From: Tenacibaculum sp. L6
Lineage (GTDB): Bacteria > Bacteroidota > Bacteroidia > Flavobacteriales > Flavobacteriaceae
DNA: 64,000 bases
NCBI RefSeq assembly: GCF_028823685.1
Contig: NZ_JAPEHZ010000003.1
Span: 1-64,000 of the forward strand
Direction: 5' to 3'
In this document: in pieces, positions 1 to 64,000 of the stretch
Position numbering within the stretch: the first letter of the stretch is position 1
Layout of the letters: every line of letters starts with the position of its first letter
Made by a program: the position numbers and the translations under genes
Notes under the pieces: generated by a model
Told to the model about the DNA's origin: nothing
Database searches by the model: none
What the model saw: only the letters and a program-made list of their open reading frames with translations

Positions 1-1
1 C

Positions 2-3000
2 CAAGTAAACTTTAGTGTTTCTAAGGCAGATAATGCATGTAGTACAGACGGAGGAGAGATTACAGTTACTATTGCAGATGGAAGCTCACCATATACAGCT
101 ACGTTAACAGGAGCATTAGGATCAAGCTTTACTTTAACAGGAGTAAGTCCTTTAGTATTTAGTGGTTTAGTAGCAGATGATTATACAGTTTCAGTAGTTG
201 ACAGTAACAATTGTCCAGCAGCAGGAACCCAGAATATTACGATTAATCCTGACTTAGATTTCGATATTACACCAGTAAGCATTTTAAGTTGTGTTTCAGA
301 ACCAGAATATAGTATTGAGGTTAGTTCAGGAACAGGAAGCTACAGTTATGTAGTAGAAGACCCAAGTTCAACAAGTGTAGCAACAGGTACTATTGTTGCA
401 GGAACAGGAGTAAGCGATAACTTTACTTTACCAGTAACTACGCCAATAGGAACATATACAGTTCGAGTTACTGATACCGGTTCAGGAAATTGTGTTGTAA
501 ATAAGACATTTGAAATAACAACACCAGTTGATCCAGCATTTACAGTAAATCCAATAGATGCTACCTGTAACGGAAGTGCCACAGGACGTATAGAATTAAC
601 AGTAACGGCAGGTTTAACTCCGTTAACATATGGTTTAGTTCAGACAGCAGGATCAGGTTTAGGAGCAGGTCAAGGAGTTTACGATGCAGGAAGCGGAGCA
701 TTTATTAATGTACCAGCAGGAACATATACAGTAACAGCAACAGGCGCAAATGGATGTTCAACAGACGTAACAGGAGTAGTTATAGGTGATAACCCACCAT
801 TAACGGTTGTAGCACCAACCGCAGTTCAGTTTGGATGTGCAACAGGAAATACAGTTAACAATGCTACTTTAAGTATTGATACAGCATCAGGTTCGGGTAT
901 TTCAGGTGGAAGTACAGTTTATAGTACAGTTGAGTTATACTTAGATGTTGCGCCATTTGGAGATTTCGATTCAAGTTTAGATACAGAGATTACAGCAGTT
1001 TCAGTATCAGGAACAGTTAATACCTATACAATAAATGATAGATCAGGCGGAAATTTCTATGTACGAGTAGTAGATAGCGAAGGATGTGAGAGTTTCTCAC
1101 CAGTTGAAACAATCAATGCTTTTGATGAATTGCAAGACATTACACCGACCCCGAATGATGCGATAAGTTGTGTTAATGGCGGAGAGTTAATTGATATTGT
1201 ATTTAATTCAAGTTCAGCAGTAACTGGAGCTACAGTAACAATTTCAGATAATACAGGAGCAACCGTTGAGACAATAAATAATGTTGATAGTGGTGTAAGT
1301 GTAACAAACACTACAAGATTATCAGCAGGAGTTTATACAGTAACAGTTACACATCCAGTAACAGGTTGTGAGTTAAGTGCAAGTTATGAAGTACAACCAG
1401 AACCTACCTTTGATGTATTAGTAAGTAATATTCAAAGAGCTTGTTTTGGAGGTACAGGAAGCGCAACTATAGATTTTAGTACAGCTACACCATATATAGG
1501 TGGATACACTTACGAAGTATTTGAAGTAGGTAACCCAACTGCTATTACATTAGGAAATGGTACAGGAGGTACTCCAGAAACAATTACTACTAATTTAGTA
1601 GCAGGTGAATATTATGTGGTTGTAAGTATGACGAATACACCATTCTGTGAAGCACAAAGTGAAAACTTTATAATTGAAGAACCAGCAACTGCCTTGGCAT
1701 TAACTGGTACACCTACGTATTTTAAATGTGGTTTTCCTGGTTCTGGAGAAATCTTGTTAGAAGCTCAAGGAGGTTGGGCACCATATGAGTATCAATTAGT
1801 AAATGATTTAACACCAGCTACACCAGTTCAAAATTTTGATAGTAATAGAAGAATTACTGGGTTAATAGCAGGTAATTATACAGCAACAGTTAGAGATGTT
1901 ACAGGTTGTGAAGAAACATTTACATTTACATTACAGCCAACTACACCTATGGCAGCAGATGTAACTGTTACTCCAAACTTATGTGAAGGAGAAAGAACGG
2001 CAACCATTCAAGTAACTAGAGTAAGAGGAGGTCAAACACAAGATGCAACTGTAAGTTATAGTTATATTTTAACCTATCCTGACGGAGTAACGCAAGTAGA
2101 ACAGTTATCAAATACATTTAGTAATTTACCAGCGGGTACTAATTATACAGTAACTGTTAGAGATAATAAATATAGCTGTACGTATACAGAGCAGGTGGAT
2201 ATAATTGATCCTTCAGAAGTAGAAGCTTCGGCAAATATCACTGCAGATATAACTTGTAACAATGCTGCAACCGTAGTAGTGAGTGCAATAGGAGGTACAG
2301 GCGTTTATGAATATAGTAGCGATGGAGTGAATTTTGTTCCTAACAATACGTTTATAAACGTAAGTTCAGGTTCTCAAACATTCTATGTACGTGATGATAA
2401 TAATTGTGAAGATACAGTTGTAGTAACGGTTAATGCATATGAACCTTTAGTACCAACTTTAGTAGTCGATTCAGGATTTGTTACTTGTAATGGAGATGCT
2501 AATGGAGTGTTATCAGCAACTGTAGCAGGCGGTTTCGGTAATTACGAATATCAATTGTTAGATGGTAGTAATAACCCGATTGATGGAACATGGACAACAT
2601 CAAATACTTTTGGAGGTTTAAATGTTGGTACATATAAAATTAGAGTAAGAAGTACTAACAGATTTGGAGAAGTATGTACAGAAGATACTGCACCACATCC
2701 TATCGTAGAACCACAACCTTTAGTAGTTGCTGAAAACCATACAGATGTAAGTTGTTTTGGAGGAAACGATGGTACTATTACAGTATTAGCCTCAGGAGGA
2801 AACTTAACAGGATATGAATACAATATTAGTACAGATCCAACAAATAAATTTGTTACCGATAATGTGTTCAGAAACTTAGCAGCAGGTACATACACCATTA
2901 CTGTTAAAGATAAGGTTGGATGTATTGATACTATTAATGTAGTTATTGATCAACCACAACAATTTACAGCAACCTTAGTAGGAGTTACAGAACAAACCTG

Positions 3001-3964
3001 TATTAACGATGCAACTCCAACAATAGAGTTAGATGCACAAGGAGGAACACAACCTTACTACGTAAGTATTAATAATATAGAGCAACCAACACCATATACA
3101 ACGAATACAATTGTGTTAGGAGCTGCAGAAAACATCCAAGCAGGTACGTCTTACTACATTACAGTAAGAGATGAAGCAGGTTGTAATGTTGCAGATCCAA
3201 TAAGAGTAACTACGGCTGAATCAGTAGATTTACAATTAACAGTTGACTTTGCATATACCTGTGAGGTAGGAAATATTATTAAAGCAATAGTTGATGAAGC
3301 ATATAGAGCTAATATGTCTTACACATTATATGACGGAATAGGAAACCCTGTAGTAACAAATAATACAGGAGAATTTATTGATGTACCAGCAGGAACAGGA
3401 TACTATGTTACAGCAACACATACAATAACTTCATGTTCTGAAAGTTCTACTAGTAGTCCAATTACTATTGAAGATATTCAAGCATTAACCTTAGATATTG
3501 ATGATTCGGATAAGAATACTTTAATAGCCAATGCAGATTTTGGATTACCACCTTATGAATATAGTGTAGATGGAGGTGATTTTGGATCAGATAATGAATT
3601 CTTAATCTTACAAACAAAAGACTATACCATAACAGTTAGAGATGCTAGAGGTTGTGAGGTAACGTTAACAGTAAGAGGAGAGTATATTACTATTTTTGTA
3701 CCTAATTTATTTACACCTGACGGTGATGGAACAAATGATTATTGGTATCCTCGTGAAGTAGAAGATTACCACGATATCAAAGTGTTTATTTACGATAGGT
3801 ATGCACGTAACATCGCAGACTTTAAAGGTACTGTAGAAGGATGGGACGGTACTTACGATGGTAAACCATTGCCGTCAGGAGATTATTGGTATACTATTTA
3901 CTATAAAGAGTTATCAGGTCAAGAGAAGAAAATAATGGGACATTTTACACTATATAGAAAGTAA
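2..3964 (+). CDS. SprB-like repeat adhesin, T9SS type B sorting domain (5' partial)
   Basis: The reading frame is open from base 2, so the gene begins upstream of the window; 1,320 residues are visible. About 14 repeat units of 60-100 residues follow each other. Most start with a Cys, have a central Y-x-Y or GGxxxYxY strand and end in an AGxYxVxVxDxxGC-like segment, as in SprB repeats of gliding motility adhesins. The final ~85 residues hold the gliding-motility-associated C-terminal domain: FVPNLFTPDGDGTND, then a WDGTYDGKPLPSGDYWY-like segment, ending in LYRK. This is a type B signal for export by the type IX secretion system. The paired cysteines probably form disulfides within units (inference). 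A PorP/SprF gene follows after 4 bases, the same order as sprB-sprF. The product is probably a secreted or cell-surface adhesin. The substrate is unknown. Confidence 0.93.
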   Translation, partial: QVNFSVSKADNACSTDGGEITVTIADGSSPYTATLTGALGSSFTLTGVSPLVFSGLVADDYTVSVVDSNNCPAAGTQNITINPDLDFDITPVSILSCVSEPEYSIEVSSGTGSYSYVVEDPSSTSVATGTIVAGTGVSDNFTLPVTTPIGTYTVRVTDTGSGNCVVNKTFEITTPVDPAFTVNPIDATCNGSATGRIELTVTAGLTPLTYGLVQTAGSGLGAGQGVYDAGSGAFINVPAGTYTVTATGANGCSTDVTGVVIGDNPPLTVVAPTAVQFGCATGNTVNNATLSIDTASGSGISGGSTVYSTVELYLDVAPFGDFDSSLDTEITAVSVSGTVNTYTINDRSGGNFYVRVVDSEGCESFSPVETINAFDELQDITPTPNDAISCVNGGELIDIVFNSSSAVTGATVTISDNTGATVETINNVDSGVSVTNTTRLSAGVYTVTVTHPVTGCELSASYEVQPEPTFDVLVSNIQRACFGGTGSATIDFSTATPYIGGYTYEVFEVGNPTAITLGNGTGGTPETITTNLVAGEYYVVVSMTNTPFCEAQSENFIIEEPATALALTGTPTYFKCGFPGSGEILLEAQGGWAPYEYQLVNDLTPATPVQNFDSNRRITGLIAGNYTATVRDVTGCEETFTFTLQPTTPMAADVTVTPNLCEGERTATIQVTRVRGGQTQDATVSYSYILTYPDGVTQVEQLSNTFSNLPAGTNYTVTVRDNKYSCTYTEQVDIIDPSEVEASANITADITCNNAATVVVSAIGGTGVYEYSSDGVNFVPNNTFINVSSGSQTFYVRDDNNCEDTVVVTVNAYEPLVPTLVVDSGFVTCNGDANGVLSATVAGGFGNYEYQLLDGSNNPIDGTWTTSNTFGGLNVGTYKIRVRSTNRFGEVCTEDTAPHPIVEPQPLVVAENHTDVSCFGGNDGTITVLASGGNLTGYEYNISTDPTNKFVTDNVFRNLAAGTYTITVKDKVGCIDTINVVIDQPQQFTATLVGVTEQTCINDATPTIELDAQGGTQPYYVSINNIEQPTPYTTNTIVLGAAENIQAGTSYYITVRDEAGCNVADPIRVTTAESVDLQLTVDFAYTCEVGNIIKAIVDEAYRANMSYTLYDGIGNPVVTNNTGEFIDVPAGTGYYVTATHTITSCSESSTSSPITIEDIQALTLDIDDSDKNTLIANADFGLPPYEYSVDGGDFGSDNEFLILQTKDYTITVRDARGCEVTLTVRGEYITIFVPNLFTPDGDGTNDYWYPREVEDYHDIKVFIYDRYARNIADFKGTVEGWDGTYDGKPLPSGDYWYTIYYKELSGQEKKIMGHFTLYRK

Positions 3965-3968
3965 AAAA

Positions 3969-4922
3969 ATGAGAAAAATATTAATAATTTTAGTTGTAGT
4001 GTTTTGTAATATAAAAGGTACTGCACAAGAAATAGAATTACCACAATACGTAAATCACTTAGCAGATAACCCGTTTTTAATTTCCCCAACCTATGCAGGT
4101 ATAGGAACAGGCTTACAGGTTAGATTAAATGGAGTAAGCCAGTGGATTGGAGTTAAAGATGCACCAGATACACAGTCATTAACAGTTGAAGCACGTATCG
4201 CAGATACTTTTGGTGGAGGAATAACGATATTTAATGACAGTAATGGATTTACTACACAGAAAGGAGCAAAACTATCGTTTGCAAGTCACTTAACATTAAG
4301 TGACTTTCATGACAGTTTTTTATCATTTGCATTAAGCTACAGTTTTATTCAATTTGGAATTGACACTTCAAATAGTAATGTAACAGATATTGAAGATGTA
4401 CCTTCAATACAAGAAAATCACTCAAATTTTGATGTAGGTTTGCTATATCGTTATGAAGGGTTTAGTATTACAGCCAATGTAGTAAATATCTTAAATAGAG
4501 ATATTAAGAATTTTAGAACTGGAGATCCGGAAGAACTTAGAAAATATACCGTATTTACTTCTTATACTCTTTCAAGAATAAGTAGAAACTATGAACTTGA
4601 ACCTTCTATTCTTTATGAGTATAGAGAAGCTACAGGACGTTCTAAAACAGATATGAATATTAAAGCAAGAAGAGGAATTAGAGATGGATATGTTTGGGCT
4701 GGTTTAAGTTATACGTTCTTAAATGACCAGTTTTTTCAACCAAATGCTATTGCACCATTGCTTGGTTTAAAGAAAAATAATCTTTATTTATCATATGGGT
4801 TTAGCATCAATATGAATAAAACACAAGATTATAATTACGGAACACACATGATTACACTAGGGTTTGATTATGAAAGAAGACCAAGTTTAGCACGTTGTAC
4901 ACAAAAAATGATCATGTTTTAA
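3969..4922 (+). CDS. PorP/SprF family type IX secretion system membrane protein
   Basis: A protein of 317 residues with a signal peptide (about residues 1-20, ending GTAQ). The body looks like an outer-membrane beta-barrel: alternating hydrophobic strands, an early HLADNPFLISPTYAG segment typical of PorP/SprF proteins (usually NP...NPAYAG), and a C-terminal YDYERRPSLARC-like tail. Members of the family sit next to large T9SS-exported adhesins and are needed for their surface localisation. The gene starts 4 bases after the adhesin stop codon, so the two are surely co-transcribed. A hairpin with a U-tract follows the gene. The general role is well supported, but no direct function can be read from the sequence. 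Confidence 0.9.
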   Translation: MRKILIILVVVFCNIKGTAQEIELPQYVNHLADNPFLISPTYAGIGTGLQVRLNGVSQWIGVKDAPDTQSLTVEARIADTFGGGITIFNDSNGFTTQKGAKLSFASHLTLSDFHDSFLSFALSYSFIQFGIDTSNSNVTDIEDVPSIQENHSNFDVGLLYRYEGFSITANVVNILNRDIKNFRTGDPEELRKYTVFTSYTLSRISRNYELEPSILYEYREATGRSKTDMNIKARRGIRDGYVWAGLSYTFLNDQFFQPNAIAPLLGLKKNNLYLSYGFSINMNKTQDYNYGTHMITLGFDYERRPSLARCTQKMIMF

Positions 4923-4943
4923 AAGATAAAATCTAAAACATAC

Positions 4944-5046
4944 AAGACAGTCTCGAAAGTATGTCATTTCTAGCGAAGTCGAGAAATCTGATTCTCTTAA
5001 TTCGTGAAATGACAATATTTAGTACTTTTGAGACTGTCTTTTTTTG
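4944..5046 (+). terminator. Long imperfect hairpin with U-tract, containing a dispersed-repeat-like core
   Basis: Outer arms AAGACAGTCTC (4944-4954) and GAGACTGTCTT (5030-5040) are perfect complements and are followed by a T-run. Inner arm pairs AAAGTA/TACTTT and TGTCATTTC/GAAATGACA extend the structure. The core around 4961-4987 (tgtcatttct, then agcgaagtcg) resembles a short intergenic repeat that I recall as common in flavobacterial genomes. It probably terminates the adhesin-sprF transcript. Confidence 0.7.
5023..5030 (+). promoter_or_regulatory. Putative -7 element (TACTTTTG) of rluF inside the terminator arm
   Basis: TACTTTTG fits the Bacteroidota -7 consensus TAnnTTTG and ends 21 bases before the rluF ATG. 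It lies inside the descending arm of the preceding hairpin. No clear TTG -33 box was found at the usual spacing, so it is tentative. Confidence 0.4.
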
Positions 5047-5051
5047 ATTAC

Positions 5052-5888
5052 ATGGAAAACAATAATAACGACACATCAATAAATCTTAACAAGTACATTA
5101 GTAGTACAGGTATTTGTTCACGTCGTGAAGCAGAACGCTTTATTACTGAGGGAAGAGTAACTATAAACGGTAAACCTACACAGTTAGGAAATAGAGTACA
5201 TGAAGGAGATGTGGTAAAAATTGATGGAAAACCATTAAAAGAAAAACCTAAAACTATTTATATAGCGTTAAACAAACCAGTAGGAATTGTTTGTACTACT
5301 GATAGTAAAGAACGTAAAAATATCGTGAAATTTGTGGGGCATCCACAACGATTATTTCCTATTGGACGTTTAGATAAACCTTCAGAAGGATTAATTTTTT
5401 TAACCAATGATGGTGATATTGTAAACAAAATATTACGAGCAGGGAATAACCATGAAAAAGAATACATTGTTTCGGTTAACAAACCTTTTGATGAGCGTTT
5501 TATGAAACGAATGAGTAACGGAATCCCTATTTTAGGAACAGTTACCAAAAAATGTAAAGTAGAACGTATTAATGATACTACTTTTAAAATAATTTTAGTA
5601 CAAGGTTTAAATCGTCAAATTCGACGTATGTGTGAATACTTAGGTTACGAAGTAAAAAAACTCAAGCGTACACGTATTATGAATGTAACTTTAGGAAACT
5701 TAAAAGTAGGAGAGTGGAGAGAGTTAACATCCAAAGAAATGGATGAAATTAATAAACTCGTAGCGGGTTCGTCAAAAACATACGAAGAATCGGAAAAAAA
5801 AAATCAAAAAGCCTCTCCTCAAAAAAACAAACAATCAAAGAAGAGAGCAGATTTTAAATCCAAGTTTGGAAGAAGAAGAAAAAATTAA
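5052..5888 (+). CDS. rluF: 23S rRNA pseudouridine synthase RluF-like
   Basis: Isomerises a uridine in 23S rRNA (U2604 for the E. coli enzyme) to pseudouridine. The N-terminal S4 RNA-binding domain ([19 protein letters not shown]) is followed by the RsuA/RluB/E/F catalytic domain. That domain has the GRLDK motif with the catalytic Asp, and the segments [24 protein letters not shown] and [12 protein letters not shown] that match RluF closely. A lysine-rich tail of ~45 residues resembles the basic tail of E. coli RluF. The ATG at 5052 is chosen: a TTG eight codons upstream lies in the terminator hairpin and promoter. The protein has 278 residues, normal for the family. It is probably a single-gene unit. 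Confidence 0.9.
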
Positions 5889-5944
5889 AAATTAGTAATA
5901 AGAAACTTTTAACTATCTACTTTTAAACATTCAACTTACATGTG

Positions 5945-5952
5945 TATCTTTG
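5945..5952 (+). promoter_or_regulatory. Putative -7 element (TATCTTTG) of tgt
   Basis: TATCTTTG matches TAnnTTTG and ends 6 bases before the tgt ATG, so the mRNA would have almost no leader. A TTG upstream of the ATG (5950) lies within this box and is unlikely to be the start. Confidence 0.5.
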
Positions 5953-5958
5953 CCACTT

Positions 5959-7089
5959 ATGCAATTTGACTTAAAAATAACCGACCCTAAAAGTAAAGCA
6001 CGTGCAGGCGTTATTACTACTGATCACGGAACTATAGAAACTCCAATATTTATGCCTGTAGGTACCGTAGCTACAGTTAAAGGAGTACATCAATCAGAAT
6101 TAAAAGACGAAATCAATCCTGATATTATTTTGGGAAATACCTATCACTTATACTTGCGTCCTCAAACCTCTATTTTAGAACAAGCAGGAGGTTTACATAA
6201 GTTTATGAATTGGGATCGTAATATTTTAACGGATAGTGGAGGATATCAAGTGTATTCTTTATCAGGAAGAAGAAAAATTAATGAAGAAGGAGTAAAGTTT
6301 AAGAGCCATATTGATGGGTCAACGCATTTTTTTACACCAGAAAATGTCATGGACACCCAGCGAACCATCGGAGCAGATATAATTATGGCTTTTGATGAGT
6401 GTACACCATATCCGTGTGATTATAACTACGCAAAACAATCGATGCACATGACACATCGTTGGTTAGATCGTTGTATAAAACACTTTAATAATACACCTCC
6501 AAAATACGGATACAATCAAACGTTATTTCCAATTGTACAAGGAAGTACCTACAAAGATTTACGTAAACAGTCAGCAGAATATATCGCAAACTCAGGAGCC
6601 GAAGGAAATGCGATAGGAGGATTATCAGTAGGAGAACCTGCTGAAGAAATGTATGCAATGACAGAAGTGGTTACTGAAATTTTGCCAGAAGACAAACCAC
6701 GTTATTTAATGGGAGTTGGTACACCAATCAACATTTTAGAAAATATTGCTTTAGGAGTAGATATGTTCGACTGCGTAATGCCAACACGTAATGCTCGTAA
6801 CGGAATGTTATTTACGGCGCATGGTAGCATTAACATTAAAAATAAGAAGTGGGAAAATGATTTTTCTCCTATTGATGAAATGGGAATTACTTGGGTAGAT
6901 ACTATGTACTCAAAAGCCTATTTACGTCACTTGTTTGCTTCCGGAGAAATGTTAGGAAAACAAATCGCTTCTATCCATAATTTAGGATTTTACTTGTGGT
7001 TGGTGCGTGAAGCACGTAAACATATCATAGCAGGAGATTTTGCTACATGGAAAGACAAAATGGTAAAACAAATGGATAAACGTTTGTAA
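5959..7089 (+). CDS. tgt: tRNA-guanine transglycosylase (queuine tRNA-ribosyltransferase)
   Basis: Exchanges guanine 34 for preQ1 in tRNAs with GUN anticodons, a step of queuosine synthesis. The protein has 376 residues, the usual length. The TIM-barrel motifs TDSGGYQVYSL (general acid/base Asp) and FDCVMPTRNARNG (nucleophile Asp) are present. The segment that usually carries the CxCxxC zinc ligands reads instead IDEMGITWVDTMYSKAYLRH, so the three zinc cysteines are absent, while the later His (SIHNLG) is kept. The start is the ATG just after a -7 element. The gene is followed after 1 base by the lptG-like gene. Confidence 0.95.
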   Translation: MQFDLKITDPKSKARAGVITTDHGTIETPIFMPVGTVATVKGVHQSELKDEINPDIILGNTYHLYLRPQTSILEQAGGLHKFMNWDRNILTDSGGYQVYSLSGRRKINEEGVKFKSHIDGSTHFFTPENVMDTQRTIGADIIMAFDECTPYPCDYNYAKQSMHMTHRWLDRCIKHFNNTPPKYGYNQTLFPIVQGSTYKDLRKQSAEYIANSGAEGNAIGGLSVGEPAEEMYAMTEVVTEILPEDKPRYLMGVGTPINILENIALGVDMFDCVMPTRNARNGMLFTAHGSINIKNKKWENDFSPIDEMGITWVDTMYSKAYLRHLFASGEMLGKQIASIHNLGFYLWLVREARKHIIAGDFATWKDKMVKQMDKRL

Positions 7090-7090
7090 C

Positions 7091-8176
7091 TTGAAAAAAC
7101 TAGATTGGTACATACTAAAGCGTTATCTGGTAACTTTTTTGTTTACCATGTTAATTCTAATACCTATTGCTGTAGCGATTGATATTGCTGAAAAGATAGA
7201 TAAGTTTTTACGTCATGAAAACTTAACTTTTTTTGAGGTAGCAAACGATTATTACAAGAATTTTATCATTTATTACGCTAATACTTTCATGCCATTAGCG
7301 CTGTTTATCGCGGTAATTTTGTTTACTTCAAAATTGGCAAGTAATACCGAAATTATAGCCATAAATAGTTCTCAAGTATCATTTACTCGTTTTTTATATC
7401 CATATTTTATAGGAGCTACTATTGTTTGTTTAATAGCGCTTTCAATGAATCACTTTTTTGTGCCTACGAGTAGTAAAACAAGAAAAGCATTTGAAAAAGA
7501 GTACCTAAAAAAGCAAAAATATTCAGATACTTCAATACAAGAGTTTAGTTTACAATTGAATGATAGTACTTATGTATACCTTCAAAGGTATGATTTAAAA
7601 CGAAATTCAGGGTATAACTTTTCAGTAGATTTATATGATGGTATCAAGCTAAAAAGTAAGTTGATGGCAGATAACATTAACTGGAATGAAAAGGACAGCA
7701 CGTTTAAATTAAGCACATGGAAACTTCGAAAAATATATAAAGGTAGAGATAGTATTTTTTCAGGAAGAAGCTTGGACACAACATTCACTTTTACTCCCAC
7801 AGATTTCAACTACAAAAATATAATGGCACAAGAAATGAATTCACCAGAATTAATGAAATTCATAGACTTGTCTAGAAAAAGAGGAATCAAAAACTTAAAT
7901 GCTTATTTAGTAGAATTATATAAACGTACTAGTTTACCTATTGCTAGTTATATTTTAACGATGATAGCTGTAGCTTTAGCTCACAAAAAAACTCGTGGAG
8001 GTATTGGAGCTAATTTAGCGATAGGAATAGCAGTAATGTTTATTTACGTGTTCTTTTTAAAAGTAGCAGAAGTATTAGGGGCAGTGGCAGGTGCTAATGC
8101 TTTGTTAAATGTTTGGATGCCAAATATTGTTTTTGGTATATACGCTATTTACTTATACATAAATGCAAGGAGATAA
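7091..8176 (+). CDS. LptF/LptG family permease (LPS export ABC transporter)
   Basis: A protein of 361 residues of the YjgP/YjgQ family. Three N-terminal membrane helices (about residues 12-30, 52-75 and 98-120) are followed by a periplasmic beta-jellyroll domain (about 130-260) and three C-terminal helices. The N-terminus KKLDWYILKRYLVTFLFTM is typical. It would work with LptB to pull lipopolysaccharide out of the inner membrane. The start is TTG at 7091, only 1 base after the tgt stop; an internal ATG would cut into the first helix. An LptD gene lies elsewhere in this window. The family cannot be split into LptF or LptG with certainty here. Confidence 0.88.
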   Translation: MKKLDWYILKRYLVTFLFTMLILIPIAVAIDIAEKIDKFLRHENLTFFEVANDYYKNFIIYYANTFMPLALFIAVILFTSKLASNTEIIAINSSQVSFTRFLYPYFIGATIVCLIALSMNHFFVPTSSKTRKAFEKEYLKKQKYSDTSIQEFSLQLNDSTYVYLQRYDLKRNSGYNFSVDLYDGIKLKSKLMADNINWNEKDSTFKLSTWKLRKIYKGRDSIFSGRSLDTTFTFTPTDFNYKNIMAQEMNSPELMKFIDLSRKRGIKNLNAYLVELYKRTSLPIASYILTMIAVALAHKKTRGGIGANLAIGIAVMFIYVFFLKVAEVLGAVAGANALLNVWMPNIVFGIYAIYLYINARR

Positions 8177-9062
8177 ATTACGAAACTACCTACACCTACA
8201 TGTAATCGTTTTTATTTGGGGTTTTACAGCAATACTAGGAGCATTAATATCAATTGATGCTGTTCCGCTTGTTTGGTATCGAATGTTTTTAGCAGTTATT
8301 TTTATAGCTGTATATTTTCTAATCAGAAAAAAAACATTTAAAATAGAGAAGAAAGCTTTAGTAAAGTTTGCTATCTCAGGAATAATTATAGCAGTACACT
8401 GGATAACTTTTTTCAAGGCGATAAAAGTGTCGAATGTATCAGTAGCATTAGTTACGATGAGTACAGGAGCTTTTTTTGCTTCATTAATAGAACCTTTCTT
8501 TTTTAAGAGAAGAGTAAAGCTTATTGAAATTGTTTTAGGCTTACTTGTAATTGCAGGTTTGTACATCATATTCAATTTTGAAAGTCAATATACTTTAGGA
8601 ATTGTTTATGCTTTGATATCGGCTTTTTTATCAGCATTATTTTCGGTATTAAACGGATTATTTATTCAAAAACATGATGCAAATACAATTTCTTTTTATC
8701 AGTTGTTATTTGGCGTTTTAGGAGTAACCTTATACATGTTATTTACACAACAATTTTCAATAGAGTTTTTCCAAATTAAAACAACCGATTGGATATATTT
8801 ATTTGTGTTAAGTAGTATTTGTACAGCGTATGCTTTTATAGCTTCTGTTAAAGTGATGAAGTATTTAACTCCTTATACAGTAATGCTTACCATCAATTTA
8901 GAACCTATATATGCTATTATTTTGGCACTCATAATTTTTGGAGAAAAAGAACAAATGAATCCAGAGTTTTACTATGGAGCTTTTATTGTTTTGTTTGTAG
9001 TGTTGCTTAACGGAGTTTTAAAAAATGCCTCTTCCATAAAAAAGAAAATGATTAAAAAATAG
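8163..9062 (+). CDS. DMT family transporter (EamA domains)
   Basis: A protein of 299 residues, almost entirely hydrophobic, with about ten predicted membrane helices in two EamA halves. The N-terminal half has LHVIVFIWGFTAILGALIS and the C-terminal half has NLEPIYAIILALIIFGE, a hallmark of the drug/metabolite exporter superfamily. The start ATG overlaps the end of the lptG-like gene by 14 bases, so it is translated from the same transcript. The substrate cannot be predicted; amino acids or metabolites are typical. Confidence 0.85.
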   Translation: MQGDKLRNYLHLHVIVFIWGFTAILGALISIDAVPLVWYRMFLAVIFIAVYFLIRKKTFKIEKKALVKFAISGIIIAVHWITFFKAIKVSNVSVALVTMSTGAFFASLIEPFFFKRRVKLIEIVLGLLVIAGLYIIFNFESQYTLGIVYALISAFLSALFSVLNGLFIQKHDANTISFYQLLFGVLGVTLYMLFTQQFSIEFFQIKTTDWIYLFVLSSICTAYAFIASVKVMKYLTPYTVMLTINLEPIYAIILALIIFGEKEQMNPEFYYGAFIVLFVVLLNGVLKNASSIKKKMIKK

Positions 9063-9105
9063 TATTTTAAGAAAAACGATCAAGGTAAACTGTACAATTT
9101 TTTAG

Positions 9106-9113
9106 TATGTTTG
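9106..9113 (+). promoter_or_regulatory. Putative -7 element (TATGTTTG) upstream of accA
   Basis: TATGTTTG fits TAnnTTTG and lies 50 bases before the accA ATG, giving a leader of about 45 bases. No convincing -33 TTG was seen at the right distance. Confidence 0.4.
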
Positions 9114-9163
9114 CCTTTACAAACGACTAACTAGAAAATTAGAAAATCAAATTATATACAATA

Positions 9164-10117
9164 ATGGAATATTTAGATTTTGAAATGCCAATTAAAGAAC
9201 TACAAGATCAGTTGGCAAAATGTCAGATTATTGGAGAAGAAAGTGAAGTAGATGTAACGGAAACATGTAAAAAAATCGAAGAAAAATTAGAAAAAGCAAA
9301 GAAAGACATATATAAAAATTTAACTGCATGGCAACGTGTACAGTTATCTCGTCACCCAAATCGTCCGTATACATTAGATTATATCAAGGCGCTTTGTGGA
9401 GATACTTTTATGGAGTTGCATGGTGATCGTAGTGTAAAAGACGATAAGGCCATGATAGGTGGTTTAGGTAAAATAGGAGATCAGTCTTTTATGTTTATCG
9501 GTCAACAGAAAGGGTATAACACAAAAACGCGTCAATACCGTAACTTTGGTATGGCAAATCCAGAAGGATACCGTAAAGCATTACGTTTAATGCGTATGGC
9601 TGAAAAATTCGGAATCCCAGTTGTTACTTTTGTAGATACTCCAGGAGCTTACCCAGGATTAGAAGCAGAAGAACGTGGACAAGGAGAAGCAATTGCTCGT
9701 AATATTTTTGAAATGACTCATTTAAAAACTCCAATTATCACTATAATTATTGGTGAAGGAGCTTCTGGTGGAGCTTTAGGAATTGGAGTAGGAGACAGAG
9801 TATATATGTTAGAAAATTCATGGTATTCAGTTATTTCTCCTGAAAACTGTTCAACAATTTTATGGAGAAGCTGGGAGCAAAAAGAAAAAGCTGCAGAAGC
9901 ATTAAAGTTAACAGCTAAAGATGGAATGAAATTGAATATCGTTGATGATATCATTAAAGAACCATTAGGAGGTGCTCATTCTGATAGATCTGCAACTTTT
10001 GAAGCCGTTAAAGAACAAATTTTAAAAGCTTACAAAGAGCTAAATGAGTTAACTGAAGCTAATTTAGTTGCTCAACGTATGGAAAAATATGCAAATATGG
10101 GAGTATTTAAAGAGTAG
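9164..10117 (+). CDS. accA: Acetyl-CoA carboxylase carboxyltransferase subunit alpha
   Basis: Transfers the carboxyl group from biotin carboxyl carrier protein to acetyl-CoA, the first step of fatty acid synthesis. The protein has 317 residues, full length. Characteristic segments are an N-terminal helical region, [40 protein letters not shown] and [19 protein letters not shown] (oxyanion-hole glycines), plus [13 protein letters not shown]. AccD is not in this window. The gene stands alone, with a promoter box upstream and a hairpin terminator downstream. Confidence 0.97.
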
Positions 10118-10144
10118 TCTTTAATATATTCTTACTACAAATTA

Positions 10145-10170
10145 AAACTCGCCAATCGGCGAGTTTTTTT
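10145..10170 (+). terminator. Rho-independent terminator after accA
   Basis: AAACTCGCC (10145-10153), loop aatc, GGCGAGTTT (10158-10166), then a T-run. Perfect 9-bp stem. Confidence 0.9.
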
Positions 10171-10229
10171 TATTCAATAGTTTTCAAGTACCTTCGTAGT
10201 ATCTCATTAAAAAGAGAAAGATAAACTTC

Positions 10230-11102
10230 ATGAGTAAAGAAGAATTAGCTATAAAAACCACTTATTTTAGTATTTTAAGTAATACTAGCTTAGCAATTAT
10301 TAAAGGATTGGCAGGTATTTTTGGAAATTCATATGCTTTAATAGCAGATGCAATTGAATCTACCACTGATATTTTTTCTTCTCTTTTAGTATTATTAGGG
10401 TTGAAATATGCCAAAAGACCCGCAGATAAAAACCATCCCTACGGACACGGAAAAATAGAACCTTTAATCACTTTTGTGGTAGTGGCCTTTTTAGTAACTT
10501 CTGCAACGATTATAGCCTATGAAAGTATACAGAACATACAAACACCTCATAAAACACCTAAAGCTTGGACATTACTGGTTTTAGGAGTAATTATCATTTG
10601 GAAAGAAATATCTTTTCAAGTGGTTATCAGAAAAAGTAAAGAAACCAATAGTTCTTCTCTTAAAGCAGATGCGTGGCACCATAGAAGTGATGCAATTACT
10701 TCTATCATGGCGTTCATAGGAATTTCGATAGCACTTATTTTTAAAGAAGGTTATGAAACAGCAGATGATTGGGCAGCTTTATTAGCCTCTTTCTTTATTT
10801 TATACAATAGTTACCTGATTTTTAGGCCAGCTTTGGGTGAAATAATGGATGAACATGTGTATGACGATTTGATAGAAGAAATAAGAGAAAAATCGTTAGA
10901 AGTAGAAGGTGTTTTAGGAACCGAAAAGTGTTTTGTACGTAAAGCAGGAATGAAATATCATGTAGACTTACACGCCATTGTAGATAGTACTATTACAGTA
11001 AAAGAAGGACATGATATTGCACATAAATTAAAAGACTATTTAAGAAAACAACTTCCAGATTTAGGTCATGTTTTAATTCACATAGAACCTAATAATTATT
11101 AA
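10230..11102 (+). CDS. Cation diffusion facilitator family transporter
   Basis: A protein of 290 residues with six predicted membrane helices and a C-terminal cytoplasmic metal-binding domain (about 205-290, ending GHVLIHIEP). Helix 2 carries ADAIESTTDIFSS (an ExxxD-type acidic pair) and helix 5 carries HHRSD (HxxxD), the transport-site positions of CDF proteins. The loop HPYGHGKIEPL is a family signature. It exports divalent cations by proton antiport; zinc, iron or manganese cannot be told apart by eye. The gene is monocistronic, between two hairpins. Confidence 0.9.
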   Translation: MSKEELAIKTTYFSILSNTSLAIIKGLAGIFGNSYALIADAIESTTDIFSSLLVLLGLKYAKRPADKNHPYGHGKIEPLITFVVVAFLVTSATIIAYESIQNIQTPHKTPKAWTLLVLGVIIIWKEISFQVVIRKSKETNSSSLKADAWHHRSDAITSIMAFIGISIALIFKEGYETADDWAALLASFFILYNSYLIFRPALGEIMDEHVYDDLIEEIREKSLEVEGVLGTEKCFVRKAGMKYHVDLHAIVDSTITVKEGHDIAHKLKDYLRKQLPDLGHVLIHIEPNNY

Positions 11103-11206
11103 ACTGAATAAGAATTAAAAGGGTAAGTTTAAATTTTAAGATTGATTAAAATGTTTTTTATAGCCTAGAAAAGAAAATACAAATTACTACTTGGCCCTTG
11201 TAAAAT

Positions 11207-11243
11207 AAAAAAGCTTTAAACATTATGTGTTTAAAGCTTTTTT
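11207..11243. terminator. Bidirectional hairpin between convergent genes
   Basis: AAAAAGCTTTAAAC, a 7-base loop (attatgt), then GTTTAAAGCTTTTTT. Perfect stem with A-run on one side and T-run on the other, so it can stop both the CDF gene and the converging TonB-domain gene. Confidence 0.85.
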
Positions 11244-11266
11244 ATTATTTCTATTAGATATATTTC

Positions 11267-12385
11267 TTATTCGTGTAACTTAAAGTTAATAGGAATATAA
11301 TATTCTACGTTAGCAGACTTTCCGTTATGTTTAGCTGGAACAAAAGTAGGAAGATTAGCTACCATTTTCTTAGCTTCTTGCTCTAATAACTGTCCGTTTT
11401 CAGGTCCTTTCATTTTAATGTTAGATACATCTCCGTTTTTATCGATAATAAAACGAACCCAAACTCTACCTTCAATATTTTGTTCAGCAGCTGCAGCAGG
11501 ATAGTTAAAGTTTCTTTGAATATGACTAATCATTCTTTCATTAAAACAGTTTAACTTCTGCATGTCGGCAACTTTTGTGCATGCTTTAAACTGAGGAATA
11601 CTATGCACTTCAGCAAACTTTACAAAATCTGTAATTTCTTTTTCTTTAACAACTTTAGAAGTGTTGGCTACTGAAGTTCTGTTTACTTTAGAAGTATTAG
11701 TATTTGAAGTACCAGGAGCTTTAAAAGTAATAGGAACACCGTATTTTACTTTTACATTCTTTCCGTTGTGTTTACCAGGGATAAACTTAGGAAGGTTGTT
11801 AATAATTCTACTAGCTTCTTTCTCTAAAGATTCTCCTCCTTCAGGGCCACGCATTAATATGCTTTCTACATCTCCTTGCTCATTAATTGTAAACTGAACC
11901 AAAACTCTTCCTTGTACTCCTGCTTCTAAAGCTTCTTGAGGATAGTTAAAGTTTTTGATAATGTGTTTAGTCATGTTAGATTCAAAACACTTAGCTTGTT
12001 TAATTAATGGTACGTTGTTACACTTTTCAAATAAAGGAATTTCTTCAACTAAGTTAAAAGGTATTTTTTCAATAGTAGAAGAATTATCTTCAAGTTCTAA
12101 TTTACCAACTAGTAAAGTATTCTTTTTAATATCAGCTACTTTTTGAGAAGAATTAATTCCTCCGATAGCAGATACTGCTTCTTTGTTTTTACGAACAACA
12201 CGTCTTCTTGTTGATACTTCAATAGATAATTGTTTTCCTACGCCATTTTCAGCGTCTTCAACTGCACATTTGGTTATACTGTTTGGATCAGCTACCGTTT
12301 CGTCAGGAGTGGTACATACTTCTTGACCTACAGCTGCTAAAGAAAGTAACATAGCAGCCACTACTGAGGGGAGTTTTTTCATCAT
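11267..12385 (-). CDS. Secreted protein with two TonB C-terminal domains
   Basis: A protein of 372 residues. A signal peptide (about 1-20) ends in VGQEVC. An N-terminal basic stretch (STRRRVVRKNKE, about 60) follows. Two TonB_C-type domains then lie at about residues 130-232 and 270-370. Each has a cysteine-containing lead (IPLFEKCNNV / IPQFKACTKV), FNYP, a GRVLVQFTIN or GRVWVRFIID strand, GDV, KGPE or RGPE, NLPKFIPGKHNGK and a final PI-FK strand. There is no non-cleaved N-terminal anchor and no proline-rich spacer, so it is unlikely to be a classical TonB energy transducer. It is the first of three tandem paralogues and the only one with the domain duplicated. A periplasmic binding role is inferred. 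Confidence 0.82.
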   Translation of the reverse strand: MMKKLPSVVAAMLLSLAAVGQEVCTTPDETVADPNSITKCAVEDAENGVGKQLSIEVSTRRRVVRKNKEAVSAIGGINSSQKVADIKKNTLLVGKLELEDNSSTIEKIPFNLVEEIPLFEKCNNVPLIKQAKCFESNMTKHIIKNFNYPQEALEAGVQGRVLVQFTINEQGDVESILMRGPEGGESLEKEASRIINNLPKFIPGKHNGKNVKVKYGVPITFKAPGTSNTNTSKVNRTSVANTSKVVKEKEITDFVKFAEVHSIPQFKACTKVADMQKLNCFNERMISHIQRNFNYPAAAAEQNIEGRVWVRFIIDKNGDVSNIKMKGPENGQLLEQEAKKMVANLPTFVPAKHNGKSANVEYYIPINFKLHE

Positions 12386-12523
12386 TGTGCTCTATTTTTA
12401 GGGTTTGGTAGGTTAATTTAATGTTAACTAACGCGGTAAATGTAACAAAAAAAACAGTAAAAGCAAAATTATTTTGCATTTACTGTAAGAGAATGATGAT
12501 TTTAACTCTAAAAAAAAGTAGGT

Positions 12524-13198
12524 TTACCTTTTAGGAGTTTTAAAAATTATAGGTAGTGCATATTTTACATTTACCGTTTTTCCTTTGTGGGTTCCAGGAA
12601 TAAATTTTGGTAAAGAAGAGATTAATCTGTGTGCTTCTTCTTCTAATATTTCACTGTTTTCTGGCCCTTTTTCTTTTATGTCAAAAACGTTACCTTCTTT
12701 ATCAATTGTAAATTGAACAAGTACTTTTCCTTCAATTCCTTTTGAAATAGCTTCTTTAGGATAATCAAAATTTCGTACAATATGTTCAATCATTTCTTTT
12801 TCAAAACATTTTGATTGTTGTAAAATAGGTTTTCTTCTACAATCTTTAAACAAAGGAATTTGCTCTACAAGGTGAAAAGGAACTTTTTCGATTGATGTAA
12901 GAATATCTTCTTCTAAATTTAGCTTTTCAACAAGTAACTTTTTGTTTTCAAGTTGATTAATTTCGTTAGGGTTTGTAGAAATGGTATTAACTTTTCTTAA
13001 TCTTCTATGCCTTTTACGTCTAGTTGAAATTTTTTTAATCTCTTCTGATTCTAAAGCTTCTTTTACATCATCTATAGAACATTTAGTAATAGTAATGGCG
13101 TTTATATCTTGAATTTCATCTTTTGGTGTTTCACATTTTTCTTGTGAGTAAGAAAGAGAAATAAAGAAAAATAAGCAGGTAGCAAAAATAGGCTTCAT
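12524..13198 (-). CDS. Secreted TonB C-terminal-domain protein (paralogue 2)
   Basis: A protein of 224 residues from the ATG at 13198. A longer TTG start lies next to a TAnnTTTG-like box, so the ATG is preferred. A signal peptide (about 1-18, ending SYSQ) is followed by the same cysteine motif as the neighbours (QEKCETP, ITKCSIDD). Next come a very basic stretch (STRRKRHRRLRK) and one TonB_C domain: QIPLFKDC, NFDYPKEAISKGIEGKVLVQF, DIKEKGPE and LPKFIPGTHKGK. It is about 60% alike by eye to the first domain of the upstream-coordinate paralogue. The function is not known; a role in envelope protein contacts is inferred from the domain. Confidence 0.8.
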   Translation of the reverse strand: MKPIFATCLFFFISLSYSQEKCETPKDEIQDINAITITKCSIDDVKEALESEEIKKISTRRKRHRRLRKVNTISTNPNEINQLENKKLLVEKLNLEEDILTSIEKVPFHLVEQIPLFKDCRRKPILQQSKCFEKEMIEHIVRNFDYPKEAISKGIEGKVLVQFTIDKEGNVFDIKEKGPENSEILEEEAHRLISSLPKFIPGTHKGKTVNVKYALPIIFKTPKR

Positions 13199-13270
13199 AG
13201 TATATTTTATAAGGGTTTTTTGGGGCGGCAAAAATAAAAAAATAAAGAAATAAAGCGAGCTGCTTGTGTG

Positions 13271-13936
13271 TTAATTTAGTATTAGGTTTATAGGAAAAGA
13301 GTAGGTTACATCTACCGGGATTCCTTGTTCTTTACCCGCTGAAAATTGAGGTAGTTTATTAATGATTCGATTAACTTCATTTTCAATAACTTTGCTTGGT
13401 TTAGAGCTAGCTACTTGAATATTTTTAGGGTTTCCGTAAACATCAATTGTAAATTGAATTAAAATTCTACCGCGAATACCTTCTTGTGAAAAAACTTCTG
13501 GATAATAATTTTTTGAAAAATGCTTTTGCATATTATCCTTAAAGCATTTTTTAGCTTCTTGTCCTGCGCTAATTTCACAGTTAGGAAATAATGGAACTTC
13601 TTCTACAACTGAAAATAACACCTCTTTTGTTTGAGGTGTTAATGTATTTTTTAAGGTTAGGTCATTATCGGTTGTAATAATAGTTACATTAGAATTAGCA
13701 TTAAGATTTGATTGGTTTTCTTGAACTTGTTTTCTTACTTTTTTAATTCTATTTCTAGCGGTAAATGTTTTAGTTTCCTTTTGAGGTAACTTCTTAGTTT
13801 CATCGATAATGTCGCATTTGTCAATGCTAATTATATTCAAATCAATTGCATTTTCTTCTGGGGCAATACAAACTTCTTGAGAAAAAATTGTTAAAGAAGT
13901 AGTAAAAAAAGCTATTAAAAGTAATGTTGTTTTCAT
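13271..13936 (-). CDS. Secreted TonB C-terminal-domain protein (paralogue 3)
   Basis: A protein of 221 residues. A signal peptide (about 1-19, ending IFSQ) is followed by QEVCIAPEE and IDKCDI, repeating the cysteine pattern of its two paralogues. A basic stretch (ARNRIKKVRKQV) precedes a single TonB_C domain with VPLFPNC, NYYPEVF, GIRGRILIQFTIDVYGN and LPQFSAGKEQG. It is the most diverged member: the usual KGPE-like element is replaced by ASSKPSK. It reads in the same direction as the other two with short gaps, and is probably the first gene of the set to be transcribed. Confidence 0.8.
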   Translation of the reverse strand: MKTTLLLIAFFTTSLTIFSQEVCIAPEENAIDLNIISIDKCDIIDETKKLPQKETKTFTARNRIKKVRKQVQENQSNLNANSNVTIITTDNDLTLKNTLTPQTKEVLFSVVEEVPLFPNCEISAGQEAKKCFKDNMQKHFSKNYYPEVFSQEGIRGRILIQFTIDVYGNPKNIQVASSKPSKVIENEVNRIINKLPQFSAGKEQGIPVDVTYSFPINLILN

Positions 13937-14072
13937 AATTGATTAAGGAGTAGTTTGTATGCTGTAAAAGTCATTTTTTTTCACGGCTTACTGCTTAAGG
14001 AATTATGATAAATACATTAAATAAAGTTTTTTTTAATGTTACGAATGTTAATTAAAAATAAACACTTTTTGA

Positions 14073-14107
14073 AATAAAAAAGCCCCTTCAAAAGAAAGAA
14101 GAGGCTT
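14073..14107 (-). terminator. Terminator downstream of the PPIase gene
   Basis: On the minus strand the stem AAGCCTCTTC ... GAAGGGGCTT (one mismatch) is followed by a run of T. Plus-strand arms are at 14080-14089 and 14098-14107. Confidence 0.7.
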
Positions 14108-14128
14108 AAAGTTTTGTTTAATAGACGT

Positions 14129-15062
14129 TTATTTTACGTTCATTAATTCAACATCAAAAATTAAGGTTGCATCAGGAGGAATAACACCACCAGCACCTTG
14201 AGAACCATATGCTAAATCAGATGGAATTACCAAACGAGCTTTGTCACCTACTTTTAATAACTGAATTCCTTCATCCCAACCAGCAATTACTTGACCAACA
14301 CCGATAGCAAAATCGATAGGTTGTTTACGTTTGTATGAAGAATCAAATACTGTACCGTCTAATAACTGACCTTTGTAGTGTACAGAAACCATACATAGCT
14401 CCTTTAGTCGCTTGTTTCCCGTCTCCGTTTTGTAAGATCTTATAACGTAAACCACTTGGAGTTTCATCGTATCCAGCAGCTACTTGATCTAATAATTCTT
14501 TTTGACGCGCTTTCGCTTCTGCTTCACGTTTTTCACGAGCTCCTTCAAAAGTTCTAAAAGCTTCAACAGCATTCCATTTTTCAGCAGCATCACCAACACG
14601 GATAATTTCTACATCCATAGTGTCTTCTTGCGCAATAGCATCAACAACATCTTGTCCTTCAACAACACTACCAAAAACAGTGTGTTTACCGTCTAACCAA
14701 GGTGTAGCAACGTGTGTAATAAAGAATTGAGAACCGTTAGTTCCTGGTCCTGCGTTTGCCATTGATAATTTTCCTGGAGCGTCGTGCTTTAATTCAGGGT
14801 GAATTTCATCATCAAATTTATAACCAGGGTTTCCTGTTCCGGTTCCTTGTGGGCAACCACCTTGAATCATAAAATCAGCAATTACACGGTGGAATTTTAA
14901 TCCGTTATAATAAGGCGTTCCTTGTGGTTTTGCTGAGTTTTCTAAGTTTCCTTCTGCTAAAGCAACAAAGTTACCTACAGTTCCAGGAGTTTTTTCGTAT
15001 TCTAAGTTTACTAAAATATCACCTTTTGGAGTGGTAAACTTTGCATAAATTCCGTTATCCAT
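14129..15062 (-). pseudogene. Cyclophilin-FKBP fusion peptidylprolyl isomerase, frameshifted
   Basis: The 5' part (from ATG at 15062) encodes a complete cyclophilin domain with [30 protein letters not shown] and [11 protein letters not shown] charged linker (about 165-195) and the first strand of an FKBP domain ([14 protein letters not shown]) follow. After GKQATKGAM the frame is lost and runs to a stop at 14343. The rest of the FKBP domain continues in another frame: [18 protein letters not shown], then GWDEGIQLLKVGDKARLVIP and GAGGVIPPDATLIFDVELM, ending at 14129. The break is a tandem duplication of four bases (CATA twice on the plus strand, 14390-14397). The duplication creates a new ATG (14390-14392) in the FKBP frame with GGAG upstream. 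The cyclophilin half may still fold; an FKBP half from that ATG would lack its first strand. Confidence 0.85.
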
Positions 15063-15111
15063 TTTTCTCTTATTTATATATGAAACTACTTTTTCCGAAG
15101 AAAAAGCAAAG

Positions 15112-16728
15112 TTAGTTCTTTACAGACAAAGTTGAAAGGTTAAAGCTTAAACCTATGTTAATATTGTTTGAATTTACATTGCCGAAAGGAGAATAATACC
15201 TACCTCCTGATGCAATTATAGAAACTTGATTTGTTACATCGTAACTTAATCCAAGAGTAGGGCGCGTAATAATTCCTTCATCGGTATCTATACCAGCACC
15301 TCCACCAGCACCTGCCATGACTTCTAAAAATCCACGCATTTTATCATTAAAAAAACGAGGACTGTAAATACCTCCACCTACTAATCCGTGAGCATAACCA
15401 CCTGAGCGACCATCGTATGCAAAACCTGCTTCACCAGCAATATATAGCCATTTGTTTAGATCGTAGTTTATTTTTAAACCGATTAATTGTAAATCTATAG
15501 CGTATCTATTATCAGGTGGATCGAATTTAGCAACATCAAAGTAAGTTTGATTTTGTACTTCAAAACGTAAACCTTGCGTGTGATAAGTAGTATTTTCTTT
15601 GGAAGAAGTTCCGCCGTTCAATCCGAAATATTTCAGACCGAAACCGTAGGTGTAGGCTTCTAAATCACCAGCTATTGCACGATAATATCCACCATGAGCA
15701 CTAATAGCAATGTTTTTAAATAACTTTAAATCGATTCCTGCGGAAGGGTAAATCATCAATCCACCTTCAGGAGCCACACGACCACCAGCTGCACCAACTC
15801 CTAACTTCCCGAAAATATTGATGTATTTTGATTGATATGGATGATATCCTGCACCTACAAATAGATCCATAAAACCAGCACGTAAGCCTCTATAAATAGC
15901 ATCAGTATGTGCGAATAAGAAGGTGTTTTCGTTCAAATATTTTTGATATTCAAAACCGATGACATATAATGTCTCTGTAAGAGGTTCTTGATTATTGGCG
16001 TCATCTTTCCTAGAATTACCAATAGGTTTAAAGAAATCAAAACGGACTTGTTGTGCGTTTTTTACCGCAGGTTTACTCCAAAAACTATCAGGAGAAAGAT
16101 TGTCTGCTACAAATTTTTGATGCGCTTTGTTATAATCAGTAAAACGTAAAATACTAGGTATTTCAACAAAGAAAGAAACCGAATTACTCTTTATCTCTCC
16201 AGAATAAAAATTAACGTGACTGTATTGTATTCCGAAGGAGTAATCGTTCTTTTTATATTGCAATCCGATATTCGGATTGATAAATCCACCATCATTTACC
16301 AAGTAACGATATCCGCCACCTCCACCAAAATGGAAGTTAGCATCTACGTATAAATTTTTATATAACTGCTTGTTGATTCCTACTTCTGCACCTAGGGTAA
16401 ACAAGCCTCCTTGATCACCTGTTACTGCAAAATGAAATGCAGCACCACCATATAACCAATCGTTAAAAGGAATTTGATAATGCAAACCAGTTAATCCCAT
16501 CGTTGGTTTTAGGTTTGGGAACTTATCCGTAGGCATTTCAACAGGAATAAAATTTAACCGAACTTTATTGTGTAACTCTTTTCCTTGTAAACTCGATAAA
16601 TTCTCTTGACCGTATGTGAGAAAAGAGAAAACAGAGAGGAGAAAAGAGAGAAGAGACGTTGAAAAAAATCTCTTTCTCGTTTCTTGTTTCTTGTTTCTCG
16701 TGTCTTTGATGTGTTTATGCAAACTCAC
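15112..16728 (-). CDS. Predicted outer-membrane beta-barrel protein, unknown function
   Basis: About 538 residues. A long basic n-region and hydrophobic stretch ending in FLTYGQEN look like a signal peptide. The body is rich in Gly and aromatic residues in alternating strands and ends in a beta-signal-like [13 protein letters not shown] recognise no specific family. No ATG start is available: the frame opens at GTG (16728) or TTG (16722) inside the end of prfC. The n-region is encoded by four 7-bp repeats and a CT-rich tract, where a slip would change frame. The gene is coupled to prfC by a 14-base overlap. Confidence 0.7.
16673..16700 (-). repeat. Four tandem heptamers in the signal-peptide coding region
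   Basis: On the plus strand TTTCTCG TTTCTTG TTTCTTG TTTCTCG. The unit is 7 bp, not a multiple of three, so gain or loss of one unit shifts the downstream frame. Confidence 0.85.
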
Positions 16729-18304
16729 TAGTGAAATGTAATTTTACAGATGGATATTTACTCTGAGTCATTTGAATAGTAAACGGAGAATCTGCTAAAA
16801 ATACTAACTGACCTTGTTTATCTTTTGCTAAATAACGTTGCTTTACACGTTTGAATTCTTTGAATTCTTCATTTTTTGGATCTTCTGGTTCAACCCAACA
16901 AGCTTTGTGTACGGCAATATTTTCATACGAACATTTAGCGCCATATTCATGCTCTAAACGATATTGAATTACTTCGTACTGTAAAGCACCCACAGTTCCT
17001 ACAATCTTACGTCCGTTCATTTCCATGGTAAATAACTGCGCAACTCCTTCATCCATTAACTGATCTAAACCTTTGTATAATTGTTTAGCTTTCATTGGGT
17101 CGGCATTGTTTACATAACGGAAATGTTCTGGAGAGAAACTAGGAATTCCTTTAAAGTTTAATTGCTCTCCTTCAGTTAATGTATCTCCAATTTTGAAGTT
17201 CCCAGTGTCGTGTAAACCAACAATGTCTCCTGGGAAAGATTCTTCAACAATTTCTTTCTTTTCAGCAAAAAAGGCATTTGGACTAGAGAATTTTACCTTT
17301 TTACCATTACGAACGTGTAGGTAAGGAGTGTTTCTTTTAAAAGTTCCTGACACAATCTTTACAAACGCTAAACGGTCTCGGTGTTTAGGATCCATGTTTG
17401 CATGAATCTTAAATACAAATCCGGTTAGTTTTTCTTCTTTAGAATCAACCAAACGTTCTTCCGCTTGTTTTGGCTGTGGATTTGGAGCAATATCAATAAA
17501 ACAATCTAATAATTCTTTTACACCAAAATTATTTAAAGCAGAACCGAAAAACACAGGTTGGAGCGAACCGCTCAGGTAATCATTTTGATTAAAATCAGGG
17601 TATACTTCATTTACTAACTCTAGTTCTTCACGAAGTGTGTTTGCGGCTTTTTCTCCAACAATTTTATCTAGTTCAGGATTGTCGATGTCGTCAAATTCAA
17701 CACCTTCAGAAATTGTTTGTTTATTGTCTCCAGAAAAGATGTTTAATTTCTTTCCCCAAATATTGTAGATTCCTTTAAAATCGTATCCCATTCCAATAGG
17801 GAAACTCAACGGAGTAACTTTTAATCCTAATTTTTGCTCAACTTCATCTAATAAATCAAAAGCATCTTTACCCTCACGATCTAATTTGTTAATGAAAACA
17901 ATCATCGGGATTTTTCGCATACGACAAACCTCTACTAACTTTTCGGTTTGTTCCTCAACTCCTTTTGCAACGTCAATAACTACAATAACACTATCAACCG
18001 CAGTTAAAGTTCTAAAGGTATCTTCAGCGAAATCCTTGTGACCTGGGGTGTCAAGAATATTGATTTTTTTGTCTTTATAAATGAAAGCTAATACAGAGGT
18101 AGCAACCGAGATACCACGTTGGCGCTCAATTTCCATAAAATCGGAAGTAGCTCCTTTTTTAATTTTATTATTCTTAACAGCACCCGCTTCTTGAATCGCT
18201 CCACCAAAAAGTAATAATTTTTCAGTTAAGGTTGTTTTACCAGCATCGGGGTGTGATATAATTCCGAATGTACGTCTCTTCTGTATTTCTTCTAAAAAAC
18301 TCAT
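16715..18304 (-). CDS. prfC: Peptide chain release factor 3
   Basis: GTPase that removes RF1/RF2 from the ribosome after peptide release. The protein has 529 residues, normal length. G-domain motifs are HPDAGKTT (G1), GISVATS (G2), DTPGHKDF (G3) and NKLD (G4). The C-terminal part has the RF3-specific segments (FVFKIHANMDPKHRDRLAF, VGTVGALQYEVIQYRLEHEY) that separate it from EF-G and TetM-type proteins. The ATG at 18304 gives the usual MSFLEEIQKRRTFGIISHP start. The outer-membrane protein gene follows with an overlap. Confidence 0.97.
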   Translation of the reverse strand: MSFLEEIQKRRTFGIISHPDAGKTTLTEKLLLFGGAIQEAGAVKNNKIKKGATSDFMEIERQRGISVATSVLAFIYKDKKINILDTPGHKDFAEDTFRTLTAVDSVIVVIDVAKGVEEQTEKLVEVCRMRKIPMIVFINKLDREGKDAFDLLDEVEQKLGLKVTPLSFPIGMGYDFKGIYNIWGKKLNIFSGDNKQTISEGVEFDDIDNPELDKIVGEKAANTLREELELVNEVYPDFNQNDYLSGSLQPVFFGSALNNFGVKELLDCFIDIAPNPQPKQAEERLVDSKEEKLTGFVFKIHANMDPKHRDRLAFVKIVSGTFKRNTPYLHVRNGKKVKFSSPNAFFAEKKEIVEESFPGDIVGLHDTGNFKIGDTLTEGEQLNFKGIPSFSPEHFRYVNNADPMKAKQLYKGLDQLMDEGVAQLFTMEMNGRKIVGTVGALQYEVIQYRLEHEYGAKCSYENIAVHKACWVEPEDPKNEEFKEFKRVKQRYLAKDKQGQLVFLADSPFTIQMTQSKYPSVKLHFTSEFA

Positions 18305-18366
18305 CTATAAATTTTAAGGTTGCAAAAATAAGATTTTAAAAAAGAAGAATAAAGAAAATGAAGTAA

Positions 18367-18393
18367 AGAAAAAGACCTCGTACAGAGGTCTTT
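18367..18393 (-). terminator. Terminator of the lipocalin-like lipoprotein gene
   Basis: Plus-strand arms AAAGACCTC (18371-18379) and GAGGTCTTT (18385-18393). On the minus strand the stem is followed by TTTTTC. Confidence 0.8.
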
Positions 18394-18396
18394 AAA

Positions 18397-18960
18397 TTAT
18401 TTTGTATAGGTTAAGTATATGGTTCCTTTGAATTTGGTGTTTGTGACACCTAAGTTAACATCTTCTGGAGTAGAAATATTTTCTTCAAAGTTAGCCTTAA
18501 GTTCTAATTTATTTTCATCAAAATAAATAATTTGGGCTGACAATTGTCCCGTAAAAAAATCATTTTCAAAATTAAAAAACAACGTATTATCGCTTAAAGA
18601 CCATTCGGTTTTAATGCTAGGGTCTGCAGTAACTATTTCTGTTTGAGTACCAGAAGATATTGCTGTTTTCACTTGAAGTTCCATATTAAAAGAACCACTG
18701 TCGTATGATTCATTTGGGTTTTGTGAAAAGGTAGTTGTTGCATTGTTAAAGTCTTTAGCCTTGGCTTCAAAACTACCAGAAATATCTCCGTTACTTACTG
18801 TAGACATGGTGAATTTCCCATCTTTAGAATAAAAGTCAACTAAACTCCAAGTGCCAACAATATCACTTTCAGTAGCTAAAGGTAAGTTAGAGTTTTCATT
18901 GTCGCTACAAGCAGTTAAGAAGAAGCTAAGAATAAAAATAACATAAATAAATTTTCTCAT
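18397..18960 (-). CDS. Lipocalin-like lipoprotein, unknown function
   Basis: A protein of 187 residues from the ATG at 18960; a TTG three codons upstream is less likely. The N-terminus MRKFIYVIFILSFFLTAC is a lipoprotein signal peptide with the lipobox LTAC. Asp at +3 after the Cys (CSDN) may influence sorting. The early segment VGTWSLVDFYSKDG resembles the start of lipocalin-like domains in Bacteroidota lipoproteins, followed by a small all-beta domain. It stands alone with a terminator. The ligand is unknown. Confidence 0.75.
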   Translation of the reverse strand: MRKFIYVIFILSFFLTACSDNENSNLPLATESDIVGTWSLVDFYSKDGKFTMSTVSNGDISGSFEAKAKDFNNATTTFSQNPNESYDSGSFNMELQVKTAISSGTQTEIVTADPSIKTEWSLSDNTLFFNFENDFFTGQLSAQIIYFDENKLELKANFEENISTPEDVNLGVTNTKFKGTIYLTYTK

Positions 18961-19025
18961 TGTATACAATTTTAGAAGTTATAGCAATAATAACAAAATA
19001 TTAAGAGTTAATAAAACAATAATGC

Positions 19026-19033
19026 TAAATTTG
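19026..19033 (+). promoter_or_regulatory. Putative -7 element (TAAATTTG) of the idi operon
   Basis: TAAATTTG matches TAnnTTTG and ends 19 bases before the idi ATG, giving a short leader. No clear -33 box. Confidence 0.45.
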
Positions 19034-19052
19034 CTTTTCGTATATTTTTAAG

Positions 19053-19574
19053 ATGAAAGAACACGTTATTTTAGTTGATGAACAAGATAATCCGATAGGA
19101 TTAATGGAAAAAATTGAAGCACACGAAAAAGCTTTGTTACACAGGGCATTTTCAGTATTTATTTTTAATGAAAAGAATGAGTTGATGTTGCAACAGCGAG
19201 CAGCTGAAAAGTATCATTCCCCTTTGTTATGGACGAACACGTGTTGTTCGCATCAGCGAGAAGGGGAGTCGAATATTGAAGCTGGAAAACGTAGATTACA
19301 AGAAGAAATGGGGTTTTCATGCGAATTAGAAGAACTATTTTCTTTCATTTACAAAGTTCCGTTTGATAATGGTTTAACAGAACACGAGTTAGATCATGTA
19401 ATGATTGGTAGATTTAACGACGAACCTATTATAAACCCTGAAGAAGTAGCGTCATATAAGTGGATGCCTTTGGAAGAGGTAAAAAGCGATATAGAAAATC
19501 ATCCAGAGAAATATACTGCTTGGTTCAAAATTATTTTTAAAGAATCTTATAATAAAATAGCTAAGTTTATTTAA
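19053..19574 (+). CDS. idi: Isopentenyl-diphosphate Delta-isomerase, type I
   Basis: Interconverts isopentenyl and dimethylallyl diphosphate for isoprenoid synthesis. The protein has 173 residues and a Nudix-type fold. TNTCCSHQREGE carries the active-site Cys and metal-binding His. GKRRLQEEMGF is the Nudix-like helix, and ELDHVMIGRF and EVASYKWMPLEEV are typical downstream segments. It heads a tight three-gene unit with the PTPS-like gene (1-base gap) and manA (3-base gap). Confidence 0.95.
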   Translation: MKEHVILVDEQDNPIGLMEKIEAHEKALLHRAFSVFIFNEKNELMLQQRAAEKYHSPLLWTNTCCSHQREGESNIEAGKRRLQEEMGFSCELEELFSFIYKVPFDNGLTEHELDHVMIGRFNDEPIINPEEVASYKWMPLEEVKSDIENHPEKYTAWFKIIFKESYNKIAKFI

Positions 19575-19575
19575 T

Positions 19576-19989
19576 ATGCCAAAAATTACTGTACATAGAA
19601 AGGCACATTTCAATGCTGCACACCGCTTGTTCAATCCTAATTGGTCAGATGAAAAAAACTTTGAGGTATTTGGTAAGTGTAGCAATCCTAATTATCATGG
19701 GCATAATTATGAGTTAATCGTTTCGTTAACTGGTGAAATTGATAAAGAAACAGGTTATGTGTACGATTTAGGAAAGCTTAAAGATTTGATAAAAATAAAA
19801 GTAGAAGATGTTTTAGATCATAAAAACTTAAATGTAGAAGTTGAGGAATTTAAAAATATTAATCCTACAGCAGAAAATATATCAGTAGTAATATATAATA
19901 AGTTACGTGTAAGTATTCCAGAACATTTAGATTTAGAAGTTACATTATACGAAACACCTAGAAATTACGTAACTTATAGAGGCGCTTAA
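19576..19989 (+). CDS. 6-pyruvoyltetrahydropterin synthase / QueD family protein
   Basis: A protein of 137 residues, T-fold family. Zinc-ligand histidines lie in FNAAHRLF and HGHNYELIV. The catalytic segment reads GKCSNPNYHGHNY, i.e. Cys-x5-HGH. From the literature I recall Cys-x3-HGH as typical of QueD (6-carboxytetrahydropterin synthase) and Cys-x5-HGH of the tetrahydrobiopterin enzyme, so this one leans to 6-pyruvoyltetrahydropterin synthase. NPTAENISVVIYNKL is the conserved pterin-anchoring region with Glu. It sits between idi and manA, which gives no pathway clue. Tgt is present in this window, so a queuosine role stays possible. Confidence 0.85.
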   Translation: MPKITVHRKAHFNAAHRLFNPNWSDEKNFEVFGKCSNPNYHGHNYELIVSLTGEIDKETGYVYDLGKLKDLIKIKVEDVLDHKNLNVEVEEFKNINPTAENISVVIYNKLRVSIPEHLDLEVTLYETPRNYVTYRGA

Positions 19990-19992
19990 TTT

Positions 19993-20964
19993 ATGATAGA
20001 CCAATTACTACGATTTACCCCAATTTTAAAACAAAAAATATGGGGAGGAAAAAAACTGAACCAGCTGCTTCATAAAGATGCTACAGGCGATAATATAGGT
20101 GAAAGCTGGGAGATTTCTGATGTTGACGGAGATGAATCTGTCATAAGCAACGGTAGTTTAAAGGGTAAAACTCTAAGAGAAGTCTTAAAAGCATACAAGC
20201 ACGACTTAGTCGGAAATTATGTTTATAAAACTTTTGGAGATGAGTTTCCTTTGTTAATAAAGTTTATCGATGCCAAAGAGGTACTAAGTATTCAAGTACA
20301 CCCTGATGATGATTTAGCAGGAATTCAAGATTCTTTTGGGAAAACCGAAATGTGGTATGTTGTTCAAGCAGATGAAGATGCTAATATTATTATCGGATTT
20401 AAAAATGGCGCAACTAAACAAGAGTATTTACATCATTTAGAAAACAAATCTTTGCTTGATATTTTAAATGTTGATGAAGTAAGCAAAGGCGATGTGTATT
20501 TTGTTCCACCTGGAAGAGTACATGCTATCGGAGCTGGTTTGTTAATTGCAGAAATTCAGCAAACATCTGATATTACATACAGGATTTACGATTGGGATAG
20601 AAAAGATATTGATGGTAATTACAGGAAACTGCATACTGAAAAAGCATTGAAAACGATTGATTTTACTGCTAAAGATTCTTATAAAACACCTTATTTAAAA
20701 GAAAGTAACGTATCGAATCAAGTAGTTACATGCCCGTATTTCACTACAAATATTCTTCCTATAAAAGGAAAGAAAGAAGTTTGTTTTTCTGAAAAAGATA
20801 GCTTTATAATTTATATGTGTGTAGAAGGAGAAGTTGTTTTTAATTATAAAAATCAACAAGAAATAGTAAGAAAAGGAGAAACTATTTTGATACCAGCATG
20901 CATTGATAAAGTAGAAATTGTATCAGAAAACTCTTCAGAATTACTAGAAACGTTTATTCAATAA
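19993..20964 (+). CDS. manA: Mannose-6-phosphate isomerase, class I
   Basis: Interconverts mannose-6-phosphate and fructose-6-phosphate, feeding GDP-mannose and glycan synthesis. The protein has 323 residues, the short bacterial form. KQKIWGGKKL, GESWEISD, IQVHPDD (zinc-binding His) and KTEMWYV (Glu) are conserved, as is FVPPGRVHAIGAGLLIAEIQQ with the second His. The C-terminal cupin half ends in ELLETFIQ. It is the last gene of the idi unit; a palindromic hairpin follows directly. Confidence 0.95.
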   Translation: MIDQLLRFTPILKQKIWGGKKLNQLLHKDATGDNIGESWEISDVDGDESVISNGSLKGKTLREVLKAYKHDLVGNYVYKTFGDEFPLLIKFIDAKEVLSIQVHPDDDLAGIQDSFGKTEMWYVVQADEDANIIIGFKNGATKQEYLHHLENKSLLDILNVDEVSKGDVYFVPPGRVHAIGAGLLIAEIQQTSDITYRIYDWDRKDIDGNYRKLHTEKALKTIDFTAKDSYKTPYLKESNVSNQVVTCPYFTTNILPIKGKKEVCFSEKDSFIIYMCVEGEVVFNYKNQQEIVRKGETILIPACIDKVEIVSENSSELLETFIQ

Positions 20965-20967
20965 AAA

Positions 20968-20999
20968 ATAAGCTTAAGGTGGTACTACCCTAAGCTTAT
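20968..20999 (+). terminator. Palindromic hairpin after manA, without a strong U-tract
   Basis: ATAAGCTTA (20968-20976) pairs with TAAGCTTAT (20991-20999), with an inner GGT/ACC pair. No T-run follows, so termination is possible but not certain. Confidence 0.5.
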
Positions 21000-21050
21000 A
21001 ACAAACCAGACTAACTTAATAATGGATTGATTTTAGAATCATCCAAATCA

Positions 21051-21401
21051 TCAAGAAGCTTCTTTCACAGTATAGCTAAATACAGCTTTACAGATAATAT
21101 CTTGTTTTTTTTCTTCTTTTTTTGATACTGTTATGTTTAAAACAACTTCAGTAGTACTCAATTTTTTTACATTGTTTTTAATGATAAGTTTATCATTTAA
21201 ATAAGCATTTTCTAGAAGATCAAAATCAATGCTTTTAAAACTCAAATTAGATGAGTTTTTGTGTAAACTAAGTGAAGATTGAAGATTAGACTCAATCTTG
21301 TCAAATAAGATAGAAGTCTTTAATACTTTGTTTTTGCTAACTTGTTTTTTGCTAACAACAAACTGATTTTTTATGTCTTGTGTAGTGTTTAATGATTTCA
21401 T
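21051..21401 (-). CDS. Small conserved-looking protein, unknown (weak hotdog-like resemblance)
   Basis: A protein of 116 residues, Lys/Ser-rich and without signal peptide or membrane segment. The C-terminal half (FDLLENAYLNDKLIIKNNV, then VVLNITVSKKEEKK and CKAVFSYTV) alternates like the strands of a hotdog-fold thioesterase, but the N-terminal half has no recognisable catalytic helix. The match is only an impression. The gene is isolated, with a 13-bp palindrome 52-64 bases upstream of its ATG. Codon use is like the neighbours. Confidence 0.55.
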   Translation of the reverse strand: MKSLNTTQDIKNQFVVSKKQVSKNKVLKTSILFDKIESNLQSSLSLHKNSSNLSFKSIDFDLLENAYLNDKLIIKNNVKKLSTTEVVLNITVSKKEEKKQDIICKAVFSYTVKEAS

Positions 21402-21452
21402 GATAATTATGGGTTAAGTATTAGTAATTCAGGGTCTCTGTAAAACGGATTT

Positions 21453-21465
21453 TGTACTGAGTACA
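21453..21465. promoter_or_regulatory. 13-bp palindrome TGTACTGAGTACA, operator-like
   Basis: Perfect dyad apart from the central base, 52 bases upstream of the minus-strand 116-aa gene. Could bind a dimeric repressor of that gene. The stretch 21402-21550 otherwise shows no gene. Confidence 0.35.
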
Positions 21466-21550
21466 TTACAGTTGAGGCTACATGTTTTCTAATTGAATTT
21501 CGGTACTTAAAAGTGTTCACAATGATTAAAATTTAAAATGTTAATAAATA

Positions 21551-21581
21551 AAAAAAGGTGCTTTTTGTAAAAAGCACCTTT
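21551..21581 (-). terminator. Terminator of the 44-aa minus-strand gene
   Basis: Plus-strand arms AAAGGTGCTTTTT (21554-21566) and AAAAAGCACCTTT (21569-21581). Read on the minus strand the stem is followed by TTTTTTATTTA, so it ends transcription coming from 21742. Confidence 0.8.
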
Positions 21582-21607
21582 GTAAGTTTATAGTAAAAAT
21601 TGATTAT

Positions 21608-21742
21608 TTAAAATCGATGTTTAAGTCTATTGTTTTGGGTGCTTTTGGTTACATATACGAATTGTTTACGCATGTGGGCTGTACACGAAATCGAATTGAT
21701 CGTGTTAAAAATAAACGTATATGTGCGTAAAAGCGCCTTCAT
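21608..21742 (-). CDS. Unlisted 44-residue basic small protein
   Basis: ATG at 21742, TAA at 21608. The peptide starts MKALLRTYTFIFNTINSISC, continues with TAHMRKQFVYVTK and ends LKHRF; it is basic and has no obvious signal peptide. Support is positional. TACATTTG (-7 type) ends 8 bases before the ATG, with TTTTG 22 bases further upstream. A rho-independent terminator begins 27 bases after the stop codon on the same strand. Codon use (ACG, TCG, CGC) is somewhat unlike the neighbours, and a 39-codon frame is also open on the other strand, so a non-coding small RNA is the main alternative. I do not recognise a family. Confidence 0.55.
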   Translation of the reverse strand: MKALLRTYTFIFNTINSISCTAHMRKQFVYVTKSTQNNRLKHRF

Positions 21743-21749
21743 GATGTTC

Positions 21750-21784
21750 CAAATGTAGTAAAACTTTTTAAAGATTACACAAAA
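21750..21784 (-). promoter_or_regulatory. Promoter of the 44-aa gene: TTTTG - 22 bp - TACATTTG
   Basis: On the minus strand TTTTG (21780-21784) and TACATTTG (21750-21757) match the flavobacterial -33/-7 pair with an allowed spacing. Best-formed promoter in this window. Confidence 0.6.
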
Positions 21785-21857
21785 CGGCGAATTAATTACT
21801 GTTAAAGTTTTGTAAATCTACTAGTTGTAAACGTTTAGTTAGCGTAGTTTAAATATG

Positions 21858-21865
21858 TATCTTTG
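21858..21865 (+). promoter_or_regulatory. Putative -7 element (TATCTTTG) of the HAD gene
   Basis: Lies between an upstream ATG (21855) and the ATG at 21885, so it decides the start in favour of 21885. Confidence 0.5.
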
Positions 21866-21884
21866 GTGTATAATTTTATCATTT

Positions 21885-22571
21885 ATGAATAACATTAAAG
21901 TAATATCTTTTGATGCAGACGATACGCTTTGGGTAAACGAAACCTATTTTCGTGATGCCGAAGATGATTTCGCAAAACTGTTGTCAGATTATGAAACAGA
22001 AAACAAAATCCATCAAGAATTATTTAAAAAAGAAATAGAAAACCTTAAAATTTACGGTTATGGAGTAAAAGGTTTTATGCTATCAATGGTTGAGTGCGCT
22101 TTAGAAATTTCTAACTATAAAATAGCTCCTAGAACTATGGAAGGAATTCTTGAAATAGGAAAAGAGATGTTAGAAAAACCTATAGAATTACTAGATGGAG
22201 TAGAAGAGGTGTTAGAAGAATTACACGGAAAGTATAAGTTAATTGTAGCTACCAAAGGTGATTTGTTAGATCAAGAACGTAAGTTGGCTAAATCAGGAAT
22301 TTTAAAATATTTTCACCATACAGAAGTAATGAGTGAAAAGAAAAAAGCCGATTATAAAAAATTAGTAAAACGATTAGATATTAATCCGTCAGAGTTTTTA
22401 ATGATAGGAAATTCATTAAAATCAGATGTATTACCATTGTTAGAAATTGGAGCAACAGCTATTCATGTTCCTTTTCATACCACTTGGGCACACGAAGAAG
22501 TGAGCGAAGAACAGAAATCAGATGATTATAAAACAGTATCTAATATTACTGATGTTTTAAAGTTTTTATAG
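21885..22571 (+). CDS. HAD family hydrolase (YjjG-like phosphatase)
   Basis: A protein of 228 residues from the ATG at 21885. Motif I is SFDADDTLW (nucleophile and acid Asp). Motif II is KLIVATKGD, with Thr in place of the more usual Ser/Thr. Motif III is the Lys in MSEKKKADYK, and motif IV is MIGNSLKSDVLP. A helical cap occupies about residues 20-90. Probable role: a phosphatase acting on nucleotides or sugar phosphates in the cytoplasm; the substrate cannot be read. The next gene begins directly after its stop codon. Confidence 0.85.
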   Translation: MNNIKVISFDADDTLWVNETYFRDAEDDFAKLLSDYETENKIHQELFKKEIENLKIYGYGVKGFMLSMVECALEISNYKIAPRTMEGILEIGKEMLEKPIELLDGVEEVLEELHGKYKLIVATKGDLLDQERKLAKSGILKYFHHTEVMSEKKKADYKKLVKRLDINPSEFLMIGNSLKSDVLPLLEIGATAIHVPFHTTWAHEEVSEEQKSDDYKTVSNITDVLKFL

Positions 22572-23198
22572 ATGAAGTATTTAGATATAGAAAACTGGAA
22601 CAGAAAACAGCTTTTTGATCATTTTAGAACCATGGCAGACCCAACTTTTGGATTGGTAGCTGATGTAGAAGTATCAAAAACATATCAATCAGCTAAAGAA
22701 AAAGGAGAATCATTTTTTGTTCGATATCTACACGCCTGTATGAAAGCTATAAATTCAGTTGAGAATTTAAAATATAGAATTGAAGGAGATAAGGTTACTA
22801 TCTATGATGTAATCAATGCGTCAACAACAGTTGCAAGAGCAGATACGACATTTGCTTTTTCTTATTTTGATTATTCTGAAGATTTCAAAATTTTTAATCA
22901 AAATTATAGACAAGAAAAAGAGCGAATACAAAACACAACAGATTTATTACCTCCAAGATATTCATTAGGGTGCATACATTCTTCGGCAATTCCTTGGGTT
23001 AGTTTTACAGGACATAAAGAACCTTTTTCTGGTAATAAGGATACTAGTGTACCTCAACTAGCTTTTGGAAAGCTTAAAGAAGAAAACGATAAAATGTTGC
23101 TTCCAGTAGCTATTAATGTAAATCATGCTTTAGTAGATGGATATCATGTTGGGCAGTTTTTTGAAAAATTTCAGCAAGAATTAGATAAAATCGATTAA
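22572..23198 (+). CDS. Chloramphenicol acetyltransferase-like acyltransferase
   Basis: A protein of 208 residues of the CAT fold. The C-terminal motif NHALVDGYHVGQFFEKFQ corresponds to HHxxxDGxH of CAT enzymes, with the catalytic His and structural Asp kept and the first His replaced by Asn. SAIPWVSFTG matches the region with the substrate-site Ser. The N-terminus MKYLDIENWNRKQLFDHFRT also matches the family start. Whether it acetylates chloramphenicol or only a metabolite is open; flavobacterial chromosomes often carry such homologues. It is the second gene of a unit with the HAD gene (no spacer). Its stop codon overlaps a promoter box for the next gene. Confidence 0.85.
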   Translation: MKYLDIENWNRKQLFDHFRTMADPTFGLVADVEVSKTYQSAKEKGESFFVRYLHACMKAINSVENLKYRIEGDKVTIYDVINASTTVARADTTFAFSYFDYSEDFKIFNQNYRQEKERIQNTTDLLPPRYSLGCIHSSAIPWVSFTGHKEPFSGNKDTSVPQLAFGKLKEENDKMLLPVAINVNHALVDGYHVGQFFEKFQQELDKID

Positions 23199-23203
23199 TT
23201 TTG
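23196..23203 (+). promoter_or_regulatory. Putative -7 element (TAATTTTG) overlapping the CAT-like stop codon
   Basis: TAATTTTG starts on the TAA stop of the upstream gene and ends 17 bases before the next ATG. Confidence 0.4.
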
Positions 23204-23220
23204 CACCAAAATTTATAATT

Positions 23221-23487
23221 ATGTCAAGCGTAAAAAATTTAAAGAAAGATATCAACTATACATTAGGAGACATTATCAGTATCTGTCAAATAGCTACAGA
23301 GTTAAACCCTGAAGTTAAAAAAGCAGACGCAGATGCTATTGTTGATGAAGTTATCGTAACTTTTGATGAGTTAATTGCAAAAGTAAACGCTAAAAATGTA
23401 GAAAATAAAAAAGCACATTACAAAGCTGTAAGTGCTGAATTAGAGACTAGAGCAAACGCTTTAATAGAGAAAGTAAACAACTTATAA
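23221..23487 (+). CDS. Small helical conserved-type protein, unknown
   Basis: A protein of 88 residues, predicted almost wholly alpha-helical and charged (MSSVKNLKKDINYTLGDIIS at the start, LIEKVNNL at the end). No signal peptide or motif is visible. It has its own promoter-like box and a strong terminator, so it is a genuine monocistronic gene that is probably well expressed. Function unknown. Confidence 0.75.
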   Translation: MSSVKNLKKDINYTLGDIISICQIATELNPEVKKADADAIVDEVIVTFDELIAKVNAKNVENKKAHYKAVSAELETRANALIEKVNNL

Positions 23488-23513
23488 GAGGTTATTATAA
23501 GTGATGAATTTTG

Positions 23514-23543
23514 AAAGCGAGACAAGGGTCTCGCTTTTTTTTT
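23514..23543 (+). terminator. Terminator after the 88-aa gene
   Basis: AAAGCGAGAC (23514-23523), loop aagg, GTCTCGCTTT (23528-23537), T-run. Confidence 0.9.
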
Positions 23544-23622
23544 GAGAAATTTTAACACCTCTAAAGAATATAATTTCGTAAATTACGTTCAGATATAAAA
23601 CAACTTTAACCCCAATAAAGAT

Positions 23623-23823
23623 ATGGCAAGAGCTATGTATGAGTACACGAAAACTGTACTTCAAAAGGTTAGTTTTAACGCTGATTTATTTTGTAAAGAG
23701 CTAGAAAAAGCTTTAGGAAGATTACTTCCTTATGAAATAGATGAACTAACCATTTGGCTAAGACAATTTACAGCGAATAAACCTGATTTATACGTTTGTT
23801 TAGCTTTAGTAGATAAAAAGTAA
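23623..23823 (+). CDS. Small protein of 66 residues, unknown
   Basis: Starts MARAMYEYTKTVLQKVSFNA and ends LYVCLALVDKK. Amphipathic helices are likely; no signal peptide. The gene has an ATG preceded by aaagat, normal codon use and a bidirectional terminator right after the stop, which supports it as real. I do not recognise a family. Confidence 0.65.
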   Translation: MARAMYEYTKTVLQKVSFNADLFCKELEKALGRLLPYEIDELTIWLRQFTANKPDLYVCLALVDKK

Positions 23824-23851
23824 AAAGGGAGGCAAAATTGCCTCCCTTTTT
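23822..23851. terminator. Bidirectional terminator between convergent genes
   Basis: AAAAAGGGAGGCAA, loop aat, TGCCTCCCTTTTT; near-perfect stem overlapping the stop of the LTXXQ-like gene. Confidence 0.9.
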
Positions 23852-24311
23852 ATTTTTTTGCTTCTTTGTTTTCACCTTTAAGCTTTCGTATGAGCTTTCG
23901 GTGGAATTCGTATTCGGCAACTTCAAGACGAAGTATTTTCTTGTAAGGTAGAATTTTAATAAGTTTAGAATAAAACTCATTTTTTGTTTCGTATTGTTCT
24001 TTAGAAACCGCGTTGATTTTTTCGATTATTTGTTTAGATTCACTTTCAGATAAATTATCGATACCGCCATCGGCCATAATTCTTTTTTTAATACTGCGTC
24101 GTTCTTCTCTATGCAATTGCATCATTTCTTTGTCGTACACATTGTATAAAGGCCAAAATTTTTCGGCTTCTTTTTCTGTTAAATCTAACTTTTCAGTGAG
24201 AAAAGCTACTTTGAATGCATGAATTTTTTCTGAATCTCCTTTTTTTGTTTGGGCTTGAGTAACCAAGCTGCTTAAGAGTAAAAAAAAGAATAATAGTATG
24301 TTTTTTTTCAT
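23850..24311 (-). CDS. LTXXQ/Spy-like periplasmic sensor of an ECF sigma system
   Basis: A protein of 153 residues with a signal peptide (about 1-20, ending TQAQ). A helical, charged domain with FLTEKLDLTEKEAEKFWPLY follows. This resembles the LTxxQ-type hairpin of Spy/CpxP proteins and the small proteins called sensors of ECF sigma factors in flavobacteria. It is third in a unit with an ECF sigma factor and a membrane protein (1-base gap to the latter). It probably senses misfolded protein or stress in the periplasm. No cysteine or metal motif is visible. Confidence 0.75.
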   Translation of the reverse strand: MKKNILLFFFLLLSSLVTQAQTKKGDSEKIHAFKVAFLTEKLDLTEKEAEKFWPLYNVYDKEMMQLHREERRSIKKRIMADGGIDNLSESESKQIIEKINAVSKEQYETKNEFYSKLIKILPYKKILRLEVAEYEFHRKLIRKLKGENKEAKK

Positions 24312-24312
24312 C

Positions 24313-24840
24313 TTATTCTATATCGTTTAAGGGTGTTGTAGTGTCAAGTATATAATTTTCTAGGCTTTCATCGCTAATAGAAGCGAATAAGTCTTCTTCA
24401 ATATCAGAAGTATTTATAGCTGCAGCTAGTTCTTCTGTATAGGTTTCTCCATATCCATTTTCATACCAAGACTCGATATCGGTAATGGTAATATCGTCAA
24501 AAGTTGTTTTTTGAGTGTTAAAATAACTAATTCCGATAAAAAGCAATACTGAAGCTGCTGCTGTCATAGGTATGTATTGTAAAAATCGTTTTTTAAGTGA
24601 AATAATTTTTACTTCTTTTGATTCTTCAATAGTTAACTTTGAAAGAATTGAATCGTCTAGAGTTTCAAAATAATTACTAGGAGTTGCAAACGTTTTTTCT
24701 TTTGGTAAATTATCAATAAAAGTAGAAGCAGTAAGGTTTTCTTCCACTTCTTGAAAATAATTTTCAGGAGTAGAAAAACCAGTATTCTTACCTACTTTTT
24801 GGTTTAAAAAATCTATTGTATGTTTTAACTCTTTGTTCAT
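24313..24840 (-). CDS. Single-pass membrane protein, probable anti-sigma factor
   Basis: A protein of 175 residues. The N-terminal cytoplasmic part (1-85) repeats a motif, ENYFQEVEENL and SNYFETLDDSI. One membrane helix (about 92-108, YIPMTAAASVLLFIGISYF) and an acidic exported C-terminal part follow. The topology and place between an ECF sigma factor and a periplasmic sensor fit an anti-sigma factor. There is no zinc-binding HxxxCxxC motif, so the link to known anti-sigma domains is by context only. Confidence 0.7.
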   Translation of the reverse strand: MNKELKHTIDFLNQKVGKNTGFSTPENYFQEVEENLTASTFIDNLPKEKTFATPSNYFETLDDSILSKLTIEESKEVKIISLKKRFLQYIPMTAAASVLLFIGISYFNTQKTTFDDITITDIESWYENGYGETYTEELAAAINTSDIEEDLFASISDESLENYILDTTTPLNDIE

Positions 24841-24873
24841 TACTTCTGTAAGACTATGTTTTAGTTAAAAGGT

Positions 24874-25419
24874 TTAATTATAGTTTTTTATAAATTGTTC
24901 AATCTTTTTAACTGCGATATGATATGAGGCTTTTAAAGCGCCCACAGAGGTTTCTAAAACATCAGAAATTTCTTCATATTTCATCTCTTCAAAATACTTC
25001 ATATTAAAAACTAACTGTTGCTTTTGAGGTAGCGTAGCAATTGCTTTTTGTAAAATTAGTTGTACCTCATCACCTGTAAATAATAGGTCACTGTCTAGGC
25101 TTGAAACCAGCTGTTGTTGATAGTCATTAATATCAATATTTTTTTCTTTCGCTTTTTTATTGATAAAAGTAATGGCTTCATTGGTTGCAATTCGATACAT
25201 CCAAGAATATAGTTTACTATCTCTTTTGAAGTTGTCTATATTTTTAAAAATCTTAATGAAAGTGTTTTGTAAAACATCATCGGCATCATCGTGAGAAATT
25301 ACAATCTTTCGGATATGCCAATACAATCGCTCTTTATATTGCGATAGTAAGTGCCTAAAAGCAGCCTCTTTTGTTTTAGACTGCTGCAATTGATCTATAA
25401 GAGTAATTTCGTCAATCAA
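24874..25419 (-). CDS. ECF RNA polymerase sigma factor
   Basis: A protein of 181 residues. Region 2 contains DADDVLQNTFIKIFKNIDNF and KLYSWMYRIATNEAI; region 4 contains ATLPQKQQLVFNMKYFEEMKYEEIS with the helix-turn-helix SVGALKASYHIAVKKIE. It directs transcription of a stress or envelope regulon, probably including itself. It heads a three-gene unit with the membrane protein and the LTXXQ-like protein. Confidence 0.92.
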   Translation of the reverse strand: MIDEITLIDQLQQSKTKEAAFRHLLSQYKERLYWHIRKIVISHDDADDVLQNTFIKIFKNIDNFKRDSKLYSWMYRIATNEAITFINKKAKEKNIDINDYQQQLVSSLDSDLLFTGDEVQLILQKAIATLPQKQQLVFNMKYFEEMKYEEISDVLETSVGALKASYHIAVKKIEQFIKNYN

Positions 25420-25483
25420 CTAAGATAGTTTAGCTGTTAGACTTTAAAGATAGTAAAAGGTTTAAAAAAGGTAACTAATTCGC

Positions 25484-26926
25484 TTAATCTTTTCTTTTAG
25501 TACAACCGAATAAACGTTTTTCTTTAATAGTTTCAGAAACGCCTTTAGGAAGCATTTCTTCCCATCCATCTTCATTGTTCTTAATCATTTTAAGTACTTT
25601 TCTAGAGAAAATATGTAAGATTTCAGGATCATATTCTTTAATATCAATAAGTCGACCATTGTTTTTAAAGAATTTATATAGCTCTTTCATTCTAGGATGC
25701 ACCATTAAGTTTTCACTAGTAATGAATTCACCTGTATCTCTATCTTTATAAGGATACATATATACTTTAAGGTCGCGATAAAATAATTTACCAAAGGCTT
25801 CAAGAATACCTCCACTTAAATCACGGTAGTATTTCTCATCAAATATTTGAATAAGGTTGTTAACGCCCATGGCTAATCCCATACGTTCTTTGGTAAACTC
25901 ACTAAAGTATTCTACTAATCTAAAATACTCTTGATAGTTTGTAATCATTACATTCAAACCTAAAGAACACAGTAATTCAGCTCTGTCTAAGAAATCACGT
26001 TCATTAATTTCTCCTTCAGCACGAAGGTTACTTAGTGTAATTTCAAAAATTATTTTTGTTTTTTCTGGATCTACTTTTTTCTCTTCGAAGAATAATTGTT
26101 TAGAGCGTTCAAACATATCCATGTTAACTTTAGTAACAGGACGGTAACTACCACGTAGAGCTAAAATATTCTTCTTGTAAAGTACTTGAGCAGGTAACAT
26201 GTTGTTTCCATCAGGACCAAACATAACAGCATTGGTCATGCCGTTTTTAACAAGTTGTAAACTCATTAAACGATTGTCTACGTACATAAATCGAGGTCCA
26301 GAGAAATTAATCATGTCAATTTCTAAGCGATCCTTATCAATATTGTCATAAAAAGATTTTAATAAATCTTTAGGATTATCGTTTAAGTAGTAAGCTCCAT
26401 AAATAAGGTTAACACCTAACACACCAAGAGTTTCTTGTTGTTGACGAGCGTCAGTTTCTTTGAAACGAAGGTGTAAAACAATTTCATTGTAATCCTCTAA
26501 AGGGTCTAATTGAAAACGAATTCCAACCCAACCATGACCTTTAAACTTTTTGGAGAAGTTAATGGTCGCTACAGTGTTGGCGTAACTAAAAAATAGTTTA
26601 TCAGGATGTTTTTGACGGGTAAGACGCTCCTCAATTAAGTCCATTTCATGTTTTAACATCTTTTTTAATCGAGGCTCCGTAACATAACGGTTGTCTTTTT
26701 CTATACCGTAAATGGCATCAGAGAAATCTTTATCATACGCACTCATTGCTTTTGCTATGGTTCCTGAAGCACCACCAGCCCTAAAAAAGTTACGAGCAGT
26801 TTCTTGTCCAGCACCAATTTCAGCAAAAGTTCCGTATATATGAGCGTTTAAATTGATTTTTAACGCTTTCATTGTCGTAGTTGGTACCGTATTTATTTTT
26901 TGATCTCCTTTTAACGTAATTGCCAT
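25484..26926 (-). CDS. Large conserved cytoplasmic protein, unknown function
   Basis: A protein of 480 residues with no signal peptide and no membrane segments. It begins MAITLKGDQKINTVPTTTMK and contains IYGTFAEIGAGQETARNFFR, SYANTVATINF, HGWVGIRFQ and LGVLGVNLIYGAYY; the C-terminal end is rich in Lys (RLFGCTKRKD). I recall close relatives in Flavobacteriaceae with conflicting database labels, including TonB-dependent receptor. No plug, barrel or TonB box is visible, so that label is not supported. The glycine-rich FAEIGAGQET suggests a nucleotide-type loop, but this is a guess. The gene is monocistronic and divergent from the MBL-fold gene. Confidence 0.75.
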   Translation of the reverse strand: MAITLKGDQKINTVPTTTMKALKINLNAHIYGTFAEIGAGQETARNFFRAGGASGTIAKAMSAYDKDFSDAIYGIEKDNRYVTEPRLKKMLKHEMDLIEERLTRQKHPDKLFFSYANTVATINFSKKFKGHGWVGIRFQLDPLEDYNEIVLHLRFKETDARQQQETLGVLGVNLIYGAYYLNDNPKDLLKSFYDNIDKDRLEIDMINFSGPRFMYVDNRLMSLQLVKNGMTNAVMFGPDGNNMLPAQVLYKKNILALRGSYRPVTKVNMDMFERSKQLFFEEKKVDPEKTKIIFEITLSNLRAEGEINERDFLDRAELLCSLGLNVMITNYQEYFRLVEYFSEFTKERMGLAMGVNNLIQIFDEKYYRDLSGGILEAFGKLFYRDLKVYMYPYKDRDTGEFITSENLMVHPRMKELYKFFKNNGRLIDIKEYDPEILHIFSRKVLKMIKNNEDGWEEMLPKGVSETIKEKRLFGCTKRKD

Positions 26927-26991
26927 TTTCTAGTTTTTTGTTACGTATTACAAATGTACTGAAATTAGGAACGAACAGATAATTTTTATCG

Positions 26992-26999
26992 TACTTTTG
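26992..26999 (+). promoter_or_regulatory. Putative -7 element (TACTTTTG) of the MBL-fold gene
   Basis: TACTTTTG ends 8 bases before the ATG; GGAGAA lies between, possibly acting as a ribosome-binding site. Confidence 0.45.
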
Positions 27000-27007
27000 T
27001 AGGAGAA

Positions 27008-27790
27008 ATGAAGAAAAATAATCAATTAAAAATTACTTTTTTAGGAACAGGAACTTCTACGGGAGTTCCGATGATTGCAAGCAAACATCCAGTAGCTTTA
27101 TCTAGTAATCCGAAAGATAAACGGTTACGTTCATCTATCTTAGTATCTTGGAACGATATCAATTATGTAATTGATTGCGGGCCTGATTTTCGTCAACAAA
27201 TGATAAGGGAAGAAGTAGCATCTATTAACGGAATTTTATTTACTCACGAACACGCCGATCATATTGCGGGGTTGGATGAAATCCGTCCCTATTGTTTCCA
27301 AATGGGAGCTGTTCCAATTTATTTGCTAGAACGAGTTCTAAATGTTTTAAAAAAGCGCTATGATTATGTTTTTGCTACAGAAAACAGGTATCCAAGCGCA
27401 CCAAGTGTGGCGCCAACAGTTATTTCACATCGGGAAAATTTTATGTTGGATGGAGTAGAGGTGATTCCTATTGAAGTGATGCATGGTGATTTACCAATTT
27501 TAGGATATCGTTTTAACGATGTAGCTTATATTACAGACATCAAAACAATTTCTGAAGAAGAAAAAAAGAAGTTAGAAAATTTAGATGTTTTAATTGTTAC
27601 AGGTTTACGTAAAGAACCACACAATACACATTTTAATTTAGAAGAGTCTTTACAGTTTATTAAAGAAATAAAACCTAAAAGAACTTATTTAACACATATT
27701 AGTGAGCTATTAGGTTTGCATGATGAGGTACAAAAAGAATTGCCTAAAAATGTATTTTTAGCTTATGATGGATTGAAAATTAATAGTTAA
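27008..27790 (+). CDS. MBL-fold metallo-hydrolase (PhnP/RNase Z-like)
   Basis: A protein of 260 residues. The metallo-beta-lactamase signature THEHADHIAGLDEIRPY binds two metal ions; GTGTSTGVPM at the N-terminus is typical of the PhnP and RNase Z-like subgroup. VEVIPIEVMHGDLPILGYRF and THISELLGLHDEV give the later histidines. It probably cleaves phosphodiesters. It is not in a phosphonate operon, so PhnP function is only one option. Confidence 0.87.
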   Translation: MKKNNQLKITFLGTGTSTGVPMIASKHPVALSSNPKDKRLRSSILVSWNDINYVIDCGPDFRQQMIREEVASINGILFTHEHADHIAGLDEIRPYCFQMGAVPIYLLERVLNVLKKRYDYVFATENRYPSAPSVAPTVISHRENFMLDGVEVIPIEVMHGDLPILGYRFNDVAYITDIKTISEEEKKKLENLDVLIVTGLRKEPHNTHFNLEESLQFIKEIKPKRTYLTHISELLGLHDEVQKELPKNVFLAYDGLKINS

Positions 27791-27889
27791 CAGACAATTT
27801 AATTTATCAATACCTGTATCAATATTAATTACTCAAAGTAATTGATGATTTTAAAATTGCTTCTTATTTTTACCATAAATATTTATTGA

Positions 27890-28648
27890 ATGAAGATTAT
27901 TATTTCACCTGCCAAATCGTTAGACTTTGAAAACAAGGCAACGACAAATGTTTATACACAACCAAGATTTTTAGAGCAATCCGAAAAGTTAAATAAGAAA
28001 CTAAAAACTATTTCTAGAAAAAAACTAGGAGAGTTAATGAAAATTTCTGATGATTTAGCAAGTTTGAATTATGATAGAAACCAAGAATGGCAGCCACCTT
28101 TTACACTTGATAATGCAAAGCAAGCCGTTTTCTCTTTTACCGGTGAAGTGTATAGAGGTATTGATGTAAACTCTCTTTCAGAAGATAAAATTCCTGAATT
28201 GCAGGATAAATTAAGAATCTTATCAGGATTATACGGATTGTTAAAACCGTTGGATTTAATTCAGCCATATCGCTTAGAAATGGGAACTAAATTAAAAGTA
28301 GGAAGAGCGGACAATTTGTATAAATTTTGGGATACTGCTTTGGCAGAGTCTTTAAATGAAGAATTGGCGGATAATGAACTGATAATCAATTTAGCAAGTT
28401 CAGAATATTTTAAAGCACTTCCTAAAAAAGCGTTGAAAGTACCAATGATTACTCCAGTATTTAAAGATTTTAAAAACGGACAGTACAAAACCATCATGAC
28501 CTTTGCTAAAAAAGCACGTGGATTAATGGTACGTTATATAATTGATAATAACATTGAAACATTAGAAGAATTAAAAGGTTTTGATGTAGAGGGTTATGGA
28601 TTTTCTCAAGAAATGTCTACCGAAACCGAATTGGTATTTACAAGGTAA
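27890..28648 (+). CDS. yaaA: Peroxide stress protein YaaA (DUF328)
   Basis: A protein of 252 residues. The N-terminus MKIIISPAKSLDFEN is diagnostic, as are LYGLLKPLDLIQPYRLEMGT and KFWDTALAESLNEEL. E. coli YaaA lowers free intracellular iron during peroxide stress and binds DNA; that role is transferred by family. Length is normal. The gene is followed after 11 bases by a nuclease-like ORF. Confidence 0.95.
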   Translation: MKIIISPAKSLDFENKATTNVYTQPRFLEQSEKLNKKLKTISRKKLGELMKISDDLASLNYDRNQEWQPPFTLDNAKQAVFSFTGEVYRGIDVNSLSEDKIPELQDKLRILSGLYGLLKPLDLIQPYRLEMGTKLKVGRADNLYKFWDTALAESLNEELADNELIINLASSEYFKALPKKALKVPMITPVFKDFKNGQYKTIMTFAKKARGLMVRYIIDNNIETLEELKGFDVEGYGFSQEMSTETELVFTR

Positions 28649-28659
28649 GCGTTATAATT

Positions 28660-29076
28660 ATGGATGAAGTTAAATTAACTGAAGATGAAACAGTAAAGTA
28701 CCTTTTGAAATATTTAGAATCTCAAGAATGGAAAATAATCAGTTATTGTTTAGGTCAAAAAAGAGGATATGATATTGTAGCAGAGAGAGAAAATGAGAGA
28801 ATTATTATTGAAGTAAAAGGAGCAAAGGCAAATGATTACTCTCCAACTAAGAGAAGAAAATATTTTGATAGTGGGCAAATAAAAGATCATTTAGGTAAAG
28901 CTATTGTTAAATCTATGGAAACGCAAAATAGTTTTCCAAATTATAAAATAGGAATAGCTCATCCAGATGACCCTTATATTAGAAAAACTATAGGGAATCT
29001 TATAAAGAATGTGAATAAATTAGGAATTATTCATTTTTGGGTAAAGTCTAAAGGAAAAGTAATTGTTGAAGAATAA
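28660..29076 (+). CDS. PD-(D/E)xK nuclease-like small protein
   Basis: A protein of 138 residues. The core GYDIVAERENERIIIEVKGA has Asp, then Glu-x-Lys spaced as in restriction-endonuclease-like folds (D-x(n)-ExK). The helix before it (EDETVKYLLKYLESQEWKII) fits the usual N-terminal helix. No DNA-binding or methylase partner is nearby. It could be a stand-alone Mrr-like or repair nuclease. It follows yaaA with an 11-base gap and converges on the sdaA pseudogene. Confidence 0.7.
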   Translation: MDEVKLTEDETVKYLLKYLESQEWKIISYCLGQKRGYDIVAERENERIIIEVKGAKANDYSPTKRRKYFDSGQIKDHLGKAIVKSMETQNSFPNYKIGIAHPDDPYIRKTIGNLIKNVNKLGIIHFWVKSKGKVIVEE

Positions 29077-29079
29077 AAA

Positions 29080-30484
29080 CTAACAATCTGCTAAACGTAC
29101 CGTAACTGCTAAACCTCCTTCTGAAGTTTCTTTGTAGTTTCGGTTCATGTCTTTAGCAGTTTCCCACATAGTGTCAATAACTTTATCTAAAGGAACCTTA
29201 GATTCTTTTGGATTGGTTTCTAAAGCTAACTCAGCAGCATTAATTGCTTTAATAGCTCCCATAGCATTACGTTCAATACAAGGCACTTGTACTAATCCGC
29301 CAATAGGATCGCATGTAAGCCCTAAATGATGCTCCATTGCTATTTCTGCAGCGACTAAACATTGTGATGGTGTTCCTCCTAGTAATTCAGTTAAAGCAGC
29401 AGCAGCCATGGCAGAAGATACACCAATTTCTGCTTGACAGCCACCCATAGCAGCTGATATTGTAGCGTTTTTCTTAAAAATACTACCTATTTCCCCAGCG
29501 ACTAATAAGAATTTTTTAACGTGTTCAAAATCTGCTTTATGGTTTTCAATTACTAAATAGTACATTAAAACAGCAGGGATTACTCCAGTCAACGACTCTT
29601 CCTAATGCGGCATTTACTTCGTTTACTGATAAAGCTAAACAACTTACCCATTTTAAAATTTCACGGAACTTAACTTCGGTACTTCGAATAGCTGTTATCC
29701 ATTCCTGTTGATTGGTATATTCAGCATCTTTTATTAATTTTTGATGCGTTTCGAAAGCACGTCGCTTAACGTTCAATCCACCAGGTAAAGTACCTTGAGT
29801 ATGACAACCAATGTACATGCATTCAAGCATTGTATTCCAAATACGATGTAGTTCTTTGTCAATATCTTCTGCAGAATTAATGACCAATTCATTTTGATAA
29901 ACAATGTCTGAAATATTCAAATTTTCTTTTTCACAGTAAGCTTCTAGTTCTGTAGCTCTGTTTATTGGAAAAGGGAAGTTTTGTTTGTTAATTTCAATAT
30001 CTTCTGCTAAATGATCATCTTCTTGCACAATAAAACCACCACCAATAGAGTAGTAGGTTTCAGTAGAGATTTCTTCACCTTGAGCATAACCTCTAAAAGT
30101 CATTCCGTTAGCATGAAAAGGAAGAAATTCTCGGTTGAATTTTACAGAACCTTTAAAAAATGGAATATTTCTTTCGTTATTAAAAAACAACTGCTCTTTA
30201 TTTTGAATGTCACTGATAATAACATCAATACTTTCAATAGGAACATATTCTGGGTCAGCACCACTTAATCCTAATAAAACGGCTAAGTCTGTCGCATGTC
30301 CTTTTCCTGTTAATGAAAGAGAACCATACAAGTCTACTTTGACTTCTTCAATTAAAAGAAATTCGTTTGTTTCTTTTAATTTTTGTATCCATTGTTGGGC
30401 TGCTCTCCAAGGACCTAAAGTGTGTGAACTCGAAGGTCCTACACCAATTTTAAGCATGTCAAAAACACTAATAAATTGCGACAT
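29080..30484 (-). pseudogene. sdaA: L-serine ammonia-lyase (sdaA), disrupted by a ~20-base deletion
   Basis: Would deaminate L-serine to pyruvate with an oxygen-sensitive [4Fe-4S] cluster. The N-terminal part (from ATG 30484) is intact: SVFDMLKIGVGPSSSHTLGP, the beta domain and LPGGLNVKRRAFE. After ALGRVV the frame changes near 29590. The C-terminal part resumes as [15 protein letters not shown] in another frame and keeps the cysteines [18 protein letters not shown] and [10 protein letters not shown], ending [10 protein letters not shown]. The expected TAPTNGxAG segment (about 24 bases between GRVV and GVIP) is represented by only 4 bases, a 20-base loss that also shifts the frame. Single-gene unit. 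Inactive unless the lesion is an assembly error. Confidence 0.88.
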
Positions 30485-30511
30485 AAGTATAAGTTGTTTG
30501 TTGGTGGCTAA

Positions 30512-30550
30512 AATAAAAAAATCCTGTATTCAAAAATAAATACAGGATTT
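30512..30550 (-). terminator. Terminator after the DUF2853 gene
   Basis: Plus-strand arms AAATCCTGTATT (30519-30530) and AATACAGGATTT (30539-30550); on the minus strand a T-run follows. Confidence 0.85.
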
Positions 30551-30572
30551 AATTTTTATACAAAAAGAGGTG

Positions 30573-30914
30573 TTACATTCCGTAAACAGACTCTTTGTCA
30601 AATTTCTTAACTAACATGTAGTACACTACTGCACGGTATTTGTTTCTTTCTGATCTACCGATTCTTTCCATTACTTCATCAATGGCTTTGTCTAAAGCAG
30701 GACTATCGTCTAATCCTAACTTTTTCATTAAGAAGTTTTTCTTTACAGTTTCTAATTCTTTAGCGTCGGTACCAGATACAGTTTCTGCGTCTTTTTTGTA
30801 AATAGAAGGTCCTAAACCTTTAGTTACAGCAGTTAATAAATCGGTGTTTGAACGGATGTCTCTATCGTCCATGAATTTCTTATAAAGTGCTACTTTTTCG
30901 TCAAATTTACTCAT
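30573..30914 (-). CDS. DUF2853 family protein
   Basis: A protein of 113 residues, all helical. MSKFDEKVALYKKFMDD at the start and SERNKYRAVVYYMLVKKF near the end are typical of DUF2853, a small cytoplasmic family of unknown function. Monocistronic with a good terminator. Confidence 0.9.
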   Translation of the reverse strand: MSKFDEKVALYKKFMDDRDIRSNTDLLTAVTKGLGPSIYKKDAETVSGTDAKELETVKKNFLMKKLGLDDSPALDKAIDEVMERIGRSERNKYRAVVYYMLVKKFDKESVYGM

Positions 30915-31121
30915 GATTTTTTGTTTAAAATTAGATGTTAAATTCTCTTGAATTTTTTAATTCTTTCAAATATAGAAAAATAATTGGTTCTTTCAAATAT
31001 CTTAGAGTTAATAAGCAGTTAACGTATATTTTGTTAATTAAATTGTTGAAAACAATTAGTTTTTTTGTTAAAAGGGTATTGTTCTTGTAGTAAATTTAAT
31101 GTGAATTCAAATCTTTAGCCT

Positions 31122-32492
31122 ATGTCATTATCAAAATTTGAATCTATGTTGAAAACCAATGAAGTATATTTTTTTGATGCAGTCGAGTTTGAAACAATCG
31201 TTGAGCATTATTTAAATATAGGAAAGCAATCATTGGCTAAAAAGGCAGTACAACTAGGGTTGGAACAGCATCCTTCTTCAATTCAATTAAAATTAATGAA
31301 AGTAGAAATTTTAATTTTTGAAGATAAATTGCCAGAAGCAATCAAGATGCTATCTAACATAGAAGCGGTAGAGCCTCATAACGACGAGGTGTTTATTCAG
31401 AAGGCTATTATCTTATCTAAAAAGAAAAAGCATACCGAAGCTATAGCAATTTTAAAAGAGTCATTACAATATATTGAAGATCCTGCTGATATCTGGTCTA
31501 TGATTGGTATGGAGTATTTATATCTTGATGATTTTGAAAATGCACGTTTAAACTTTGCAAAATGTATTGAGGTAGATTATGAAGATTATTCTTCGTTATA
31601 CAACATCGTGTATTGTTTTGATATGGAAGAGAATCATGAAGATGCAATAAAGTTTTTAAATGCGTATATAGATAAAAATCCATATTGTGAAGTAGCGTGG
31701 CATCAATTAGGAAAGCAATATTTTGAACTAGGAATGTTTAAAGAAGCATTAACGGCTTTTGATTATGCAGTACTTATTGATGATAGTTTTATAGGAGGAT
31801 ATTTAGAAAAAGCAAAAACCTTAGAAGAGTTAAAACGTTATGAAGAAGCTATAGAGAATTATTCGGTAACCTTAGAGCTAGATGATCCAACAGCGTATGC
31901 TTATGTAAGAATAGGTGAGTGTTACGAAAAGTTAGACAATATTAATGCAGCTATCAGTTTTTATAAAAAAGCAGTACATGAAGATCCGTTGTTAGATCGC
32001 GGTTGGATTTTGTTAACGAATGCTTGTTATAATCAAGAAAATTATCAAAAAGCGTTACACTACATCAACAAAGCAATTGAAATAGATGAAGGAAATGTAT
32101 TGTATTGGAGACGCTATGGTGATATTAATTTAAAGCTAGGTTTTTATGAAGAAGCAGTAAAAGCTTTCAATACAAGTTTGGCTCTTGGTGATAGAGAAAT
32201 TGAAATTTATGTAGCACTAGCAGATATTCTGTTATTTTTAGGTGAGTTTAATGAAGCTTTAAGTACTTTAATAAAAGCTAAAAAAACGTATAAAGAATTT
32301 GCTGAAATTGAGTACAGACTTTGTGGTTTGTTCATGATTTTAGGAAAAGAAGACTACAGTTTAACTCACTTGCAAAATGCTTTAGAAATCGATTTTGAGT
32401 ATCATACCATCATAAAAGAGTTGTATCCTACAGTTTTTGATAATGAAAAAGTACAAGAAGTTGTTTCTAAATACAATAAAGCAATACAGTAA
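31122..32492 (+). CDS. Tetratricopeptide repeat protein
   Basis: A protein of 456 residues made of about eleven TPR units, e.g. YLNIGKQSLAKKAVQLGLEQ, AWHQLGKQYFELGMFKEAL, AYAYVRIGECYEKLDNINAA and VLYWRRYGDINLKLGFYEEA. There is no signal peptide or membrane helix, so it acts in the cytoplasm as a protein-binding scaffold. The partner is unknown. It has its own terminator. Confidence 0.9.
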   Translation: MSLSKFESMLKTNEVYFFDAVEFETIVEHYLNIGKQSLAKKAVQLGLEQHPSSIQLKLMKVEILIFEDKLPEAIKMLSNIEAVEPHNDEVFIQKAIILSKKKKHTEAIAILKESLQYIEDPADIWSMIGMEYLYLDDFENARLNFAKCIEVDYEDYSSLYNIVYCFDMEENHEDAIKFLNAYIDKNPYCEVAWHQLGKQYFELGMFKEALTAFDYAVLIDDSFIGGYLEKAKTLEELKRYEEAIENYSVTLELDDPTAYAYVRIGECYEKLDNINAAISFYKKAVHEDPLLDRGWILLTNACYNQENYQKALHYINKAIEIDEGNVLYWRRYGDINLKLGFYEEAVKAFNTSLALGDREIEIYVALADILLFLGEFNEALSTLIKAKKTYKEFAEIEYRLCGLFMILGKEDYSLTHLQNALEIDFEYHTIIKELYPTVFDNEKVQEVVSKYNKAIQ

Positions 32493-32519
32493 ATAAAAGG
32501 TATTTATTTTTAAAAATAT

Positions 32520-32549
32520 AAGAGTCGGTTTTTTAACTGGCTCTTTTTT
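32520..32549 (+). terminator. Terminator after the TPR gene
   Basis: AAGAGTCGGTT (32520-32530) and AACTGGCTCTT (32535-32545) pair with two G-T wobbles and are followed by a T-run. Confidence 0.8.
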
Positions 32550-32681
32550 GTTGTAGTAGTAAAAGGTTATAGTTGATTTCGTTTGTTGATTAAAAGTAAC
32601 CAAATAAAATGCAGGGTTAAATTTCAATTAAAAAGCTACAATGAATTTCCTATTTTTAACTTAAAAATGACTAAAATTGAG

Positions 32682-32689
32682 TAAATTTG
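32682..32689 (+). promoter_or_regulatory. Putative -7 element (TAAATTTG) of pfkA
   Basis: Lies between a TTG (32677) and the ATG at 32701, deciding the start in favour of the ATG. Confidence 0.5.
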
Positions 32690-32700
32690 ATATTCGTTTT

Positions 32701-33684
32701 ATGAGAAAAATTAAAAAAATAGCAGTGATGACTTCTGGAGGAGATGCTCCAGGAATGAATGCCGCAATTCGATCAGTTGTGAGAACTTGTGCTTATTACC
32801 ATACCGATTGTATGGGGATTTATAGAGGATATCAAGGATTGATTGAAGGTGATTTAGTTACACTAACGGCACGAAGTGTAAACAATATCATTCACAAAGG
32901 AGGAACGATATTAAAATCGGCTCGGTCAAAAGATTTTAGAACTAAAGAAGGAAGGCAAAAAGCCTATGAAAGTCTAAAAAAGAACAATGTAGATGCTTTG
33001 GTGGTAATTGGTGGAGATGGTTCTTTTACAGGAGGAGTGATTTTTAATAAAGAGTTCAATTTCCCTATAATAGGGATTCCTGGAACCATAGATAATGATA
33101 TTTCAGGAACAAGTCATACACTTGGTTACGATACAGCTTTGAACACAGCTGTAGAAGCAATTGATAAAATTAGAGATACTGCATCTTCTCATAATAGACT
33201 TTTCTTTGTTGAGGTTATGGGGCGTGATGCAGGATTTATAGCATTAAACGCTGGTGTTGGAGCAGGAGCAGAAGAGATTTTAATTCCTGAAGAAGACTTA
33301 GGGTTAGAAAGGATGTTGGAATCTTTGAAGAAGAGTAGAAGATCAGGAAAATCGTCAAGTATCGTAGTCGTTTCGGAAGGAGATAAAACTGGTAAAAATG
33401 TATTTGAATTAGCTGATTATGTAGAAGAAAACTTACCTGAATATGAAGTAAGGGTTTCTGTGTTAGGACATATGCAGCGAGGAGGTTCTCCATCATGTTT
33501 TGATAGAGTTTTAGCAAGTAGATTAGGAGTAAGTGCTGTAGAACTTTTACTTGATGGAAAGACAAACTTGATGGTAGGATTAAAAGACAATAAAGTAATT
33601 GCTACCGATTTAGAAAAAGCAATCAAAGGTCAACATAATATTGATACCGAATTATTACGCGTATCAGATATTATGACCACTTAA
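32701..33684 (+). CDS. pfkA: 6-phosphofructokinase (ATP-type)
   Basis: Phosphorylates fructose-6-phosphate in glycolysis. The protein has 327 residues. TSGGDAPGMNAAIRS binds ATP; GTIDNDISGTSHTLGYDTA carries the catalytic Asp; FFVEVMGRDAGFIAL and HMQRGGSPSCFDRVLASRLG bind substrate and effector. Length is typical of bacterial PfkA. The next gene, gapA, follows after 23 bases, forming a glycolytic unit that ends at a hairpin. Confidence 0.97.
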   Translation: MRKIKKIAVMTSGGDAPGMNAAIRSVVRTCAYYHTDCMGIYRGYQGLIEGDLVTLTARSVNNIIHKGGTILKSARSKDFRTKEGRQKAYESLKKNNVDALVVIGGDGSFTGGVIFNKEFNFPIIGIPGTIDNDISGTSHTLGYDTALNTAVEAIDKIRDTASSHNRLFFVEVMGRDAGFIALNAGVGAGAEEILIPEEDLGLERMLESLKKSRRSGKSSSIVVVSEGDKTGKNVFELADYVEENLPEYEVRVSVLGHMQRGGSPSCFDRVLASRLGVSAVELLLDGKTNLMVGLKDNKVIATDLEKAIKGQHNIDTELLRVSDIMTT

Positions 33685-33704
33685 ACAAGAATATAAAATT
33701 TTAA

Positions 33705-34700
<996 letters not shown>

Positions 34701-34724
34701 AAGCATAAAATATTTTGTAATATT

Positions 34725-34756
34725 GTATTCCCGCTTTTGGCGGGAATACTTTTTTA
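34725..34756 (+). terminator. Terminator after gapA
   Basis: GTATTCCCGC (34725-34734), loop ttttg, GCGGGAATAC (34740-34749), T-run. Its ATTCCCGC arms also occur in the hairpin at 43886-43922. Confidence 0.9.
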
Positions 34757-34766
34757 AACACTATTT

Positions 34767-35129
34767 ATGGAAATAGCAATTATAGCACATGATGGAATGA
34801 AAGCTGAAATGGTTCAGTTTTTAAACGAACACAAAGAAGTTTTACATCAAAAAAGAATTCAACTGATTTCAACAGGAACAACTGGTGAAAAAGCAGAAAA
34901 AGCGGGTTTTGAAGTGATGAAGTTTTTATCAGGACCTATTGGAGGTGATGCGCAAATTGCTGGAAGAGTAGCAGAAGGAAAATGTCAAATGGTATTATTT
35001 TTTAGAGATCCGTTAGCAAAACATCCGCATGAACCCGATATTTCTATGTTAATGCGTTTGTGTGACGTGCATGATGTGCCGTTAGCTACAAATCCATCCA
35101 CCGCAGAGTTGTTGATTAAAGCGATATAA
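34767..35129 (+). CDS. mgsA: Methylglyoxal synthase
   Basis: Converts dihydroxyacetone phosphate to methylglyoxal, a bypass when phosphate is low. The protein has 120 residues, shorter than E. coli (152), but the core is complete: IAHDGMKAEM, STGTTGEKAE (phosphate loop), GPIGGDAQIA with the catalytic Asp, FFRDPLAKHPHEPD and NPSTAELLI. The missing part is the N-terminal extension. It lies after the gapA terminator and has its own terminator, so it is probably transcribed alone, yet its substrate links it to the two glycolytic genes before it. Confidence 0.95.
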   Translation: MEIAIIAHDGMKAEMVQFLNEHKEVLHQKRIQLISTGTTGEKAEKAGFEVMKFLSGPIGGDAQIAGRVAEGKCQMVLFFRDPLAKHPHEPDISMLMRLCDVHDVPLATNPSTAELLIKAI

Positions 35130-35142
35130 AAGATTATAAATA

Positions 35143-35172
35143 AAAAAGAGAAACATCATTGTTTCTCTTTTT
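35143..35172 (+). terminator. Terminator after mgsA
   Basis: AAAAGAGAAAC (35144-35154), loop atcatt, GTTTCTCTTTT, then T-rich. Confidence 0.88.
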
Positions 35173-35208
35173 ATTAGTGATTTATTGAAATGTTTCGCTA
35201 TCGTATTT

Positions 35209-35319
35209 GTGTATGATTTTTTGCGGGAAAAGGACGTGAGTCATTTTCCGATGATGCGGAAAGATAATTAATAAGATTGAATTTCCGAAGAGGAAATTCA
35301 GCCGCAATTAATTATACAC
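35209..35319. repeat. attC-like folded palindrome at one end of a small gene cassette
   Basis: An outer stem of 18 positions (35209-35226 with 35302-35319) pairs at 15 of them: GTGTAT...TTGCGG against CCGCAA...ATACAC. Inside are two further hairpins: GGAAAA/TTTTCC (35226-35249) with GAC/GTC in its loop, and TGAATTTCC/GGAAATTCA (35278-35300). An alternative pairing is ATAATTAAT/ATTAATTAT. Two bases after the stem comes TTGTTGTGCTTA, repeated inverted at 36001. The shape is like the ssDNA recombination site of integron cassettes, but the core does not match GTTRRRY exactly. Confidence 0.55.
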
Positions 35320-35320
35320 C

Positions 35321-35332
35321 TTGTTGTGCTTA
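35321..35332 (+). repeat. 12-bp terminal inverted repeat, left copy (TTGTTGTGCTTA)
   Basis: Perfect inverted match to 36001-36012. The two copies enclose only two minus-strand genes. Confidence 0.75.
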
Positions 35333-35338
35333 GTTTTT

Positions 35339-35710
35339 TTATTTTGTTTCGTACCAATCTTTATAATCTTGATGCTTTTTAAACTCCACATCATTCATTT
35401 TAAACAGAATCTTTGAATATTCTCTTGCTTTTGAAATTCCTTTTTCGTTCAGAAAATCGGTAATCATAAAATAAACCGAAGGATGTTCAATATCATCTAT
35501 TTTGAAACCGGGGTCTGCGTTTCTTGATTTCGGATATTGTTGCGAAAATCGTGTGTAATCGGGATAAATTTCATCCGTAACTTTTGAGATAATCTGATTT
35601 AACAATTCTATTGGTATTTGATTGTCCGACAGTCCAACATAATACTCCTTGATTTTCGAGTAAAAGTCTCGTTTAGGTTTAATTTTATTTTCAGTTTTCC
35701 AGAATAGCAT
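35339..35710 (-). CDS. Unknown protein in the barstar cassette
   Basis: A protein of 123 residues, charged and rich in Lys and Tyr, without signal peptide or membrane helix (MLFWKTENKIKPKRDFYSK at the start, HQDYKDWYETK at the end). Its ATG abuts the barstar-like gene's TAA directly, so translation is coupled. I do not recognise a family. Small soluble proteins beside an orphan barstar are often further immunity proteins (inference). The stop lies 7 bases inside the left inverted repeat. Confidence 0.7.
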   Translation of the reverse strand: MLFWKTENKIKPKRDFYSKIKEYYVGLSDNQIPIELLNQIISKVTDEIYPDYTRFSQQYPKSRNADPGFKIDDIEHPSVYFMITDFLNEKGISKAREYSKILFKMNDVEFKKHQDYKDWYETK

Positions 35711-35989
35711 TTAAGTCAACTGTAATTCAATATTTTCGTGTTCTTTTATTATTTCAACTATTCGGTCATAGTATTTTAATTCCGATTTGCTTTTTTCGCT
35801 ACGATGCCATTTTAAAATATATTTCTCATCAACATCGTGAACTCCAAATCCGCCATACAAAACATCATTAAATGCGTTTAGATTTTGTCCAATTTTCCAA
35901 TTCAGTCCGAAAGTCATTTTCGATTCTATCTCTCGATAAAATCCTTTCATATTTGAAAATTTATTTCCGTTTATCTCGATTATTCGCAT
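35711..35989 (-). CDS. Barstar-family ribonuclease inhibitor (orphan immunity protein)
   Basis: A protein of 92 residues from the ATG at 35989; barstar has about 90. A GTG at 36007 is possible but lies in the inverted repeat. RIIEINGNKFSNMKGFYREI matches the first strand and helix. GLNWKIGQNLNAFNDVLYGG matches the barstar core (YYGENLDALWDCL in barstar) that blocks the nuclease active site. No barnase-type toxin is encoded next to it, so it is an orphan immunity gene, perhaps against toxins of neighbours. Confidence 0.85.
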   Translation of the reverse strand: MRIIEINGNKFSNMKGFYREIESKMTFGLNWKIGQNLNAFNDVLYGGFGVHDVDEKYILKWHRSEKSKSELKYYDRIVEIIKEHENIELQLT

Positions 35990-36000
35990 TTTGGGTAAAT

Positions 36001-36012
36001 TAAGCACAACAA
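36001..36012 (-). repeat. 12-bp terminal inverted repeat, right copy (TAAGCACAACAA)
   Basis: Inverted copy of 35321-35332, marking the other end of the two-gene island. A weaker hairpin follows: GGATATGAGT (36019-36028) with ACTTATATCC about 12 bases later. Confidence 0.75.
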
Positions 36013-36102
36013 GTTTGAGGATATGAGTTCGTTTTAATGACTTATATCCACTGATAGCGAAGTTAGCTTTTTAAAGGTTAAGAATCAACCTAAATTTTAA
36101 AG

Positions 36103-36483
36103 CTATTTAACAGCAACCATACTAATTTCTACATTTACAAACTTAGGTAAGTTCGCAACTTCAACAGTTTCACGAGCAGGAGCTGTAGCATCGTCAAAAT
36201 ACTCACCATAAACAGCATTAATTTTAGAAAAATTATGCATATCTGAAATGAAGATAGATGTTTTGATAACATTTTCAAAAGTCATATCAGCTGCTGCCAA
36301 TACTTCTTTCATGTTTTGCATTACTTGTTTCGTTTCTGCTTCAATAGAACCTAAAACTAACTCGCCAGTTTCAGGGTCAATCGCTATTTGTCCTGAAGTG
36401 TATAAAGTGTTTCCACTAAGTACTGCTTGGTTATATGGACCAATTGGAGCAGGAGCTTTAGAGGTAGTGATTATTTTTTTCAT
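36103..36483 (-). CDS. ridA: RidA family enamine/imine deaminase
   Basis: Hydrolyses reactive 2-aminoacrylate and other enamines to keto acids, protecting PLP enzymes. The protein has 126 residues. APAPIGPYNQAVLSGNTLYTSGQI and TAPARETVEVANLPKFVNVEI are diagnostic, the latter with the catalytic Arg. The ATG at 36483 is normal. An imperfect hairpin (about 36071-36107) overlaps its end and may terminate it. 2-aminoacrylate also arises in serine dehydratase reactions, although sdaA here is disrupted. Confidence 0.95.
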   Translation of the reverse strand: MKKIITTSKAPAPIGPYNQAVLSGNTLYTSGQIAIDPETGELVLGSIEAETKQVMQNMKEVLAAADMTFENVIKTSIFISDMHNFSKINAVYGEYFDDATAPARETVEVANLPKFVNVEISMVAVK

Positions 36484-36628
36484 TTTATGTAAGTTTCAAA
36501 GTTTATTTGTTTAGGGGTTTAATCGTTTAACTGTTGATAAAGTTAGAAAGTGTAAAACTAAAAGTGAAAAGTTTGAAAGTTTTTTCTTTGTTTGTAATTG
36601 AAAAAGAACAACTTTAAATTCCTAATTC

Positions 36629-39337
36629 CTAAAACAATACTCTATCAGGTGGTTTGTTTTTATCCCACTTTAAGTCGCTTAACACAGAAGATTTTACTCC
36701 AATAAAGAAATTGTACGAAGAATTGATTCCGAAAGGAGTCCAGTTAAAATTGAATCGCCAACTATCTAAATCTCTAGAAAAGTTTAATCTAGTGTAGGTG
36801 AAAGCATTATCTTTAATGTCGTAACCAGAAGAAAAACCAACTTTCCATTTAGGAGAAAGTTCAACATCACCACTAAACATTAACGTATTATTACCTATTT
36901 TACTTGTTAATCCGTTATTGGTATAACTCATGGAATAAGCCAAGTTAAGAGTCCAAGGTATTTTGGCTCTGTATAACTCAGTTTCTTTCGTTTCGTCTTC
37001 GCTGTTTTTATTGCTTCTATTAGTGTCGTTAGGAAAACCATTGGTAGGACCTAGACTTTCTCCAAAAACATCTGGAGTGTCTTGAGCTCCATTTCCATTT
37101 TTATTGTCAGAATTATCTTTTCCGTCTTTATTTTTTTCAAAATCTTTACTAGAAATAGAATAGTTTGCTGTTACTCCTAGGTTAGTCATTCTAAGAAGAC
37201 CACCGTTAAACTTATTTATTCTTTGCCCTTTGCTATTTACTTGATAAGGATCAAAAGTAGCGTTCATGTTTAAAGCAAGTTTATCTTTAAAAAGACGCGT
37301 ACCAGCATTGGCTCTTACAGGAGCCCAACGTAAACTATCAGCAGCGATGTTGTAACTTGTGCTAAAGTTTAAGTTGTTAAGAAGGGTGATTTTTTTGTCT
37401 TCTTCATCGCTGTCAGGATCTTTCGGAGCAACTTTAGCTTCTAAAACGTTGTTAACAGAAATTCCAATAGAGTTTGAGATTCCGCTTCCAGGGGTTCCAT
37501 AAATACCTCCTTCAAAAGGAGAATAGGTTAAAAGATCACTTGGATCCGAGCTTTGACGAACCGTTAAATTATAATCATCAGCAAAATTAGGACGATATCC
37601 GTATGAAATAGATGGTCTAATCGTATGACGAATGGCTTTTAAGCGTCCTTTTTTAAAGTTAAATGTACCATAGATGTTTGTAGATAATGAAACTCCAAAA
37701 TTGTATTCATTATAACGGGTAAATCCACTAATGGTGTCATTAACAACAGTACCTAAATTTCCATCGCTGTTAACAGCAGTAGGGTCGTAACGTTTTTTAA
37801 TTTGATCAAAATACCAAACATCTTTATAGCTTACACTTGGTGATAAAGTAAAGTATTTAAAAGCTTTTAAACTGGTATTCGTACTTAAGTTGTGTTGTAT
37901 TCCTTTTTTTGCAGTTTGAAACATTTTAGCAGTAAAAAACTCATCGTCAGTTGTGTTGATTTGATACTGTCCTTGCATGCTATAATTCAACCCCATTTTT
38001 TGAATAGGATTCTTTTTTACACCATTTTTACCAGCAAATGGATAAATACGATCCATGTTTAACTGCAAAGACGGTAAAGTCATAGTAATCGTTTCGGTAT
38101 TGGTGTTCTGCGAATGAGTAGCAGTTACACTCAAGTTAAAAGGTGTACCTACAAATTTTGTATAGTAAGAAACAGATGAACTTAATGTATTATTTAAAAA
38201 CTGCGAACTATTAAATTCATTTAGCGATTGACGGTAATATTTACTACTTCCTAAGTTAACAGAGGCAGAAAAACGAGAGTTTGGACTCGCTTTAGAATCC
38301 TGACTATGACTCCAACGGATATTAAAATTTGTTGATTTATTATAATCACTCAAACCACGAATTCCTCGTATAATATTTTCATAACGAACGCTAAAGTTTC
38401 CGCTAAATTTATAACGAACATAATAATTAGAAGTAGCATTTAAACCCCAACTTCCGTTGGTATACAAGTCAGCTAAAGTTGTTAAATCAAAATAATCGCT
38501 AACAGCAAAATAGTAACCTCCGTTCTGTAAGAAAAAACCTTGATTATTACTTTCACCCCAAGAAGGGATAATAAAACCTGAAGTTCTTTTGTTAGTCATT
38601 GGAAAATAAGCAAAAGGTAAATAAACCGGGGTAGGTACATCTGCTAATACTAAATTACTTCCTCCTACAATAATTTTTTTACCAGGAACTAATTTTGCTT
38701 TGTTTGTTTGTATATAGTAATCAGGAATTTTTTTTTGAGATGTGGTAAAACGTAATCTACGCATATAAATAGTAGAGTCATTTATACGTTTTGTTTTTTC
38801 ACCATAAGTTATAATTCCTGCTTGATTCGTTTTTACTCCGTAAACTAAGGCTTTTTTTGTCTTGAAGTTAAAGAGAATAGAATCTTGTTCTGATTCTTGT
38901 CCGCCTTGTTTAAACTGAGGTTTTTGATGGTAGCCAGTACTGTCTTTAATACCTTTGGCATATACCATGTTGTTTTTGTAGTCTAGAATAATTATACCAG
39001 CTTTTAAATCAATATCTGTATACGTAACATGAGCTTTGTTATAAAGAGTTACAGTTTTGTTTTTAGCGTCTTGAATGGTGTAATCTTCTGCGTTATGAGT
39101 AATAATTCCATCAATAACTTCTTTAGGTTTGATAGAATCATTCGCGACTGTATCTATTTTTTTATTGACTAAAGCATTGTTTTTTAACCCTATTAAAGTG
39201 TCTTTAGCGCTTGTAAAAACAGTATCTTTTTTAGGAAGTTGAGGAAAAGTACCTTTCTTACCAAATTCTTGCGCAGTACTTAATTGAAAATAAAAAAGAT
39301 AGAAAATTAAAAGTATGTAGGTTGAATTTGCTCGCAA
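36629..39337 (-). CDS. LPS assembly outer-membrane protein LptD-like
   Basis: A protein of 902 residues. A signal peptide (about 1-22, ending LSTAQ) is followed by an OstA/LptA-like periplasmic domain (about 80-230: TIQDAKNKTVTLYNKAHVTY and later MVYAKGIKDSTG). A large beta-barrel then starts at VYLPFAYFPMTNKRTSGFIIP and ends with SYNFFIGVKSSVLSDLKW. This is the Bacteroidota form of LptD, which inserts LPS in the outer leaflet. A Gly/Asn/Asp-rich stretch near 740-780 is a surface loop. Start codon TTG at 39337. Divergent from the amidase gene; LptG-like is far upstream. Confidence 0.9.
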   Translation of the reverse strand: MRANSTYILLIFYLFYFQLSTAQEFGKKGTFPQLPKKDTVFTSAKDTLIGLKNNALVNKKIDTVANDSIKPKEVIDGIITHNAEDYTIQDAKNKTVTLYNKAHVTYTDIDLKAGIIILDYKNNMVYAKGIKDSTGYHQKPQFKQGGQESEQDSILFNFKTKKALVYGVKTNQAGIITYGEKTKRINDSTIYMRRLRFTTSQKKIPDYYIQTNKAKLVPGKKIIVGGSNLVLADVPTPVYLPFAYFPMTNKRTSGFIIPSWGESNNQGFFLQNGGYYFAVSDYFDLTTLADLYTNGSWGLNATSNYYVRYKFSGNFSVRYENIIRGIRGLSDYNKSTNFNIRWSHSQDSKASPNSRFSASVNLGSSKYYRQSLNEFNSSQFLNNTLSSSVSYYTKFVGTPFNLSVTATHSQNTNTETITMTLPSLQLNMDRIYPFAGKNGVKKNPIQKMGLNYSMQGQYQINTTDDEFFTAKMFQTAKKGIQHNLSTNTSLKAFKYFTLSPSVSYKDVWYFDQIKKRYDPTAVNSDGNLGTVVNDTISGFTRYNEYNFGVSLSTNIYGTFNFKKGRLKAIRHTIRPSISYGYRPNFADDYNLTVRQSSDPSDLLTYSPFEGGIYGTPGSGISNSIGISVNNVLEAKVAPKDPDSDEEDKKITLLNNLNFSTSYNIAADSLRWAPVRANAGTRLFKDKLALNMNATFDPYQVNSKGQRINKFNGGLLRMTNLGVTANYSISSKDFEKNKDGKDNSDNKNGNGAQDTPDVFGESLGPTNGFPNDTNRSNKNSEDETKETELYRAKIPWTLNLAYSMSYTNNGLTSKIGNNTLMFSGDVELSPKWKVGFSSGYDIKDNAFTYTRLNFSRDLDSWRFNFNWTPFGINSSYNFFIGVKSSVLSDLKWDKNKPPDRVLF

Positions 39338-39430
39338 TATTATTAATACTATTTTTGTGTTATATTTAAAAACTTTGGCGTGCTATTTGAACGCTATATT
39401 TTAAAAACCAAAAATAGTTAAATTTTATTG

Positions 39431-40621
39431 ATGCAATTCTTAAAATTCCGTAAATATAATATCTCGAAAATAAGCTTAATTATTCTAACCTCTCTAATTG
39501 TTTTGTGTGGAGAGATTTCTTCAGCCTTAGCTCAAAAAAAATATACAGTTGTGTTAGATGCAGGTCATGGAGGAAAAGATCCAGGTAACTTAGGAAATGG
39601 ATTTAGAGAAAAACACATAGCTTTAAGAGTAGCTCTAGATGTAGGAAAAGAATTGTCAACTTCAAAAGATATTAATGTTGTTTACACTAGAAAAAATGAT
39701 GTTTTTATAGAGTTACATAACCGAGCAAAAATTGCAAATGATAATAAAGCAGATTTATTTGTGTCAATTCACTGTGATGCTTTTAGAAAATCAGAACCTC
39801 ATGGAGCAAGTACTTTCGTTTTAGGATTGAGTGGGAATAAAGAAAATTTAGAGATTGCAAAAAAGGAAAACTCTGTAATCTTGTTAGAGGACAACTACCA
39901 ACAGAACTATGATTACGACCCTAATTCTCCTGAATCGGTAATTGGATTGTCAGTGCTTCAAGAAGAAAATTTAGAAAACAGTTTAGGAATAGCAGGGTTG
40001 GTGCAAAATAATTTTGTTGCTCTTAAAAGAAACAATAGAAAGGTAAAGCAAGCTAACTTTTTAGTTTTGAGAGAAACTGTAATGCCTAGTGTTTTAATAG
40101 AATTAGGTTTTTTAACTAATAAAGCAGAAGGAAGTTTTCTTAATTCAAGAAAAGGGCAATTACAAATGGCAAAGTCAATAGCTCAGGCCATTGAAAAGTA
40201 CTTTGAAAGGTTAAAACTGAATACAATTAGTGAAACTATTACCGTAAACGCTCCGTTAATTGAAAAAGAAGAACCAAAAACTGTGGTTAAGGAAGAAGTA
40301 GCTCAGACAAAAGTAAAAAAAGAAGAGTCAATAAAAAAAGTAACTACAACACCAAAGAAAACATCTTCAGAAGTTGAATTTAAAATTCAAATAGCAGCAT
40401 CTAGAAAAAAGTTGCCTACCAGTACGTTTAAAGGAGTAGAAGATGTAGAGTCTTTGTTTATAGATGGTTACTATAAATATTATTACGGAAATTCCTCTAG
40501 TCTTTCAGGTATAAAAAAGTTGTTGCCAGAAGTAAAAAGTAAGGGGTATAAAGATGCTTGGGTAGTCGCTTTTAAAAATGGAAAGCGAATTTCAATTAAA
40601 GAGGCACTGAAAAACCAATAA
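39431..40621 (+). CDS. N-acetylmuramoyl-L-alanine amidase (Amidase_3) with SPOR-like C-terminus
   Basis: A protein of 396 residues. A long signal peptide or anchor (about 1-36) precedes the amidase_3 domain: VVLDAGHGGKDPGNLGNG (zinc His), FREKHIAL (zinc Glu), FVSIHCDAF (zinc His) and MPSVLIELGFLTN (catalytic Glu). A Lys-rich linker (about 280-315) leads to FKIQIAASRKKLP and DAWVVAFKNGKRI, a SPOR-like domain that binds denuded glycan at the septum. It cleaves peptide stems from peptidoglycan during cell separation. The start is the ATG at 39431, one codon after a TTG. Confidence 0.93.
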   Translation: MQFLKFRKYNISKISLIILTSLIVLCGEISSALAQKKYTVVLDAGHGGKDPGNLGNGFREKHIALRVALDVGKELSTSKDINVVYTRKNDVFIELHNRAKIANDNKADLFVSIHCDAFRKSEPHGASTFVLGLSGNKENLEIAKKENSVILLEDNYQQNYDYDPNSPESVIGLSVLQEENLENSLGIAGLVQNNFVALKRNNRKVKQANFLVLRETVMPSVLIELGFLTNKAEGSFLNSRKGQLQMAKSIAQAIEKYFERLKLNTISETITVNAPLIEKEEPKTVVKEEVAQTKVKKEESIKKVTTTPKKTSSEVEFKIQIAASRKKLPTSTFKGVEDVESLFIDGYYKYYYGNSSSLSGIKKLLPEVKSKGYKDAWVVAFKNGKRISIKEALKNQ

Positions 40622-40686
40622 TTTAGAGGTATTCTATATTTATACTCCCAAAATTATTATTATTTTCGCTCGTATAAATATATTCT

Positions 40687-41652
40687 ATGTCTAAAGAACT
40701 AAAAACAGGAATTGTTGCTGTCGTTGTTATTGCGCTATTTATTTGGGGTTATAACTTCTTAAAAGGACAAGATTTGTTCAGTGCTAATGCAAGGCACTTT
40801 TTTGTAGAGTACAATAACATAAACGGTCTTAACGAAGCTAGCTCTGTTACCATTAACGGCTTGAAAGTAGGGAAAGTAGATGAAATTAGATTCAACGAAA
40901 ATCCAGATAAAAAAGGAAACTTAATTGTTAAAATTTCATTAGATACCGACTTTAATTTCTCTAAAAATAGTATTGCTAAAATTTATTCAGCAAGCTTAAT
41001 GGGAGGCCAGAATTTGGCAATTGTTCCTAAATATGATGGAGAAATAGCCAAGTCAGGAGATTATTTAAAAGGAGAAGTTGAGTCAGATATATTTTCTTCA
41101 GTAGGAGAAAAATTAAATCCTATTCAGGCGAAATTAGAAAATGTTTTAGTGGGAGCAGATTCTTTGTTAATAGGAATAAATCAAGTTTTAGACGAAAAAT
41201 CTCGTAAAAGTTTAAATAGAAGTATTCAAGGTTTGGAAGGAACTATTTATGATGTTCGTAAAACATTAGCTTCTGTAAATACATTATTAGCAGATAATAA
41301 AGGAAACTTAAACGCTACTTTAGCAAACACCAAGAAAATAACAGATAATTTTTCAAAAGTTTCAGACGATTTAGCAAAGGCTAATTTAGGTGAGTCAGTA
41401 AAAAAGTTAGAAACAACTTTGACGAACGTAAATACGTTATTAGCTGATATGAAATCTGGAAAAGGAACATTAGGAAAGCTAATGACCGATGAAAAAATGT
41501 ACACAAACTTAACCAATGCTTCAAAAGAAATGGAAGAATTGTTGCGAGAGATGAAGTTGAATCCTAAGAGATTTGTGCATTTTTCATTGTTTGGGAAAAA
41601 AGCAAAACCATATAACGAAGAGAATAACGAGAAAAATGTAAGTAATCAATAA
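40687..41652 (+). CDS. MlaD/MCE family lipid-transport protein
   Basis: A protein of 321 residues. One N-terminal membrane helix (about 7-24, VAVVVIALFIWGYNFLKG) is followed by an MCE domain (about 37-115: FFVEYNNINGLNEASSVTINGLKVGKV). A helical region (about 140-300) has several LxxTLxxVNTLLAD-type repeats. MCE proteins shuttle phospholipids between membranes. No MlaE or MlaF gene is beside it. It follows the amidase by 65 bases. Confidence 0.9.
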   Translation: MSKELKTGIVAVVVIALFIWGYNFLKGQDLFSANARHFFVEYNNINGLNEASSVTINGLKVGKVDEIRFNENPDKKGNLIVKISLDTDFNFSKNSIAKIYSASLMGGQNLAIVPKYDGEIAKSGDYLKGEVESDIFSSVGEKLNPIQAKLENVLVGADSLLIGINQVLDEKSRKSLNRSIQGLEGTIYDVRKTLASVNTLLADNKGNLNATLANTKKITDNFSKVSDDLAKANLGESVKKLETTLTNVNTLLADMKSGKGTLGKLMTDEKMYTNLTNASKEMEELLREMKLNPKRFVHFSLFGKKAKPYNEENNEKNVSNQ

Positions 41653-41696
41653 GCTTACATTTATAAAATCTAACAAAACTTAATAATTAAAGAACG

Positions 41697-43016
41697 ATGG
41701 AGAAATACATACCAAACATCTTTTTTGCACTTATTTTAATTGCAGGTATCGGGTATTTTGTAATGAATGTTCGTAAGTTGATACGCAACATTAAATTAGG
41801 AAAAGATATTGATAGAAGTGATAGAAAGCCAGAACGTTGGAAAAACATGGCGAAAATTGCTTTAGGACAATATAAAATGGTGCGTCGACCAGTTTCTGGT
41901 ATTTTACACATCGTTGTATATATTGGATTTATTTTAATCAATATCGAAATGTTAGAAATCGTTATTGATGGATTATTTGGTACACACCGTGTTTTTCAAC
42001 CAATTCTAGGACCTGCTTTATATGGTTTCTTAATTGGTAGTTTTGAAGTATTAGCATTATTAGTTTTAGTAGCAGTTACAATCTTTTGGTTCCGTAGAAA
42101 TATTGAAAAAGTAAAACGTTTCTGGAATAAAGAAATGGAAGGTTGGCCGAAAAATGACGGTAATATCATTTTATATTTTGAAATGGTATTAATGACCTTA
42201 TTTTTAGTAATGAATGCAACAGACGTTGCTTTTCAAGAAGCAGGAGCAGGTAATGTAGTTTCTCAATTTGTAGCGCCTTGGTTTAATAGTTTTTCACCTG
42301 AAGCATTACATACTATTGAAAAATCTGCTTGGTGGTTGCATATTGTTGGTATTTTAATTTTCTTAAACTACTTATACTACTCTAAGCACTTACATATTTT
42401 ATTAGCTTTCCCAAATACGTTTTTTGCAAACTTAAAACCAAAGGGACAGTTCGATAATTTAGAAGCCGTAACCAAGGAAGTAAAAATGATGATGGATCCA
42501 GATGCTGATCCGTATGCAATGCCAGAAGAAGACGCAGAGGAAGGAGAGCCTGAAAAATTCGGAGCATCAGATGTTACTGATTTAAACTGGGTGCAGTTAA
42601 TGAATGCTTACACTTGTACAGAATGTGGACGTTGTACTTCTTCATGTCCTGCAAACTTAACAGGAAAAGAGTTATCACCACGTGCTATTATGATGAAAAC
42701 ACGTGATCGTTTAGAAGAAGTAGGGAAGAATATCGATGCAAACGGAGGTACGTTTGTTGATGACGGAAAGCAATTATTAAACGATTATATTACTCCAGAA
42801 GAACTATGGGCATGTACAAGTTGCAATGCTTGTGTACAAGAATGTCCTGTAAATATTGATCCATTATCAATCATTATGGATATGCGTCGTTATTTGGTAA
42901 TGGAAGAATCAGCAGCTCCACAAGAGTTGAATATGATGATGACCAATATTGAAAATAACGGAGCGCCTTGGCAGTATAGTCAAATGGACAGATTAAACTG
43001 GAAAGACGAAGAATAG
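41697..43016 (+). CDS. Fe-S membrane oxidoreductase subunit (HdrC/GlpC-like)
   Basis: A protein of 439 residues with about five N-terminal membrane helices (residues 5-22, 64-86, 105-130, 158-175, 215-235). A cytoplasmic ferredoxin-like domain follows with CTECGRCTSSCPANLTGKEL and CTSCNACVQECPVNIDPLS, each binding a [4Fe-4S] cluster. It resembles NarI-like plus HdrC modules that pass electrons to or from quinone. It pairs with the following CCG-domain protein 66 bases downstream. The donor or acceptor is unknown. Confidence 0.88.
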   Translation: MEKYIPNIFFALILIAGIGYFVMNVRKLIRNIKLGKDIDRSDRKPERWKNMAKIALGQYKMVRRPVSGILHIVVYIGFILINIEMLEIVIDGLFGTHRVFQPILGPALYGFLIGSFEVLALLVLVAVTIFWFRRNIEKVKRFWNKEMEGWPKNDGNIILYFEMVLMTLFLVMNATDVAFQEAGAGNVVSQFVAPWFNSFSPEALHTIEKSAWWLHIVGILIFLNYLYYSKHLHILLAFPNTFFANLKPKGQFDNLEAVTKEVKMMMDPDADPYAMPEEDAEEGEPEKFGASDVTDLNWVQLMNAYTCTECGRCTSSCPANLTGKELSPRAIMMKTRDRLEEVGKNIDANGGTFVDDGKQLLNDYITPEELWACTSCNACVQECPVNIDPLSIIMDMRRYLVMEESAAPQELNMMMTNIENNGAPWQYSQMDRLNWKDEE

Positions 43017-43082
43017 TTATTAATTATTCAATTCTCAAAAACTAAACAAAAAAACAGTTCAACAATTAAACGATAAACAATT

Positions 43083-43862
43083 ATGAACGTACCAACAATG
43101 GCAGATATGATGGCTCAAGGAAAACAACCAGAAGTGTTGTTTTGGGTAGGAGCTGCAGGAAGTTATGATGATAGAGCAAAAAAAATAACAAGAGCATTTG
43201 TAAAAATATTACAACAAGCCAATGTAGATTTTGCTGTATTAGGTACCGAAGAAAGTTCAACAGGTGATGCTGCGAAGCGTGCAGGAAACGAGTTTTTATT
43301 CCAAATGCAAGCTGTTACTAATATTGAAGTTTTAAATGCTTACGAAATTAAAACAATTGTTACTTGCGATCCACATTCATTTAATACCTTAAAAAATGAA
43401 TACCCTGGATTAGGAGGTAAGTATAAAGTATATCACCACACGCAATATATTAGTAAGTTAATTCAAGAAGGACGTTTAACTATTGAAGATAAAAACTTAA
43501 ACGGAAAACGTTTAACATATCACGATCCATGCTATTTAGGACGTGCAAATGATGTATATGAAAGTCCACGTGAGTTAATTCGTCGTTTAGGAGTGAAAAT
43601 GACGGAAATGAAACGTCATAAGTCAACAGCACTATGTTGTGGAGCAGGTGGAGCACAAATGTTTAAAGAGCCTGAGAAAGGAGATAAAGATATTAATGTG
43701 TTAAGAACAGAAGATGCTTTAGAAACGAATCCACAGATTATTGCTACAGGTTGTCCTTATTGTAATACGATGATGACTGATGGCGTGAAATTCAAAGAAA
43801 AAGAATCACAAATAGAAGTAAAAGATATTGCTGAATTAATTGCAGAAGCAAATAATTTATAA
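43083..43862 (+). CDS. CCG-domain Fe-S protein (HdrB/LldE-like)
   Basis: A protein of 259 residues with two cysteine-rich CCG-type regions. The second is plain: STALCCGAGGAQMFKEPE and ATGCPYCNTMM, the pattern of heterodisulfide reductase B and lactate utilisation proteins. HDPCYLGRANDVYESPREL is the conserved His-Asp-Pro-Cys region. It lacks membrane helices and acts with the membrane subunit encoded just before. A substrate is not predictable. Confidence 0.88.
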   Translation: MNVPTMADMMAQGKQPEVLFWVGAAGSYDDRAKKITRAFVKILQQANVDFAVLGTEESSTGDAAKRAGNEFLFQMQAVTNIEVLNAYEIKTIVTCDPHSFNTLKNEYPGLGGKYKVYHHTQYISKLIQEGRLTIEDKNLNGKRLTYHDPCYLGRANDVYESPRELIRRLGVKMTEMKRHKSTALCCGAGGAQMFKEPEKGDKDINVLRTEDALETNPQIIATGCPYCNTMMTDGVKFKEKESQIEVKDIAELIAEANNL

Positions 43863-43885
43863 TATTAAAAAATATAAATTGTGTT

Positions 43886-43928
43886 ATTCCCGCGAAAGCG
43901 GTTTCCCCGCGAAAGCGGGAATCTTATT
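43886..43928 (+). terminator. Hairpin of ATTCCCGC arms, with an internal direct repeat
   Basis: ATTCCCGC (43886-43893) pairs with GCGGGAAT (43915-43922). Inside, CCCGCGAAAGCGG occurs twice (43889-43901 and 43907-43919), each able to form its own small hairpin. A T-rich stretch follows. Repeat-derived terminator for the Fe-S pair. Confidence 0.7.
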
Positions 43929-43936
43929 TTTTAAGA

Positions 43937-44887
43937 ATGATTAAAAACTACATAAAAGCAGCACGTTTACGTACATTGCCTCTTTCTGTTTCAGGAATTA
44001 TTGTTGGGGCATATTTAGGTTCAGTTGATAATTTTTTACTTATTGTAGAGAAATTTTTTGATACAACTATTTGTGTAGTAAGGACTCCTTTATATCGATC
44101 ATCAATTTTTTGGCTAGCTATTTTAACTACCATAGGATTTCAAGTACTATCTAATTTTGCAAACGATTATGGAGATGGAGTAAAAGGTACGGACAATCAA
44201 AGAGAAGGAGAAGCACGTATGGTAGCTTCAGGAGCAATTACTCCAAAGCAAATGAAAAATGCAATGATTGTTACAGGGGTTATTACGACTGTTATTGCAT
44301 TACTACTAATTTATGTTTCCTTTGGAAAAGACAACTTTTTATATTCAGTAATTTTCTTCGGATTAGGAATTGCATCTATCATAGCTGCTATAAAATATAC
44401 AGTAGGTAAATCTGCCTATGGTTACAGTGGATTCGGAGATGTTTTTGTGTTCCTTTTCTTCGGATTGTTAGCAGTAGTAGGAACTTACTTTTTATACACT
44501 AAAGAATTAAACTTTATCATTTTTTTACCCGCAATAACTGTCGGATTATTAAGTACAGCAGTGTTGAATTTAAATAACATGCGAGATAGAGAAAATGATA
44601 CAAAATCAGGAAAAAATACGTTGGTAGTGAAAATGGGAGCTGAATCGGCAAAAATGTATCACTACTTTTTAATTATAGCGTCTTTTTTAGTTGCATTATT
44701 GTACACGGTAATTAAGTTTCAATCACCATATCAATTCTTATTTGTAATAGCTTACCTTCCTTTGGCAAAACATCTGTTTTTTGTGTACAAAAATAAAGAA
44801 GAAGCGTTATTAGATGGGGAGCTAAAAAAAGTGGCACTGAGCACCTTTTTATTTTCAATTTTATTTGGATTGGGGCAAATTTTGTAA
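43937..44887 (+). CDS. menA: 1,4-dihydroxy-2-naphthoate polyprenyltransferase
   Basis: Attaches the prenyl chain to DHNA in menaquinone synthesis, in the inner membrane. The protein has 316 residues and about eight or nine membrane helices. The first Asp-rich motif is FANDYGDGVKGTDNQREGEAR and the second is NNMRDRENDTKSGKNTL, as in UbiA-type enzymes of the MenA class. The N-terminus MIKNYIKAARLRTLPLSVSG is typical. menC and menE lie 2-5 kb downstream in the same direction. Confidence 0.93.
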   Translation: MIKNYIKAARLRTLPLSVSGIIVGAYLGSVDNFLLIVEKFFDTTICVVRTPLYRSSIFWLAILTTIGFQVLSNFANDYGDGVKGTDNQREGEARMVASGAITPKQMKNAMIVTGVITTVIALLLIYVSFGKDNFLYSVIFFGLGIASIIAAIKYTVGKSAYGYSGFGDVFVFLFFGLLAVVGTYFLYTKELNFIIFLPAITVGLLSTAVLNLNNMRDRENDTKSGKNTLVVKMGAESAKMYHYFLIIASFLVALLYTVIKFQSPYQFLFVIAYLPLAKHLFFVYKNKEEALLDGELKKVALSTFLFSILFGLGQIL

Positions 44888-44902
44888 CTTCCCTGAAAAA
44901 AT

Positions 44903-45727
44903 ATGATGAAAAAAATTTTAAATCTTTTTGTAGTTGTTATTTTATTAACGGCTTGTAATGACGGAGGCAAAAACCTTGAGTCTTATGGTAATAATAAGGC
45001 TTTAGGGAATATGGTAATTGATAAAGATATAGAAGAATCAGTAGAGTTAAAAGGAAATAATGAAGCTCCAGTAGTTGAAAGAAAACTGATCAAAACAGGA
45101 GATGTATCTTTTGAAATAAGTGATTTATCTGCAACAAGAAACCACATAGAACAAGTATTAAAAAAATACAACGGTTATATTTCTACCGATAATGAATACA
45201 AATCTTCACAAAGTATTACAACCAATTTAACTGTTAGAATTCCTTCTAAAAATTTTGATGTTTTTTTAAATGAAATTTCTTCAAAAGTAACACGTTTTGA
45301 TAACAAAAACATATCTGTAAAAGATGTAACAGAGCAGTTTTTAGATGTTGAAGCTCGTTTAAAAGTAAAAAAAGAGTTAGAGCAGCGTTATAGTGAGATA
45401 TTAAAAAAAGCATCTTCAGTAAAAGAAATTATAGAGGTAGAAAGGGAATTAAACAATGTAAGGTTAGAAATAGAATCGATGGAAGGTCGCCTGAAATATT
45501 TACAAAATCAAGTATCCTATTCAACCTTAACAATAAGATTTTATAAAAAAGAAGTAAGTAAAACTTATTCTAAAAGTTTTGGAAGACGTATAGCTGATGC
45601 TTTTGGTAATGGAATAGATAACATAAAGTGGTTCTTTATTGGTTTGGTAAATATTTGGCCATTTATATTGTTAATCACCTTACTAGTTATATTTATTAAA
45701 AAACGAATTAAACGAAAGAAAGAATAG
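44903..45727 (+). CDS. DUF4349 domain lipoprotein
   Basis: A protein of 274 residues. The lipoprotein signal has the lipobox LLTAC. A DUF4349 domain (about 60-255) contains LIKTGDVSFEISDLSATRNH, LTVRIPSKNFDVFLNEI and a central coiled coil (KEIIEVERELNNVRLEIESMEG-like, split here). A membrane helix (about 245-265) and a KKRIKRKKE tail complete it. Both a lipid anchor and a C-terminal helix would tie it to the inner membrane. Function unknown. It follows menA by 15 bases. Confidence 0.85.
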   Translation: MMKKILNLFVVVILLTACNDGGKNLESYGNNKALGNMVIDKDIEESVELKGNNEAPVVERKLIKTGDVSFEISDLSATRNHIEQVLKKYNGYISTDNEYKSSQSITTNLTVRIPSKNFDVFLNEISSKVTRFDNKNISVKDVTEQFLDVEARLKVKKELEQRYSEILKKASSVKEIIEVERELNNVRLEIESMEGRLKYLQNQVSYSTLTIRFYKKEVSKTYSKSFGRRIADAFGNGIDNIKWFFIGLVNIWPFILLITLLVIFIKKRIKRKKE

Positions 45728-45780
45728 AGCCTTTGTAATTAAAGGTGACACCTTACCTTATTAAAACTAAAAACAAAAAG

Positions 45781-46458
45781 ATGAAAATCACTTTTTACGG
45801 TCATGCGTGTTTTGGAGTAGAAATCGACGGAACCCACGTGTTAATTGATCCTTTTATAACAGGAAACCCTTTAGCATCACACATTAATGTAGATGAAGTA
45901 AAAGCAGACTATATATTACTTACACATGCACACCAAGATCATGTGTTAGATGTTGAGCGTATTGCGGAAAGAACAGGAGCGACTATAGTTTCGAATTATG
46001 AAATCGTAATGTATTACGGAGCAAAGAATTTAAAAGGGCATCCTGTAAATCATGGCGGTACTTATACAAACGATACATTTTCTGCTAAATATGTAAATGC
46101 TATTCATACTTCGTCTTTTGCAGATGGAAGCTATGGCGGTCAACCAGGTGGATTTGTAATTACAGCAGGAGAAAAGTCGCTATATGTTTCAGGTGATACT
46201 GCTGTTACAATGGATATGCAGTTAATACCGATGGCAACAAACCTTACAGCGTCAATTTTTCCAATAGGAGATAATTTCACTATGGGAGTAGATGATGCTA
46301 TTATAGCAAGTGATTTGGTAATTTGTAATAAAGTAATAGGTTGTCACTTTAACACTTTTCCTCCAATAACAATTGATGTTGATGATGCGAAAGAAAAGTT
46401 TACGCAAGCTAAAAAAGAATTAGTGATTTTAGAAATTGGAGAAACAATAACTATTTAA
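45781..46458 (+). CDS. Metal-dependent hydrolase, UPF0173/UlaG-like MBL fold
   Basis: A protein of 225 residues from the ATG at 45781; a GTG 12 codons upstream is less likely. MKITFYGHACFGVEIDG opens the fold and THAHQDHVLDVERIAERTG is the metal-binding HxHxDH motif. YVSGDTAVTMDM and GCHFNTFPPI hold the further Asp and His. The family is UPF0173, with no agreed substrate. It is in a string of same-direction genes around menA and menC. Confidence 0.9.
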   Translation: MKITFYGHACFGVEIDGTHVLIDPFITGNPLASHINVDEVKADYILLTHAHQDHVLDVERIAERTGATIVSNYEIVMYYGAKNLKGHPVNHGGTYTNDTFSAKYVNAIHTSSFADGSYGGQPGGFVITAGEKSLYVSGDTAVTMDMQLIPMATNLTASIFPIGDNFTMGVDDAIIASDLVICNKVIGCHFNTFPPITIDVDDAKEKFTQAKKELVILEIGETITI

Positions 46459-46480
46459 GAGGTTATTTTAGGTTAGAAGT

Positions 46481-46999
46481 ATGAAAAAAATCAAAATAAT
46501 TTTAGGAATTATAACTGCTTTAATTCTTGCGTTTTTTTTAACAGGACTGGTTGTTCAAGAGGTAGTATACACGAATGAGATAACGGTTAACAAGCCTGTA
46601 AAAGAAGTTTTTGCCGACTTTCAAAATGTAGAATTGATGAAACAATGGATGCCAGAAGTAAAATCGATTGATGTATTAGAAGAAAAGCCAAATAAAGTAG
46701 GAAGTACATATAAAGTTGTAGTTGAAAACCAAGGAAAATTGGTGACTATGACTGAAGAAGTATTAGCTTTTGAAGAAAATGAAAGACTTACCTTTCATTT
46801 CGATGCTGAAAATATGTTAAAAACAGATGATTATGCGTTTACTTCTGAAGGAAATACAACTAAAATTGTACAAACAACTACCTGTACAAGTGAGTCGTAC
46901 GTAATGAGTTGTTTGTTCCCGTATTTTAAAGGAGCATTGAAAAAAATGAGTCAACAATATTTAGACGAATTTAAAAAAGTATCTGAAGCTCATAACTAA
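46481..46999 (+). CDS. SRPBCC family protein with N-terminal membrane anchor
   Basis: A protein of 172 residues. A hydrophobic helix (about 5-24) is followed by a START-like domain: VNKPVKEVFADFQNVELMKQW, GSTYKVVVE and LTFHFDAENMLKTDDYAF. Such domains bind hydrophobic ligands in a deep pocket. It lies 22 bases after the UPF0173 gene and 12 before menC. A role in quinone handling is possible but only guilt by neighbourhood. Confidence 0.8.
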   Translation: MKKIKIILGIITALILAFFLTGLVVQEVVYTNEITVNKPVKEVFADFQNVELMKQWMPEVKSIDVLEEKPNKVGSTYKVVVENQGKLVTMTEEVLAFEENERLTFHFDAENMLKTDDYAFTSEGNTTKIVQTTTCTSESYVMSCLFPYFKGALKKMSQQYLDEFKKVSEAHN

Positions 47000-47011
47000 A
47001 AAAACAAGCAG

Positions 47012-48049
47012 TTGATTAAAGCTACCTATCATAAATATTTATTGAATTTTAAGCAAGCTAGTGGAACTTCTCGTGGAATTTTAAGAACCAAAGAAACTTG
47101 GTTTTTAGTTTTAGAAAGAGAAGGAAAACAAGGCTTTGGTGAATGTGGTTTATTTCGCGGATTAAGTGTTGATGACAGACCTGATTATGAAGAGAAATTA
47201 CAGTGGGTCTGTAACAATATTAATCTTGGTTTAGATGTTTTATTGGCAGAATTGGTACATTTCCCATCGATTCAATATGGATTAGAACAAGCCTTTTTAT
47301 CATTAGAAAGTGAAAATCCGTTTGAATTATTTCCATCAGATTTTTCTAAAGGAAAAGAGCAAATTTCAATAAACGGATTAATTTGGATGGGTGATAAATC
47401 CTTTATGCAACAACAAATAAAGGATAAGTTACAGCAAGGTTTTACAACAATAAAAATGAAGATTGGAGCTATTGATTTCGATACAGAAATAGCATTGTTG
47501 AATTCTATCAGAAAAGAGTTTTCAGTCAAAGAAATAGAGTTAAGAGTAGATGCAAATGGAGCATTTTTACCTGAAAATGCTTTAGAAAAACTACAAAGAT
47601 TAGCCGAGTTGGAGTTACATTCAATAGAACAACCTATCAAACAAGGTCAGTGGCAAGAAATGGCGAAATTGTGTGAGGAAACTCCGCTACCAATTGCGTT
47701 AGATGAAGAACTAATAGGCGTGTTTTCTTCCGAAGGAAAAGAAAATTGTATTAGTATAATTCAACCACAATACATCATTTTAAAGCCAAGTTTGGTTGGA
47801 GGTTTTCAAGGAAGCAACGAGTGGATTCAAATAGCAGCCAATCATAATACAGGAAACTGGATTACTTCGGCATTAGAAAGTAATATAGGCTTAAACGCAA
47901 TAGCACAATGGACCTACTCATTGAACAATCCGTTACCGCAAGGATTAGGAACTGGAAGTTTGTTTACAAATAACATTGAGAGTCCGCTAGAAGTTACAAA
48001 TGGAAGCTTAGGTTATAACACGAATAAACATTGGGATTTTAAAATTTAA
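47012..48049 (+). CDS. menC: o-Succinylbenzoate synthase
   Basis: Dehydrates SHCHC to o-succinylbenzoate in menaquinone synthesis. The protein has 345 residues of the enolase superfamily. FGECGLFRGLSVDDRPDYE at the N-terminus is typical of MenC in Bacteroidota. TIKMKIGA has the catalytic KxK, ELRVDANGAF, SIEQPI and PIALDEELIG hold the metal ligands, and YIILKPSLVGG has the second catalytic Lys. Start codon TTG at 47012. The CPBP gene follows 2 bases later. Confidence 0.92.
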   Translation: MIKATYHKYLLNFKQASGTSRGILRTKETWFLVLEREGKQGFGECGLFRGLSVDDRPDYEEKLQWVCNNINLGLDVLLAELVHFPSIQYGLEQAFLSLESENPFELFPSDFSKGKEQISINGLIWMGDKSFMQQQIKDKLQQGFTTIKMKIGAIDFDTEIALLNSIRKEFSVKEIELRVDANGAFLPENALEKLQRLAELELHSIEQPIKQGQWQEMAKLCEETPLPIALDEELIGVFSSEGKENCISIIQPQYIILKPSLVGGFQGSNEWIQIAANHNTGNWITSALESNIGLNAIAQWTYSLNNPLPQGLGTGSLFTNNIESPLEVTNGSLGYNTNKHWDFKI

Positions 48050-48051
48050 AA

Positions 48052-48940
48052 ATGGACTTTATACAACAAGCATATAAAGGTGAAAATAGTTGGTGGAGGT
48101 GGTTACTTACAATTGTAATAGTAATGTCTCCCTTTTTATTAAACTTCGCAATCTATTTTTTATTACCAGAAGTATATAAAGGCTTGATGGAAGATACAGC
48201 CAATTTTCAAGGAAACAAAAACATTTTCCTAATTGAAAATTTAATGCCATTTGCAGTGCTTTTAGTTTTGCTAATAGTATTTGTGAAGTTCGTGCATTTA
48301 CGACCATTTACTTCTGTAGTAACAAGTAGGAGTAAAGTGGATTGGAGCCGCCTTATTTTTTCTTTTTATAGGCTATTTGTTAGCACCAGAAGAATTTGTG
48401 TGGAATTTTAAACCAGTTCCGTTTTTTCTATTATTAACGATTTGTATCATTTTAATTCCGATTCAAACATCGTTAGAGGAGTTGTTGTTTAGAGGTTATT
48501 TAATGCAAGGAATAGGAATTTTAACTAAGACTAGATGGGTTCCACTAATCGTAACTTCAACGTTGTTTGGTTTAATGCATATTTTAAACCCTGAAGTATC
48601 TAAGTTAGGTTACGGAATTATGGGCTTTTATATTGGTACAGGTTTTTTATTCGGAATTATCACGTTGTTAGATGAAGGAGTAGAATTAGCTTTAGGAATT
48701 CACGCAGCAAATAATATTGCAGCGGCTGTTTTAGTAGCTTCAAATTGGGCAGTTTTTCAAACTGACGCCTTATTTATTGATCATTCTGAACCGAATTTAA
48801 TATATCAAATGATTATTCCTGTGTTTTTCATTTATCCGTTATATATAATGTTTTTACAAAAAAAATATGGCTGGAAAAACTGGAAAGAAAAATTGTTTGG
48901 TAAGATTGAAAAACCAGTAATCACTAAGGAAATTTTATAG
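48052..48940 (+). pseudogene. CPBP intramembrane metalloprotease, frameshifted in a T-tract
   Basis: The 5' part (48052-48411) has two membrane helices and reaches SRSKVDWSRLIFSF, then goes out of frame. The 3' part, readable in another frame from about 48368, continues IGYLLAPEEF and carries the CPBP motifs SLEELLFRGYLMQG (EExxxR), STLFGLMHILNP and ALGIHAANN. Removing one T from the runs TTTTTT (48356-48361) or TTTTT (48363-48367) restores one frame of about 295 residues. This is a typical homopolymer frameshift, so a sequencing error is as likely as a true mutation. It sits between menC and menE. Confidence 0.82.
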
Positions 48941-48958
48941 TACACTATTCTGAATATT

Positions 48959-50011
48959 GTGAAAAAAAACAGCTTTCATAAAAATTTTCAGTTAAATGAA
49001 AAGTCTTTTTCTTCAGAAGAAGAACTCTTGAGTTTTTCTAAAACAATTAATAATTCTGTCTTTTCATTTTTATCAGATTGGTTTAATGCTGAAGATTTTG
49101 TAGTAGTGCAAACTTCAGGATCTACAGGAAAACCGAAACCAATTCCGTTGAAAAAAGAGTTTATGAAAAACTCAGCAGAGGCAACGGGAACTTTTTTTGA
49201 ATTGAAAGAAAACACTACTGCTTTGTTATGTCTTTCTACCGATTATATTGCAGGAAAAATGATGCTAGTCCGAGCTTTAACGTTAGGGTGGAAGCTTGAT
49301 GTTGTAGAAGCAATTTCTAATCCATTGGAAGGAATAAATACAATGTATGAATTTTCTGCAATGGTGCCAATGCAGTTACAAAACTCGTTAAAAGATTTAC
49401 ATAAGGTTAAAAAACTAATTGTAGGTGGTGGAGTCGTTTCTAACGATTTAATTGTAGAAATTCAAAATCTATCTACTCAAGTTTTTGCTACCTATGGAAT
49501 GACTGAAACTATTACACATATTGCTGTGAAAAAACTGAATAATGTCATTTCGAACGATAGTAATAAATCTAACTATAAAACACTACCTGACGTACATCTT
49601 TCACAAGACAATCGAAATTGCTTGATCATTGAAGCTCCTAAAGTATCAGAGGAAAGAATCGTTACAAATGATGTAGTGGATTTAATTTCTGAAACAGAAT
49701 TTGAATGGTTAGGACGCTATGATAACGTTATTAATTCTGGTGGAGTTAAGCTACATCCAGAAAAAATTGAAGAAAAACTCTCTAAAATTATCTCGAATCG
49801 TTTTTTTGTTATTGGTGTTCCAGATAAGGTGTTAGGAGAAAAATTAGTGCTTGTCATAGAAGGGAAAGAATACAATGTTATCTTGAACGAAGCAAAGAAT
49901 TTTACCAAATATGAAACTCCAAAAGATATTTACTTCGTAGATCAATTTGTAGAAACAGAGACAAAAAAAATCCAACGTAAGAAAACGATGGATTTAGTAA
50001 GGTTGTTATAA
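48959..50011 (+). CDS. menE: o-Succinylbenzoate-CoA ligase-like AMP-binding protein
   Basis: A protein of 350 residues, short for MenE. QTSGSTGKPKPIPLKKEFM is the AMP/ATP loop; ATYGMTETITHIA and GRYDNVINSGGVKLHPEKIEE are the adenylate-forming enzyme motifs; QFVETETKKIQRKK holds the C-terminal catalytic Lys region. Short MenE forms are usual in Bacteroidota. The menC/menA neighbourhood supports the call. Start GTG at 48959. Confidence 0.88.
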   Translation: MKKNSFHKNFQLNEKSFSSEEELLSFSKTINNSVFSFLSDWFNAEDFVVVQTSGSTGKPKPIPLKKEFMKNSAEATGTFFELKENTTALLCLSTDYIAGKMMLVRALTLGWKLDVVEAISNPLEGINTMYEFSAMVPMQLQNSLKDLHKVKKLIVGGGVVSNDLIVEIQNLSTQVFATYGMTETITHIAVKKLNNVISNDSNKSNYKTLPDVHLSQDNRNCLIIEAPKVSEERIVTNDVVDLISETEFEWLGRYDNVINSGGVKLHPEKIEEKLSKIISNRFFVIGVPDKVLGEKLVLVIEGKEYNVILNEAKNFTKYETPKDIYFVDQFVETETKKIQRKKTMDLVRLL

Positions 50012-50019
50012 TTTATAGG

Positions 50020-51636
50020 TTAGTATAAAACAGTCCATTTACCCATTACTTTTTTGTTAGGATAGTTCTTTGCTAGCCAATCTAATCTTTCTGGAAGTTG
50101 CTTTTTATAAAGTATTAAAACAGTAGGTTTTTCTAAGATTCCATGTAAACTTTCTAACTCAGTAGTATCTTTAAGATTGATTAAGTGATTTTTCCAGTTT
50201 GTATCTGTTTCAAACTGAGTTTCTCTGTTTAAAGATTCATGCCCATCGTATAAGGAGATAATTGATTTATTCAATCCAAAAGCAATGGATGATTTTCTAA
50301 TGTTGTAGACTAAAATATCTCTTGAATTAATATTTTCACTAATAATGAAATCTGTCACAGGCTTCGAAGCATTGATTTTTAATTCGTTCTTAGCTAAGAT
50401 TGTTGAAGCACTGATCAATAAAAATAACGTAACAACAAATGAGGTAAGTACTGGTTTGAATTTAACTTCTTCTTTAGATTTATAAAGGAAGAATACTATA
50501 ATTACAACAACACAACTAGCAACAGCTAAATAATACGGAAAATTCATTCCAGTATTAATAAATGGAGCTACAATAAAAGTTAATAGAATTAAACTAGAAA
50601 AACCAAGAATAAAAATATTAATGGTTTTGATTTTTTCTGTGTTAATTCGTGAAAACAAATCAGCTATTAAGATAGCAAGTAAACCATATAATGGTAAAAT
50701 GTATAAAATTCGTTTTGAAGAAGAAATTGAAAAGAAAATCAAAGGAATTACAAACGCCATTAACATAGCGAAGTGAATTGTTTTTGTTTTCAATAATTCT
50801 TTTTGATCTTTCAGTAAATAAATAAATGCTAAAAACCATGGTAAACCAACTAGCGGAGCAAAAGCTAAGAAGTACCAAAATGGTTCTGTTCTTCCGAAGG
50901 CATTTTTTGAGAACCTATCTGCGGTCTGTTTTCCTAAGAAATAATCTAAAAAGGCAGGATTGCTATAGCCTAGGTATGCAAACCAAGATGCTGCAATAAC
51001 TAAAAATAACGTCCACGCCGTAATATGATGGATAGAAAAATTTCTTTTTGGCTTTTCTGTACGGTTATAAAATAAAATGAAAATTACAGGAACAATAAAT
51101 ATTACAGGTCCTTTTGTTAAAAAACCTAACGCTAAACTTAGAGTAAAAGCATAGAGCCATTTTATAATTCCAGATTGGCGATATTTTACCCAACTATAAA
51201 TACTTAGTAAAACAAAGGTAGCTAAAAAAGCATCGGTAGTTAAGTTTCGCGATGACATTAAGACCAACGGAAAGCTGAAATAGATAATAGCAGACCAAAG
51301 TGCCGTTTTTTTATTGTTGAATAATGAAATACTTAAGCGGTAGACCAATACAAGTTGAAGTAAAACAGCTAATTGTAAAAAGAAACGAGCTCCAAAAGCA
51401 TTAATACCAAATATTTTGTAGCCTAAAGCTGTAATTTGATAGGTAAATGGAGGTTTGTGATAGTGATGAACATCTAACAAGTTAGGGTGCATATAATCAC
51501 CAGAAACATGCATGGCTCTACCTATTTCGGCATATCTAGCGTCGCTACTTTCAATAACTCCGTACGAGCCTACATTAATAAGTAAGCTAATAGCAGCTAT
51601 TACTAAAAATATATTAAAGGTTAGTTTGTTTTTCAT
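50020..51636 (-). CDS. GT39/ArnT-like membrane glycosyltransferase
   Basis: A protein of 538 residues with about eleven to twelve membrane helices. The first periplasmic loop ESSDARYAEIGRAMHVSGDYM contains the Asp-Arg pair that is catalytic in ArnT/PMT enzymes, followed by HHYHKPPFTYQITA. A C-terminal soluble part (about 410-538) is also as in ArnT. It would move a sugar from a polyprenyl phosphate carrier to lipid A or a glycan at the periplasmic face. It is the third gene in a unit with GT2 and LAB_N genes. Confidence 0.85.
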   Translation of the reverse strand: MKNKLTFNIFLVIAAISLLINVGSYGVIESSDARYAEIGRAMHVSGDYMHPNLLDVHHYHKPPFTYQITALGYKIFGINAFGARFFLQLAVLLQLVLVYRLSISLFNNKKTALWSAIIYFSFPLVLMSSRNLTTDAFLATFVLLSIYSWVKYRQSGIIKWLYAFTLSLALGFLTKGPVIFIVPVIFILFYNRTEKPKRNFSIHHITAWTLFLVIAASWFAYLGYSNPAFLDYFLGKQTADRFSKNAFGRTEPFWYFLAFAPLVGLPWFLAFIYLLKDQKELLKTKTIHFAMLMAFVIPLIFFSISSSKRILYILPLYGLLAILIADLFSRINTEKIKTINIFILGFSSLILLTFIVAPFINTGMNFPYYLAVASCVVVIIVFFLYKSKEEVKFKPVLTSFVVTLFLLISASTILAKNELKINASKPVTDFIISENINSRDILVYNIRKSSIAFGLNKSIISLYDGHESLNRETQFETDTNWKNHLINLKDTTELESLHGILEKPTVLILYKKQLPERLDWLAKNYPNKKVMGKWTVLY

Positions 51637-51654
51637 TCTGAAAAAAGAATAAGT

Positions 51655-52311
51655 TTATGAGTTAGTTTTTAACACTTTATCTTGTTTTAATAAGATAAAA
51701 ACGTTTCTGATATAAATAACAAAACCGAATAATTGTCCAATGAATAATACAGGGTCTTTTCTTATAATCGCATAGCTTAAAATCATAAGCGATCCTACAA
51801 GGCTTAACAACCAAAATCCTAAAGGTAACGAAGATTCTTTTTTACGCTCAGAATAAATCCATTGATAGATAAAACGCAGTGTGAAAATAATTTGACCAAT
51901 ACTTCCCCAGATTAATAAGTTAATAGGAATCTCTTCATTGCGGAACAATCGTTCAACATCAATTTGGTTATTCTTAAAGGAATATAGAGCAATTAAAAAA
52001 GGAAAAATAAGTAAAAAACCACGCAGAAATTTAGGTAGTTTTATCCACGAATCCTGTAATTGCATATTTCTAATATAGATAAAGTAGGTTAATGATTGCC
52101 CTAACATAATGGCAAAATCGTCTCGTAACCATCCGTAAACAAAAAGCAAAAAGGAAGCAATTAAACTTAATTGCCAAAACAATTCAGGTGTTAGTACTCT
52201 TTTAACTTTTTCAGATTGAATCCATTGTAATAAAAGCCTTGCTGAAAATAAAATCTGAGCAGCAAAACCGATAATGTATACAAAAGATTTATATGAAAGC
52301 CAGTCGCTCAT
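51655..52311 (-). CDS. Lipid-A-disaccharide synthase N-terminal-domain (LAB_N) membrane protein, two copies
   Basis: A protein of 218 residues with two LAB_N domains in tandem. Copy one is GFAAQILFSARLLLQWIQSE ... GQSLTYFIYIRN; copy two is GSIGQIIFTLRFIYQWIYSE ... GQLFGFVIYIRN. About six membrane helices in all. No LpxB catalytic domain is present. The gene overlaps the GT2 gene by one base and precedes GT39 by 18 bases on the minus strand. Position and topology suggest the flippase or carrier-handling partner (inference). Confidence 0.88.
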   Translation of the reverse strand: MSDWLSYKSFVYIIGFAAQILFSARLLLQWIQSEKVKRVLTPELFWQLSLIASFLLFVYGWLRDDFAIMLGQSLTYFIYIRNMQLQDSWIKLPKFLRGFLLIFPFLIALYSFKNNQIDVERLFRNEEIPINLLIWGSIGQIIFTLRFIYQWIYSERKKESSLPLGFWLLSLVGSLMILSYAIIRKDPVLFIGQLFGFVIYIRNVFILLKQDKVLKTNS

Positions 52312-53030
52312 TAGCTAATTTTAGACTTTTCAATAGTATAATTTATATAGCTTTTTCGCATCCATCTGTAAGCAAAAGTGTCACGTAACGCTTTTAAAGA
52401 TCTATTGAAAATATTGAATTTTGAAGTACCTGCAATACGTTCAAAATGCTGCACTTTTAGTTGTTTTATTTTTCCATTCTGTAATAAAATTAAAGCAGGA
52501 ATAAAACGGTGCATTCCTTTAAAGAAAGGAATCTTTTTAGCAACATCAGTACGAAGTACTTTTAACGGACAACCAGTATCAATAACTCCATCGTTAATTA
52601 AGCTACGGCGTATGCTGTTAGCAATTAACGATTGTATTTTTTTACTTAAAGTATCTTTTCTTTTTCCTCTATATCCAATTACAGCTTGGTAATTATCGAT
52701 ATCCTCTAATAAAATATCGAAATCGTAAGGAGTGGTTTGTAAATCGGCATCGATATATCCGATTAATTCGGTGTCGATATGGTCAATACCAGCTTTGATA
52801 GCTGCACTTAATCCGCAGTTTTCTTTAAATTTTAAGTATTCAAAGTCAGGGTTGTTTGTACAGATTTCAGAAATTTTATTGAAACTATCATCGGTAGAAC
52901 CATCATCAATAAATAAAACCTTGCTTTTAGTTTTACTTTTAGAAAAGTAATCAGTGAACGTACTGTGTATTCTATCTAAGTTATCAATTTCATTAAAAAC
53001 TGGAATGATGATAGTCATTCTGTAATCCAT
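52311..53030 (-). CDS. Glycosyltransferase family 2 (dolichol/undecaprenyl-phosphate type)
   Basis: A protein of 239 residues. MTIIIPVFNEIDNLDRI opens the GT-A fold, SKVLFIDDGSTDDSF and ELIGYIDADLQTTPYDFDIL have the metal-binding aspartates, and GMHRFIPALILLQNGKIKQL is typical of ArnC/DPM1-like enzymes. There is no C-terminal membrane pair. It probably charges undecaprenyl phosphate with a sugar for the GT39 enzyme. First gene of the three-gene unit. Confidence 0.9.
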   Translation of the reverse strand: MDYRMTIIIPVFNEIDNLDRIHSTFTDYFSKSKTKSKVLFIDDGSTDDSFNKISEICTNNPDFEYLKFKENCGLSAAIKAGIDHIDTELIGYIDADLQTTPYDFDILLEDIDNYQAVIGYRGKRKDTLSKKIQSLIANSIRRSLINDGVIDTGCPLKVLRTDVAKKIPFFKGMHRFIPALILLQNGKIKQLKVQHFERIAGTSKFNIFNRSLKALRDTFAYRWMRKSYINYTIEKSKIS

Positions 53031-53075
53031 AGACTAGTTTGTTTTAGTATGACCATGCGAAAGTACAAAAAATAA

Positions 53076-53104
53076 AAAATCCAATGATAAACTCATTGGA
53101 TTTT
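53076..53104 (-). terminator. Terminator after yebC
   Basis: AAAATCCAATG (53076-53086), loop ataaact, CATTGGATTTT (53094-53104); on the minus strand a T-run follows. Confidence 0.85.
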
Positions 53105-53126
53105 AAATTCTTTATGGAGAAATATC

Positions 53127-53849
53127 TTATTCTTCCATAGAATGATATACGTTGTTTACGTCATCATCCTCTTCTAATTTTTCTAAAAGTTTGTTTACTT
53201 CTTCTTTTTGTTCATCAGAAAGAGCAGTAGTTGTAGTAGGAATTCGTTCAAATTCAGAAGAAATAATTTCAATATTATTTTCTTCTAAATATTTTTGAAT
53301 AGATCCGAATTGACCGAATGGAGCATATAACATAACTGAGTTGTCTTCTTCATCAGTAAATACTTCTTCAACTTCAAAATCAATCATTTCCATTTCAAAT
53401 TCTTCTAAATCCATCGTTAATGATTCTTCTTTTATTTTGAAGTTTACTACATGGTCAAACATAAAAGCTACAGAACCAGATGTACCTAAGTTTCCGTTAC
53501 ACTTGTTAAAAGCAGCACGAACATTAGCTACTGTACGATTGTTGTTGTTGGTAGCAGTTTCTACTAAAACAGCTACTCCGTGAGGTGCGTATCCTTCAAA
53601 TAACACCTCTTTATAGTTTTCTGTGTTTTTATCAGATGCTTTCTTAATAGCACGCTCAACATTGTCTTTAGGCATGTTGGCAGCTTTTGCATTTTGAATA
53701 ACTACACGTAAACGAGAGTTGGTTTCGGGGTTAGGACCTCCTTCTTTAACCGCCATAACGATATCTTTACCAATACGAGTAAAGGTTTTAGCCATAGCTG
53801 ACCAACGTTTCATCTTTCTTGCTTTCCTAAATTCGAATGCTCTTCCCAT
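53127..53849 (-). CDS. YebC/PmpR family protein
   Basis: A protein of 240 residues. MGRAFEFRKARKMKRWSAMA is the family start; IGKDIVMAVKEGGPNPETNSRLR and NMPKDNVERAIKKAS follow. An acidic C-terminal domain ends in EEDDDVNNVYHSMEE. YebC proteins were described as transcription regulators, and some were later shown to help ribosomes stalled at proline stretches. I cannot tell which role applies. Monocistronic with a terminator. Confidence 0.95.
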   Translation of the reverse strand: MGRAFEFRKARKMKRWSAMAKTFTRIGKDIVMAVKEGGPNPETNSRLRVVIQNAKAANMPKDNVERAIKKASDKNTENYKEVLFEGYAPHGVAVLVETATNNNNRTVANVRAAFNKCNGNLGTSGSVAFMFDHVVNFKIKEESLTMDLEEFEMEMIDFEVEEVFTDEEDNSVMLYAPFGQFGSIQKYLEENNIEIISSEFERIPTTTTALSDEQKEEVNKLLEKLEEDDDVNNVYHSMEE

Positions 53850-53906
53850 GTGTATTCTGTTTTAATTTTGCTTGGCAAATGTAATTAATGCTGTAAAATA
53901 TTACAA

Positions 53907-55904
53907 TTAAAATTGTTTTTTGAAAATTACATCACCATTTTGTTCGTTATAGGCCTTCCAAGTGGCGGTTTGCTTATCTTTTTTGTAATGTCCTTTAACT
54001 TTTATATTTCCGTTTTGATAATATGATTTGTAAGAACCATCTTTTAAACCATCGTTTAAATCAACTTCAAATTTTAGTTTTCCATTTTCATAAAATTCTT
54101 GATACGATTTGGCACTTAAATCTGACGGATGTATAGGAGCGAGGTTAAAAAAGTTTTCTGAACTTTGAGTGTTTATAGAGTCTTTATAAGGAGTTAACTC
54201 TTCAAGTAATTTCTTTTTTAATTCCTCCTCTTTTTTAAGATGGATTTCAATTTCTTCTGGATGTTCATAAACAAAAGAAATATTGCTTTTAAATAAATCG
54301 TCTTCGGCAATAAGTTGCAAACCGACTTGAGAAAAACAAGTAATATAAGGTTTGTCTTTTTGAAGTTGAGTTCGAGTTTTGTTATCAACTAAACTTAAAA
54401 GGTCTTTGTACGAATTTGGTGTGTTAACATAAGCAAACACACTAGATTTCTTTTCGAAATTATAGTTGAAATCATCGAAACTTTCAGAGTTTTCAAGTGT
54501 GTAACCTATTAAATGATTGTTGATAATTTCTTTAATAGTGTTCGGACTTGTACTAAAAACAACGAAATCATCAATAATAGTAAAGTAAGGCTTATCCATT
54601 TTAGAAAACACATTACCAGCTAGCATTTTAAAGAATCCTTTTAGATCAAAAAAATTAATAGGATAACCTCTATAATCGATTTGTTTATATTTTAGAGGGG
54701 TGTTTTCTTTAATTTTTGATAGAATTAATTGAAGGTTTTCTTTAGCGTCATCAATATCATCAGCTTTAATAATAGCAGCGATATCTTTTTTGTTTTTTGA
54801 AAGCTCAGTGTTAAAATGAACTAAAGCTATTTCATTCCCAATCCAGCTGTATACATGTTCAGAAACATTTATATCTAACTTATCCTCAATCATTGCAAGT
54901 TGATCAGAATACATTTTAAAATCGGCTGGATTTTCTTGTTGAAGTTTTTCTAAGTTACTATTAAAGGTTTTAAAATCATCAAAAGCAAAACTAAGGTATA
55001 AAGAAGTGTTTTTCGGAGCTATTTTAGCTACACTACGTTTACCAACTCCTGAATTTTGTAAAACTTTTAAATAGGTTTGTGAATTGCTATCAACATTTGT
55101 GTAACCAGTAGCTTGTACTATAACTCCTTCAACTATAGAAATATCTAATCCTGTATAAAAGAAAGCTTGTTTGTTACTATTTAAAAACTCTAAACTAGCA
55201 GAGTTTGTAAAACAACTTAAATAATCTTTTAAATATTTGTGTTGAAGATAGATATTAAAAAAGCCATCATTATCTGTTTTCTCTTTTATTTCTACAAAAT
55301 TTACATCACGACCAATAACAGGGTTTAAGTATTGGTCTATTGATTTCTCAACGAGAGTATGAGTGTAGGAAGCTATTACCTGATTTTTAATAAAAGAAAG
55401 GTGTAAGGTTTCTCGTGTCTCTTTATTGTAAAGCTCAATAATTTCATGTTCTTTATATACTCGTTTAGTAACTCTATAACCTTCACCAGCTAAATTACTA
55501 ATAGCTCTTTTTAGGAAAATGAGTTTGGAGAATTTTTGTAAATCAGCAATATATAATAACCCGTATTTTTTAGGACTGTATACATGTATAGAGATAACTA
55601 AGTTACGCTCTCCAATAAAGTCAAAAATTTCTTTTTTAGCTTTAAAAGTATCATCTAAACTATTAAGACCTTCCGATAGTTTATTGATTTGTTGGTTCGT
55701 TTGAAGGTGTGCCCAAATTTCACTTGAGCTTATTTCATCCCAAGTGTCAATTGGTCTTTCAGTATCAACAATAAAAACAGCATCATCAGGAACTAAGTAA
55801 ATAGGTTTAATGTTGTCATTTTCTGATAAGGTGAAAATATACACTTGATAGATTACAAAGCCTATAACAAGGGCAATAATGCCCCAAAACACTTTCCTCT
55901 TCAT
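53907..55904 (-). CDS. DUF3352-like exported protein with C-terminal MORN-type repeats
   Basis: A protein of 665 residues. One N-terminal membrane anchor (about 5-25) is followed by a long region resembling DUF3352 proteins (IYLVPDDAVFIVDTERPIDT, SLYLSFAFDDFKTFN, FSKMDKPYFTIIDDFVVFST). The last ~55 residues hold short repeats FYENGKLKFEVDLNDG, LKDGSYKSYYQNGNIKVKGH and YKKDKQTATWKAY, the MORN-variant also seen in YwqK-like proteins. The bulk is outside the inner membrane. Function unknown. It precedes the yebC gene in the same direction. Confidence 0.75.
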   Translation of the reverse strand: MKRKVFWGIIALVIGFVIYQVYIFTLSENDNIKPIYLVPDDAVFIVDTERPIDTWDEISSSEIWAHLQTNQQINKLSEGLNSLDDTFKAKKEIFDFIGERNLVISIHVYSPKKYGLLYIADLQKFSKLIFLKRAISNLAGEGYRVTKRVYKEHEIIELYNKETRETLHLSFIKNQVIASYTHTLVEKSIDQYLNPVIGRDVNFVEIKEKTDNDGFFNIYLQHKYLKDYLSCFTNSASLEFLNSNKQAFFYTGLDISIVEGVIVQATGYTNVDSNSQTYLKVLQNSGVGKRSVAKIAPKNTSLYLSFAFDDFKTFNSNLEKLQQENPADFKMYSDQLAMIEDKLDINVSEHVYSWIGNEIALVHFNTELSKNKKDIAAIIKADDIDDAKENLQLILSKIKENTPLKYKQIDYRGYPINFFDLKGFFKMLAGNVFSKMDKPYFTIIDDFVVFSTSPNTIKEIINNHLIGYTLENSESFDDFNYNFEKKSSVFAYVNTPNSYKDLLSLVDNKTRTQLQKDKPYITCFSQVGLQLIAEDDLFKSNISFVYEHPEEIEIHLKKEEELKKKLLEELTPYKDSINTQSSENFFNLAPIHPSDLSAKSYQEFYENGKLKFEVDLNDGLKDGSYKSYYQNGNIKVKGHYKKDKQTATWKAYNEQNGDVIFKKQF

Positions 55905-55919
55905 GCTGTTTTCTGTGTT

Positions 55920-57563
55920 TTAAACTTGTAAAACTCCTAAATTAAAAGGCTTTTCAATAGGAGCGTGGTCAGCAGCTTCTATTCCCATAGAAATCCATGT
56001 TCTGGTATCTAGAGGATTAATCACAGCATCAGTCCAAATTCTAGCAGCAGCGTAATATGGAGATATTTGATTATCGTATCTCGATTTAATTTTATCGAAT
56101 AATTCTGCTTCTTTTTCAGGAGTAATTTTTTCTCCTTTTTTCTTTAAAGCGGCAGTTTCAATTTGTAATAATACTTTAGCAGCAGAAGCACCGCTCATTA
56201 CAGCTAATTCTGCACTAGGCCATGCGAAAATAAGGCGTGGATCGTAGGCTTTACCACACATTGCGTAATTTCCAGCTCCGTAAGAGTTACCAATAACTAC
56301 CGTAAACTTAGGGACTACAGAGTTACTCACAGCATTTACCATTTTAGCTCCATCTTTAATAATTCCGCTATGCTCGGATTTACTTCCTACCATAAATCCA
56401 GTAACATCTTGTAAGAAAACTAATGGAATTTTCTTTTGATTACAGTTGGCAATAAATCGAGTAGCTTTATCAGCAGAATCATTATAGATTACACCACCAA
56501 ATTGCATTTCGCTAGGTTTGGTTTTAGCTCCTTTCGATTTTACAATTTTACGTTGGTTAGCAACGATACCTACTGCCCATCCATCAATACGAGCATATCC
56601 TGTAATGATAGTTTGACCGTAGCCTGCTTTGTATTCTTCAAAATCAGAATTATCTACCAAACGTTTAATGATTTCCATCATATCGTATTGCTCGTTACGA
56701 GCTTTTGGTAAAATTCCGAAAATATCATCTTCGTTTTCTTTTGGAGGGAAAGCTTCTTTACGATTAAAACCAGCTTTGTCATAATCTCCAATCTTATCCA
56801 TTAAATTTTTAATGGTGTCTAAAGCATCTTTATCATCTTTTGCTTTGTAATCGGTAACACCAGATACTTCACAGTGCGTGGTTGCTCCACCCAACGTTTC
56901 ATTATCAATAGTTTCACCAATAGCAGCTTTTACTAAATAACTACCCGCTAAGAAAATACTTCCTGTTTTATCTACGATAAGTGCTTCATCACTCATAATA
57001 GGCAGGTAAGCACCACCAGCAACACAGCTTCCCATAACAGCAGCAATTTGGGTAATTCCCATGCTACTCATTACCGCATTATTTCTGAAAATTCTTCCGA
57101 AGTGTTCTTTATCAGGAAAAATTTCATCTTGCATTGGTAAATAAACCCCTGCAGAATCAACTAAGTAGATGATAGGTAATTTATTTTCAATAGCAATTTC
57201 TTGAGCTCTTAAATTCTTTTTACCAGTAATAGGGAACCAAGCACCAGCTTTTACTGTAGCGTCATTAGCTACAACAATACATTGTTTACCACTAACGTAC
57301 CCCATTTTAACAACTACACCTCCTGAAGGACATCCACCGTGTTCTTGATACATATCTTCTCCTGCAAAAGCAGCGATTTCGATAGATTTTGATTTGTCGT
57401 CTAATAAATAGTCGATACGTTCACGAGCAGTCATTTTTCCTTTTTCGTGATGTTTATCAATACGCTTTTGTCCACCTCCTAATTTAACTTTGGCTAAGCG
57501 TCTGCGTAAATCTGATACTAAAAGTTTATTGTGGTCTTCGTTTTTATTGAAGTTAAGATCCAT
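55920..57563 (-). CDS. Acyl-CoA carboxylase carboxyltransferase (beta) subunit, methylcrotonyl-CoA-type
   Basis: A protein of 547 residues. KMTARERIDYLLDD, YLVDSAGVYLPMQDEIFPD, GRIFRNNAVMSSMGI, GAYLPIMSDEALIV and VIGNSYGAGNYAMCGKAYDP are characteristic of the MccB branch rather than PccB. It carboxylates a branched acyl-CoA (methylcrotonyl-CoA in leucine breakdown) with a biotinylated alpha subunit that is not in this window. It lies just below the acyl-CoA-type regulator gene, pointing in the same direction, so the regulator may control it. Confidence 0.88.
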   Translation of the reverse strand: MDLNFNKNEDHNKLLVSDLRRRLAKVKLGGGQKRIDKHHEKGKMTARERIDYLLDDKSKSIEIAAFAGEDMYQEHGGCPSGGVVVKMGYVSGKQCIVVANDATVKAGAWFPITGKKNLRAQEIAIENKLPIIYLVDSAGVYLPMQDEIFPDKEHFGRIFRNNAVMSSMGITQIAAVMGSCVAGGAYLPIMSDEALIVDKTGSIFLAGSYLVKAAIGETIDNETLGGATTHCEVSGVTDYKAKDDKDALDTIKNLMDKIGDYDKAGFNRKEAFPPKENEDDIFGILPKARNEQYDMMEIIKRLVDNSDFEEYKAGYGQTIITGYARIDGWAVGIVANQRKIVKSKGAKTKPSEMQFGGVIYNDSADKATRFIANCNQKKIPLVFLQDVTGFMVGSKSEHSGIIKDGAKMVNAVSNSVVPKFTVVIGNSYGAGNYAMCGKAYDPRLIFAWPSAELAVMSGASAAKVLLQIETAALKKKGEKITPEKEAELFDKIKSRYDNQISPYYAAARIWTDAVINPLDTRTWISMGIEAADHAPIEKPFNLGVLQV

Positions 57564-57621
57564 GGTAAGTTATTTGTTTGCGTGTGCTAAAATAAGAAAA
57601 TCAATGTATAAAACAAGGTGT

Positions 57622-59100
57622 TTAGGTATGCGATTGAATGATGTTTTCTACGATTTTTTCTATTTCTTTATTTCTTGATTGTTTTATTAAAACGCTAGGT
57701 TCGGCTACTCGCTCTTTACAATTTTGTACAGCGCAAGTTTCGCAGGTAACTCCAACAGTTCTTTTAATAAACATATCTTCATTAAAAAATTGAAGTTTAC
57801 GCTTTAAGTGAGGAGAAAGTAGCATACCAATATTCACACTTCTATTGATGTTTTCTTTGAAAGGATCAGCTGTGGCAGCAGATAATACTAAATATTCATT
57901 GTCAGAATTTTCGTAGGATGATATTTGAATTCCATAAGCAGATTTTTTCTCTTTGGAAGCTTCTAAATCTTGAATAGTTTTAATCGCAACCCATCTTCTA
58001 CAATAATGCTCATTATTGCGATTTGCATGTGGACTTTGTTGCTGTGTAATATGTAGTTCCTTGGAAAGCCTATAAATAGGAGAGTCTTCTTTATGTGTAA
58101 AGCGTAAAAAGAACAAGTTTTTAATACTAAAATATTTAGGTAGAATATTAGTCAAGCGCTGATAAAAAGTTTCGTCTGAACAATTATAACTTCGGATGAT
58201 TTTGTGTAATTGCAACGGTTGCCACGTTTGTAAAGAAAATAAATGGGTTAACTTTTTAGTTAAATCATCTTTTGGAATAATTAAAGCTCCTGCAAAATAG
58301 GAAGCTATGAAGTTATTCAAGACTTGATCAAAGCTTTCAAATTTTATCCAAGGGAAGGTGTATAAGCGATTTTCTACATCAAGGTAGTTATAGGCTAATT
58401 CTTTTGCGTAAATAAATGTTTTTTGAGCTTCACTTATATCATTATATAATAAGAGTGTTTTAGTTTTTGGAATAAAGATGTTTCTTAACTCAGATAATTT
58501 TTGATGTTGAGATAATTCTTCAGTATCAATAGTATATCCGTATTCTTCGACTAAAACATCTTCTAAATCTTTAGAGTTAATTGGTTCGTCTAATTTTATA
58601 TGATAGGCTTTAGCAAAGTCGATGACCTTATTTTCAATATCTTCAAAATAATTATTGTGTGCTTCTTGGTAAGAACGTAAAGCAGCAAGAAAAAAGCTCT
58701 CTCTTGTTAAGTTGTAATTTTGAGCAATTTTAATAATGGTGCTAATAAACGCATTTACTTTTGCAGGGGCGTTGGCAATAATATCAATTAAATTGTTTTC
58801 CTGAATACCAAATAGGTCAAGCGGTATTTCTTTTAAAATTTTCGATTGTAAAATCTCACCAATTGGAGCTAAGTTTTTATCAAGTTTTAAGGATACCAAA
58901 TGATCGTAAGGTACTTCTAACTTCTCAGAAAGGATAACAATTTTATCGGTTTTTGGATACTTTTTTCCTTTTTCAATTTCATTTAAATATGATTTAGATA
59001 AACCAGTTAGTTTGGCTAATCCAAAGAGTGATAGGTTTTTATCGGTGCGTATTTGTTTCAGTTTTAAACCAAAAACAAGTCTGATGTATTCTTCTTCCAA
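57622..59100 (-). CDS. XRE-family regulator with ImmA/IrrE-like and DUF2083 domains (fatty-acyl-CoA type)
   Basis: A protein of 492 residues. The HTH (about 10-65, FGLAKLTGLSKSYLNEIEKG) is XRE-type. The middle part resembles an ImmA/IrrE domain, but the HExxH motif reads KELAY, so peptidase activity is lost; NFIASYFAGALIIP keeps the later helix. The C-terminus has CETCAVQNC (DUF2083-like). RamB and MccR-like regulators of this build control acetate and propionate genes. It is divergent from aceB-aceA and shares the operator region. Start TTG at 59100. Confidence 0.85.
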   Translation of the reverse strand: MEEEYIRLVFGLKLKQIRTDKNLSLFGLAKLTGLSKSYLNEIEKGKKYPKTDKIVILSEKLEVPYDHLVSLKLDKNLAPIGEILQSKILKEIPLDLFGIQENNLIDIIANAPAKVNAFISTIIKIAQNYNLTRESFFLAALRSYQEAHNNYFEDIENKVIDFAKAYHIKLDEPINSKDLEDVLVEEYGYTIDTEELSQHQKLSELRNIFIPKTKTLLLYNDISEAQKTFIYAKELAYNYLDVENRLYTFPWIKFESFDQVLNNFIASYFAGALIIPKDDLTKKLTHLFSLQTWQPLQLHKIIRSYNCSDETFYQRLTNILPKYFSIKNLFFLRFTHKEDSPIYRLSKELHITQQQSPHANRNNEHYCRRWVAIKTIQDLEASKEKKSAYGIQISSYENSDNEYLVLSAATADPFKENINRSVNIGMLLSPHLKRKLQFFNEDMFIKRTVGVTCETCAVQNCKERVAEPSVLIKQSRNKEIEKIVENIIQSHT

Positions 59101-59140
59101 AGTGTTTTATTAAAAGATTCGTAATTCAAAGGTATAAAAA

Positions 59141-59192
59141 TTAGCGAATTAATAAAAATTAGTAAAATTTATAATTTTAGCGAACGTTCGCT
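59141..59192. promoter_or_regulatory. Three TTAG-type boxes at 18-bp period, operator of the glyoxylate genes
   Basis: TTAGCGAA (59141), TTAGTAAA (59159) and TTAGCGAA (59177) are spaced exactly 18 bp apart. The third is extended into the perfect 14-bp palindrome AGCGAACGTTCGCT (59179-59192). Lying between the divergent regulator and aceB, they are probable sites for that regulator on one face of the helix. Confidence 0.6.
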
Positions 59193-59195
59193 TTT

Positions 59196-59222
59196 TTGTT
59201 TCGATTCTTTTTTTTAATATTG
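59196..59222 (+). promoter_or_regulatory. Possible aceB promoter next to the palindrome
   Basis: TTG (59196-59198) and TAATATTG (59215-59222), 16 bases apart, resemble the -33/-7 pair, with one mismatch in the -7 box. A regulator bound at the palindrome would sit directly upstream of it. Confidence 0.35.
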
Positions 59223-59250
59223 AAGTATCAATCAATAAAAATAAAATAGT

Positions 59251-60846
59251 ATGAATCAAGATGTTTTAGTAAAAGAAGTTCAATGTATAGGTTTTGATGC
59301 TAGTAAGTATGAAAGTGTTTTGGCAGAAGAAGCAAAAGCATTTTTGATACAACTACACGAAAAATTCAATAAGCAAAGACTCCAGTTATTAGAAGAAAGA
59401 GAAATAGAACAAGCGTATTTTGATGCTGGAAACTTTCCTTCTTTTCCTTCTGAAACCAAAGAAATAAGAGAAAGTAATTGGGTTTGTGCTGAGTTACCAG
59501 AAGATTTATTAGATAGAAAGGTAGAGATTACTGGACCTGTGGATCGAAAAATGGTTATCAATGCTTTGAATTCAGGGGCAAAAATGTTTATGGCAGATTT
59601 TGAAGATAGTAACTCGCCAACGATTCAAAATATTTTAGATGGACAGATAAATTTAAGAGATGCTGTAAACAAAACAATTTCATTTTACAATGCGTCAAAA
59701 AATAAAACGTATCAATTAAATGAGAACGTAGCTACGTTATTAGTACGCCCAAGAGGTTTGCATTTAAACGAAAAACATTTGTTGGTAGAAGGTGTAGAAA
59801 TGTCTGGTTCTCTGGTAGATTTCGGTTTGTTCTTCTTTCATAACATCAAAACTTTGTTAGCGAAAGGAAGTGCTACTTATTTTTACCTACCTAAACTAGA
59901 ACATTACAAAGAAGCTCGATGGTGGAATGATGTTTTTGTATTTGCACAAGACTATATTGGAGTTCCTCAAAAAACTATTAAAGCAACGGTATTGATTGAA
60001 ACGATTACGGCAAGTTTTCAGTTAGATGAAATTATTTATGAGTTAAAAGATCACATGGCAGGTTTAAACTGTGGGCGTTGGGATTATATCTTCTCATATA
60101 TTAAAAAGTTCAGGAATCATACCAATTTCTTTGTTCCAAATAGGGCACAAATAACGATGGAAACCCCATTTATGGAAGCCTATTCGTTACGTGTTATTCA
60201 AACTTGTCATAAACGTAGAGTACATGCGATGGGCGGAATGGCAGCACAAATCCCTGTTAAGAATGATGAGGCAGCTAACAAAGTAGCTTTTGATAAAGTA
60301 AGAAAAGGGAAGGAGAGAGAAGTAATGAATGGGCATGATGGCACTTGGGTGGCGCATCCTGGATTGGTGTCGTTGGCGATGGAAGTGTTCGATGCACACA
60401 TGAAAACACCTAATCAGATAGATAAATTAAGAGAAGATGTTCATATAACAGAAGAAGCTTTGGTACAACAACCATTGGGAACTATTACAGAAGAAGGAAT
60501 TAGAGAAAATATCAATGTAGGTATTTTGTATATAGAATCTTGGTTGATGGGACAGGGAGCAGCAGCTTTATATAATTTAATGGAAGACGCAGCAACTGCT
60601 GAAATTTCTAGAACACAAGTGTGGTTGTGGTTACAGAATAATGAGTTGTTAGAAGATGGACGCACATTTACAGAAGGAATGTATGAGCAATTCAAAAAAG
60701 AAGAACTCAAAAAAATAAAAAGTTATGTAGGTAAAGATAGGTACAGCAAAGGAAAGTTTGAATTAGCGGTTCAATTATTTGATGAGTTAATTTTAAATAA
60801 AGAATTTGTTGAGTTTTTAACCCTACCAGCATATAAATATTTGTAG
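59251..60846 (+). CDS. aceB: Malate synthase A
   Basis: Condenses glyoxylate with acetyl-CoA to malate, second step of the glyoxylate shunt. The protein has 531 residues. ATLLVRPRGLHLNEKHLLVEG, VLIETITASFQLDEIIYELKDH, GLNCGRWDYIFSYIKKFR and the C-terminal IESWLMGQGAAALYNLMEDAATAEISR (split here) are conserved, with the catalytic Arg in VRPRG and Asp in the C-terminal part (MEDAAT). It is the first gene of an operon with aceA, divergent from the regulator. Confidence 0.97.
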   Translation: MNQDVLVKEVQCIGFDASKYESVLAEEAKAFLIQLHEKFNKQRLQLLEEREIEQAYFDAGNFPSFPSETKEIRESNWVCAELPEDLLDRKVEITGPVDRKMVINALNSGAKMFMADFEDSNSPTIQNILDGQINLRDAVNKTISFYNASKNKTYQLNENVATLLVRPRGLHLNEKHLLVEGVEMSGSLVDFGLFFFHNIKTLLAKGSATYFYLPKLEHYKEARWWNDVFVFAQDYIGVPQKTIKATVLIETITASFQLDEIIYELKDHMAGLNCGRWDYIFSYIKKFRNHTNFFVPNRAQITMETPFMEAYSLRVIQTCHKRRVHAMGGMAAQIPVKNDEAANKVAFDKVRKGKEREVMNGHDGTWVAHPGLVSLAMEVFDAHMKTPNQIDKLREDVHITEEALVQQPLGTITEEGIRENINVGILYIESWLMGQGAAALYNLMEDAATAEISRTQVWLWLQNNELLEDGRTFTEGMYEQFKKEELKKIKSYVGKDRYSKGKFELAVQLFDELILNKEFVEFLTLPAYKYL

Positions 60847-60876
60847 AGAAAAGCAATTAAACTTAAAATATTTAAA

Positions 60877-60927
60877 TCTCGATTATCGAGAAAAAGCCCC
60901 CAAAAATGCGGCAACATTTAAGAGGGC
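60877..60927 (+). promoter_or_regulatory. Intercistronic palindrome and hairpin between aceB and aceA
   Basis: TCTCGAT T ATCGAGA (60877-60891) is an exact dyad. Next is a nested hairpin: GCCC (60896) pairs with GGGC (60924), and AAATG with CATTT around a cggcaa loop. The gap to aceA is 124 bases, unusually long within the pair. Confidence 0.4.
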
Positions 60928-60969
60928 AAGCTATCAATAAAAATTAATAACCTTATCAATTACAAAATT

Positions 60970-62592
60970 ATGAAAAATTTAGCACACGCTAATTATAGTT
61001 CTGCTTTACAAACTGTAAAAGAATTAAAGAAAAAGTACGGAGCAACTTGGAACTCAGTTTCTCCTGAAAATGCTGCTAGAATGGTGGCGCAAAACCGTTT
61101 TAAAACAGGTTTAGATATCGCTAGATATACTGCTGCTATCATGCGAAAAGATATGGCAGATTACGATGCAGATTCATCTAATTATACACAATCGTTAGGG
61201 TGCTGGCACGGATTTGTTGCACAACAAAAAATGATTGCGGTAAAAAAACATCACAAAACAACGAGTAAACGATATTTATATCTTTCAGGATGGATGGTTG
61301 CTGCATTACGCTCTGAATTCGGACCGTTACCAGACCAATCGATGCATGAAAAGACAGTGGTTCCAGCTTTGATTGAAGAAATTTATGACTTTTTACGTCA
61401 AGCGGATGCAGTTGAGTTAAATGATTTATTTAGAAGATTAGAAAACGGAGAAGATGTGCAAGACGAAATCGATAATTTTGAAACACATGTGGTACCCATC
61501 ATAGCTGATATCGATGCTGGTTTTGGAAATGAAGAAGCAACTTATTTATTGGCTAAAAAAATGATTCAAGCGGGTGCTTGTGCTATCCAGATAGAAAACC
61601 AAGTTTCTGATGCCAAACAATGCGGACATCAAGATGGAAAAGTAACAGTGCCACACGAAGATTTTATAGCGAAGTTAAACGCGATTCGATATGCTTTTTT
61701 AGAATTGGGAGTAGAAGATGGGATTATTGTTGCTAGAACCGATTCGGAAGGAGCAGGGTTAACTCAAAAATTACCAGTAAGTCAAGAACCAGGAGATTTA
61801 GCTTCTCAATATTTAGCCTTTGTAGAAGCTGAAGAAATCACAATAGATGAAGCAAAAGAAGATGATGTGCTGTTAAAACGTGAAGGAAAGTTAGTACGTC
61901 CTGTACGTTTAGCAAACGGTTTGTATAAGTTTAGAGAAGGAACCAATATTGATAGAGTAGTGTTAGATTGTATTACTAGTTTACAAAACGGAGCTGATTT
62001 ATTATGGATTGAAACGCCAACACCTCATGTAGGCCAAATTGCACATATGGTAAATAGAGTACGAGAAGTAGTTCCTAATCCGAAGTTGGTGTATAACAAT
62101 TCGCCTTCGTTTAACTGGACGTTGAATTTCCGTAATCAAGCATATGATGAAATGGTTGCAGAAGGAGAAAATATGACGGGATACGACAGAAACAATTTAA
62201 TGAATGCAGCTTACGACGGAACAGAACTGTGTCACAGGGCTGATGAGAAAATCCGTACTTTCCAAATAGATAGTGCAAGAGAGGCAGGAATTTTCCATCA
62301 CTTAATTACGTTACCAACCTATCATACCACGGCATTACATATGAACGATTTAACCGAAGGTTATTTTGGTAATGAAGGAATGTTAGCCTATGTAAGAGGA
62401 GTACAACGACAAGAAATTAGAAAAGGAGTGTCGTGTGTAAAGCATCAACGAATGGCAGGTTCTGATTTAGGAGATGATCATAAAACATTTTTTGCAGGAG
62501 AAAATGCTTTAAAAGCAGGAGGAGAAAAGAATACATCTAATCAGTTTGAAACTTCTTCAAAAAATAAAGAAGTTGTAGAAGAGGTAGCATAA
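60970..62592 (+). CDS. aceA: Isocitrate lyase
   Basis: Cleaves isocitrate to succinate and glyoxylate, first step of the shunt. The protein has 540 residues, the long form. TQSLGCWHGFVAQQKM, PIIADIDAGFGNEEATY and DAKQCGHQDGKVTVPHEDF are diagnostic; the catalytic Cys sits in KQCGH (KKCGH in shorter enzymes). VYNNSPSFNWTLNF is the substrate-binding region. It follows aceB; a hairpin region separates the two. Confidence 0.97.
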   Translation: MKNLAHANYSSALQTVKELKKKYGATWNSVSPENAARMVAQNRFKTGLDIARYTAAIMRKDMADYDADSSNYTQSLGCWHGFVAQQKMIAVKKHHKTTSKRYLYLSGWMVAALRSEFGPLPDQSMHEKTVVPALIEEIYDFLRQADAVELNDLFRRLENGEDVQDEIDNFETHVVPIIADIDAGFGNEEATYLLAKKMIQAGACAIQIENQVSDAKQCGHQDGKVTVPHEDFIAKLNAIRYAFLELGVEDGIIVARTDSEGAGLTQKLPVSQEPGDLASQYLAFVEAEEITIDEAKEDDVLLKREGKLVRPVRLANGLYKFREGTNIDRVVLDCITSLQNGADLLWIETPTPHVGQIAHMVNRVREVVPNPKLVYNNSPSFNWTLNFRNQAYDEMVAEGENMTGYDRNNLMNAAYDGTELCHRADEKIRTFQIDSAREAGIFHHLITLPTYHTTALHMNDLTEGYFGNEGMLAYVRGVQRQEIRKGVSCVKHQRMAGSDLGDDHKTFFAGENALKAGGEKNTSNQFETSSKNKEVVEEVA

Positions 62593-62633
62593 ATACTTTA
62601 ATAGTTAGTGTATAAATAATTTTAGTTGTCTGT

Positions 62634-62690
62634 AAATTTCCCGTTTATGTTTAGTTTGTTTCAGTTGTTTGTTTGCATAACGGGAAATTT
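62634..62690 (+). terminator. Inverted repeat downstream of aceA
   Basis: AAATTTCCCGTTTATG (62634-62649) matches the inverse of CATAACGGGAAATTT (62676-62690) with one extra T. The loop is 26 bases and T-rich, and no U-tract follows, so termination is unsure. Confidence 0.4.
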
Positions 62691-62771
62691 TATCAAGTGC
62701 TAAAAAATAAAAAAGTTATAAACTTATAATTAGCAGTTGTAAATTTTATTTTGAAGTTTACTCTCTTACTT

Positions 62772-63239
62772 TTAAGGGAGTTTTGTTTTTAGCTCCATTT
62801 TAATATTACATCGTTCGTACGGACAATTTTCTTCTACAGCAATTTCTGCAAAACCATATTTTCTATAGATATAAATAGCATTTTCTAAAACAGTGTTTGA
62901 ATATAAAACAAGCTTGTCAAAGTCGTTTTTTTGAGCAAAATTAATGCAGTGTTGCATCAGTTTCTGTCCTATTTTGTGTCCTCTATGATTAGGTGAAACA
63001 GCCATTTTTGTTAGCTCATAAACATTTGGTTCACTCATAGGTATTAAGGCAACTGTGCCTACAATTTCATTATTTAATTTGGCAAAGAAAATGTATCCGC
63101 CTTTATCAATAATGTATTTGTTAGGGTTGCTTAAAACTTCTTCATCGTAAGGTTCTACGTAGAAAAAAGTTCGTAGCCATTCAATATTCAAATTGTAAAA
63201 ACTTGAAGCGTATTCTTCTTTATAATCAATTATTTCCAT
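62772..63239 (-). CDS. GNAT family N-acetyltransferase
   Basis: A protein of 155 residues. LTKMAVSPNHRGHKIGQKLMQHC is the acetyl-CoA-binding motif (R-x-x-x-x-G/A) and ENAIYIYRKYGFAEI is the C-terminal motif B. The early VGTVALIPM strand fits. Substrate unknown. Monocistronic, converging on the aceA end. Confidence 0.9.
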   Translation of the reverse strand: MEIIDYKEEYASSFYNLNIEWLRTFFYVEPYDEEVLSNPNKYIIDKGGYIFFAKLNNEIVGTVALIPMSEPNVYELTKMAVSPNHRGHKIGQKLMQHCINFAQKNDFDKLVLYSNTVLENAIYIYRKYGFAEIAVEENCPYERCNIKMELKTKLP

Positions 63240-63335
63240 CAGTTTAGTTTATTCCTATAAATATATAAAGATAATTTAAAAACCAATTAATTACCGTGTT
63301 TTTATATTCCATGGTATATATTTGGTTGTTTTTCA

Positions 63336-63343
63336 TACATTTG
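63336..63343 (+). promoter_or_regulatory. Putative -7 element (TACATTTG) of the DoxX-like gene
   Basis: TACATTTG ends 23 bases before the ATG at 63367. A second match, TATATTTG, lies at 63317-63324. Confidence 0.5.
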
Positions 63344-63366
63344 TAAAGAATTTAAAAACAAACAAA

Positions 63367-63717
63367 ATGAAAAAAGACAAAATTATTTTTTATGTAGCTA
63401 CCAGTTTATTAACCTTGTTAATGTTTTTCTCGTCAGGAATGTACTTTTTTAATTATGAAGAAGTAGCTAAAATGTTTGAAGCATTTGGGTATCCAACTTA
63501 CATTATTTACCCGTATGCAGTAGTTAAATTGTTAGGATTGGTAGCGCTATGGTTTTTTAGAGGTAAGTTTTTAAATGAATGGGCGTATGCAGGGTATTTC
63601 TTTGCGTTTATTTTGGCATTTTTTGCTCATTTTATGATTGGAGATGGTGAGCAAATGGGAGCTATAATTGCTATGATTCTATTAATAGTTTCATATATTT
63701 ATAGTAAAAAAATATAA
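63367..63717 (+). CDS. DoxX-like small membrane protein
   Basis: A protein of 116 residues with four predicted membrane helices (about 7-27, 43-62, 68-88, 95-112). The start is the ATG at 63367; the TTG upstream falls in the promoter. FFSSGMYFFNYEEVAKMFEAFGYP and the order of helices resemble DoxX-type proteins. The stop TAA overlaps the next gene's ATG (TAATG), so the two are translationally coupled. Confidence 0.75.
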   Translation: MKKDKIIFYVATSLLTLLMFFSSGMYFFNYEEVAKMFEAFGYPTYIIYPYAVVKLLGLVALWFFRGKFLNEWAYAGYFFAFILAFFAHFMIGDGEQMGAIIAMILLIVSYIYSKKI

Positions 63718-64000
63718 TGAGCAACAATCCAACAGCAACAGTTACTTTAACTGACCGAAATTACTTAGCAGAAGGCAAAATGAGAAATCATTTTGCTGTT
63801 ATTGATGAACCTTTAGATAAAGGTGGAGATGATAACGGACCAACTCCAGTAGAATATTTATTAACTGCAATAGGTGGTTGTGTTTCTATCACTTTGCGTA
63901 TGTATGCAGAGCGTAAAGGTTGGGATTTAGGAAAAATCACGGTAAATGTGAGTCAAAAAGAACAACTAACTCCCGAAGGAATAAAAAAATCATTGAATGA
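63717..64000 (+). CDS. OsmC family protein (3' truncated by window end)
   Basis: The first 94 codons are visible. The segment PTPVEYLLTAIGGCVSITLR carries the conserved Cys of OsmC/Ohr proteins, with the preceding DNGP region typical. These reduce organic hydroperoxides or act as stress proteins. It starts by overlapping the stop of the DoxX-like gene by one base. Confidence 0.85.
   Translation, partial: MSNNPTATVTLTDRNYLAEGKMRNHFAVIDEPLDKGGDDNGPTPVEYLLTAIGGCVSITLRMYAERKGWDLGKITVNVSQKEQLTPEGIKKSLN

Follow-up and report, generated by a model that had tools for sequence, protein, structure and literature searches.

The 44-codon open reading frame ORF1, located on the minus strand of the 64,000-nucleotide stretch of Tenacibaculum sp. 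L6 DNA that was analyzed (hereafter “the window”), is, judging from its sequence and those of its relatives, quite probably the leader peptide of a ribosome-mediated transcription attenuator that governs the two genes following it, ORF2 and ORF3. The layout of the unit, the conservation of its coding frame, and the complementarities among four RNA segments (1:2, 2:3, and 3:4) were computed directly.

All features of the unit are on the minus strand, and positions are those of the window. A -33-type promoter element, TTTTG (21780..21784), was read directly from the sequence; it is followed after 22 bp by a -7-type element, TACATTTG (21750..21757), that is situated 7 nt ahead of the ATG. ORF1 (21608..21742) begins with this ATG at 21742 and closes with a TAA ending at 21608. 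Segment 1, GGCGCUUUU (21729..21737), falls in ORF1 codons 2–5 and has segment 2 as its partner. The latter, AAAAGCACC (21638..21646), covers three codons (Lys-Ser-Thr) close to the end of the frame and can be partnered by either segment 1 or segment 3. Segment 3, AAAGGUGCUUUU (21569..21581), is the 5′ arm of the terminator, and segment 4 (21554..21566), which was obtained from the terminator scan, is the 3′ arm. The whole intrinsic terminator with its T run (i.e. the attenuator), AAAGGTGCTTTT-TACA-AAAAGCACCTTT, occupies 21550..21581 and lies 26 bases past the ORF1 stop. The scan was carried out on positions 21000–22500 and returned one site, compared to 0.4 ± 0.6 in shuffled sequences. ORF2 (21407..21520; 37 codons, GTG start) begins about 30 bases past the T run, and ORF3 (21051..21401; 116 codons), which codes for an unnamed protein, begins 5 bases past ORF2. 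An earlier note on this DNA had described the arrangement TTTTG–22 bp–TACATTTG–7 bases–ATG–44 codons–26 bases–terminator, and every part of it was found in the sequence exactly as described. The same note had portrayed a compact unit that closes at the terminator; in fact, ORF2 and ORF3 come next.

Two further features of this region were observed. An imperfect palindrome runs across the ORF1 stop codon (21616–21602); its form in relatives is CGATTTTAAAAATCG or CGGTTTTAAAACCG, and the two sides change to match. Directly 5′ of the terminator is a spacer (21586–21594) of the type ACTATAAAC, which by eye is repeated in several genera.

The DNA stretch was matched in 11 of 59 related genomes (four of these by short stretches only) and in 19 of 166 genomes of the genus (three by short stretches only); the genome of the window is included in the first count. 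The ATG and the layout were retained in the 18 loci that had a full-length match (own locus included), and the order ORF1–terminator–ORF2–ORF3 was present in 18/18 of them, as well as in 22/22 named Tenacibaculum loci that were found via ORF3. Relatives of ORF3 were detected in 33/166 genomes of the genus, 32/397 genomes of the family (the three weakest at E values of 0.0005–0.001), and 12/395 genomes of the order, the window's own genome being counted each time. Among the family loci L048–L067, ORF1 and the terminator were found in 20/20, in the order ORF1–terminator–ORF2–ORF3 in all 20; ORF1 and the terminator were also located upstream in L098, L105–L109, and L117. In family f2 (L120–L122), ORF2 was found in two of the three loci, with L121 having the terminator followed directly by ORF3. 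ORF3 likewise came directly after the terminator in family f7 (L123–L128, L130, and L131). The gene after ORF3 in L048–L067 is presumably mannose-6-phosphate-isomerase-like in 10/20 and isopentenyl-diphosphate-isomerase-like in 4/20, and what we take to be a HAD-like gene is upstream in 2/20; the neighbor genes of the window are the same as at these loci.

Two locus sets, of 38 and 53 members, were used for comparison. They were chosen for a layout that had already been seen, and they test pairing, not the frequency of the layout; the finding of the terminator at the same place in 53/53 loci pertains to a set that was selected on layout. Several loci were left uncounted: L098 (the layout is visible by eye, with the stop outside the search pattern), L127 (layout present), L131 (a duplicate locus within the L125 genome), L129 (a contig end cuts the locus), L118 (the scripted search returned it without ORF3), L068, L119, and the last two matches of the family search.

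Both TTTTG and TAnnTTTG are taken here to be the Bacteroidota promoter form. A strict TAnnTTTG was located upstream of ORF1 in 32 of the 53 loci and never (0/53) in the stretch separating ORF1 from the ORF that follows. Relaxation of the motif (to TAnnTTT[GA] or TACATTCG) gave a match no more than 45 nt upstream of ORF1 in 48/53 loci, and the relaxed motif was present downstream of the ORF1 stop, ahead of the following ORF, in 6/53. The terminator stood ahead of the structural genes in 20/20 family loci and 22/22 named loci. ORF2 and ORF3 thus appear to be without a promoter of their own of the TAnnTTTG type, and other promoter types are possible. A reading of the region with an E. coli-type promoter was discarded, as the scan for it performed at chance level (9 found vs. 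8.4 expected).

The gap between the -7-like box and the ATG was 9 nt or less in 43 of the 53 loci, with a median of 7 among the 48 having a box. The same short gap was found for 2 of 42 long ORFs in the window, a lenient control in that many of these ORFs may sit inside operons. Transcription in Bacteroidota starts about 5 nt after the -7 box; if that is so here, the mRNA would therefore have almost no 5′ UTR. The 5′ UTRs of Bacteroides thetaiotaomicron, according to the available portion of PMC7366714, are shorter than 10 nt in only about 3.7% of cases, and short ORFs have been noted within long ones.

From the alignments, both the coding capacity of ORF1 and its RNA pairing appear to be under selection. 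In a 22-row alignment of Tenacibaculum sequences (A5, from which the divergent L077 and L079 were excluded), the frame was without internal stops and had a common end point in 22/22 rows. All 27 gap runs inside ORF1, which cluster at about three places, were 3 bases long, and all 22 gap runs between the ORF1 stop and the terminator were 1–2 bases long. The median dN/dS for ORF1 was 0.48 (93 pairs) and the pooled pN/pS was 0.56; selection on the peptide is therefore modest. This comparison of synonymous and nonsynonymous change was one of the checks called for in the earlier note. A lack of conservation at the protein level, which the note had named among its grounds for refutation, was not borne out: the peptide found a match in 7 of 59 genomes, one of them being that of the window. 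The codon use, which had been described as a bit atypical, was so: the CAI of ORF1 was below that of 98% of 609 44-codon windows taken from 40 long ORFs of the window. A 39-codon frame had also been reported to be open on the opposite strand. Two open frames are listed there, one of 37 aa that starts with ATG and one of 42 aa that starts with TTG, neither being of exactly 39 codons. Over the full ORF1 stretch in 23 sequences (window included), the three opposite-strand frames were interrupted by a stop in 22, 23, and 23 of them. Neither ORF1 nor ORF2 had a family in Pfam or NCBIfam, the listed Pfam matches of ORF1 being below cut-off.

The whole-codon gaps and the dN/dS value, together with eight residues that are invariant among 15 Tenacibaculum sequences and the small number of acidic residues, would also be expected if ORF1 were a small basic trans-acting protein, with the terminator ending its own short mRNA and allowing some readthrough. 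We consider this unlikely. Across clades the peptides hardly align by eye, while the length, the position, and the pairing persist. Two loci bear on the matter from opposite sides. L037 has two substitutions in segment 2, Lys→Arg and Thr→Ile, which leave the duplex intact at -13.7 kcal/mol. In L041, a change of Thr to Ala retains the formal pairs with weak binding (-7.5), which counters the argument from duplex preservation. Of what the earlier note claimed, a real frame that has a promoter and a terminator to itself is supported, the frame being conserved and probably translated. The choice it offered, an independent gene or else a small regulatory RNA, was not supported; frame and terminator together have the appearance of a regulatory leader for ORF2–ORF3.

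The composition of ORF1 was examined in the 38 loci. An amino-acid-specific sensor was sought and not found, there being no run of a single amino acid in ORF1 in this set. Relative to the window's long ORFs, ORF1 was 2.1–2.8-fold enriched in Met, Cys, Gln, and His, with Gly, Asp, and Glu reduced to 0.14–0.28 of their levels there; we estimate that part of this bias is what would be expected of AT-rich random sequence. The ORF1 peptides of diverged genera have in common that Gly, Asp, and Glu are strongly depleted and that internal Met and Gln are in surplus.

The start codon of ORF2 is GTG in the window and ATG in the other 17 full-length loci, including that of the nearest relative (L029). 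The median dN/dS of ORF2 was 0.36 (67 pairs), with a pooled pN/pS of 0.56, and two helices were predicted when it was modeled alone. The C-terminus of ORF2 is Asn-Pro in 17 of 18 full-length loci, 3–7 nt before ORF3, and often Tyr-Pro in other genera. ORF2 might in turn act on the translation of ORF3, either as a leader or as an arrest peptide. ORF3 had a median dN/dS of 0.19 (28 pairs) and a pooled pN/pS of 0.26. Its similarities are weak and point to a hotdog/YbgC-type thioesterase-like protein. Against the YbgC/FadM thioesterase models it scored 18.1 vs. 141.35 and 15.5 vs. 68.7 bits, i.e. far below the curated cut-offs; a profile match to thioesterases in the PDB had an E value of 0.008; and the top Foldseek matches of a poor single-sequence model (pLDDT 65) were mostly thioesterases (best E value 0.024, none below 0.001). 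At E ≤ 0.01, no Pfam match was obtained for 21 of 22 ORF3 members, and the remaining member had one irrelevant match.

Segment 2 is complementary to segment 3 and largely complementary to segment 1, with one mismatch in the window. In the 22 Tenacibaculum sequences, 96.5% of cells were paired for 2:3, compared to 39–69% when the segments were slid against one another. Segment 3 is nearly invariant within the genus, and no two-sided changes in 2:3 occurred there. For 1:2, 78.3% of cells were paired vs. 45–53% when slid, and one column pair (11–107) was AU in 8 sequences and GC in 8. The shuffle control for 1:2 was moderate (34, 24, and 21 of 500 for three measures), and measures that count pairs or types gave 240 and 500 of 500. 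Among 26 loci from other Flavobacteriaceae, segment 2 was GCAUCUU near the end of ORF1, complementary to segment 3, in 15; AAGAUG, which could be segment 1, was found further up in 7. The genus g288 has a terminator arm reading GCGCCUUCAC or close to it, and GUGAAGGCA stands at the end of its ORF1. The strongest predicted site in L124, L126, and L128 was elsewhere in ORF1, away from the named segment 2, GUGAAGGC.

Binding of the terminator arm by the final 51 nt of ORF1 averaged -11.3 kcal/mol over the 38 loci, compared to -6.5 and -5.8 for two upstream windows. In the DNA window itself, one of the upstream control windows equaled the end of ORF1 in binding the arm (-12.6 and -12.5). When the duplex was compared to dinucleotide shuffles, p ≤ 0.05 was reached in 23/38 loci and missed in 15/38. 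In a nascent-RNA test, i.e. a fold of the RNA made up to segment 3, the probability of 2:3 was 0.56 vs. 0.15 in shuffles, and it was higher in 33/38 loci; antiterminator pairing of the leader with the 5′ arm of the terminator was thus found outside of five loci (L059, L060, L061, L123, and L124) in which the value was not above shuffles. The 1:2 test was carried out on segment 2 plus the first 45 nt of ORF1, with the segment 2 picked by the program differing in a few loci. The 1:2 probability was 0.51 vs. 0.21 in shuffles, being higher in 32/38 loci and not in 6/38. Restriction of the tests to one locus per genus (the first listed; 21 genera in three families) resulted in p values of about 7e-5, 2e-4, and 2e-4, with each pairing probability higher in 17/21; these p values are optimistic, since the genera are related. 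Dinucleotide shuffling over up to 40 ORF1 codons yielded p ≤ 0.05 in 27 of 53 loci, and synonymous recoding did so in just 16 of 53.

Terminator arms were also exchanged between loci. The 31 loci with the common arm dropped from -11.2 to -5.7 kcal/mol when given the g288 arm, and five g288 loci favored their own arm over the common one by 1.5, 2.6, 6.0, 6.4, and 6.4. For L066 and L117, the arms of which differ from the common one by one base, the common arm was bound better than their own. L048 and L066 had been considered as co-varying terminator variants; they were rejected, as the swap lent slight support for L048 (-12.3 vs. -11.2) and none for L066.

The attenuator as we picture it, with a putative leader ORF between promoter and terminator, would operate as follows; the role of the ribosome, the direction of the response, and the transcription start site are as we infer them. 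RNA polymerase would start a few bases 5′ of the ATG, and a ribosome would begin ORF1 on a nearly leaderless mRNA. Should this ribosome be on the last third of ORF1 as segments 3 and 4 emerge, segment 2 would be hidden, 3:4 would form, and transcription would halt after about 190 nt. Should the leading ribosome be delayed earlier in ORF1, the free segment 2 would capture segment 3, the terminator would be blocked, and ORF2–ORF3 would be transcribed. Segment 1 could take segment 2 away from segment 3, favoring termination.

Ribosome masking was simulated on the window RNA. The probability of 2:3 was 0.88–0.96 with no ribosome or with one at codons 1–28, 0.00 with the ribosome at codons 31–38, and again 0.79–0.83 at codons 42–45 (the stop codon). 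Such a dependence on where the ribosome sits is the logic of an attenuator. The 1:2 probability was 0.72 in ORF1 alone vs. 0.03 once segment 3 was present. For RNA up to segment 3 without a ribosome, 2:3 stood at 0.88, so the fold alone does not give termination. Because 2:3 is high both without a ribosome and with one at the stop codon, termination would hinge on timing or on early 1:2 pairing.

The three pairings by themselves form a switch, and they could thus serve a mechanism that is independent of translation (a riboswitch, or a protein or RNA antiterminator), to which the ORF would be incidental for sensing. That the start codon is close to the promoter box in 43/53 loci and that the frame accepts 3-base gaps only both argue against such a switch, which we regard as very improbable. 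The least probable alternative, that the terminated transcript of roughly 190 nt acts mainly as a trans-acting small RNA, is in keeping with the discrete promoter and terminator and with a strong fold (the window RNA was better than 200/200 shuffles; z = -4.8), and it is opposed by the codon-wise conservation of ORF1 and by the Rfam search of the 64-kb window, in which there were 0 matches at the gathering score and the sub-threshold matches, far below the cut-offs of their families, were rejected as identifications.

Ribosome-mediated attenuators are familiar from the trp, his, and ilv leaders of amino-acid operons. The ORF1 unit resembles these in having a short leader ORF, segments that would pair as 1:2, 2:3, and 3:4, and a terminator before the structural genes. 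It differs in that its target is not a biosynthetic operon, in that it has no run of regulatory codons, and in that the ORF contains both segment 1 and segment 2, which in the window are separated by about 90 nt. An attenuator of amino-acid biosynthesis was accordingly rejected as an identity, the downstream genes being ORF2 and the hotdog-like ORF3. For Flavobacterium psychrophilum, a member of the same order (Flavobacteriales), leader-peptide attenuation ahead of amino-acid operons has been proposed (PMC9723704); the mechanism class would be the same, the target differs, and no locus such as the present one is named in the available part of that source. In Sinorhizobium meliloti, the available part of PMC7298713 describes an attenuator RNA (trpL/rnTrpL) with its 5′ end at the ATG and thus a leaderless leader peptide. 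The likeness is in the leaderless start; that RNA is the leader of a trp operon and comes from another phylum. By analogy with rnTrpL (PMC7298713, as above), the terminated ORF1 transcript could have a secondary role as a trans-acting small RNA. The drug-sensing bmrCD and msrD leaders, as far as the portions of the literature at hand describe them, are alike in that the translation state of the leader controls genes without amino-acid starvation; their targets are transporters or ABC-F proteins, unlike ORF2–ORF3, and no link to a drug is known here. No description of an ORF1–terminator–ORF2–ORF3 unit was found in the open-licence literature. The mechanism class is thus a known one, while the instance is apparently undescribed and its target unusual.

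As for the signal, one tentative suggestion, which we put forward as possible and no better than doubtful, is that the attenuator reads the general status of translation (e.g. leaderless initiation or a global slow-down of elongation) instead of any single amino acid and switches on a divergent hotdog protein of an undescribed translation-stress response.

If ORF1 is indeed the leader peptide of such an attenuator, an apparent orphan small gene becomes a testable regulatory switch, and the case is a reminder to ask, for any small ORF with a terminator of its own, whether it serves as a leader before calling it a gene. The pairing logic has seemingly been kept in three families of Flavobacteriales despite greatly changed letters and peptide. 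The unnamed ORF3 family would thereby have a well-kept control region, and the signal to which this region responds, once found, would be the first handle on the function of ORF3.
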